Source of the DNA: a virus
Virus record (IMG/VR): IMGVR_UViG_3300049032_000060
Location: 1 to 29,895 of that record
Strand: one strand, 5' to 3'
DNA length: 29,895 bases
The stretch's first letter is position 1. Each line of letters opens with the position of its first letter. Shown piece by piece: positions 1 through 29,895 of the stretch. Both the position numbers and the translations under genes were made by a program. The notes under the pieces are model-generated. The model did not search any database. It had not been told where the DNA came from and worked only from the letters and a program-made list of their open reading frames with translations.

Positions 1-736
1 GGGGTGGCGACGGTGGCGGTGGGGGCGGCGCGGCTGCAACGCTGATCGTCGTGATGCTCGATGTCGTCGCGGCGCCCTTGTTGTCGGTGGCCCGTGCGGT
101 GATGTTGAAAAGTCCGCTGCCCGAAGGTGTCCACGACAGGGTGTAGGGCGCCGTCAGGTCTTCGCCGACCTTCGAGCCGCCGACCAGGAACTCGACCTTT
201 GCGACGGTGCCGTCAGCGTCGGCTGCAGTGGCGGCCAGTGACACGGCAACCCCGAAGGCATGTGTGGTGCCAGGCCCAGGCGCGCTGAGCGCAACCGTGG
301 GCGGCTGGTTCGGCGGGGGCGGTGGCGGTGGTGGTGGCGGCGGAGCTGGTGGCGCCGTCACGGTGATGAACGCATCAACCTGACCCACGTCGACCACATC
401 CGGGCCCATCGGGCCGCCCAACACGTAGACCCGCCAGTTGATGACGGCGAGGTAGACCCCGGTCTGCGGGTAGTACCGGTACCACCACGTGCCCATGCTT
501 CGCGTCGGCGCGGTACCAGGAAACAGCTCGTCCAGGTCCGGCCGAATTTCGGCCAGCGCGAAGATGCGGCCGGCGGCCTCCTGCTGGTCAGCTCCTGCCG
601 GGATTGCCAGCGCCCGCATGCGCTGCGTGCCGGCCACGGCTGCCAGCCGCGCCTCGTTGGGATCCTGAGCCTGCTCGCCTCCGCCGCAGCTCGCGAGCGC
701 CATTGCGAAGGCCAGAGACCCGAGCCGGTGCTTCAT
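1..736 (-). CDS. Lipoprotein with polyproline linker and Ig-like domain (3' end cut off)
   Basis: Reads leftward from ATG at 736 with a strong Shine-Dalgarno (AGGGAGG, about 5 nt before ATG) and stays open to the window edge (about 245 codons seen). The N-terminus is a lipoprotein signal: KHR, a hydrophobic stretch, then lipobox L14-A15-S16-C17 followed by Gly residues. Residues about 60-110 are aromatic-rich (WWYRYY, YVLGG). A run of about ten prolines follows near residue 130, then a domain of about 90 residues with the pattern of bacterial Ig-like folds (PPTVALSAP, ATAADADGTVAKVEF, ATDNKGA), and then a second proline run at the edge. Inference: secreted, lipid-anchored surface protein, with Ig domain(s) on a stiff linker. 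It points away from the phage genes, so it is either a host gene next to a prophage or a phage-carried moron. No enzymatic motif is visible. Confidence 0.85.
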   Translation of the reverse strand, partial: MKHRLGSLAFAMALASCGGGEQAQDPNEARLAAVAGTQRMRALAIPAGADQQEAAGRIFALAEIRPDLDELFPGTAPTRSMGTWWYRYYPQTGVYLAVINWRVYVLGGPMGPDVVDVGQVDAFITVTAPPAPPPPPPPPPPPNQPPTVALSAPGPGTTHAFGVAVSLAATAADADGTVAKVEFLVGGSKVGEDLTAPYTLSWTPSGSGLFNITARATDNKGAATTSSITTISVAAAPPPPPPSPP

Positions 737-763
737 CGAGACCTCCCTACATCGTTCGAGTGG

Positions 764-791
764 AATCCGTCACTTCGCGGGCTCACGGATT
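764..791. repeat. Inverted repeat in the divergent intergenic region
   Basis: AATCCGT (764-770) and ACGGATT (785-791) are perfect 7-bp inverted arms with 14 bp between them. They lie just upstream of the leftward lipoprotein gene, in the 129-bp gap before the rightward gene at 866. This could be an operator or a 5' leader hairpin of the lipoprotein transcript. A shorter palindrome, GCAAA-G-TTTGC, is at 806-816. I see no convincing -35/-10 pair in the gap. Confidence 0.4.
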
Positions 792-865
792 GAGCTACCG
801 CCCACGCAAAGTTTGCACATCGCAACAGCCGCACCGCCGCATTGGGCGCGCAACGGGAGAGGGAC

Positions 866-1261
866 GTGATCGAGAACGAGACTTGGGCGCTGGGCGCCGC
901 CAAGGCCAACGTGGTCCGATGGGCTGGCTCGACGATGGTGGAGGTTGTCGGCGTGGTGACGGCCCAGGCCTGCGAGGCGCTGCACATGCGCCTCTCCGCG
1001 GAACGCGATGCGCATCAGCTGTTCGTGATGCTCGATGACGTCCACCTGGCAGCGACCAGCATCAGCATGGTCGAAGCCGCGGTGCGCGGCACGTCGGGCG
1101 AGGGGCTGCCGGCGCCGCTGAAGGTGCTGGTGCGCGCACCACGACTGCGATGGGCTCAGCAGCATTGCGACCTCATGTCGGAGCACGCGATTTCTTGCTC
1201 GGCTGGGAGGCTGCCGGAGCGGGCTCGACAGGGCGCGCCTGCGGTGCTGGCGATTTCTTGA
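866..1261 (+). CDS. Hypothetical protein, 131 aa
   Basis: GTG start at 866 chosen because GGGAG (855-859) sits 6 nt before it; a TTG at 842 is the alternative. The protein has normal amino-acid composition, unlike the Arg/His-rich readings of the opposite strand, so it is judged real. Residues about 15-70 (TMVEVVGVVTAQACEAL, HQLFVMLDDVHL, SISMVEAAVRG) alternate beta-like and helical stretches and faintly recall STAS/SpoIIAA-type domains, but I do not recognise the family. No signal peptide or membrane segment. Its last 89 bp overlap the 3' end of the oppositely oriented repressor gene (tail-to-tail), in the part that encodes that protein's low-complexity tail. Its role in the phage is unknown; it could be a moron. 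Confidence 0.6.
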   Translation: MIENETWALGAAKANVVRWAGSTMVEVVGVVTAQACEALHMRLSAERDAHQLFVMLDDVHLAATSISMVEAAVRGTSGEGLPAPLKVLVRAPRLRWAQQHCDLMSEHAISCSAGRLPERARQGAPAVLAIS

Positions 1262-1718
1262 ACGTGCGGACTTCGGTGCCGCCAGCTGTCTTGACGATGG
1301 CCACGTTGGCTTCGCCCGCGACCGGCGGCGCGCCTGCTACCCGCCGAGTCGAGATACCCAGGGTGCCCAGCGCCACGAGAAGCCCGTTCTCGATCTGCTG
1401 AGCTGGCGACCCGACCAGCCCCGTGATCACCTCGGGGTCGATCTGGCGGAAGGGCCATCGGAAAGCGACAGGCTCCAGCCGCGGCACCCGGTCGGGCTCG
1501 ATGTTCGGCACGCAGAGCTGCCAGGGCGCGAGCTTCAGTCCGTCCGCCAGCTTCTCCAGCACGTCCACGCCGATGCTGGTCTCGCTGTCGAGGATGCGCT
1601 GAGCGGTGCCGTTGGAGAAACCCAGGGCCATCACGCGAGACACCCCTGACTCGTCTTCGGCCAGGCCGAGCAGGCGCCGCACGTTGTCGCGGATGGTCAT
1701 CTTGAGCGTGGGCTGCAT
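1173..1718 (-). CDS. XRE/Cro-CI-type repressor-like regulator
   Basis: About 181 aa from ATG 1718, or 175 aa from ATG 1700 (MTIRDNVRRLLG...); neither has a clear ribosome site. Longer upstream extensions would run through the operators and the divergent gene, so they are rejected. Residues about 7-70 (starting at MTIRD) form a helix-turn-helix of the XRE class: DNVRRLLGL, then VSRVMALGFSNGTAQRILD as recognition region, then a LEKLADGLKL helix. The middle (PVAFRWPFRQIDPEVITGL) is a second small domain. The tail is Ala/Pro/Lys-rich. No LexA/S24 autopeptidase Ser-Lys pattern is seen, so SOS-type self-cleavage is not evident. Divergent from the HTH gene at 1792 with two matched operators between them, the classical arrangement of a lysogeny repressor. 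Assignment as the prophage repressor is inference. Confidence 0.75.
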   Translation of the reverse strand: MQPTLKMTIRDNVRRLLGLAEDESGVSRVMALGFSNGTAQRILDSETSIGVDVLEKLADGLKLAPWQLCVPNIEPDRVPRLEPVAFRWPFRQIDPEVITGLVGSPAQQIENGLLVALGTLGISTRRVAGAPPVAGEANVAIVKTAGGTEVRTFKKSPAPQARPVEPAPAASQPSKKSRAPT

Positions 1719-1742
1719 GCTCACACTGTCGAGTCGACGCGG

Positions 1743-1756
1743 AACCGGATTCGGTT
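1743..1756. promoter_or_regulatory. Operator 1 (AACCG-GATT-CGGTT)
   Basis: Perfect inverted repeat with 5-bp arms and a 4-bp spacer between the divergent regulator genes. It shares the core ACCG-N4-CGGT with operator 2, 24 bp away centre to centre. Its right arm overlaps the -35 box TTGACC (1755-1760). Likely bound by the dimeric repressor encoded at 1173-1718; the binding protein is inferred from position. Confidence 0.65.
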
Positions 1757-1784
1757 GACCAGCAATTACCGAATGCGGTAAGCT
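1755..1784 (+). promoter_or_regulatory. Promoter of the rightward regulator gene (leaderless)
   Basis: TTGACC (1755-1760) and TAAGCT (1779-1784) are separated by 18 bp and fit a sigma70 -35/-10 pair. The expected start of transcription, about 7 nt after the -10, falls at about 1791, immediately before the ATG at 1792. There is no Shine-Dalgarno before that ATG. The transcript is therefore predicted to be leaderless. Both boxes are overlapped by operator right arms, so repressor binding would block polymerase. Confidence 0.55.
1766..1781. promoter_or_regulatory. Operator 2 (TTACCG-AATG-CGGTAA)
   Basis: Perfect inverted repeat with 6-bp arms and a 4-bp spacer. Same core as operator 1. The right arm covers the start of the -10 box TAAGCT (1779-1784). 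Two sites with the same core and spacing, each covering one promoter element, is strong internal evidence for a real operator pair. Confidence 0.7.
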
Positions 1785-1791
1785 AGTCCGC

Positions 1792-2040
1792 ATGGACAAG
1801 CCAATCCCCAGCGCGGAAGACATCCGGGCGGCGCTCGCGCCGCTGTCGATGAAGCAGCTCGACGAGCTGGAACGGCTATCAGGGGTGCCCGCCACCACGA
1901 TCTACAAGATCAAGCGCGGGGAGACGGTCAACCCCGGCATCGAAACGCTCGGCAAGTTCATGCCGTTCGTGCCACAGCTGCTGGCCGCCGCTTCCGCGCT
2001 GCCCCCCGCACAGCCGGAGCCAACCCATGCACCCGGCTGA
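1792..2040 (+). CDS. Small HTH protein (Cro-like), 82 aa
   Basis: First gene of the rightward control operon. Residues about 20-55 (MKQLDELERLSGVPATTIYKIKR followed by GETVNPGIETLGKF) match a helix-turn-helix: the turn lies at SGVPATT and the recognition helix at TIYKIKRG. The tail is Ala/Pro-rich. The ATG at 1792 lacks a ribosome binding site and lies about 1 nt from the predicted transcription start, consistent with leaderless translation. Position opposite the repressor suggests a Cro/anti-repressor role in the lysis-lysogeny decision; this role is inferred. It overlaps the next gene by 14 bp. Confidence 0.75.
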   Translation: MDKPIPSAEDIRAALAPLSMKQLDELERLSGVPATTIYKIKRGETVNPGIETLGKFMPFVPQLLAAASALPPAQPEPTHAPG

Positions 2041-2209
2041 CCCCCTCCACGTGCTGGCGCTTTTCCTCGGCGTGCTGTGCACCGGCCTGCTGACCGCGCT
2101 GGCGGCGCTGAGCGTGCTGGAGGGCAAGGGGCGCCGCATGGCGCTCTTCGCGGCCGGCGCAGTGGCCGCGGTCCTTCTCGCCCGTTGGGGAGGTGCCCAT
2201 GTCGGTTGA
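2027..2209 (+). CDS. Small membrane protein, 60 aa, two hydrophobic helices
   Basis: ATG at 2027 with GGAG (2016-2019) 7 nt upstream; starts inside the end of the HTH gene. Two hydrophobic segments, about residues 8-30 (VLALFLGVLCTGLLTALAAL) and 38-52 (MALFAAGAVAAVLLA), are separated by a short charged loop EGKGRR. The shape is holin-like, but it lies in the control operon, not in a lysis cassette, and no endolysin is nearby. A superinfection-exclusion or membrane accessory role is possible; no function is assigned. Confidence 0.6.
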   Translation: MHPADPLHVLALFLGVLCTGLLTALAALSVLEGKGRRMALFAAGAVAAVLLARWGGAHVG

Positions 2210-2369
2210 TCCTGGAACCGCAGGGTTCGCGCACGCCGTCGTCCTGCCGCCGCTGCCCGACTTCGCCGAGACCATCCCCGGCCTGCTCGTGGCCGAGCTG
2301 GAGGACTTGCCCGAGGACGCGATCGACCTGATCGAGATCGTCCGCGAGGCTGAGGACAGGGCGTCGTGA
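2199..2369 (+). CDS. Small acidic protein, 56 aa
   Basis: ATG at 2199 has an excellent Shine-Dalgarno (GGGGAGG, 2187-2193, 5-nt spacer) and overlaps the membrane protein gene by 11 bp, so it is very likely translated. It is rich in Asp/Glu toward the C-terminus (ELEDLPEDAIDLIEIVREAEDR). Not recognised. Small acidic phage proteins next to regulators are sometimes anti-repressors or DNA mimics, but nothing here proves that. Last gene before the terminator at 2449-2483. Confidence 0.6.
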   Translation: MSVDPGTAGFAHAVVLPPLPDFAETIPGLLVAELEDLPEDAIDLIEIVREAEDRAS

Positions 2370-2448
2370 CGGTTGTCTCCTTCTGCCCCAGCGCCGCGCA
2401 AGCGGTGCAGCCCGTCGAGCGGAAGTTGGCGGGCGGGGCAGTCGTTCG

Positions 2449-2483
2449 CCCGGCCGGATGCAGTTGCCCCGGCCGGGTCTTTT
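2449..2483 (+). terminator. Intrinsic terminator of the control operon
   Basis: CCCGGCCGG (2449-2457) pairs perfectly with CCGGCCGGG (2469-2477) across an 11-nt loop and is followed by TCTTTT (2478-2483). The T-tract lies on the + strand, so it ends rightward transcription from the 1792-2369 operon. The 79 bp between 2370 and 2448 show no gene or other signal. Confidence 0.75.
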
Positions 2484-2484
2484 C

Positions 2485-2607
2485 TCACAGCTGCGGCCCG
2501 ATGCCCAGCTCGGCCAGCTGCAGCAGCACCAGCCAGGACACGCAGTCGCGCAGCAACTCGCGCACCTTGGCCTCGGCCCAGGCCGCGTCGTCGTTCGTCG
2601 TTTCCAT
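2485..2607 (-). CDS. Possible 40-aa leftward protein
   Basis: ATG at 2607 (minus) is preceded by GAAGGGGACCG, a good ribosome site. The product begins METTNDDAAWAEAKVREL and continues as an amphipathic helix with a hydrophobic run (VSWLVLLQLAELGIG), with normal composition. It ends 2 bp beyond the T-tract of the opposite-strand terminator. Too short to recognise. Small leftward genes between a control operon and an early operon are common in temperate phages. Moderate to low confidence that it is made. Confidence 0.4.
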   Translation of the reverse strand: METTNDDAAWAEAKVRELLRDCVSWLVLLQLAELGIGPQL

Positions 2608-2624
2608 CGGTCCCCTTCGAGCCT

Positions 2625-2710
2625 TTTCTGCCGCCCATGTTCACCGTTATGCGCCGGGCAAGCCGGTCGCCTCCGGCCCAGCCGGTGCAGGTGTTCGTGG
2701 GCGGCAGAAA
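2625..2710. repeat. 13-bp inverted repeat around a 60-bp spacer
   Basis: TTTCTGCCGCCCA (2625-2637) and TGGGCGGCAGAAA (2698-2710) are exact reverse complements. The 60-bp interior (2638-2697) is itself rich in CCGG-type self-complementary stretches. It lies between the start of the leftward 40-aa ORF and the early operon. It could be a leader structure, a recombination or protein-binding site, or a relic of insertion. No recombinase gene is visible in the window. Confidence 0.6.
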
Positions 2711-2757
2711 GGGCGTTCGTTGATCGGCTCGCATGCCTTCAGCTTCGCCCCTGCGCG

Positions 2758-2777
2758 ACCGGTTACTCAACCGGTTA
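2758..2777. promoter_or_regulatory. Two ACCGGTTA direct repeats before the early operon
   Basis: ACCGGTTA occurs at 2758-2765 and 2770-2777, 12 bp apart, 30-50 bp before the HTH gene at 2807. Each copy contains the ACCG half-site of the operators at 1743-1781. This suggests control of the early operon by the same or a related regulator. I do not see a clear -35/-10 pair. Confidence 0.4.
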
Positions 2778-2806
2778 TCCGATTGAATTTCCCATTGGAG
2801 GCGACC

Positions 2807-3178
2807 ATGAGGGAGACGAGCCAGGCGGAACTGCCGTTGCTCGCGAGGATGGAGGGTCCGGCTGTTGTGCCGCCGGAGTTGATGCGCACGGTGCGCAGCT
2901 ACAGGCAGGCCGTGCGCCTGTGCTGGCAGCTGCGCCGCCTGCGCCGCATGACGTTCCGGCAGCTGGCCGCCGAGTGCGATCTGACACACCAGCACGTCGG
3001 CGACTACTTCAACGCCGATGACCTGCCGCGCCGACGCAGCCTGCCGGGCGAAGCCATCGCGATCGTCGAGGCGGTGCTGGGCAACACCGCGATCTCGCAA
3101 TTCACGGCGCAGCGCGCGCGGCTGACGGTGCTGGAAGAGGTGCAGGCCGCGGCGCATGCGCGGAGGGCTGCAGCGTGA
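2807..3178 (+). CDS. HTH DNA-binding protein, 123 aa
   Basis: ATG 2807 is chosen over upstream in-frame starts because TTGGAGG (2795-2801) lies 5 nt before it and the upstream reading has implausible composition. Residues about 40-80 (WQLRRLRRMTFRQLAAECDLTHQHVGDYFNAD) form a helix-turn-helix: the positioning helix FRQLAAECD, turn LTH, recognition helix QHVGDYF. It is followed by an acidic/helical region ending in an Ala/Arg tail. First gene of a run whose members overlap (GTGA with the next gene), so it is probably a regulator or replication-associated DNA-binding protein of the early operon. The family is not identified beyond the HTH. Confidence 0.7.
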   Translation: MRETSQAELPLLARMEGPAVVPPELMRTVRSYRQAVRLCWQLRRLRRMTFRQLAAECDLTHQHVGDYFNADDLPRRRSLPGEAIAIVEAVLGNTAISQFTAQRARLTVLEEVQAAAHARRAAA

Positions 3179-3846
3179 CGCAGAGTCGGAACCTCATCCG
3201 CAAAAAGTGGCAACCCACGGCCGTCGACATCGAACTGGTGCGGCGCAACTTCGCCAACAGCAAGACCGATGACCTGGCAGCCGCGTGCGGCGTTGTCCCG
3301 CACCAGATCACGCGGCTGGCGAAGCGGCTTGGACTCAAGAAGGACGAGGCTTGGCTCTCCGGGCCGAGCGGTGGTCGGCTGGATGGCGTCAAGGGCAGTG
3401 GCACTCGGTTTCAGAAAGGCCAGGCCCCATGGAGCGCCGGCAAGAAGTTTCCCGGCCGGGTTTGCGCCACCAGCTTCAAGCCAGGCCAGAAGCCGGCCAA
3501 CTTCCTCCCGGTAGGGAGCTTCCGCGTCACCAGTGGGCCAGGCGGCGGCTATCTGCAGATCAAGTTGACCGAGACAGGCTATCCGCCGCGCGACTGGGTG
3601 ATGTACCACCGCTACGTGTGGGAGCAAGCGCACGGGCCGATTCCGGATGACCACCTGGTCGAGTTCAAGGGGCCGCGGTCGACCGACCCGGCCGAGATCA
3701 CGGTGAACAAGCTGGAGTGCATTTCCAAGCTTGAGCACATCCGCCGTAACACGATCCACAACTACCCCGCCGAGCTGGTGCAAGTGATGCAACTGCGCGG
3801 CGCGATCACGCGCCAGATCAACAAGCGCGCAAAGGACGCGGCATGA
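3175..3846 (+). CDS. HNH endonuclease
   Basis: GTG start at 3175 overlaps the previous stop (GTGA) and has GGAGGG (3162-3167) 7 nt upstream. The 223-aa product has an N-terminal HTH-like segment (residues about 30-60, DDLAAACGVVPHQITRLAKRLGLKK), a Gly/Lys-rich middle (KGSGTRFQKGQAPW, FKPGQKPANFLPVGSFR) and a C-terminal HNH nuclease: H145-R146-Y-V-W149, GPIP, D-D-H160, NKLEC around N178, and H188...N192. This is the layout of phage HNH_3-type nucleases with a sequence-recognition N-terminus. Role: a DNA nick or double-strand cut, as a free-standing homing enzyme or in phage DNA processing; the target is unknown. It sits in the early region, not beside the terminase, so a packaging role is less likely. 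Confidence 0.8.
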   Translation: MTQSRNLIRKKWQPTAVDIELVRRNFANSKTDDLAAACGVVPHQITRLAKRLGLKKDEAWLSGPSGGRLDGVKGSGTRFQKGQAPWSAGKKFPGRVCATSFKPGQKPANFLPVGSFRVTSGPGGGYLQIKLTETGYPPRDWVMYHRYVWEQAHGPIPDDHLVEFKGPRSTDPAEITVNKLECISKLEHIRRNTIHNYPAELVQVMQLRGAITRQINKRAKDAA

Positions 3847-4106
3847 GCAAGAGCATCAACGACCTGCGCGAGGCACTTTTCGCAACGCTGGAAGGCGTCA
3901 AGAACGGCACCGTCGACATCGACAAAGCCCGGGCGATCAACGACATCGGCAAGACCATCGTCGACACAGCCAAGGTCGAGGTGGACTACTTGCGAGTCAC
4001 CGGCGGCGGAGAGTCAGCTTTCATCGAGAAGCCTGACGCGCCGCCGGCGCCCGAGGCCTTGCCGAACGGCATCACGGCCATTACGCGCCACCGGCTGCAG
4101 GGATAG
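3843..4106 (+). CDS. Conserved phage early protein, 87 aa
   Basis: ATGA overlap with the HNH gene. The pattern (INDLREALFATLEGVKNG, VDIDKARAINDIGKTIVDTAKVEVDYLRV) matches, from memory, a small helical protein common in early operons of temperate phages of Burkholderia, Acidovorax and relatives; its function is unknown. Predominantly alpha-helical with a disordered Pro/Ala C-terminus. Probably cytoplasmic. Translational coupling links it to the endonuclease. Confidence 0.75.
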   Translation: MSKSINDLREALFATLEGVKNGTVDIDKARAINDIGKTIVDTAKVEVDYLRVTGGGESAFIEKPDAPPAPEALPNGITAITRHRLQG

Positions 4107-4110
4107 CCGC

Positions 4111-4332
4111 ATGCCCGCCCGGCCCACTCCAGGCGCAGGCACCGCCGCCTGCTTCGGCACGCGCTGCAGCAGGCACCACCTCTGCGCGCACTACCACGGC
4201 GTCGAGACACCGGACCGGCGCCGCTTCATCGGCACCTGCAGAACACCAGCCGGCGCCTATCCGCTGTTCGAGCCGCTGCAGGCCGTCCCGGCGGCATCGG
4301 TCGTCGATGGGGAAGGGGACACGTGTGATTGA
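4111..4332 (+). CDS. Small Cys/His-rich protein, 73 aa
   Basis: Starts 4 nt after the preceding stop. Residues about 14-29 contain C-x4-C-x5-C with interspersed His (CFGTRC, SRHHLC, AHYH), a possible small zinc-binding knuckle. Short Cys-rich proteins of this kind are frequent in early regions of proteobacterial phages and lack a defined role. Composition is normal, but the ribosome site is weak (AGGGAT about 8 nt upstream). Not recognised further. Confidence 0.55.
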   Translation: MPARPTPGAGTAACFGTRCSRHHLCAHYHGVETPDRRRFIGTCRTPAGAYPLFEPLQAVPAASVVDGEGDTCD

Positions 4333-4579
4333 ACGGCAAGCCCGCGGCTCAGGGCCGCAACCCCTGGCCATCCGGCGTTCCCAGCTCGGCCACGTCTCGA
4401 TGCGCCTGCTGAACATCGTCAGCCGACCTGGTGGCGCAACCGGCGGCGAGGCCGAGGCCTGGGAGCGCGGGGAGGCCGAGGCGGCTGATGAGGCGCCTGC
4501 GGCTGCGGCTGAGCTGGCTGTGCCGGAGAGTTTCGCGGCTCAGTGGCGGCGGCTGCGTGGTGAGGAATCGGCGGCATGA
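4325..4579 (+). CDS. Hypothetical protein, about 84 aa
   Basis: GTG at 4325 is preferred (AGGGG at 4314-4318, 6 nt upstream, start overlapping the preceding stop); ATG at 4307 in the same frame is the alternative and adds 6 residues. The N-terminal half is basic (RQARGSG, RRSQLGHVSMRLLNIVSR), the C-terminal half Ala/Glu-rich and ends in AAQWRRLRGEESAA. It lies directly before the helicase, where phages often encode an initiator or helicase-loading partner, but no motif supports that. Unrecognised. The 61 bp to the helicase start hold no clear signal. Confidence 0.5.
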   Translation: MIERQARGSGPQPLAIRRSQLGHVSMRLLNIVSRPGGATGGEAEAWERGEAEAADEAPAAAAELAVPESFAAQWRRLRGEESAA

Positions 4580-4640
4580 ACCTGGGGGCAGCGTGAATGC
4601 CGGGATCGCTCTCGCTGGTCCCATCCCACCAAGGTCCCGC

Positions 4641-6137
4641 ATGAACACCCGGGACGATGATGTCGCGCGCCTGCGCGTGCCGCCGCACTCCGAAGAGGCA
4701 GAGCAGAGCGTGCTCGGTGCGCTGCTGCTGGACAACGCCGCCATGGGCCGCGTGTCGGACCTGCTGCGCGCCGACGACTTCTACCGCCACCAGCACGCGA
4801 CCATCTACGCCGCGATCAGCACGATGCTCGATGAGCACCAGGTGGTCGACATCGTCACGCTGCACGAGAAGCTCGACGCCGCCGGCCAGGCAACGCACTG
4901 CGGCGGCATGGCCTACCTGAACTCGCTGGCCCAGAGCGTGCCCAGCGCGGCCAGCATCCGCCAGTACGCCGAGATCGTGCGCAGCCGCGCCATCCTGCGC
5001 CGCGTGATCTCGATGACCGACGAGATCGCCACGATGGCGTTCAACGGCACCAGCGTGCCCGTCGAGACGTTGCTGTCGGACGTCGAAGAGAAGTTTGCCG
5101 AGCTGCAGCGCGAGCAGCAGCGCAAGATCCCGGACCGCCGCGTGCCCCTGCTGCGCCTGGATGCGCTGCAGGAGGCCTCGCACAGCGTGCGGTGGCTGAT
5201 CAAGCACGTCGTGCCGGCCGAATCGCTCGGCATGCTGTTCGGTGGCTCCGGCACGTTCAAGAGCTTCATCGCCCTGGACGCAGGCCTGCACGTGGCGCAC
5301 GGGCTGCCGTGGCTCGGCCGGCGCACGAACAAGGGCAGCGTGATGTACATCGCCGCCGAGGGCGGCACCGGCCTATGGCCGCGCATCGACGCGTGGCACC
5401 GCGCGCGCAACTTGCGCTGGACCGGCTTGCCGTTCACGGTGGTGCCGGTGTCCGTGGATCTCGGCACCGAGGCCTGGCGCGTGGTCGACGCAGCGCAGGC
5501 CATCGGTCAGACCCCCTCGCTGGTGATCATCGACACGCTGTCGCAGACCTTCAGCGGCGAAGAGAACAGCGCGGCCGAGATGGCGGCCTACCTGCGCCAA
5601 CTCGGCGCCCGCTTCCGTGCCCTGTGGAACTGCGCCGTGCTGGTGATCCACCACAGCGGCCACCTGGCCACGGAGCGCCCGCGCGGCTCCAGCGTCATCC
5701 GCGGCAACGTGGACTTCCTGATGGGGGTGTTCCGCGACGAGAAGGAAATGCTCGCCACCGTCAGCTGCAGCAAGCAGAAGGACGGCGACACGTTCGACGA
5801 CGTGACGTTCAGCCTCAGCAAGTTCAGGCTGGGCACGGACGAAGACGGCGACGAGGTGACATCGCTCGTGGCGCGTCACCTGACCAGCGCCGAAGAGGTC
5901 GAGGAAGCCATGCGCGTCGAGGCCAAGGCCGGCCGCGTGGGCAAGAACCAGCTGCTGCTGAGCCTCGTGCAGAACGGCATGCGCGAGTCCGACCTGCGCA
6001 AGGTCTTCGCCGACGAGTGCGGCATCGAGAACCCCGAAAGCCGCAAGCGCGTGTTCAACCGTGCGAAGGCATGGGCCATGCAACACGGCTACATCGAGGT
6101 CGCCGCGGGCATCGTCATAACCCTCAAAAAGGACTGA
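4641..6137 (+). CDS. DnaB-type helicase with RecA/RepA-like ATPase core
   Basis: 498 aa from ATG 4641 (AAGG 6 nt upstream; GTG 4593 in frame is less likely because DnaB-family proteins begin shortly before the PPHSxEAEQSVLGALLLD motif, here residues 14-31). Residues about 13-120 are the DnaB N-terminal domain. The ATPase follows: Walker A GGSGTFKS at 201-208, Walker B VIID with D298, and a sensor-like VIHHSGH with H337/H338. The core resembles AAA_25/RepA-type rather than a standard DnaB C-domain, and a winged-helix-like C-terminus follows (residues about 430-498). Expected to be the replicative helicase that unwinds phage DNA at the origin. The downstream GGGACA array is a candidate origin. 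No primase gene is visible. Confidence 0.9.
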   Translation: MNTRDDDVARLRVPPHSEEAEQSVLGALLLDNAAMGRVSDLLRADDFYRHQHATIYAAISTMLDEHQVVDIVTLHEKLDAAGQATHCGGMAYLNSLAQSVPSAASIRQYAEIVRSRAILRRVISMTDEIATMAFNGTSVPVETLLSDVEEKFAELQREQQRKIPDRRVPLLRLDALQEASHSVRWLIKHVVPAESLGMLFGGSGTFKSFIALDAGLHVAHGLPWLGRRTNKGSVMYIAAEGGTGLWPRIDAWHRARNLRWTGLPFTVVPVSVDLGTEAWRVVDAAQAIGQTPSLVIIDTLSQTFSGEENSAAEMAAYLRQLGARFRALWNCAVLVIHHSGHLATERPRGSSVIRGNVDFLMGVFRDEKEMLATVSCSKQKDGDTFDDVTFSLSKFRLGTDEDGDEVTSLVARHLTSAEEVEEAMRVEAKAGRVGKNQLLLSLVQNGMRESDLRKVFADECGIENPESRKRVFNRAKAWAMQHGYIEVAAGIVITLKKD

Positions 6138-6139
6138 TC

Positions 6140-6811
6140 ATGGCGGGACAAGAAATCGCGGAATCGGGACAAAAAACCGGGACAAACAGCCGGGACAACC
6201 TCGTGCGCGCGCGCCCAGACTCCGTCTGGGATGTCCCGGTTGTCCCGGGGGGACAAAACCGGGAGGGACAAAGCGGGACAGTGGGACAAGCGGGACAGGG
6301 ACAGGACTCCGCTGGCGCTGCGTCCATCCCAGTCCCTTTCGCGGGTGGGACAAAGAAGCTCATCCTTCCGTACCCCATCAGCGCTAACCGCTACTGGCAG
6401 AGCTTCGTGCCGCCGGGTGCACGCCGGGCCTTCGTGCACCTCAGCACCGAGGCGAAGGCATACAAGCGCTCGGTGGCCAAGATCTGCGCCGGCGTGGGCA
6501 TCACCGAGCCCATCCGTGGCCGCGTCGCCGTCACGGTGCAGCTGTACCCGCACCGGCCGCTCGACTTCAAGACCCGTCAGCGAAAGCTCGGCGCGTCGTG
6601 GGATGACAGCGTGCAGTGCCTCGACCTCGACAACGCCAACAAGGTGCTGCTCGACAGCCTCAAGGGCTTCCTGTTCGAGGACGACGCATGGGTGCGCCGC
6701 ATCTTGTCGGAGCGCATGGAGCCGGACGAGGAGGGTGCACGCGTCGTCATCACCGTCGAGCAGCTGGCGGTGGAGCGTCCGCAGCTTGACCTGCTCGGGG
6801 CCGCCGCATGA
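6140..6811 (+). CDS. rusA: RusA-family Holliday junction endonuclease
   Basis: 223 aa from ATG 6140 (AAGGA about 7 nt upstream), 2 nt after the helicase stop. The RusA fold starts at about residue 75: LPYPISANRYW (76-86), central VTVQLYP, then the catalytic acidic motif LDLDNANKVLLD with D162 and D164, and EDD with D181/D182. RusA proteins cut Holliday junctions as dimers during recombination and before packaging. Odd: about 70 extra N-terminal residues, Gly/Gln/Asp-rich, encoded entirely by the GGGACA repeat array. No alternative in-frame ATG lies between 6140 and the RusA core, so the extension is either a translated by-product of a DNA-level element or a real but disordered tail. ATGA overlap with the next gene. 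Confidence 0.9.
   Translation: MAGQEIAESGQKTGTNSRDNLVRARPDSVWDVPVVPGGQNREGQSGTVGQAGQGQDSAGAASIPVPFAGGTKKLILPYPISANRYWQSFVPPGARRAFVHLSTEAKAYKRSVAKICAGVGITEPIRGRVAVTVQLYPHRPLDFKTRQRKLGASWDDSVQCLDLDNANKVLLDSLKGFLFEDDAWVRRILSERMEPDEEGARVVITVEQLAVERPQLDLLGAAA
6145..6352. repeat. GGGACA repeat array (candidate origin iterons)
   Basis: Eleven direct copies of GGGACA start at 6145, 6166, 6179, 6192, 6250, 6265, 6275, 6283, 6292, 6298 and 6347; two inverted copies (TGTCCC) start at 6232 and 6241. Many extend to CGGGACAA. The copies fall in all three reading frames relative to the RusA ORF, so protein constraint does not explain them. Irregular spacing (6-21 bp inside clusters) excludes a simple tandem repeat or a CRISPR. 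Position directly after the helicase and inside the 5' part of the next gene parallels the lambda origin, which lies inside gene O. An alternative is a regulatory or host-factor binding array. Confidence 0.75.
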
Positions 6812-7203
6812 ACAGCATCGCCATTCGCTCAGGCGTGAATCGCGCCGACATCCACCTGGCGGCCAAGGCGATGCTCTTCGCGCTCGAAACCAGCCTGCCG
6901 ACGTCGGCACGGCTGGACCGCCTTGCGCGACTCCTCGAGGCCTTCGGCGATCCCGCGCCCAGCCAACTGCTGTCACCCGGGGGTGCAGCCGAGGTGCTGC
7001 TGCGCCACATGGTGGCCGTCGTGCAGCTGCCAGCGGAGACCTCCCAACGGCTGCACACCGCTGACACCCGTGGCCTTGATGCGGTGCGCGCCTTCCTCCG
7101 TGGACGCCTGCCGGTCAAGGTCTTCACGGACGTCGGCGCTGCCCGTCTCTACGTCGTCGTGCTGTGCCTGGCCAGGCTGGGCGACGGCGCGTCCATCCAC
7201 TGA
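6808..7203 (+). CDS. Hypothetical protein, 131 aa
   Basis: ATGA overlap with rusA indicates translational coupling. The protein is Leu/Ala-rich and mainly helical (DIHLAAKAMLFALETSL, ARLDRLARLLEAFGD, AAEVLLRHMVAVVQL), with a C-terminal hydrophobic strand or helix ARLYVVVLCLARL. No catalytic or DNA-binding motif is recognisable. Its place at the end of the replication operon, before the late region, is where an antiterminator or late regulator could be encoded, but no sequence feature supports that. Confidence 0.6.
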   Translation: MNSIAIRSGVNRADIHLAAKAMLFALETSLPTSARLDRLARLLEAFGDPAPSQLLSPGGAAEVLLRHMVAVVQLPAETSQRLHTADTRGLDAVRAFLRGRLPVKVFTDVGAARLYVVVLCLARLGDGASIH

Positions 7204-7212
7204 GGACCACCC

Positions 7213-7569
7213 ATGCCGCTGTTCGAGATCCACCACCGACACGACCACCACTTCCATCCCTGCGAGGGCACCGCAAGTGTTCTCGCTTCCATCGCGGCCC
7301 TGGCCGTATCCATCGAAGCCCTGAAAGGCACCATCGCCATGAACCACCAAGAGACCAACCAAGCGCTGACCGAAGTGCAGACCGCACTGACCGAGGCCGG
7401 CACCGAGATCGCCGAGAAGATCCAGAGCCTGGAGGACCAACTGGCCAACGCCGGCAACCTGAGCCCCGAGAACGCAGCGCTGCTCAACGACGTCCGCAGC
7501 CGCGCCCAGGCCTTGGCCAACATCGTGCCGAACGCCACGGGCGGCGGCGAAGAGCAGCCGCAGGGCTGA
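7213..7569 (+). CDS. His-rich, coiled-coil protein, 118 aa
   Basis: ATG 7213 has GAGG about 7 nt upstream. The N-terminus carries a cluster H7, H8, H10, H12, H13, H15, C17, a potential metal-binding patch. A short hydrophobic helix (VLASIAALAVSIEAL, about 23-37) follows, then a long heptad-like coiled coil (residues about 45-95, TEVQTALTEAGTEIAEKIQSLEDQLA). An internal ATG at residue 43 could give a shorter form. Such small coiled-coil proteins are common in phage genomes without known role. It lies just before the tail-like protein and terminase. Confidence 0.6.
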   Translation: MPLFEIHHRHDHHFHPCEGTASVLASIAALAVSIEALKGTIAMNHQETNQALTEVQTALTEAGTEIAEKIQSLEDQLANAGNLSPENAALLNDVRSRAQALANIVPNATGGGEEQPQG

Positions 7570-7577
7570 GCCCAGCC

Positions 7578-8342
7578 ATGAAGGTGACCGCCATCCTCGA
7601 AGGCTTGAAGGAAACGCAGCAGAGCCTGCGCGGCTTCAGCGACCGCAGGATGGCGGCCACGCTGGCCACCGCACTGACCCGCACCGCAGTCGAAGTGCGG
7701 GCCGGTGTCCAGCAGGAGCTACCCCGGGTCTTCGACAGGCCCACCCCGTACACCGTCAACAGCCTGTTCGTGCGGCCTGCCCGGGCGGACAAGCTGGAGG
7801 CCGAGGTCTTCTTCAAGGACGAGTTCGGCACGAGCCGACTCGGCATCCCGGCCACAAAGTACCTGCTGCCCGAAGTGCGCGGCGGTGCTCGCCGCAGCAA
7901 GGCTTTCGAGAAGGCCTTGCGCCAAGCCGGCGTGCTGCCCTTCGGCCGCTTCGCCATGCCAGCCGCCGGCGCGCAACTCGACGCCTATGGCAACGTGAGC
8001 AGGGGCCAGCTCGTCCAGATCCTGAGCCAGCTGCGCATTACGCGCACCGCTGGCCACCAGCGCAACCTCGGCTTCGGCGCCAAGGGCATCGCTGCGCAGC
8101 GCAAGGCAGGCGGCCGCTTCTTCGTCAAGCGCGATCGCAAGGGCGGGCCACCCGGGATCTACCAGCGCGAGCTCATCGGGCGCAATGCCACGCCTGTGTT
8201 CATCTTCACCAGGCCGCCCAGCTACAGCCCACGCTTCCCGTTCGAGGCCATCGCAGGGCGCATCGCTGACGCCAAGCTGAGCGGGCACGTGCGCAGGGCC
8301 ATTGCCGAGCAGGCAGCGCGGCTCTTGGCGAGGGGCGGGTGA
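7578..8342 (+). CDS. Tail-completion-like protein (gpZ/gp10-like), 254 aa
   Basis: Starts at ATG 7578, 8 nt after the previous stop. Residues about 15-90 (MAATLATALTRTAVEVRAGVQQEL, FDRPTPYTVNSLFVRPA, VFFKDEFG) and about 110-150 (RRSKAFEKALRQAGVL, LDAYGNVSRGQLVQIL) match, from memory, a protein often annotated as a phage tail protein and related to the lambda minor tail protein Z group; the C-terminus (GIYQRELIGRNATPVFIFTRPPSYSPRFPFE) is typical of that group. Lambda Z acts late in tail assembly. Here it lies upstream of the terminase instead of among the tail genes. The function is therefore tentative. Confidence 0.6.
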   Translation: MKVTAILEGLKETQQSLRGFSDRRMAATLATALTRTAVEVRAGVQQELPRVFDRPTPYTVNSLFVRPARADKLEAEVFFKDEFGTSRLGIPATKYLLPEVRGGARRSKAFEKALRQAGVLPFGRFAMPAAGAQLDAYGNVSRGQLVQILSQLRITRTAGHQRNLGFGAKGIAAQRKAGGRFFVKRDRKGGPPGIYQRELIGRNATPVFIFTRPPSYSPRFPFEAIAGRIADAKLSGHVRRAIAEQAARLLARGG

Positions 8343-8371
8343 TGCGCGTGGGTCCCTCTGCAGGACTGGCC

Positions 8372-8399
8372 GGCGCGGGTAATTCGGGCCCCGCCTTTT
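8372..8399 (+). terminator. GC hairpin with T-tract (possible terminator or part of cos)
   Basis: GGCGCGGG (8372-8379) can pair with CCCCGCC (8389-8395), with one bulged C, followed by TTTT (8396-8399). It lies in the 87-bp gap between the tail-like gene and terminase small subunit. This would stop early transcription before the late genes. In lambda-type phages the cohesive-end site lies exactly here, so the same sequence could belong to cos. The sequence alone does not separate the two. Confidence 0.45.
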
Positions 8400-8429
8400 C
8401 GCTAGTGACTGGCCGCTGAACGACGGAAT

Positions 8430-8894
8430 ATGGAATGCGGCCTCCCTCAGAAGCAGATTGCCGAACACCTGGGCATCAAGCAGCCCCAGGTTTCGAAGCT
8501 GATCGAGCGTGGCATGCCGACGGCATCGCTGGAGGCTGCAACCGCGTGGCACAAGGCCAACGTCCGCCCACGCGTGAAGCCGCAGGCCCGGCAGGCCCAA
8601 GCCGCGGCAAAGCGCGCCGCACCTGACCCGTACCAGGTCGCGCGCACCCAGCGCGAGCAGATCGACGTCGAGACGGCCCGGCTGGCGCTGCTGGAGCGCC
8701 GGAAGGTGCTGGTGCATCGCGATACGGTCCGCGCTGAGCTGGCCCGCCACCTGTCCACGCTGCGCGAGGCGCTGCTGCAGCTTCCAGTGCGCCTGCAGTC
8801 GGTCCTGGCGCAGGAGCAGGACGAGGCCAAGGTGCACGACCTGCTGCAGGACGAGGTGGACCTGCTGCTGGAACGCATCAGCGGGGTTCTGTGA
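8430..8894 (+). CDS. Terminase small subunit (Nu1-like)
   Basis: 154 aa; an in-frame TGA at 8406 limits the start to ATG 8430, although the ribosome site is weak. Residues 5-50 form a winged-HTH DNA-binding domain: LPQKQIAEHLGIKQPQVSKLIERGM then a helix TASLEAATAWHKANV. The remainder is a long, charged helix region (ARTQREQIDVETARLALLERRKVL, ELARHLSTLREALLQLP) typical of Nu1/DUF1441-type small terminases, which bind the packaging site as oligomers and recruit the large subunit. The stop overlaps the large-subunit start by one base, as expected for the pair. Confidence 0.85.
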   Translation: MECGLPQKQIAEHLGIKQPQVSKLIERGMPTASLEAATAWHKANVRPRVKPQARQAQAAAKRAAPDPYQVARTQREQIDVETARLALLERRKVLVHRDTVRAELARHLSTLREALLQLPVRLQSVLAQEQDEAKVHDLLQDEVDLLLERISGVL

Positions 8895-10903
8895 TGCAGG
8901 CCGACGCCGACGTCGTCATCACCTTCGAGGCCGACTCGCGCGCTCTGGCCGCCGAACTGCTGCGCGAGTTCATGACGCCGCCGCCGCGGCTCACCGTCAC
9001 GGCCTGGGCCGTGCAGAACCGGTTTCTCGGGCCGAGCGAGAGCGCGGAGCCAGGCCAATACCGCATCGATCGCACGCCCTACGCGCAGGAGCCGCAGGAC
9101 TGCATGAGCCCGCGCAGCACCGTCGAGGAGGTGGTGCTGATGTGGGCGGCGCAGACCTCGAAAACCACCGTCTTGCTGAACTGCCTGGGCGCCACGATCG
9201 GCACGAACCCGGGCCCGGTGATGATCGTGTGGCCCACGAACACGGTGGCCAAGCGCAACAGCAGGCAGCGCATTGCGCCCCTGCTCACCGAGAGCCCGCA
9301 GCTGGCCGAGAAGGTGGCGTCGAACCGCTCGCGCGACAAGGCAAACACCACGCTGCTGAAGGAGTTCGACGGCGGCATCCTGGTGATCGCCGGCGCGAAC
9401 AGCGCGGCAGACCTGCGCTCGACGCCGGTGCGAGACCTCTACCTCGACGAGATCGACAACTTCCCGCTGGACGTCGACGGGGAAGGCGACCCCGGCAAGC
9501 TGGCCGAGGCGAGACAGACCACCTTCGCCCGAAAGAAGCGGCTGAAGAGCTCGACCCCGACGACGAAGGACTTCAGCCGGATCGAGGCCGCCTACGAGGC
9601 CTCCGACAAGTGCCGGTACCACGTCGCGTGCCCTCACTGCGGCACGTACCAGCCGCTGGAGTTCGGCGCCGACCAGCACCACGGCCTGAAGTGGGACAAG
9701 GACGCCGCCGGCGCGCCGGTGCCCAGCAGCGTGCGCTACGTGTGCGCCGCCAGCGGCTGCGAGATCCGCGAGCACCACAAGCGCGCCATGCTGGCCGGGG
9801 GCGTGTGGGTCGCGGAGAAGCCAGGCGCACGCGGCGGCAAGGTGCGCGGCTTCCACCTCAACGGCCTGTATTCGCCGCTGGGCTGGCTGTCCTGGCAGCA
9901 GATCGCGCAGGAGTGGTACGAGGCGATGCAGGCCGTGGCCAAGGGCGACGTGTCGCTGCTGCGCGTCTTCGTGAACACGCGCCTGGCCGAGACCTTCGAA
10001 GAGCAGGGCGACCGCGCCGATCAGCACGCGCTGCGCAAGCGCGCCGGCGACTGGCCGCTGCGCGTCGTCATCGTCGGCTGCGTCCTCACGCTGGGCGTCG
10101 ACGTGCAGCGCGATCGCATCGAGGCCCGCCTGTACAGCTGGGCGCGCGGCATGGAGCGCCAGCTGGTGGACCGCGCCGTGTTCTACGGCGATCCGACGCG
10201 GCCGGAGAGCGAGAAGGGCAGCGCCTGGGCTCAGCTCACGGAGTACCGCCGCACGCCGGTGCACAACTCCGCCGGCGTGGCGGTGCCGCTGCTGGCCACG
10301 ATGGTCGACTCGTCGGACGGTCACTCGACGCAGGCGGTCTACGTCTACTGCCGCGAGCACCTGGCCGAGAACGTGCACGCGATCAAGGGAGCCAGCACCA
10401 CGGGCAAGCCGATCATCGGCAAGCCGAAGGAACAGCTCGTGAACTGGCGGGGCCAGCAGATCGCGAAAGGCGTGAAGCTGTGGCCCATCGGCACCGACAC
10501 CGCGAAGGCCGAGATTTACGGCCGGCTGCGCGTCGTCGCGCCAGGTCCGGGCTACGTGCACCTCTCGAAGCACCTGCCGGCCGACGAGTTCGAGCAGATC
10601 ACGTCCGAGCGCCTGGTGACGCGCTACGTCAAGGGCCGGCCACGGCTGGAGTGGATCCTGCCGCCCGGCAAGCGGAACGAGGGCCTCGACTGCGCGGTGT
10701 ACGCGCTGGCCGGCGCGCACTGGATCGGCATCGACCGATGGCGCGATGGCGACTGGGAGCGGCGCGAGGCGCTCGTGCGGCCGGCGCGCGCTCCCGAGCC
10801 TGACCCGCAGGAGAAGCCGCGCGCCCACCTGGTAGCGGAGGGGCCGAAGACGAAGATCAGCGGGCTCAGCAGCATGGCGCGGTTCGCCCGCACGGGGCGG
10901 TGA
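8894..10903 (+). CDS. Terminase large subunit, GpA family
   Basis: 669 aa from ATG 8894, which overlaps the small-subunit TGA. ATPase: Walker A-like Q87-T-S-K90-T-T (the deviant form seen in lambda gpA) and Walker B DLYLDEID with D185-E186. A four-Cys zinc site (C246-x2-C249, C284-x4-C289) follows, as in the GpA family. The C-terminal nuclease region has LGVDVQRDRIEARLYSW, MVDSSDGHSTQAVY and LDCAVYALA, supplying the metal-binding Asp residues. It pumps DNA into the prohead and cuts concatemers, most likely at cos as GpA-type enzymes do. Length is close to lambda gpA (641 aa). High confidence. Confidence 0.96.
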   Translation: MQADADVVITFEADSRALAAELLREFMTPPPRLTVTAWAVQNRFLGPSESAEPGQYRIDRTPYAQEPQDCMSPRSTVEEVVLMWAAQTSKTTVLLNCLGATIGTNPGPVMIVWPTNTVAKRNSRQRIAPLLTESPQLAEKVASNRSRDKANTTLLKEFDGGILVIAGANSAADLRSTPVRDLYLDEIDNFPLDVDGEGDPGKLAEARQTTFARKKRLKSSTPTTKDFSRIEAAYEASDKCRYHVACPHCGTYQPLEFGADQHHGLKWDKDAAGAPVPSSVRYVCAASGCEIREHHKRAMLAGGVWVAEKPGARGGKVRGFHLNGLYSPLGWLSWQQIAQEWYEAMQAVAKGDVSLLRVFVNTRLAETFEEQGDRADQHALRKRAGDWPLRVVIVGCVLTLGVDVQRDRIEARLYSWARGMERQLVDRAVFYGDPTRPESEKGSAWAQLTEYRRTPVHNSAGVAVPLLATMVDSSDGHSTQAVYVYCREHLAENVHAIKGASTTGKPIIGKPKEQLVNWRGQQIAKGVKLWPIGTDTAKAEIYGRLRVVAPGPGYVHLSKHLPADEFEQITSERLVTRYVKGRPRLEWILPPGKRNEGLDCAVYALAGAHWIGIDRWRDGDWERREALVRPARAPEPDPQEKPRAHLVAEGPKTKISGLSSMARFARTGR

Positions 10904-10905
10904 CC

Positions 10906-11154
10906 ATGGATGATCGTCGCGACATCGTTCGCTGGATCGCCGACTGGCTGCTGGCCGACGAGGAGAGCATCACTCAGACGCTGGAGCTCCGATGCGAACG
11001 CATGGAGCGCGCTGCGCGCGAAGTTTGGGGTGGGCAAGACGTGTGGGTCAATCGCACGATGGAGGGCAAGGTCGGCAGGCCCCCTGCTTCGCAGCAGATA
11101 CCGCAGGACGACGAGGCGCGTGCGCTGCGCTACCGCCTGCTGCGGCGCCGCTAA
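10906..11154 (+). CDS. Hypothetical protein, 82 aa
   Basis: ATG 10906 follows the terminase stop by 2 nt with GGGGCGG (10894-10900) 5 nt upstream; a GTG at 10900 in frame is less favoured. N-terminal amphipathic helices (IVRWIADWLLADEESITQTLELRCERME) are followed by AREVWGGQDVWVNRT and GKVGRPP. The WGGQ.VWV segment faintly resembles the start of Mor-type activators, but the DNA-binding C-terminus would be missing. Not assigned. It is the last gene before the promoter-like element at 11162. Confidence 0.6.
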   Translation: MDDRRDIVRWIADWLLADEESITQTLELRCERMERAAREVWGGQDVWVNRTMEGKVGRPPASQQIPQDDEARALRYRLLRRR

Positions 11155-11161
11155 TCCCCCC

Positions 11162-11190
11162 TTATTTCGGGCGCCGGCGGTGCCTATCCT
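11162..11190 (+). promoter_or_regulatory. Late-promoter-like element A
   Basis: TTATTT (11162-11167) and TATCCT (11185-11190) are 17 bp apart. The first box is preceded by AATCCCCCC and followed by CGGGC; the same layout is repeated at 12975-13003. AT-rich boxes are rare in this GC-rich genome. Predicted transcription would begin at about 11197, next to the ATG at 11199, which has no Shine-Dalgarno, so the neck-protein message may be leaderless. Confidence 0.55.
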
Positions 11191-11198
11191 GCGCGCCC

Positions 11199-11432
11199 AT
11201 GGCAGGAATCACCCTCGCGCAGGCTCAAGAGCAGCTCGCCCTATACCTGGCCGCGGAAGCGGCGGTGCTGACGGGCCAGTCCTACCGCATCCAGACGCCG
11301 CAGGGCGAGCGCGAGCTGCGACGCGCCAACCTGGCCGAGATCCAGGAAGGCATCAAGACCTGGAACGATCGGTGCGCGACCTTGAGCACGGCCACCGGCA
11401 GTCGCCGCCGCGTCATCGTCCCCGCGGGCTGA
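11199..11432 (+). CDS. DUF6148-like / gpW-like head-tail connector, 77 aa
   Basis: ATG 11199, preceded by a promoter-like element and no ribosome site. The protein (MAGITLAQAQEQLALYLAAEAAVLTG, YRIQTPQGERELRRANLAEIQEGIKTW) matches, from memory, the DUF6148 pattern found between terminase and portal in many temperate phages. Size, alpha-beta-alpha layout and position correspond to lambda gpW, which joins the filled head before FII and the tail attach. Role by analogy: head completion. The C-terminus is basic (TGSRRRVIVPAG), as expected for a protein near packaged DNA. Confidence 0.75.
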   Translation: MAGITLAQAQEQLALYLAAEAAVLTGQSYRIQTPQGERELRRANLAEIQEGIKTWNDRCATLSTATGSRRRVIVPAG

Positions 11433-11436
11433 TGCG

Positions 11437-12954
11437 ATGAGAAATCCGACCGCGATCCAGCGCATGCAGGCGCGGCGCGCGATGGCGCTGTCCGCTGGCG
11501 GCTACACCGGCGCCAAGATCACGCGGGCTGCGTTGGCTGCGTGGCACACCATGGGGGGGTCGCCCGCCACCGACGTCATCGTTGACCTGCCGACGCTGCG
11601 CCAGCGCTCGCGCGACCTGGAACGCAACGCGCCTGTGGCAGCCGGCGTCGTCAACACCACCGTCTCGCATGTCGTCGGCACCGGCCTGTCGTGCAACCCG
11701 CAGATTGACGCCGCGTTCCTCGGCCTGTCCGAGGAGCAGCGCGATGCGTGGCAGGGCGATGTGCGCCGCCGCTTCCGCGCCTGGAGCGAGTCGCCCGACT
11801 GCGATCTTGCCCGCCGGCTGACGTTTTACGGCCTGCAGGACTTGGCGCTGCGCGGCACGCTGGTGAGCGGTGATGCGTTCGCGCTGACCCCGATGGTTCA
11901 GCGCAACGGCCGCACCAGGCTGGCGGTGCAGCTCCTCGAGGCGGACTTCTGCTCGAACCCGAACCGTGAAGCCGACACCGAGACGCGCACCGAGGGCATC
12001 GACCACGACCCCGTGACCGGCGAAGCCGTCACATTCCACTTCACGAACCGGCATCCTGGCGACAACGTCGTCGACCTGACCTGGACCGCGGTGCGTGCGC
12101 GCGGCGAGCGCACAGGCCGCCGAAACGTGCTGCACCTGTACCGGCAGATCCGGCCCGGCCTGCGCCGCGGCGTGCCGATCCTGGCGCCCGTCATTGAGCC
12201 GCTGAAGCAGCTGTCGCGGTACACCGACGCCGAGCTGGCGGCGGCCGTGACCTCGGGTCTGTTCTCCGTGTTCATCAAGATGGACCCGAAGGCCTTCGAG
12301 GACCTCTTCGCGGACGATGCGCAGGGCGCGCTGCTGAACAACGCGCAGAAGTGGTCTGGCGAAATGGAAGGCGGCCAGGCCGTGAACTTGCTGCCCGGCG
12401 AAGAGCCAGTGCAGGTCAACCCGGCCCGGCCGAACGCGCAGTTCGACCCGTTCGTGACCTCATGCATTCGCCAGATCGGCATGGCCATCGGCATACCGTA
12501 CGAGGTGCTGGTGATGCACTACCAGAGCAGCTACTCGGCCGCGCGCGGCGCGCTGCTCATGGCCTGGAAGTTCTTCATGGGCTGGCGCGACTGGCTCGCG
12601 ACCAGCATGTGCCAGCCGATCTATGAGCTGTGGCTCGCCGACGAGATCGCCAACCGCCGCGTCGTCGCGCCCGGCTTCTTCTCCGACGAGGTGCGCCGGC
12701 ATGCTTGGTGCGGCGCGCAGTGGGTCGGTGATGGCCCAGGCTCAATCGACCCAAAGGCTGAGGTCGAGGCGGCGAAAGAGCGCGTCGCACTGGGTATCAG
12801 CACCCTGCAGGCCGAGAGCATCCTGCACAACGGCGTCGATTGGGAAACCAAGCACGCGCAGACGGTGCGCGAGGCCGCCGCGCGTCGCGAGGCGAAGCTC
12901 ATGGTGCCTGGTGATGCGACGCCGGCCGCCGCGGAGCCGGCCGCGGCTGCGTAG
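11437..12954 (+). CDS. Portal protein, lambda family
   Basis: 505 aa; starts 4 nt after the connector gene. N-terminal region RSRDLERNAPVAAGVVNTTVSHVVGTGL and RFRAWSESPDCDLARRLTFYGLQDLALR, plus the central GVPILAPVIEPLKQLSRYTDAELAAAVTSGLFSVF and YQSSYSAARGALLMAWKFFMGWRDWL, are hallmark segments of the lambda gpB/phage_portal_2 family. The dodecameric portal is the DNA entry channel at one head vertex, the docking site for terminase and later for the neck. The C-terminal Ala/Pro/Glu tail is low complexity. Length is typical. Confidence 0.95.
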   Translation: MRNPTAIQRMQARRAMALSAGGYTGAKITRAALAAWHTMGGSPATDVIVDLPTLRQRSRDLERNAPVAAGVVNTTVSHVVGTGLSCNPQIDAAFLGLSEEQRDAWQGDVRRRFRAWSESPDCDLARRLTFYGLQDLALRGTLVSGDAFALTPMVQRNGRTRLAVQLLEADFCSNPNREADTETRTEGIDHDPVTGEAVTFHFTNRHPGDNVVDLTWTAVRARGERTGRRNVLHLYRQIRPGLRRGVPILAPVIEPLKQLSRYTDAELAAAVTSGLFSVFIKMDPKAFEDLFADDAQGALLNNAQKWSGEMEGGQAVNLLPGEEPVQVNPARPNAQFDPFVTSCIRQIGMAIGIPYEVLVMHYQSSYSAARGALLMAWKFFMGWRDWLATSMCQPIYELWLADEIANRRVVAPGFFSDEVRRHAWCGAQWVGDGPGSIDPKAEVEAAKERVALGISTLQAESILHNGVDWETKHAQTVREAAARREAKLMVPGDATPAAAEPAAAA

Positions 12955-12974
12955 CGCAGCGCCGAAATCCCCCC

Positions 12975-13003
12975 TTATTTCCGGCACTTCGAGTCCCTAG
13001 AGT
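12975..13003 (+). promoter_or_regulatory. Late-promoter-like element B
   Basis: TTATTT (12975-12980) and TAGAGT (12998-13003), again exactly 17 bp apart. It lies in the 91-bp gap between portal and protease genes. It shares AATCCCCCCTTATTTC, a following GGC, an aligned CTA at the second box, and downstream GCGCC with element A. Expected start about 13010, giving a 5' leader of about 35 nt to the protease start at 13046. The rest of the gap shows nothing else. Confidence 0.55.
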
Positions 13004-13045
13004 CCGCGCCATTCGATTTCAGCCGCCAGGCATCGAGCGCGAGAC

Positions 13046-14053
13046 GTGAGCAAGACCGCAGTCAAGGAACGCCCCACCGCCGAACGGCTCGACGCCGTGC
13101 TGCTCGGCGCTCCACTGGAACTGAAGGCGGAAAAGGAAGGCGGGCTGCCGGCGAAGTTCAGTGGCATCGCCTACTCGGGCGGCTACGTGGCCGACTACGG
13201 CGTGGTGATCGACATGGCGTCGACCACCTACAAGCAGCGCATGCCGCTGCTCGACCACCACATGCGGTTCGCCATCATCGGCGTGATCGAGCAGGCCGCC
13301 ACGAACGACCAGTTCCAGATGGTCGTCGGCGGCAAGCTGTTCAGCGACATCGAAGGCAGCGAGGCGAAGCGCATCGCTGAGTTCTCGCAGCGTGGCGTGC
13401 CGTACGAAATGAGCGTTGGCCTGTACGGCTACACGCGCGAATACGTGCCAAGCGGCAAGTCCATCCAGGTGAATGGCCAGACCTTCAACGGCCCGGTCAC
13501 CGTGCTGCGCAACGGCCAGGTCCGCGAGACCTCCATCGTCACCCTCGGCGCCGACCCGCGCACCGAGTCGAAGTTTTTCGACCTCCCCTCTGGAGAAGAC
13601 CCCATGACCACGCAAACCGTCGAGCAGCTGCAGGCCCAGGTCGCGCAACTCACCGCCCAGGCAGCCACGCAGGAGGCCAAGCACCAGACCGAGCTCGCCG
13701 CCGCGCGGGCTGAAGGCGCAAAGGCAGAGCTCGAGCGCATCAAGGGCGTCGGCGAAGCGGTGCTCCCGGGGCATGAAGCGCTCGTGCTGACGCTGCAGTT
13801 CGACGGGAAGACGTCGCCCGGCGAAGCAGCGCTGCAGGTCATGAAGGCCGAGCGCGCGAGGCTGGATCTGGCCGTGAAAGAGCACCAGCAGGATGCGCCC
13901 GCACCGGTGCCGACCGGTGGCACGCCAGCTGTGACGCCACCGAAGCAAGGCGAGAAGACCGACCAGCAGAAGGCTGACGAAGTCGTCGCCCTCGCCGCCA
14001 AGGAAGGCATCGACCCGCTGCTGGCCGCTCAGCGCCTCGGTTACGCCGGCTGA
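13046..14053 (+). CDS. Prohead protease fused to scaffold domain
   Basis: 335 aa, GTG start 13046 (weak ribosome site). The N-terminal about 170 residues form an HK97-type (S78-like) serine protease: LLDHH with H71 (or H72), MSVGL with S123, and VRETSIVTLGADP with E161 fit the His-Ser-Glu triad. A coiled-coil scaffold region (residues about 187-240, VEQLQAQVAQLTAQAATQEAKHQTELAAARAEG) and a C-terminal segment (DEVVALAAKEGIDPLLAAQRLGY) follow. It guides capsid assembly and then cleaves scaffold to allow maturation. This is the same fusion logic as lambda C with nested Nu3. An internal start at 13604 is annotated separately. Confidence 0.9.
   Translation: MSKTAVKERPTAERLDAVLLGAPLELKAEKEGGLPAKFSGIAYSGGYVADYGVVIDMASTTYKQRMPLLDHHMRFAIIGVIEQAATNDQFQMVVGGKLFSDIEGSEAKRIAEFSQRGVPYEMSVGLYGYTREYVPSGKSIQVNGQTFNGPVTVLRNGQVRETSIVTLGADPRTESKFFDLPSGEDPMTTQTVEQLQAQVAQLTAQAATQEAKHQTELAAARAEGAKAELERIKGVGEAVLPGHEALVLTLQFDGKTSPGEAALQVMKAERARLDLAVKEHQQDAPAPVPTGGTPAVTPPKQGEKTDQQKADEVVALAAKEGIDPLLAAQRLGYAG
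13604..14053 (+). CDS. Nested scaffold protein (internal start), 149 aa
   Basis: In-frame ATG at 13604 (codon 187 of the protease gene) is preceded by GGAGAAG (13592-13598), a better ribosome site than that of the full-length gene. The product starts MTTQTVEQLQAQVAQL and contains the entire coiled-coil scaffold region without the protease. This mirrors lambda Nu3 inside C. Scaffold is needed in many more copies than protease, which gives a reason for a second start. Independent expression is inferred. Confidence 0.65.
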   Translation: MTTQTVEQLQAQVAQLTAQAATQEAKHQTELAAARAEGAKAELERIKGVGEAVLPGHEALVLTLQFDGKTSPGEAALQVMKAERARLDLAVKEHQQDAPAPVPTGGTPAVTPPKQGEKTDQQKADEVVALAAKEGIDPLLAAQRLGYAG

Positions 14054-14089
14054 TCGGCGCCGCACCCCTCACCACATCAGGAGCACACC

Positions 14090-14437
14090 ATGGGCATGCA
14101 AGGCAGCTACTCGGTCCTCGCGCTGACCGTCCAGGCCGCGGCCACCCTCGCCGCGAATCGGTTCATCGAGGCCGACGGCACTTACCCGGCGGCTGGCGGC
14201 AGCGCCCTCGGCGTCACGCGCTTCGCCGGCGTCAGCGGTGACCAGATGACCGTCGACTGCCTCGGCACTGCGATCGTCGAAGCCGGCGGCGCGATCGCCG
14301 TCAAGGGCGCATGCAAGGTCGACGCGGCCGGCAAGGTGCTCGCACACGACAGCACCAACAAGATCGTCGCGATGGCCCTGACCGCGGCCGCAGCCGACGG
14401 GGACCTGATCCACGTCCTGCTGATCCCGAACGCCTGA
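14090..14437 (+). CDS. Capsid cement/decoration protein (DUF2190-like), 115 aa
   Basis: ATG 14090 with AGGAG about 6 nt upstream. Sequence (LALTVQAAATLAANRFIEADGTYPAAGG, ALGVTRFAGVSGDQMTVDCLGTAIVEAGGAIAVKGACKVDAAGKVL) matches the DUF2190-type capsid decoration proteins that lie immediately before the major capsid gene. These beta-rich trimeric proteins stabilise the expanded shell, like lambda gpD in role. Size and position fit. No oddities. Confidence 0.85.
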   Translation: MGMQGSYSVLALTVQAAATLAANRFIEADGTYPAAGGSALGVTRFAGVSGDQMTVDCLGTAIVEAGGAIAVKGACKVDAAGKVLAHDSTNKIVAMALTAAAADGDLIHVLLIPNA

Positions 14438-14477
14438 CCGGCCCCGACCACCCATCGACACCTGACGGAGCACCTTC

Positions 14478-15431
14478 ATGGCCCAGCAGACCACCGCACA
14501 AGCCCGGGTCATCGACCCGATGTTGACCGCCATCGCGCGCGGGTATGTCAGCCCGCAGGCGCCGGTCGCGGACGTGCTGTTCCCGCGCGTTCCGGTGGGC
14601 GCCCGCGCCGGCAAGATCCTCAGCTTCGGCGCCGAGGACTTCATGCTGGTCAGCACGAAGCGCGCGCCGGGCGCGAACACGATGCGGGTGCAGTTCGGCT
14701 ACGCCAGCGCCGACTTCGTGCTGAACGACTACTCGCTGGAAGGCGCGGTGCCTCGCGAGCTGATGGAAGAGGCCCAGGCGGTGCCGAACCTCAACCAGGC
14801 GACGATGGCGATCCGCAAGGTCCAGAACATGATGGATCTGGAGCGCGAGGTCGAGGCTGCCACTCTCGCCACGACCGCGGCCAACTTCCCGGCCGGCAAC
14901 AAGGTGACGCTGTCGGGCACCGATCAGTGGACCGACTACACGAACAGCGACCCCTTCGAGGACATCAACACCGGCAAGGAAGCCATCCGCGCCAAGATCG
15001 GCGTCTACCCGAACGTGCTCGAGCTGGGTCCCGCGGTGCTGACGGCGCTGCGCAGCCACCCGAAGGTGCTGGACCGCCTCAGCACCGCCAGCGACCGCCC
15101 GCCGGCCACCATCCAGCAGCTGCAGACGCTGTTCGAGGTCGAGCGCATCGTCGTGGGCCGCGCGGTGCAGAACACCGGCACCGCGACCGCGCCGACGTTC
15201 ACCGACGTCTGGGGCAAGCACGCGCTGCTGGCCTACACGACGCTCGCCACCGCCCAGGACATGGGGTCCCCCAGCTTCGGCTACACGTACCAGCTGCGCG
15301 GGTACCCGTTCGTCGAGCAGTCGTACTACGGTAACAACGAGAAGACGTACTACTACCCGTACACCGACGCGCGGAAGCCCTACCTCGTGGGCAGCACGGC
15401 CGGCTACCTGATCACCAACGCCGTCGCCTGA
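14478..15431 (+). CDS. Major capsid protein
   Basis: 317 aa; GGAG about 7 nt before ATG 14478. Position after protease/scaffold and cement genes and the sequence (DPMLTAIARGYVSPQAPVADVLFPRV, DFMLVSTKRAPGANTMRV, NLNQATMAIRKVQNMMDLEREVEAATLA, LLAYTTLATAQDMGSPSFGYT) fit the major capsid family used with lambda-like modules. It is expected to adopt the HK97 fold and form the icosahedral shell. It has no long N-terminal delta domain; the separate scaffold supplies that role. C-terminal aromatic stretch KTYYYPYTDARKPYLVGS. Confidence 0.92.
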   Translation: MAQQTTAQARVIDPMLTAIARGYVSPQAPVADVLFPRVPVGARAGKILSFGAEDFMLVSTKRAPGANTMRVQFGYASADFVLNDYSLEGAVPRELMEEAQAVPNLNQATMAIRKVQNMMDLEREVEAATLATTAANFPAGNKVTLSGTDQWTDYTNSDPFEDINTGKEAIRAKIGVYPNVLELGPAVLTALRSHPKVLDRLSTASDRPPATIQQLQTLFEVERIVVGRAVQNTGTATAPTFTDVWGKHALLAYTTLATAQDMGSPSFGYTYQLRGYPFVEQSYYGNNEKTYYYPYTDARKPYLVGSTAGYLITNAVA

Positions 15432-15468
15432 TCCCGGGCGCCGCGCACCACCTCATCAGGAGCCAACC

Positions 15469-15795
15469 ATGGCCACGAAGAAGCTGAACATGATCGCGCT
15501 GATCGCCCTGACGACGATCCGCCACAGTGGCGAAGTCTTCGAAGAAGGCGACGAGCTGTCCGTCGACGAGAAGGCGGCCGAGCAGCTGGTCGCCTCAGGC
15601 TCTGCTGCCACGCCGAAGGTCGCCGCTGCGCAGGAAGCGGCTGGCAAGAAAGCCGCCGCCGCGAAGGCTGCCCGCGAGAAGGCCGATGCTGCTGCCGCCG
15701 CCGCGCGGCAGGCCGAAGCTGATGCCGCGGCGCAGGCCCAGGCAGAAGCCGAAGCCGCAGCGGCCTTGGCCGCCGGCAACAAGCCCAAGACCTGA
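15469..15795 (+). CDS. Small head-region protein with Ala/Lys tail, 108 aa (paralog of 16608 gene)
   Basis: ATG 15469 with AGGAG upstream. Residues about 18-45 (RHSGEVFEEGDELSVDEKAAEQLVASG) form a compact beta-like unit. About 60 residues of Ala/Lys/Glu/Gln-rich helix follow. The same unit recurs in the protein at 16608 (HNGVIVRPGEILHVSEKVAKVLLASS). Proteins of this type are found between capsid and neck genes in related phages without a known role. Predicted to be a minor head or assembly protein; function unknown. Confidence 0.7.
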   Translation: MATKKLNMIALIALTTIRHSGEVFEEGDELSVDEKAAEQLVASGSAATPKVAAAQEAAGKKAAAAKAAREKADAAAAAARQAEADAAAQAQAEAEAAAALAAGNKPKT

Positions 15796-15818
15796 CGCCC
15801 AGCCTGAGCGGCCGCGCC

Positions 15819-16118
15819 ATGCCCATGCAAGAGGACCTGTCCGTGTTCTTCAACGCGCAAGAACACGGCACGACGGTGCAGATCGACGGCCAGAACGTCG
15901 TGGGCATCCTCGAGCGCGGCTATGGGGACGTCTCCGGCATTGCAACGACGCGGCCCGCCTTCACGTGCCCACTCTCCGCGGTGCCCTACGTCGAGGCCGG
16001 CTCGACCCTCATCGCTCCGCCCGACGATGCCGTGCCTGAGGTCACCGTCTACGAGGTGCGCCAGCCCGAGCCTGACGGCACCGGCATGGTCACGCTGCCG
16101 CTGGAGCTGCCGACGTGA
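15819..16118 (+). CDS. Head-tail joining protein, lambda FII-like, 99 aa
   Basis: ATG 15819 (MPMQEDLSVFFNAQEHGTTV). The sequence has the FII-type beta-barrel pattern: DLSVFFN, ATTRPAFTCPLSAVPYVEAGSTLI, then EVTVYEVRQPEPDGTGMVTLPL. Position (after capsid, before a U-like gene) and length (lambda FII is 117 aa) agree. It attaches to the head connector after gpW and gives the surface to which the tail docks. The stop overlaps the start of the next gene by 4 nt. Confidence 0.8.
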   Translation: MPMQEDLSVFFNAQEHGTTVQIDGQNVVGILERGYGDVSGIATTRPAFTCPLSAVPYVEAGSTLIAPPDDAVPEVTVYEVRQPEPDGTGMVTLPLELPT

Positions 16119-16585
16119 GCGTCCTGCGCGCCAACATCCGCGAGGCGGCCGTCTCGGTGCTCAAGGCCGCGAACACGCTCGCCGGCCAGTCCGTCGCCGA
16201 GCACCCGTTCAACGACCGCCCGGTCGCGCGTTCGTTCGTGGTCGAGGACTTCGGCGCGAAGCACAGCGAGGGCAACGTCACCGAGGCGCAGGAGTTGCTG
16301 AGCGAGTTCGACGGCGACGTCCTGCGCCGCTACCGCTTCTGCGTCATCGCCGAGGCCGTCGGCGGGTCGAACCCGCAGCGCGATCGCGACGTCATGTGCG
16401 GCCAGGCCGAGGCGGCCCTCGTGGCCGCGGTCCTCGGCGACCAGCTCGGCGCGGCGAAGTCGATCCAGCTGGCCGGCTACGCGGCCGACGACCACAACGA
16501 CGCCGATGCGCCGATCCGTCGCGGCCTGCAGGTCTTCGAGGTCACCTACATCACCGCCGCCGGCGCCCCTTCCACCTCTCTCTGA
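16115..16585 (+). CDS. Tail terminator protein, lambda gpU-like, 156 aa
   Basis: GTG start at 16115 overlaps the FII-like stop (GTGA). The protein (SVLRANIREAAVSVLKAANTLAGQSV, RYRFCVIAEAVGGSN, DVMCGQAEAALVAAVLGD, LQVFEVTYIT) has the alpha-beta layout and order of lambda gpU, which caps the completed tail tube as a hexamer and contacts the head connector. Residues RSFVVEDFGAKHSEGNVTEAQELLSEFDGDVLRRY form a long loop. Position before the tube gene supports the assignment. Family assignment rests on layout and context. Confidence 0.7.
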   Translation: MSVLRANIREAAVSVLKAANTLAGQSVAEHPFNDRPVARSFVVEDFGAKHSEGNVTEAQELLSEFDGDVLRRYRFCVIAEAVGGSNPQRDRDVMCGQAEAALVAAVLGDQLGAAKSIQLAGYAADDHNDADAPIRRGLQVFEVTYITAAGAPSTSL

Positions 16586-16607
16586 CACGCAAACGGAGCG
16601 ACAGACC

Positions 16608-16847
16608 ATGGCCACCATCCTGAACCCCGCGACGAAGTTCTCTCCCGTCGCAATCACCGCCAAGCAGCCGGTCGCCCACAACGGCGTGATCGTGCGGCCC
16701 GGCGAGATCCTTCACGTCTCCGAGAAGGTCGCGAAGGTCCTGCTGGCCAGCAGCGAGTCCTGGGGGCCCGTCGAGAAGGAAGCCCCCGCAGCCCCGGCTG
16801 CCGCCGCCGCAACCGACGCGGCCGCCGCCAAGAAGCCCGCGGCCTGA
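16608..16847 (+). CDS. Small protein with Ala-rich tail, 79 aa (paralog of 15469 gene)
   Basis: ATG 16608 with CGGAG 9 nt upstream. Core VAHNGVIVRPGEILHVSEKV and AKVLLASSESW align with the 15469 product: conserved H, G, G, L, V, E-K, A, L and A-S positions. The tail is Ala/Pro/Lys-rich, ending AAAKKPAA, again like its paralog. It lies between the tail terminator and the tube gene. Probably a structural accessory protein; function unknown. Confidence 0.65.
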   Translation: MATILNPATKFSPVAITAKQPVAHNGVIVRPGEILHVSEKVAKVLLASSESWGPVEKEAPAAPAAAAATDAAAAKKPAA

Positions 16848-16884
16848 GCACGCGACTCCCACCTGACCAACCCGGAGCGATTCC

Positions 16885-17529
16885 ATGTCCTACATCCTCA
16901 CCAAGGGCTCCCAGGTCTACCTGGAGAGCGCGCGCGCAGCCAGCAAGGCCATCGAGAGCGCCACGAACGCGAACCCGGTGGTCTTCACGTCCACCGCGCA
17001 CGGCTACGCCAACGGTGACCCAGTGCTCCTGCTGATGGAGGCCTGGAGCGACTTCAACAACGTGATCGCTCAGGTGTCGTCGGTCGCGGCGAACGAGTTC
17101 ACGATGGCGGGGTACAGCTCGACCGACACCGCCATGAACCCCACCACGGGGGATACCGGCACCTCCTACGAGATCACCTTCGGCACGCGGATCGGCCAGA
17201 TCCTCGAGGCCAGCAGCGAAGGCGGCGAGCCGAAGTTCGAGACGATCAGCCCGTGGGACGAGTTCCGGGACATCGACATCCCGAACGGCGAGACCGCATC
17301 GCGCTGGCGCTGCAGCCTGGGCTTCGACCAGGCCCGCACGGATCAGCAGGCCCTGCTGGCGGCATCCCGCGCGCGCACGCCCAAGGCGATGAAGTTCGTC
17401 ATGGGCGGCGCGGTGCAGTACGGCTACGGCTACGTCTGGGCGTCGGAGCAGGCCGACTATCAGCCGGTCGTCCGCCGCCGTGTCGCGTTCCTGTTCATCG
17501 GCAAGGCCACCAGCTTCGTCGCTGCCTGA
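16885..17529 (+). CDS. Major tail tube protein
   Basis: 214 aa; GGAG 7 nt before ATG 16885. Immediately upstream of the G/GT chaperone pair, the usual place for the tube gene. The sequence begins MSYILTKGSQVYLES and contains an Ig-like/beta-sandwich insertion (NPVVFTSTAHGYANGDPVLL, VIAQVSSVAANEFTMAGYSST), then the tube core (EGGEPKFETISPWDEFRDIDIPNGE, MKFVMGGAVQYGYGYVWASEQ, RRRVAFLFIGKATSFVAA). It polymerises into hexameric rings around the tape measure protein. Confidence 0.85.
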   Translation: MSYILTKGSQVYLESARAASKAIESATNANPVVFTSTAHGYANGDPVLLLMEAWSDFNNVIAQVSSVAANEFTMAGYSSTDTAMNPTTGDTGTSYEITFGTRIGQILEASSEGGEPKFETISPWDEFRDIDIPNGETASRWRCSLGFDQARTDQQALLAASRARTPKAMKFVMGGAVQYGYGYVWASEQADYQPVVRRRVAFLFIGKATSFVAA

Positions 17530-17541
17530 CCTGGAGCGCGA

Positions 17542-17916
17542 ATGGCCTACAAGCTGGTTGTCTCCAACAAGGTCGCCTTCAAGGTCGCGTTCTCGATCAA
17601 CGCCGACGGGAAGGACCACGATTTCGGCATGCGGCTGGAGGCCGAGCGTATGCCGCACGACACGCTCGTGCAGGAGGGGCGCTCGCCGGAGTTCGCCAAC
17701 CGGCCGCTGGTCGCGTACCTGCGCGAGCGCGTGGGTCTGCGCATGGTCGGCTGGGTGGAGGACAAGTCCCCACTGAAGGACGCCGACACCGATGCGTTCG
17801 TTGCTGCGGGGGACGCCGCACTGGAAGCCCTTCCGGAGCTGGTCTCCAACATCGCAGGGCTGATCTACGCCGGCTACGTCGCCGCCATCACCGCGAAGGG
17901 CAAGGCGGGAAACTGA
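17542..17916 (+). CDS. Tail assembly chaperone (G analogue)
   Basis: 124 aa; lies between tube and tape measure genes like lambda G. Sequence starts MAYKLVVSNKVAFKVAFSIN and has helical segments typical of chaperones (LVAYLRERVGLRMVGW, DAFVAAGDAALEALPELVSNIAGLIYAGYVAAI). The codons just before the stop are GGA AAC inside the slippery heptamer GGGAAAC, so a fraction of ribosomes should shift -1 and continue into the downstream ORF. G-type proteins coat the tape measure protein and recruit tube subunits. Confidence 0.85.
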   Translation: MAYKLVVSNKVAFKVAFSINADGKDHDFGMRLEAERMPHDTLVQEGRSPEFANRPLVAYLRERVGLRMVGWVEDKSPLKDADTDAFVAAGDAALEALPELVSNIAGLIYAGYVAAITAKGKAGN

Positions 17917-17948
17917 TCGCGCTGGCCGCGCTGCTGGCGGCCGGCGCG
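17907..17948 (+). promoter_or_regulatory. Programmed -1 ribosomal frameshift signal
   Basis: GGGAAAC (17907-17913) fits X_XXY_YYZ in the zero frame (G GGA AAC), right before the G-gene stop TGA 17914-17916. After a 4-nt gap comes a strong stem: CGCGCTGGCCGC (17918-17929), loop GCTGCTG, GCGGCCGGCGCG (17937-17948), 12 pairs with one G-U. The -1 frame is open from here to 18359. Lambda G-GT uses GGGAAAG in the same place. Confidence 0.92.
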
Positions 17949-18359
17949 TTCTCTGAAGGGGCGTCAGATGAGCAGCAGTCCGTCGATGACGCTCCACCAC
18001 CCGAGGCCAAGCCACCGGCCCGGCAAGAGGGAGCCATGGCACTGCTGCTTGCCGAGCAAGCCAGAGTGGCCGCAGAGCAGCCCGACGAGTTCTGGGTGTG
18101 GCAGGAGCACGTCGCCGCGCTTGAGCTGTTCCGAGCCGTCGCTACGCAGTTTCGGTATAGCGCCACTGGCCTGCCAACCGGGCTGGACTACGCCTCGGTT
18201 CGGGCTTCCCCCTTCTTCGTCGCCCTCCCAGTCGACCAGCGCGAGTCGACATTCGCCGACGTCTGCGTCATGGAGCGCGCATGGATCAGCGCGGTCATTC
18301 GAGCCGAAGCTGAACGTCGCCAAGAGCGCGAGCATTTCGAGGCGCTAGGCCATGGCTGA
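17913..18359 (+). CDS. T part of the G-T tail chaperone fusion (DUF1799-like), reached by -1 frameshift
   Basis: Open in the -1 frame from codon CTG at 17913; 148 aa added to G gives a fusion of about 272 aa. There is no good independent start near its beginning. The first part is a hydrophobic and then Pro/Ala-rich linker (LIALAALLAAGAFSEGA, DDAPPPEAKPP). Residues from about 60 on (FWVWQEHVAALELFRAVATQFRYSATGLPTGLDYASV) match the DUF1799 pattern, the recognised lambda gpT equivalent. The stop overlaps the tape measure start by 8 bp. Role: the T domain of GT binds tube protein while the G part binds the tape measure. Confidence 0.88.
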   Translation: MIALAALLAAGAFSEGASDEQQSVDDAPPPEAKPPARQEGAMALLLAEQARVAAEQPDEFWVWQEHVAALELFRAVATQFRYSATGLPTGLDYASVRASPFFVALPVDQRESTFADVCVMERAWISAVIRAEAERRQEREHFEALGHG

Positions 18360-21300
18360 CGGCATCCGCATCAAGATCGGAATTGACGGCGTCCCGCAGG
18401 TGCAGGCCGGGGCGAATGCCGCCGCGGCGGCGCTCGACAAGACGGCACGCTCGGCGGATGGCCTGGCCGGATCGTTCGGCGGCGTCGGCAGTGCCGCGGG
18501 CGCGCTGCGGAACCTCGGCAGCCTGACTGTTGTCGCCGCTACCGCGCGCGAGTTCGTGCAGGCAGCCGATGCCGTCACCGTGCTGCGCAACCAGCTGCAG
18601 CTCGCGACCGGCAACGCCGCGTCCGCGACCGTGGCCTACGACTCGCTGTTCGCCATTGCCCAGCGCTCGCGCGTTTCGTTCACCGAGCTAGGCAGCACCT
18701 TCGCGTCGATCTCGCGCGCGACCGATGGGATGGGCATCAGCCAGGCCCGTCTCCTGACCGTCACCGAGTCCATCGGCAATGCGATGGCGATCAGCGGTGG
18801 CAGCGCAGAGAGCATGAAGGCGGCGCTCGTCCAGCTCAGCCAAGGGTTCGCGTCAGGCACGCTGCGCGGCGAAGAGCTCAACAGCGTCATGGAGCAGACG
18901 CCGCGGCTGGCGCGCGCAATTGCTGACGGCCTGGGCGTCTCGATCGGAAAGCTTCGCGAGATGGGCAAGGCCGGCGAGTTGACCGCGGACGCCGTCCTCA
19001 AGGCGCTCGAATCGCAGTCCGCGGTGCTGGCCGGCGAGGCGCAGACCAGCGTCGTCACGGTCGGCCAGGCCATGACCCAGCTGGCCAACTCGGCTACGCG
19101 CGCGGTCGGTGAGTTGAACCAGACGACAGGCGCGACGTCGGCGCTGGCCACCGGCCTACAGTCACTCGGGGGCGTCATCGACAACGTCGCCGACCGGTTC
19201 GCCCGCGCCAGAGCGGACGGCCACGGCTTCATCGGTTCCATCGCGGCGGCGCAGATCATGGCCGCAGCCGAAGCTTTCGGTCACGTCGACGAGCGCGCTG
19301 CGAACGTCGGCAAGCGGCTCAATGACGCCGAGAAGGAGCTGGCAGCTCTGCAGCTTCGATTCGGTGCCCAAGGTGGCATCTACCTGGCGATGGAGGTGGA
19401 GAAGGCGAGCCAACTGGTCGCAGAGCTCAAGCGCGCGAAGCAGGCTCAGGATGACCTCAAGGCCGAACGCAGCACCAGCCAGTCGCAGCAGTTCAGTGAG
19501 GCCAGCGGCACCATCGGCGCCATCGCGGCGAAGGGGCTGGAGGAGCAGCGCCAGGCGCAGGAAGCCCTCGCCGGAATTCGCAATCGCGCACTCGGCGTCG
19601 ACAAGTCCTACACCGACCAGATCCAGAAGCTGCACGGCTTCTTGCAGGCCGGCAGACTCACGCAGGCCGAGTACACCGAGGCGGTCCAGAAGCTCACCGC
19701 TGCGACGTTCAAGCAGACGGGGGCCGCGAAGGCGGCTCGGGATGCCCAGCGAGAGCTGGAGCGTGAACGCGAAAAGCAGCAGAGCGTCCTCAACGCCGTC
19801 GCTGGCGTCAATGACGACTACGTGGAATCGCTGCGGCGTCTTGAATCGATGCGGCGGCTGGGCATCCTCGCCGAGGCGGACTACATCGCCCAGGTCGAGC
19901 TGCTGATTGCCCGGCAGCCGTCGGCGATCAAGCTCGCGAAAGACGCGGCCGACGCTGCCAAGCTCGAAGCGACAGCGCGCGAAGGCGCCTCGCGAATCGC
20001 GCAGCGCGCCATCGAGGCCGACATCTCGCGCAATGAGTCGCTGCAGGGCACGGTGAGCGGCCTCCGCGATCAGCTGGACGCGCTGACGCAGACCGAATAC
20101 GCGCTCGACATGCAGGCGGCCGCGACAATGCGCGCGCACGCTGCGGACCTGGAATGGCAGGCCGGCAACGAGGGCGGGAACCTGCTGCTGGAGCAGCGTG
20201 CGCGCCTCCTGCGCCAGAACGCAGACCTCACGGAGCAGCTGGCAAACAAGAAGGTCGAGAAGGCCGGGGAACAAGCCCGCCGGGACTACGAGCGCGAAAC
20301 GATCGAGAGCAATCAGCGCATCGCCGACGAGGCCGGCCAGGCCCTCGCCGATGCCCTGATGGAAGGCGGCCGCAGTGCCGGCGACTACCTCGAGGACTAC
20401 TTCCGCACGCTCGTGCTGCAGCCGATCGTCAAGGCAATCGTGCAGCCCATTGCCGCGGCTGCGCAGGGTGCGGTCGGATCGGTCCTCAGCAGCGCCACCG
20501 GAGGCAGCAACCTGCTGCAGGGCGCGAGCGCCGCCAATTCGATCTATGGCCTCTACCAGGGCGGCGGGGTTGCCGGCGCCACCGCCGCAGCAGCGAACTA
20601 CGGCGCGGTCTACAGCGGCGCCGCCTACGGTACCGGCTTCGGCACGCAGCAGTCGACCATGCTTGCGGCACAAGAGGCGGGCATGGTCAGCCAGGCCGGC
20701 GGCTCAACCCTTGGCACTGCCGCGGGCATCCTGGGCTGGGTCGCCTTCGCCTATGCCGCCGCGCAGTACGGCAAGAAGCTCTACAGCGAGGGCTTCACCG
20801 GTTCCCAGCAGCTCGACGGGAACAAGTGGTACCAGCACACGTTCGAGAACTTCAAGACCGAGGCCCTAAAGGACCTCGGCATAAGCGACAAGTGGGCCGA
20901 GATCCTCGGCGGCTCCGTGCGCCTCAACCACATGTTCGGCCGCGCCGAGCCGCGGATCCAGGGCACCGGCGTGCTCGGCACCTTCAGCGGCGGCGCCTTC
21001 AGCGGCGAGCGCTACGCCGATGTGCTCGAGAAGGGCGGCTTGTTCAAGGACGACAAGCGGTACACCATCGCCGCCGAGCTCGACAGCCAGATCGATCGCT
21101 TCTTCGACGATGCCGCGGCCGCTGTGGTCGACAACGCGAAGAAGTACGGCGACGCGCTGGGCCTGCCAGCCTCGCTCATGGCCGGCATCACGCAGGACGT
21201 GAAGGTCCAGCTCACCGGTGACATCGAGAAGGACAAGGAAGCCATCGCGAAGGCGCTGGGCGAGTACGGCGATGCGCTGCTCGCCGGCTTTGGCGAGCAG

Positions 21301-23334
21301 GTCAAGCCCATCGCCGTCTACGGCGAGACGGTGGCGCAGACCATCGAGCGCGTGGGCGGCGCGCTGCTAACGGTCAACGATGCCGTGGAGCAGCTGGGCG
21401 GCACGGCGCTGGCCAAGTCGGTGACCGGTGGCGCCGCTGCTGCCGACCTCACCGCGCGCTTTGGCGGGTCCGACCAGTTCGCGAGCGCCACGAGCTCCTT
21501 CTACGCGGCCTTCTACAGCGAGGCAGAGCAGGTCGAGGCGCTGACGCAGCGGCTGAGCGGCACCTTCGCCGACCTGGGCTTGACGATGCCCAACGTGGCC
21601 GACGGCGCCGACGCGGCGAAGGACGCCTATCGCGAGCTGCTCAAGAGCCAGGACCTCAACACGGAGGCCGGGCGCGCAGCCTTCACCTCGCTGATCGCGC
21701 TGTCCGGCGCGTTCGACAGCCTGGCCCAGGCCGCCGAGAAGGCCGCGGCGGAAGAGCGCGACCGCCTGGCCCGCATCAGCGAACAGACCTTCGACCTCGA
21801 TGTCGAACTGCTGCGCGCGCAGGACAACGTGCAGGCCGCTGTGAACCTGCAGCGCGAGCGGGAGCTCCAGCGGCTGGCTGAGCTCGAGGTCAGCCTCAAG
21901 GTCGCGGCCGGGACCTTCACCAACGCGCAGCGCGCGATCAATGCCGCGGCCGACGCCACCGAGGCGGCCGCGAAGGCCGCGGAGCGTGCAGCCGAGGCCG
22001 AGGCCAAGCGCCGCAGCGTCTTGAGCGGCGCCGACAGCGTGGCCGCCGACTTCCTTCCTGCGGCCGACCTGCAGCAGTACCTGGCGACCCGCGTTCAGGA
22101 CATCCTGGGCGGCGCCGGGTTCGGCGAGATCCCCCTCACTAACATCTTCTCGGCAACCCGGGACGATGTGTTGCAGCTCTGGCAGGCGGTAGGGGTCGAC
22201 GGCAAGCAGGCCCTGCTCGACGCGCTGCCGCTGTGGGAGCAGCTGCAGACGTCGATTCACGGCACGTCCAACGCGATCCGGGACTATCGCGCTGGGACGC
22301 TCGCCGAAGCGATCGACGAAGCACGGCTCGCCGGCATGACGCCGGAGCAGCGCAAGGCCGCACGCGAGGCACGCAGCGCTCAGCTGTTCAACGACATCGC
22401 CACGTCCGACGACCCCGTCGCGGCCGCGGAGAAGCTGCGGCAGCTGACCATGGCAGGGCTGCAGGACGAGATCCAGCTGCGCGAGGAGGCGAACCGCAAG
22501 GCCATCGAGGGGCTCGACAAGCAGATCGATGCAGCGAAGCGCCTGCAGGACCTGGGCGCGAACATCGGCCAGTTTCTCGGCACCCTCAGGTTCGGCGACC
22601 TCTCGCCGCTCAATGCGCGCCAGCAGGTCGGGTCGGCGCGCAGCCTGTACGAGCGGACCCTGCGCGACGCGCAGGCCGGCGATGTGGTGGCGCAGGGGAA
22701 CCTGTTGGGCAACGCGCAGGCGTACCTGCAAGAGGCCCAGGGCACCTTCGGCAGCGGCGCGGGCTACGTCGCGGTCTACGAGCAGGTCACGCGCGACCTG
22801 GACGCCTTCGGCGACAAGATCACGGCACAGCGGCCCGAGCTGGCGCTGCTGGAGGCGCAGCGCGACTCGCTGGCCTCGGTGGCCACCAACACCGGCGACA
22901 TGCTCGCCGCGCTGCTGCGCATCGATGACGCGCTCGCGGACAGGCTGGACGGGGGTGTCGGCGGCAGCACGCTCGCCAGCGCGGTCCGTGTCGAAGCTGC
23001 CAACGCCCCCAGCTTCGTGGAGGGCAACCCAGGCTCGCCGGGCGGCCTCAGCGGCGGCCGCGACATCACTGGCCTGGTCAGTGGGCCGGATGTCGTGCAA
23101 ACCGCGTTCGTCGCCTTCAACACGGAGCAGGCGGTGCAGAGCGGCCTGCTGCGCCAGACGAACCAGAAGCTCGACGCCGTGCACGAGCGCCTGGGCGCGA
23201 TCCTGCAAGTGGGGCGCGCCGGCCACCCGGACACCGTTGCCATCCTGACGGAAGCTGTCTCCGTGCTGGAGGACATCCGCGGCCGCCAGGCGCGCGGCCA
23301 GGCCCCTGACACCAGCTCGAGGAAGGCGGCATGA
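18352..23334 (+). CDS. Tape measure protein
   Basis: 1660 aa, by far the longest gene, directly after G/GT. Residues about 70-220 (AREFVQAADAVTVLRNQLQLATG, AIAQRSRVSFTELGSTFASISRATDG, LVQLSQGFASGTLRGEELNSVMEQTPRLARAIADGLGVS) are the tape measure N-terminal domain. Long coiled coils follow (about 320-670). A region with YLEDYFRTLVLQPIVKAIVQP and a Gly/Ala-rich hydrophobic stretch (about 680-810, e.g. LGTAAGILGWVAFAYAAAQYG) resembles the membrane-active part of lambda gpH-type proteins. More coiled coil and Ala-rich segments end the protein. It sets tail length; scaled to lambda gpH (853 aa, about 135 nm), about 250 nm is expected. During infection it may pass through the cell membrane. Confidence 0.93.
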   Translation: MADGIRIKIGIDGVPQVQAGANAAAAALDKTARSADGLAGSFGGVGSAAGALRNLGSLTVVAATAREFVQAADAVTVLRNQLQLATGNAASATVAYDSLFAIAQRSRVSFTELGSTFASISRATDGMGISQARLLTVTESIGNAMAISGGSAESMKAALVQLSQGFASGTLRGEELNSVMEQTPRLARAIADGLGVSIGKLREMGKAGELTADAVLKALESQSAVLAGEAQTSVVTVGQAMTQLANSATRAVGELNQTTGATSALATGLQSLGGVIDNVADRFARARADGHGFIGSIAAAQIMAAAEAFGHVDERAANVGKRLNDAEKELAALQLRFGAQGGIYLAMEVEKASQLVAELKRAKQAQDDLKAERSTSQSQQFSEASGTIGAIAAKGLEEQRQAQEALAGIRNRALGVDKSYTDQIQKLHGFLQAGRLTQAEYTEAVQKLTAATFKQTGAAKAARDAQRELEREREKQQSVLNAVAGVNDDYVESLRRLESMRRLGILAEADYIAQVELLIARQPSAIKLAKDAADAAKLEATAREGASRIAQRAIEADISRNESLQGTVSGLRDQLDALTQTEYALDMQAAATMRAHAADLEWQAGNEGGNLLLEQRARLLRQNADLTEQLANKKVEKAGEQARRDYERETIESNQRIADEAGQALADALMEGGRSAGDYLEDYFRTLVLQPIVKAIVQPIAAAAQGAVGSVLSSATGGSNLLQGASAANSIYGLYQGGGVAGATAAAANYGAVYSGAAYGTGFGTQQSTMLAAQEAGMVSQAGGSTLGTAAGILGWVAFAYAAAQYGKKLYSEGFTGSQQLDGNKWYQHTFENFKTEALKDLGISDKWAEILGGSVRLNHMFGRAEPRIQGTGVLGTFSGGAFSGERYADVLEKGGLFKDDKRYTIAAELDSQIDRFFDDAAAAVVDNAKKYGDALGLPASLMAGITQDVKVQLTGDIEKDKEAIAKALGEYGDALLAGFGEQVKPIAVYGETVAQTIERVGGALLTVNDAVEQLGGTALAKSVTGGAAAADLTARFGGSDQFASATSSFYAAFYSEAEQVEALTQRLSGTFADLGLTMPNVADGADAAKDAYRELLKSQDLNTEAGRAAFTSLIALSGAFDSLAQAAEKAAAEERDRLARISEQTFDLDVELLRAQDNVQAAVNLQRERELQRLAELEVSLKVAAGTFTNAQRAINAAADATEAAAKAAERAAEAEAKRRSVLSGADSVAADFLPAADLQQYLATRVQDILGGAGFGEIPLTNIFSATRDDVLQLWQAVGVDGKQALLDALPLWEQLQTSIHGTSNAIRDYRAGTLAEAIDEARLAGMTPEQRKAAREARSAQLFNDIATSDDPVAAAEKLRQLTMAGLQDEIQLREEANRKAIEGLDKQIDAAKRLQDLGANIGQFLGTLRFGDLSPLNARQQVGSARSLYERTLRDAQAGDVVAQGNLLGNAQAYLQEAQGTFGSGAGYVAVYEQVTRDLDAFGDKITAQRPELALLEAQRDSLASVATNTGDMLAALLRIDDALADRLDGGVGGSTLASAVRVEAANAPSFVEGNPGSPGGLSGGRDITGLVSGPDVVQTAFVAFNTEQAVQSGLLRQTNQKLDAVHERLGAILQVGRAGHPDTVAILTEAVSVLEDIRGRQARGQAPDTSSRKAA

Positions 23335-25379
23335 ACGTCTTCGCCTTCGAGCTCGAGGTCAAGAACGCCGCCGGCGCGCCGGTGACGGTCTACGTGGCCA
23401 CCAAGGCGTTCGAGACCGGCCCCGCCGACACCCCGGCCAACACGCTGTTCCGCGAGGTCGTGAAGGACCCGGGCGGTGTGAGCCTCCGCGTCTTCGGCAG
23501 CGGCCGCACCGCCGGCCTCGTGCAGCCGACCTGGGGCAGCAGCGAGTTCACCAACGTCAAGCCGGGCGCATCGTCCTTCGATGCCTGGGTCGACTTCAAC
23601 GCCAACGGCGGCCGGGTGACGTGCCGCTTTGGCCCGGTCGGCGGCGCATACCCGGACGACTTCAAGATGGTCTTCCGGGCCTACGTTGACGGCCGGCCGC
23701 AGGTCAACGGGCAGCGGATGCAGCTCAACTACCGCGGCCGCGAGACGCTCTTCGACGCGCCCGTCGTGACTGAAGGCTTCGACGGCACCGGCGGCATCGA
23801 GGGCACGGGTGCTGCCGCCGGCCGGCTGCGGCGCCTGGTCATCGGCCGCCCGGGCTTCATCGAGCCCATCCTCATCGATGAGGTCGAGAACGTCTGGTTC
23901 GTGGCGGACAACGCGCCGGCCGATTGGGGCGACCTCGAGAACGGCAGCGACCCGCCGCTCTACACGCCGCACGACGGCGGCATCCCGCTGCAGGCCAACG
24001 GGCTGCACGCCAGCCTGTCGGACCTCTTCACGCAGCCGACACCCAACGTCCCCGGCCAGTACATGCATTGGGCCGGCGCCGACGGCGAAGGGCCGGTGCT
24101 GGTGAAGCTGGCCTCGGGCATCGTCTTCCAGCACCGGTATCCCTTCGACGGCGCCATCGTCGACGATCCGGGCGTCAGCGCACCGCGAGCCTGGACCATC
24201 GTGGACCTGGCGCTGCGCGCCGGCATCACCGACGCGGCAACGATGGCCACTGGCAGCACTGCGTTCGAGGCCGGAAACCGCGTCATCGAGACGGAGACCT
24301 TTCGCGAGGTGTTCAACGCCATCGCGACAGCGAAGCTGGCCTCGATCGGCTTCAACCAGGTCGACGAGTTCACGGCCCGCCCGATCATGCCGGCCACCGG
24401 CAGCGTGTTCGAGTTCGTGGAGGGCATCAACTCCCGCCGCTGGGACTTCGCGGCGCCCAGCGGCCTGGAGCGCCGCGTGTGGCAGGTCAAGGTCTCCGCC
24501 GGCGTGACATCGCGCGGTGCGCTGGCCAAGGCCGCCGCTGATGACGTACGCGACCAGCTCGTGCGCGACCAATACCTCTACCGCTTCACCGCCAGCTCGC
24601 AGGACGTGCTCGATGCCGACTCGTCGGCCATCAGCATCGACGTCGTCATCCCGGGCAACGACGTGCCGGACGAGGCGGCCATGCTGGCCTGGGCCGATGG
24701 CTTCCTCGGCGTGCACGGCGCCAAGCCGTACTTCCTCAGCCTGGAGGCGGACTTCGACCGCCACCCCGAGCTGCTCGACCTGCGCCTGCTGGATGCAGTC
24801 ACGGCAACGTCGTCGCGCTACGGCACCCGCGTGCCTTGGATCATCGGCATCGATCAGAACCTGAAGAGCCGGAAGCTCGCGTTCCAGCTCATGGGCCTGA
24901 GCGACATCCCCACCGACGTGACCATCGAGCGGTCCGACGCCGAGGTGGGGTCCGGTGGTGGCGGCGCAGGCACGGGCGCCACCGGCACCGGCGTGAGCGA
25001 GCCGCCCGAGCGCGTGCAGTACAGCTTCGCGCTCACCGATCCGAACGACATCGTGGCAATCCCTACCGGCGTCAACCTCGCCGGCGGCTGGCTGTCCCCC
25101 TTCGACTGGACCATCACGCCGGCCGACTTCGTGATCGACCTGGCCACGCCCCAGACCAGCGGCAGCACCTTCACGGCCGACATCCTGATCGGCGGCGTGT
25201 CGATCTTCAGCACCAAGCCGACGATCGACAACGGCGAGGCATCGAGCATCACCTCGGCGACCCCGCCGGTCTTCAGCGAGATCACGATCGAGCGCGGCGA
25301 CCGGGTGCACTTCCGCGTCCATCAGCAGGGCACCGGCGCGCGTGGCCTGACGTTCCACCTGAGCGGGGTGCGCACATGA
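23331..25379 (+). CDS. Tail-tip / baseplate-type protein, 682 aa
   Basis: ATGA overlap with the tape measure gene. Beta-rich throughout: N-terminal VFAFELEVKNAAGAPVTVYVATKAF, central PRAWTIVDLALRAGITDAATM and ETFREVFNAIATAKLASIGFNQVDEF, which recalls hub-type modules, and DFDRHPELLDLRLLDAVT. A Gly-rich hinge at about residues 538-555 separates a C-terminal beta-sandwich domain of about 120 residues (VQYSFALTDPNDIVAIPTGVNLAGGW to the end). Position directly after the tape measure suggests the distal tail or hub protein that closes the tube, but it does not resemble lambda M, L, K, I or J. Exact function not established. Confidence 0.7.
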   Translation: MNVFAFELEVKNAAGAPVTVYVATKAFETGPADTPANTLFREVVKDPGGVSLRVFGSGRTAGLVQPTWGSSEFTNVKPGASSFDAWVDFNANGGRVTCRFGPVGGAYPDDFKMVFRAYVDGRPQVNGQRMQLNYRGRETLFDAPVVTEGFDGTGGIEGTGAAAGRLRRLVIGRPGFIEPILIDEVENVWFVADNAPADWGDLENGSDPPLYTPHDGGIPLQANGLHASLSDLFTQPTPNVPGQYMHWAGADGEGPVLVKLASGIVFQHRYPFDGAIVDDPGVSAPRAWTIVDLALRAGITDAATMATGSTAFEAGNRVIETETFREVFNAIATAKLASIGFNQVDEFTARPIMPATGSVFEFVEGINSRRWDFAAPSGLERRVWQVKVSAGVTSRGALAKAAADDVRDQLVRDQYLYRFTASSQDVLDADSSAISIDVVIPGNDVPDEAAMLAWADGFLGVHGAKPYFLSLEADFDRHPELLDLRLLDAVTATSSRYGTRVPWIIGIDQNLKSRKLAFQLMGLSDIPTDVTIERSDAEVGSGGGGAGTGATGTGVSEPPERVQYSFALTDPNDIVAIPTGVNLAGGWLSPFDWTITPADFVIDLATPQTSGSTFTADILIGGVSIFSTKPTIDNGEASSITSATPPVFSEITIERGDRVHFRVHQQGTGARGLTFHLSGVRT

Positions 25380-26245
25380 CTTTCGTGCGCCTGTACTGGC
25401 CCGGGGACATCGCGGTCGCGCTCGGCCTGGCGCTGGAGATCGACACCGCGCTGGCGTTCGCCGAGCGCATCCCGCTCGGGCTGGTGTCGGAAGTCGACAC
25501 CGCGCTCGCAATCACCGCGGTGGCGCCGCCGCCCACCGGCGATATCACGCTCTTGGCGCGGTTCGAGTCGAGCGTGACACAGGACGAGAACACGCACTGG
25601 ACCAACACCGCCGTGACCAGCGGCACGCCGACGCAGGACACCACGATCTTCAAGTGGGGCGCGGCAGCGATCGACATCAACGCGGTTTCGACGAACGAGT
25701 GGGCCGGCTGGGTCGCCCAGGGCACCGACAAGTTCCGCGCGGCCAGCAACGCGGCGACGCTCGACGTGTGGTTCTACCCGGTCGACGATGGCACGGGCGG
25801 CAGCAGTTCGCCGAGCACGCTGCGCCACGCCATCGTGACGATGACGACGAACGGCAACGCACCGGCGCTGAACCCGGTCGACAACATTGCGCTGTACCTC
25901 TGGTGGCACGAGGGCTCCGGCGGCACGCTGGGGCTGCAGAACAGCGGCCAGCTGGTGACCGGCATCGCAGCGAACACCTGGCATCACGTGCGCCTGTGCT
26001 GGACCGCCGCGAATGGGCTGCAGGGCTGGTGCGACGGCGCGCGCTTCATCAACCTGACGACGGGCATCAACCAGGACGTCAAGGGCGTGTACCTCGGCAA
26101 CCAGCGCACAGCCGGCATAGCCCTCGACGGCTTCGCCGGGAGCTTCCTCACCAAGGCCAAGTTCGACAGCCTGCGCATCATCACCGGCGTGGCGACCGAC
26201 ACCGGCGCCACGATCACCGTGCCGACGGCGGACTTCACACCATGA
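25376..26245 (+). CDS. Tail protein with LamG-like jelly-roll domain, 289 aa
   Basis: ATG 25376 overlaps the previous stop (ATGA). The N-terminus has two copies of a short repeat: LGLALEIDTALAFAERIP and LGLVSEVDTALAITAVAP, a motif often seen in distal tail proteins of related phages. Residues about 58-280 match a concanavalin/LamG fold: LLARFESSV, a WTNTAVTSGTP strand, TLDVWFYPVDD, LYLWWHEGSG, and the typical NTWHHVRLCW motif, then CDGARFINL and FDSLRIITG. LamG domains bind sugars or proteins; probable role in receptor recognition on the cell surface. Overlaps the next gene by 4 bp. Confidence 0.78.
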   Translation: MTFVRLYWPGDIAVALGLALEIDTALAFAERIPLGLVSEVDTALAITAVAPPPTGDITLLARFESSVTQDENTHWTNTAVTSGTPTQDTTIFKWGAAAIDINAVSTNEWAGWVAQGTDKFRAASNAATLDVWFYPVDDGTGGSSSPSTLRHAIVTMTTNGNAPALNPVDNIALYLWWHEGSGGTLGLQNSGQLVTGIAANTWHHVRLCWTAANGLQGWCDGARFINLTTGINQDVKGVYLGNQRTAGIALDGFAGSFLTKAKFDSLRIITGVATDTGATITVPTADFTP

Positions 26246-27048
26246 GCCGCCTCGCCATCGCGTACAGCGGCCTCGTCGACAGCAGCACGCTGTCCACGCC
26301 TGGCGTCGCCGGGGCCGGCCACGGCGTCGACCAGCTGCAGCAGTGGGAGCTGGCGAAGTACTGGCAGGCCAGCACCACCGGCGCCAACGACATGACGGTC
26401 GACATGGACCACGGCAGCGCCAAGCCAGCCCGCGCGCTCTTGGTCGTGGCCTGGGGCGGATCGGCTGACACGACGGTCACCATGCAGCGCGGCACCACGC
26501 TCGGAGCCACGAACGTGCAATCCGGCATCACCGTGCCGGCTTGGGCGTTCACGCCACTGGATGACGACCGCGACGGCGGGCACTTCATCATCCCGGTGGT
26601 GGCGCCGGCTGAAACGAGCGCGCGCTACACCAGGGTGACCTTCGCCGGCTCGACACCGGTGCGCGTCGGGCGCATGTTCCTGGGCCGCCTCTTCGTTGCT
26701 CCCTACAGCCCGAACCGCGGCGACATGGCTGAGGGCTGGATGCAGCCCAACAGCACGGTGGACCGCACCGAGAACGGCGCCGACTGGCCGCACGAGCGGA
26801 CCGAGATGCGCCACAAGGAAATGACGCTGCGCGGCCTCTCCGCAGCCCAGATGAGCCTGCTGCGCGAGATTACGCGCACGCACAAGCTGCACCGCGAGGT
26901 CGCCTATCTGCCGGACATCCATGACCGAGCCGTCACGCAGCAGTTCGGCTTTCTCGGCCTGTTGCGCGAGCTGTCGACCCTGCAGCGCCTGGGCCTCGAC
27001 CTCGGCGAATACCCCATCGCCATCGACGAGCGCGGCGGCGCTCTATGA
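26242..27048 (+). CDS. Distal tail protein of unknown function, 268 aa
   Basis: ATG 26242 overlaps the previous stop. The sequence is beta-rich: LAIAYSGLVDSSTLS, LAKYWQASTTGANDMTVDMDHG, ARALLVVAWGGSADTTVTMQRG, ARYTRVTFAGSTPVRVGRMFLGRLFVAPYSPNRG. A helical segment (MTLRGLSAAQMSLLREITRTHKLHREV) and a second small module follow. The GRMFLGRLF segment resembles those found in small tail-tip proteins of related phages, by memory only. Tail fibre attachment or tip assembly is the likely setting. No enzymatic motif seen. Confidence 0.6.
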   Translation: MSRLAIAYSGLVDSSTLSTPGVAGAGHGVDQLQQWELAKYWQASTTGANDMTVDMDHGSAKPARALLVVAWGGSADTTVTMQRGTTLGATNVQSGITVPAWAFTPLDDDRDGGHFIIPVVAPAETSARYTRVTFAGSTPVRVGRMFLGRLFVAPYSPNRGDMAEGWMQPNSTVDRTENGADWPHERTEMRHKEMTLRGLSAAQMSLLREITRTHKLHREVAYLPDIHDRAVTQQFGFLGLLRELSTLQRLGLDLGEYPIAIDERGGAL

Positions 27049-27068
27049 CCACCACGGAAGGACCTACC

Positions 27069-27476
27069 ATGGAAATGCAGCGGCAATTTGCCAACGGACC
27101 CGAGGCGCCGGCCACCCACGCGCGCATCCGCAGCTTCGACCCCACGAGGCCGCAGAACTTCAGCAACCGGCTGGTTGAGCAGGCGCTCGCGGACGGCTGG
27201 ATGCAGCTGGAGGGCGACCGGCTGACGGTCGTCAGCGACACCGAGGGCGTGCAGTTCACCGTCCGCCGCGGGCCCGGCTACTACTGCACCAGCACCGGCG
27301 AGCAGATCCCCATCAGCCCGGCCGCCTGGGCGCGATTCCGCTCGGCAAACAAGGGTGACCTGTCGGCCCGCGAGGCCAAGGCCTGGCTCGCGTCGCACGA
27401 CCGCGAGCTGACCGACTACGAGATCGTCACCGGCTACGAGTGCGTGCCGGTGCAAGCCACGACGGAAGGAGCCTGA
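27069..27476 (+). CDS. Hypothetical tail-region protein, 135 aa
   Basis: ATG 27069 is favoured by GGAAGGA (27056-27062) 6 nt upstream; ATG 27045 in frame overlaps the previous stop and would add 8 residues. The product is a compact mixed protein: NRLVEQALADGWMQLEGDRLTVVSDTEGVQFTVRRGPGYYCTSTGE, then AAWARFRSANKGDLSAREAKAWLASHDRELTDYEIVTGYECV. The C-terminal part is helical and acidic. Not recognised. Its position inside the tail-fibre cluster suggests a fibre chaperone or a small structural part. Confidence 0.6.
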   Translation: MEMQRQFANGPEAPATHARIRSFDPTRPQNFSNRLVEQALADGWMQLEGDRLTVVSDTEGVQFTVRRGPGYYCTSTGEQIPISPAAWARFRSANKGDLSAREAKAWLASHDRELTDYEIVTGYECVPVQATTEGA

Positions 27477-27478
27477 TC

Positions 27479-27943
27479 ATGGCGGACCTCATCACGAACA
27501 TCGCCAAGGGCCGCTTCATCGAGTGGCATCACCGCGTCGACCAGGGCGACCCGGCCGACTCGCGTCTGTACTGGATCCCGATCAGCGCGGGCTCCGTCAC
27601 CGATGACCAGCTGCGCGACGCCGACACCTTCGCCGCCATGGTCACGCTGGGCGTCACCGAGCGGACCGCGAACGGGTGGAACCGCAAGACGCTCACGGGC
27701 TCCGACCTCGCGTCGCTGTCGCCCGACGACACCAACAACCGCATGGACGTGGACGCGCCGGATCCGGTGTGGACCAGCGTGTCGACGGACGCGGTGACCG
27801 ACCTGGTGCTGTGCTACGCGTCGGTCTTGACGCCGACGAACGCGCAGCTGGTGCCGATCGGGGTCTGGGACTTCGCGGTCACGCCCAGCGGCGGCGATGT
27901 CACGGCCCAGCTGAACGCCGCCGGCTACGGTCGCGCGAGCTGA
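27479..27943 (+). CDS. Hypothetical tail protein, 154 aa
   Basis: ATG 27479 with AGGAG about 8 nt upstream. Beta-rich with an aromatic core: MADLITNIAKGRFIEWHHRVDQGDP, LYWIPISAGSVTDDQLRDADTFAAMVTLGVTERTANGWNRKTLTG, VPIGVWDFAVTPSGGDVTAQLNAAGYGRAS. This pattern is familiar from small proteins near fibre genes of tailed phages of Burkholderiales; no function is known. It is likely part of the distal tail. The next gene follows after 2 nt, so they are probably co-translated. Confidence 0.65.
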   Translation: MADLITNIAKGRFIEWHHRVDQGDPADSRLYWIPISAGSVTDDQLRDADTFAAMVTLGVTERTANGWNRKTLTGSDLASLSPDDTNNRMDVDAPDPVWTSVSTDAVTDLVLCYASVLTPTNAQLVPIGVWDFAVTPSGGDVTAQLNAAGYGRAS

Positions 27944-27945
27944 TC

Positions 27946-29787
27946 ATGCTGGCGAACCTGCACGCCGCCCTGCAGCTCGCGCCTCACGGCGGCGCGAGCC
28001 TGCTGGATGCGACGTTGCATCGCCAGCATGCCGACGGTCACGCGACCTTTCGCGCTCCTTTCGGCTCGAAGCTCTCGGCCTGGTTCGAGGTGCGCGGCGA
28101 GGACGTGCTCGCGTGGGTCGAGAACCACGGCACCACCACGGCGACGGGCCGGCTGTCGCTCACCTTGGGCGGTGTCGAGCGCGTCGCGCACGAGTCGGTG
28201 GCAGTGGGGCCGCGCACGCGCGCAGCGCTGTGGCCGCAGCGGGCCTCGGGCGGCGAGTGGCCCCTCTCGGCGCGCAGCGTTTCGCCTCCGCTCGTCCCGC
28301 CGGTGCGCCCCGGCGTGTCGCAAACCTACCTGTCCTGGCTGCCGCAAACCTACACGCCCATGATGCGCGGCATGTACGAGGAGGCCATGGGCACGGCTGG
28401 CTCGCACGGCGGCTTGCTGAACCCCTGGGACATGGCCTACCTGGCGTCCGGCGACCCGCGCGCGCTTCGCTCGGTCGTGCTGCATGGCCTGGCGGCAGGC
28501 CGCTACAGCATCCACCACCGAGACGCGGCGACGCACGACGTCCTGTCGTTCGCCGCGAACCCGCACCTTTCGAACAACGCATCGAGCCGCGGGCAGCTCA
28601 TCCCTGCCGTGCCGACCGCGAACCGGTGGGCGATCAGCCACCACCCGTCGGTCGGCTACCTGGCGTACCTGCTGACGGGCTGGGAGTTCTTTGCCGACGA
28701 GGTGCGGTTCGCAGCGGCCAACAACCACTTCTCGCAGGACGACCGCACGCGCCAGTTCGCAGCTGGCATCTACCGGACCGACGCCGGGGCCAACACGCCG
28801 CGCGGAGCGGCCTGGGCACTGCGGACACTGCTGCACGCGGCGCTCATCAGCCCGCCAGGCAGCCAGTACGAGCAAGCGCTGAAGGCCAACGTCAAGTACT
28901 ACTTTGACACCTACGCCGCGCCTGGAGCCAGCCCCTTCGGCATGGCCCGCCCGTACAGCGACTACACCGGCGACGACGACGAACTCCATCACGCGCTGTG
29001 GATGGAGGACTTCCTGACGATCGCCCTTTGCTGGATCGCCATGGCGCGCCCTGATGACCAGCAGGCCAGGGCCCTGGCGCACTGGAAGTCAAAGTCGATC
29101 GTCGGCCGCCTCGGCGATCCGGCCGACCCCGCGGCCTTCGACTACCGTGACGCCGCTGTCTACGAGCAAACGATCGCCCCGGGCGACCTCAACGAGGTCC
29201 GGTTCGCGAACCCCACCAGCGGCCCCTGGTATGCCACCTGGGGCGACATGTGGCGGGCGGTGACCAAGGGCCGGTACTCAAGGGTCGATGACGGGCGGCT
29301 GCGCGGCAGCAGTGCCTCGGCTCCCGTGCGGGCTTCGCAGTACTGGGGCATCGTGGCCGCCGCGGCTGCAATGGCCGCACATGTCCGCGCACCAGGCGCT
29401 GACGCAGCACTGTCGCGCCTCACGGGCGCGGCCAACTGGCCCGCCATCGAGGCCGATTTCCGCAACCTGCCCGTATGGGCTGTTTCACCACCAGAGAGGA
29501 CTGCAATGCCCACCCCGAAGATCACCGTCTACGTCGAAGGCACCGAAGAGGAAGTGCAGCTGGAGGTCGTCCGCAGCGCCCCGCCGGTCGATCAGTCGTC
29601 TGAGATCGCGGCGCTGACGGCGCAGCGTGATGCATTGCAGGCGGACAACGCGGCGCTCACGACCCAGGTCAGCACGGTCACCGCCGATCGCGATGCCCTG
29701 CACGAAAAGCTCGTTGCCGCGCGGGCTGAAGCCGACGACGTGGTGCGCGAAGCTGCCGAAGCCCGCCAGGCGCTGGGCAACGACTGA
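27946..29787 (+). CDS. Tail-associated protein resembling an alpha/alpha-barrel carbohydrate-active enzyme, 613 aa
   Basis: ATG 27946. The N-terminal about 130 residues are beta-rich (FGSKLSAWFEVRGEDVLAWVENHGTTTATGRLSLTLGG), an attachment-type domain. Residues about 140-500 are helix-rich with repeated aromatic/acidic segments: NPWDMAYLASGDPRALRSVVLHG, RWAISHHPSVGYLAYLLTGWEFFADEVRFAA, RGAAWALRTLLHAALISPPG, DDDELHHALWMEDFLTIALCWIAM. These resemble, from memory, a family of secreted or tail-borne proteins with a six-hairpin glycosidase-like fold. Acidic residues in DDDE and WMEDF are candidates for catalysis. A tail depolymerase for capsule or exopolysaccharide would fit the position, but activity is inferred. 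The C-terminal about 90 residues are coiled coil, also producible from an internal start. Confidence 0.6.
   Translation: MLANLHAALQLAPHGGASLLDATLHRQHADGHATFRAPFGSKLSAWFEVRGEDVLAWVENHGTTTATGRLSLTLGGVERVAHESVAVGPRTRAALWPQRASGGEWPLSARSVSPPLVPPVRPGVSQTYLSWLPQTYTPMMRGMYEEAMGTAGSHGGLLNPWDMAYLASGDPRALRSVVLHGLAAGRYSIHHRDAATHDVLSFAANPHLSNNASSRGQLIPAVPTANRWAISHHPSVGYLAYLLTGWEFFADEVRFAAANNHFSQDDRTRQFAAGIYRTDAGANTPRGAAWALRTLLHAALISPPGSQYEQALKANVKYYFDTYAAPGASPFGMARPYSDYTGDDDELHHALWMEDFLTIALCWIAMARPDDQQARALAHWKSKSIVGRLGDPADPAAFDYRDAAVYEQTIAPGDLNEVRFANPTSGPWYATWGDMWRAVTKGRYSRVDDGRLRGSSASAPVRASQYWGIVAAAAAMAAHVRAPGADAALSRLTGAANWPAIEADFRNLPVWAVSPPERTAMPTPKITVYVEGTEEEVQLEVVRSAPPVDQSSEIAALTAQRDALQADNAALTTQVSTVTADRDALHEKLVAARAEADDVVREAAEARQALGND
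29506..29787 (+). CDS. Nested small coiled-coil protein (internal start), 93 aa
   Basis: In-frame ATG at 29506, codon 521 of the preceding gene, with GAGAGGA (29494-29500) 5 nt upstream, a strong ribosome site. The product has a beta-like start (MPTPKITVYVEGTEEEVQLEVV) and a coiled coil with heptads (EIAALTAQRDALQADNAALTTQVSTVTADRDALHEKLVAARAEADDV). Either this is a separate protein of the tail cluster, or an ancestral stop between two genes was lost and the two are now fused. Both readings are inferred from the ribosome site and the clear change in sequence character. Confidence 0.55.
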   Translation: MPTPKITVYVEGTEEEVQLEVVRSAPPVDQSSEIAALTAQRDALQADNAALTTQVSTVTADRDALHEKLVAARAEADDVVREAAEARQALGND

Positions 29788-29789
29788 CC

Positions 29790-29895
29790 ATGGAAATCGC
29801 GCGCCTCTACGTCCCTGCGGGCGTGCTGGTGGATGTCAGGAGGGAGGCAGCGCCTGCGCCTACGCCTCCCGCCCCGCCACCACCACCACCACCGC
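29790..29895 (+). CDS. Start of a polyproline-containing gene, cut at window edge
   Basis: ATG 29790, 2 nt after the previous stop. About 35 codons visible: MEIARLYVPAGVLVDVRREA, then APAPTPPAP and a run of prolines to the edge. Short N-terminal unit plus a proline linker suggests a multi-domain tail or fibre-associated protein whose main part lies outside the window. No function can be assigned. Confidence 0.55.
   Translation, partial: MEIARLYVPAGVLVDVRREAAPAPTPPAPPPPPPP

Follow-up and report, generated by a model that had tools for sequence, protein, structure and literature searches.

The locus raises the question of what a dense run of one hexamer, GGGACA, is doing directly after a phage helicase gene and within the start of a rusA reading frame. 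The window analysed here is an entire virus record of 29,895 bases. The original prediction took the array for a candidate replication origin, and this is still the function best supported by the sequence analysis. We conclude that the array is very probably the iteron origin of the phage, located 3' of its own initiator gene and bound by the C-terminal domain of the helicase. The direct computations cover the array itself, its constant position, the concerted changes of its motif and the covariation of motif and helicase.

The GGGACA array and the rusA reading frame

The window contains 20 exact copies of GGGACA. Thirteen of them (11 forward and two inverted, at 6232 and 6241) lie at positions 6145 to 6352, and the array starts 8 nt past the stop codon of the helicase gene (4641 to 6137, + strand). 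The predicted 13-copy array directly after the helicase gene was thus confirmed, and the proposed genome-wide count came out in its favor with only seven copies in the other 29.7 kb. Dinucleotide-preserving shuffling of the window, repeated 300 times, never put more than four GGGACA into any 208-bp stretch, compared to 13 in the real sequence. Among unrelated hexamers of the real window, the densest attains six copies in a stretch of that length.

The array has an ordered layout. It opens with a left block of four direct iterons on the + strand (6145 to 6197; copies at 6145, 6166, 6179 and 6192), followed by a CTCGTGCGCGCGCGC element (6200 to 6214, + strand), which array alignments show to be kept as CTCGCGCGCGC in many relatives. 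Next are a central hairpin, CCCAGAC-TCC-GTCTGGG (6214 to 6230, + strand), and the two inverted iterons (TGTCCCGGTTGTCCC, 6232 to 6246, - strand). The right block has six direct iterons (6250 to 6303, + strand; copies at 6250, 6265, 6275, 6283, 6292 and 6298), and an outlying thirteenth iteron is found at 6347 to 6352 (+ strand). Alignment of the arrays gives the order left direct iterons, CTCGCGCGCGC tract, short hairpin, inverted iterons and right block. Hairpin stems of at least 5 pairs occur in 18 of the 42 arrays that carry a CGCGC element before the inverted iteron, and they have 14 different sequences; the hairpin sequence varies and its pairing is often retained. Other lineages have GCATAAGGGAAT at the hairpin position instead. 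An AT-rich unwinding element beside the iterons is typical of iteron origins, although it is not universal. No AT-rich melting region was found at the array, where 1-kb windows have about 65% GC and the center is the CG tract and hairpin. GC skew showed no clear switch at the array and was uninformative, and an Rfam search gave no match. Other imperfect tandem repeats in the window are found at 15680-15762 (24-30 bp units) and 16782-16829 (21 bp units), with periods mostly compatible with coding.

The rusA ORF (6140 to 6811, + strand) traverses the array with its first 72 or so codons, and the RusA domain proper starts near 6371 (Pfam RusA, residues 78-207). With a plausible ribosome site ahead of the ATG at 6140, the array could in principle owe its existence to selection on protein, as a repetitive N-terminus of RusA or as some other coding repeat. 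However, the copies are present on both strands and in all three reading frames of rusA (3, 1 and 9 copies). When residues 1-72 were re-coded with the codons of the phage itself, the mean was 0.32 GGGACA and the maximum 4, against 13 observed. These re-codings and the shuffles together rule out chance or composition as the source of the array. The closest cousin of the window (locus L007, helicase 93% identical) differs from it by 8 nt in the array region, as counted from the alignment. These differences affect six codons, five of them non-synonymously, but all 13 GGGACA are intact; the remainder of rusA is far more diverged. The predicted selection on DNA rather than on protein is borne out by these results, including the suggested comparison of a conserved array with a drifting protein.

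Only in the window and L007 is the whole array inside the rusA ORF. In most relatives that have rusA after the array (e.g., L071, L300, L008 and L011), the gene starts past it and contains no iteron, and other relatives carry different genes there. The claim that an N-terminal extension of RusA coincides with the array holds in the window, where the Pfam domain begins at residue 78, and fails as a general feature of RusA. Judged from these alignments, the extension reflects a reading frame that runs on through the array in the window phage and its cousin alone. Because relatives keep the array 3' of the helicase while the downstream genes change, and because rusA usually begins after it, the array is by this comparison a DNA element and not a RusA feature. 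The comparison with relatives refutes a coding repeat, and we give that explanation hardly any chance.

Position of the array in relatives

Relatives were selected independently of the motif by protein search and profile search with the helicase, which gave 73 non-redundant loci (a scan of a genome collection for helicase relatives gave 6 loci only). An array was scored when a hexamer occurred at least 7 times between -120 and +480 of the helicase stop. By this hexamer criterion 61 of the 73 loci have an array and 12 have none. Among control windows of the same size placed inside the helicase gene, 10 of 122 reach the threshold, with a maximum of 8 copies. The median distance from the helicase stop to the first iteron is 6 nt (middle half -1 to +17; 91 loci). 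In L024 and L027 about 240 bp of unrelated sequence, apparently a small gene, separates the stop from the array, unlike nearly all other loci.

Viral contigs were also scanned by DNA alone for three spaced CGGGACA or CGTGACA. With the protein-found loci included, the combined set has 126 array loci of at least 7 copies; in 63 of them the array adjoins the 3' end of an AAA_25-type helicase gene, and in no case the 5' end. Several of the remaining arrays are 3' of other replication proteins (D5_N/DUF5906 primase-helicases, a VapE-like protein and Zn-ribbon primases). Two or more copies on each strand were present at 38 of 53 CGGGACA loci versus 0 of 27 loci for a scrambled motif of equal composition. 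The scrambled-motif repeats are one-stranded with periods mostly divisible by three, as for coding repeats.

The helicase is the gene that accompanies the array. It was found in 91 of 94 array-bearing loci; the window's other upstream ORFs (including 2807 and 4307/4325) have relatives in 0-3 and the small terminase in 3 of the 94, counts that include some loci whose flanking DNA is too short to show distant genes. Among 40 loci with wide flanks the numbers are 39 for the helicase, 0-1 for the upstream ORFs and 3 for the small terminase. The small upstream ORFs and the small terminase were rejected as binders, not being conserved with the array. The 4325 and 2807 products had been named in the original prediction as candidate initiators, and their absence from nearly all array-bearing relatives speaks against both. 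Direct repeats are likewise a mark of parS and of some pac/cos sites, and the window has small and large terminase genes at 8430-10903. The array might then be a partition (centromere) or packaging-start site to which the small terminase or a partition protein binds, and its place beside the helicase a matter of module order only. Against this, the array is 2.1 kb from terS, it remains beside the helicase through changes in the other genes, small-terminase relatives are as rare as stated above, and the motif covaries with the helicase (below). We regard a partition or packaging site as very unlikely.

The layout recurs in circular plasmids with phage genes: pMRAD08 (21 kb) and Caenibius p1 (38 kb), for example, each carry an array 3' of the helicase. 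In pMRAD08 no other initiator is listed in the gene table, which is incomplete. Among the annotated phage and plasmid records with AAA_25 helicases that were examined, roughly half show no clear array. Many AAA_25 helicases, though not all, are followed by an array.

Iterons frequently serve in autoregulation as well, and this array lies between the replication genes and later genes. A helicase-bound array could accordingly be an operator that represses the helicase operon or the downstream genes and not a start of replication. The array is however 3' of the helicase gene and not at its promoter, and a search of 4200-7000, which is a weak test, found no sigma-70-like promoter. At least 10 sites plus a hairpin exceed the needs of an operator, and the circular phage-plasmids share the layout. 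An operator function alone is considered unlikely, and we continue with the array as a putative origin.

The helicase C-terminal domain and the repeat classes

The helicase (498 aa), the proposed initiator, consists of a DnaB N-terminal domain (Pfam, residues 14-114; 4.4e-34, 117 bits against a cut-off of 23), an AAA_25 motor (RepA-like, RecA-fold; residues 171-341; 4.8e-34, 118 bits against a cut-off of 27) and a C-terminal putative DNA-reading domain. Its relatives in the PDB are DnaB and RSF1010 RepA (1g8y). The motor is AAA_25; the DnaB_C motor domain is absent, and the protein missed every NCBIfam cut-off for full-length DnaB. In some relatives the AAA_25 helicase has a PrimPol or Toprim domain in place of the DnaB N-terminal domain.

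The C-terminal domain (residues 414-498; 5880 to 6134, + strand) comprises about 75 residues, and the helix/hairpin pattern of the alignment suggests a winged helix-turn-helix whose last half resembles a recognition helix followed by a wing. Pfam winged-helix matches are weak (SelB-wing_2, 0.017; MCM8 WHD, 0.076), and a PDB sequence search with a profile of the domain gave no meaningful match. As predicted from the alignment, the domain is probably a winged helix. Its putative recognition helix is ESRKRVFN (residues 466-473; 6036 to 6059, + strand), with the codon of R470 at 6048-6050.

The repeat varies by lineage (CGGGACA, CGTGACA, CCGGACA and CGGCACA). Copies in any one array are essentially of one kind, i.e., they change in concert, and the spacers and central tract stay alignable between repeat classes. 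Among the scorable loci, 55 have GGGACA and 22 have GTGACA. The column of R470 in the window (domain column 52) is Lys or Arg in 54 of the 55 GGGACA loci and Gln in 21 of the 22 GTGACA loci (Fisher 5.5e-18, 77 loci). In the protein-found subset the split is perfect (34/34 and 16/16). This is by far the best of 397 helicase columns (z about 12), and the next two best, N473 and K469, belong to the same helix. Two loci are exceptions, L216 with Lys beside a GTG repeat and L089 with His beside a GGG repeat; both sit on long branches whose placement in the tree is poor. At the residue-470 position the three CGGCACA loci carry Met or Val, and the CCGGACA class has no single-residue explanation. Locus L356 has a variant repeat, CGGGACG, and His at this position (TRKHAW). 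The N-domain of the helicase had also been put forward as the binder; this found no support, as it is the C-terminal domain that tracks the repeat.

A tree was built from the helicase without its C-terminal domain. The motif changed at least 14 times on this core tree. Supported branches gave nine independent pairs; the residue changes with the motif in eight or nine of these and never against it; with a mixture model and the long branches removed, it follows in 6/6. Since the C-terminal domain and the array adjoin, part of the covariation could come from their joint recombination rather than from substitution. Such exchange would still keep matched pairs, yet it weakens the claim of a residue-level code.

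Named phages and a plasmid show the same correspondence. Directly downstream of their helicases, Rhizobium phages 16-3 and RHph_X2_25 carry 15-16 copies of CGTGACA, and their helix (KRQ) has the Gln that the rule requires; the helicase of phage 16-3 is a PrimPol-AAA_25 protein. A Xanthobacter plasmid has a CGGGACA repeat and Lys at the residue-470 position. Roseobacter phages CRP-823 (L500) and CRP-831 (L501) have helicases that are 88% identical, with a nearly unchanged motor and a more diverged C-terminal region, and their iterons are completely different (ACTACAAA and TGTATAAA). By sequence comparison the two appear to be a natural specificity-switch pair.

GGGACA/GTGACA arrays are also found 3' of phage genes with different C-terminal domains, even of D5, VapE-like and Zn-ribbon primase-helicases. 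Because phages with such unrelated enzymes carry these arrays, a common host factor is conceivable: the iterons would be read by a host protein or by another phage protein, and the residue-470 correlation would reflect shared ancestry or linkage. The independent switches on the helicase-core tree and the clustering of the best three of 397 columns in one helix argue against this. Other helicases use quite different repeats, as expected if each helicase reads its own. In the D5, VapE-like and Zn-ribbon proteins preceding these arrays, the C-terminal domain of the AAA_25 helicases was not found by profile or motif, and for this reason their arrays are probably separate cases. A different reader is quite unlikely in our estimate, and the helicase is retained as the proposed reader.

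Proposed origin and comparison with known systems

We infer physical binding, self-loading, a site of DNA melting and origin activity, as well as the winged-helix fold, from the features described above. Each GGGACA (wider consensus CGGGACA) would be a binding site for the helicase C-terminal domain, which is probably a winged helix. The side chain of residue 470 would read the middle base of the GGG/GTG triplet, with Lys or Arg for GGG and Gln for GTG. Several helicase subunits may assemble on the two iteron blocks. The DNA would be opened between these blocks, at the central CG tract and hairpin, and the RecA-fold motor would then be loaded onto the exposed strands. The DnaB-type N-terminal domain could recruit the host primase.

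The closest layouts are in phage-inducible islands. SaPI and PICI elements, known from staphylococci and from Gram-negative bacteria, encode an initiator helicase that ends in a DNA-binding domain, and the helicase gene is followed immediately by the iteron origin (PMC7581432, PMC6092414). The C-terminal domains of SaPI Rep and of Cch2 (SCCmec) bind iterons directly downstream of their own gene (PMC7581432), and PICI rep-ori segments drive plasmid replication (PMC6092414). The window resembles them in having an iteron array directly 3' of the gene of a proposed initiator helicase. It differs in the helicase, which in SaPI, PICI and Cch2 has DUF927 or D5_N/Primase_Cterm domains and here a RepA/AAA_25 RecA-fold motor with a DnaB N-domain. 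The SaPI/PICI origins have an AT-rich center between two iteron sets, whereas iterons of two orientations surround a CG tract and hairpin here. A PICI is a helper-dependent element with its own gene set, while the window is phage-like and carries its own large terminase gene. The original prediction had pointed to lambda gene O as the analog. Like the lambda origin, the iterons of the window are within an ORF. The lambda iterons are inside the initiator gene itself, however, and here they follow the helicase gene and are outside rusA in relatives; lambda O is not the closest analog, and the layout fits SaPI/PICI rep-ori.

In the alpha protein of satellite phage P4, origin recognition by a winged helix and helicase activity are in one polypeptide (PMC4234260). 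The same joining is proposed here. P4 alpha is of a different helicase class with its own primase, and the second element beside ori1, crr, lies away from its gene; the P4 iterons resemble the GGTGACA form. RSF1010 uses three separate polypeptides for initiation, RepA, RepB and RepC (PMC4234260). It has an iteron origin, and its RepA is the solved relative of the window motor, but reading of the iterons appears to be fused to the RepA-type motor here. The archaeal plasmid pRN1 has an essential origin region directly downstream of its replication gene, and the protein has a C-terminal winged helix (PMC4234260). Both features are similar to those proposed for the window, although the pRN1 origin is a stem-loop without iterons. 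The best-supported reading by analogy is that the window helicase and array would work like SaPI Rep, Cch2, PICI rep-ori and P4 alpha, yet belong to none of these families.

We consider it reasonably probable that these loci represent an undescribed and widespread class of replicon in tailed phages and phage-plasmids. In this class a RepA-type (RecA-fold) helicase would be its own initiator and would read the origin 3' of its gene through a C-terminal recognition helix with a residue-to-base code (Lys/Arg for GGG, Gln for GTG, Met/Val for GGC), and origins and incompatibility groups would be predictable from protein sequence. In the literature covered, which includes few subscription journals, no description was found of the repeat, of the phage 16-3 origin or of AAA_25 phage helicases with 3' iterons; since this coverage is incomplete, the novelty of AAA_25-helicase iteron replicons is provisional. 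The origins of most phages are unknown. If the proposal is correct, finding the origin in a large phage group would only require a look immediately downstream of the helicase gene, and a single helix of the helicase would predict the repeat of that origin. A layout described as unique to phage-inducible islands would extend to ordinary phages with another helicase family, and it would suggest how phages could begin replication without a separate initiator or loader. The natural switch pairs (CRP-823/CRP-831 and the GGGACA/GTGACA pairs) make the specificity code directly testable.

Further repeats were recorded in the course of the comparison. GGGACA/GTGACA arrays 3' of unrelated primase-helicases are located in L130 (4052-4256), L109 (307-571), L063 (5777-5997), L185 (7108-7352) and L264 (5573-5805). 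In a set of annotated phages and plasmids (L364, L368, L369, L370, L494, L495, L500, L501 and L505), AAA_25 helicases with other C-terminal domains are directly followed by other iterons: GGCGGAGAT, CGGTACA, GGGGACA, TGGGACA, GCGCAACA, CTTCCGCA, ACTACAAA, TGTATAAA and GTGCGGCA.
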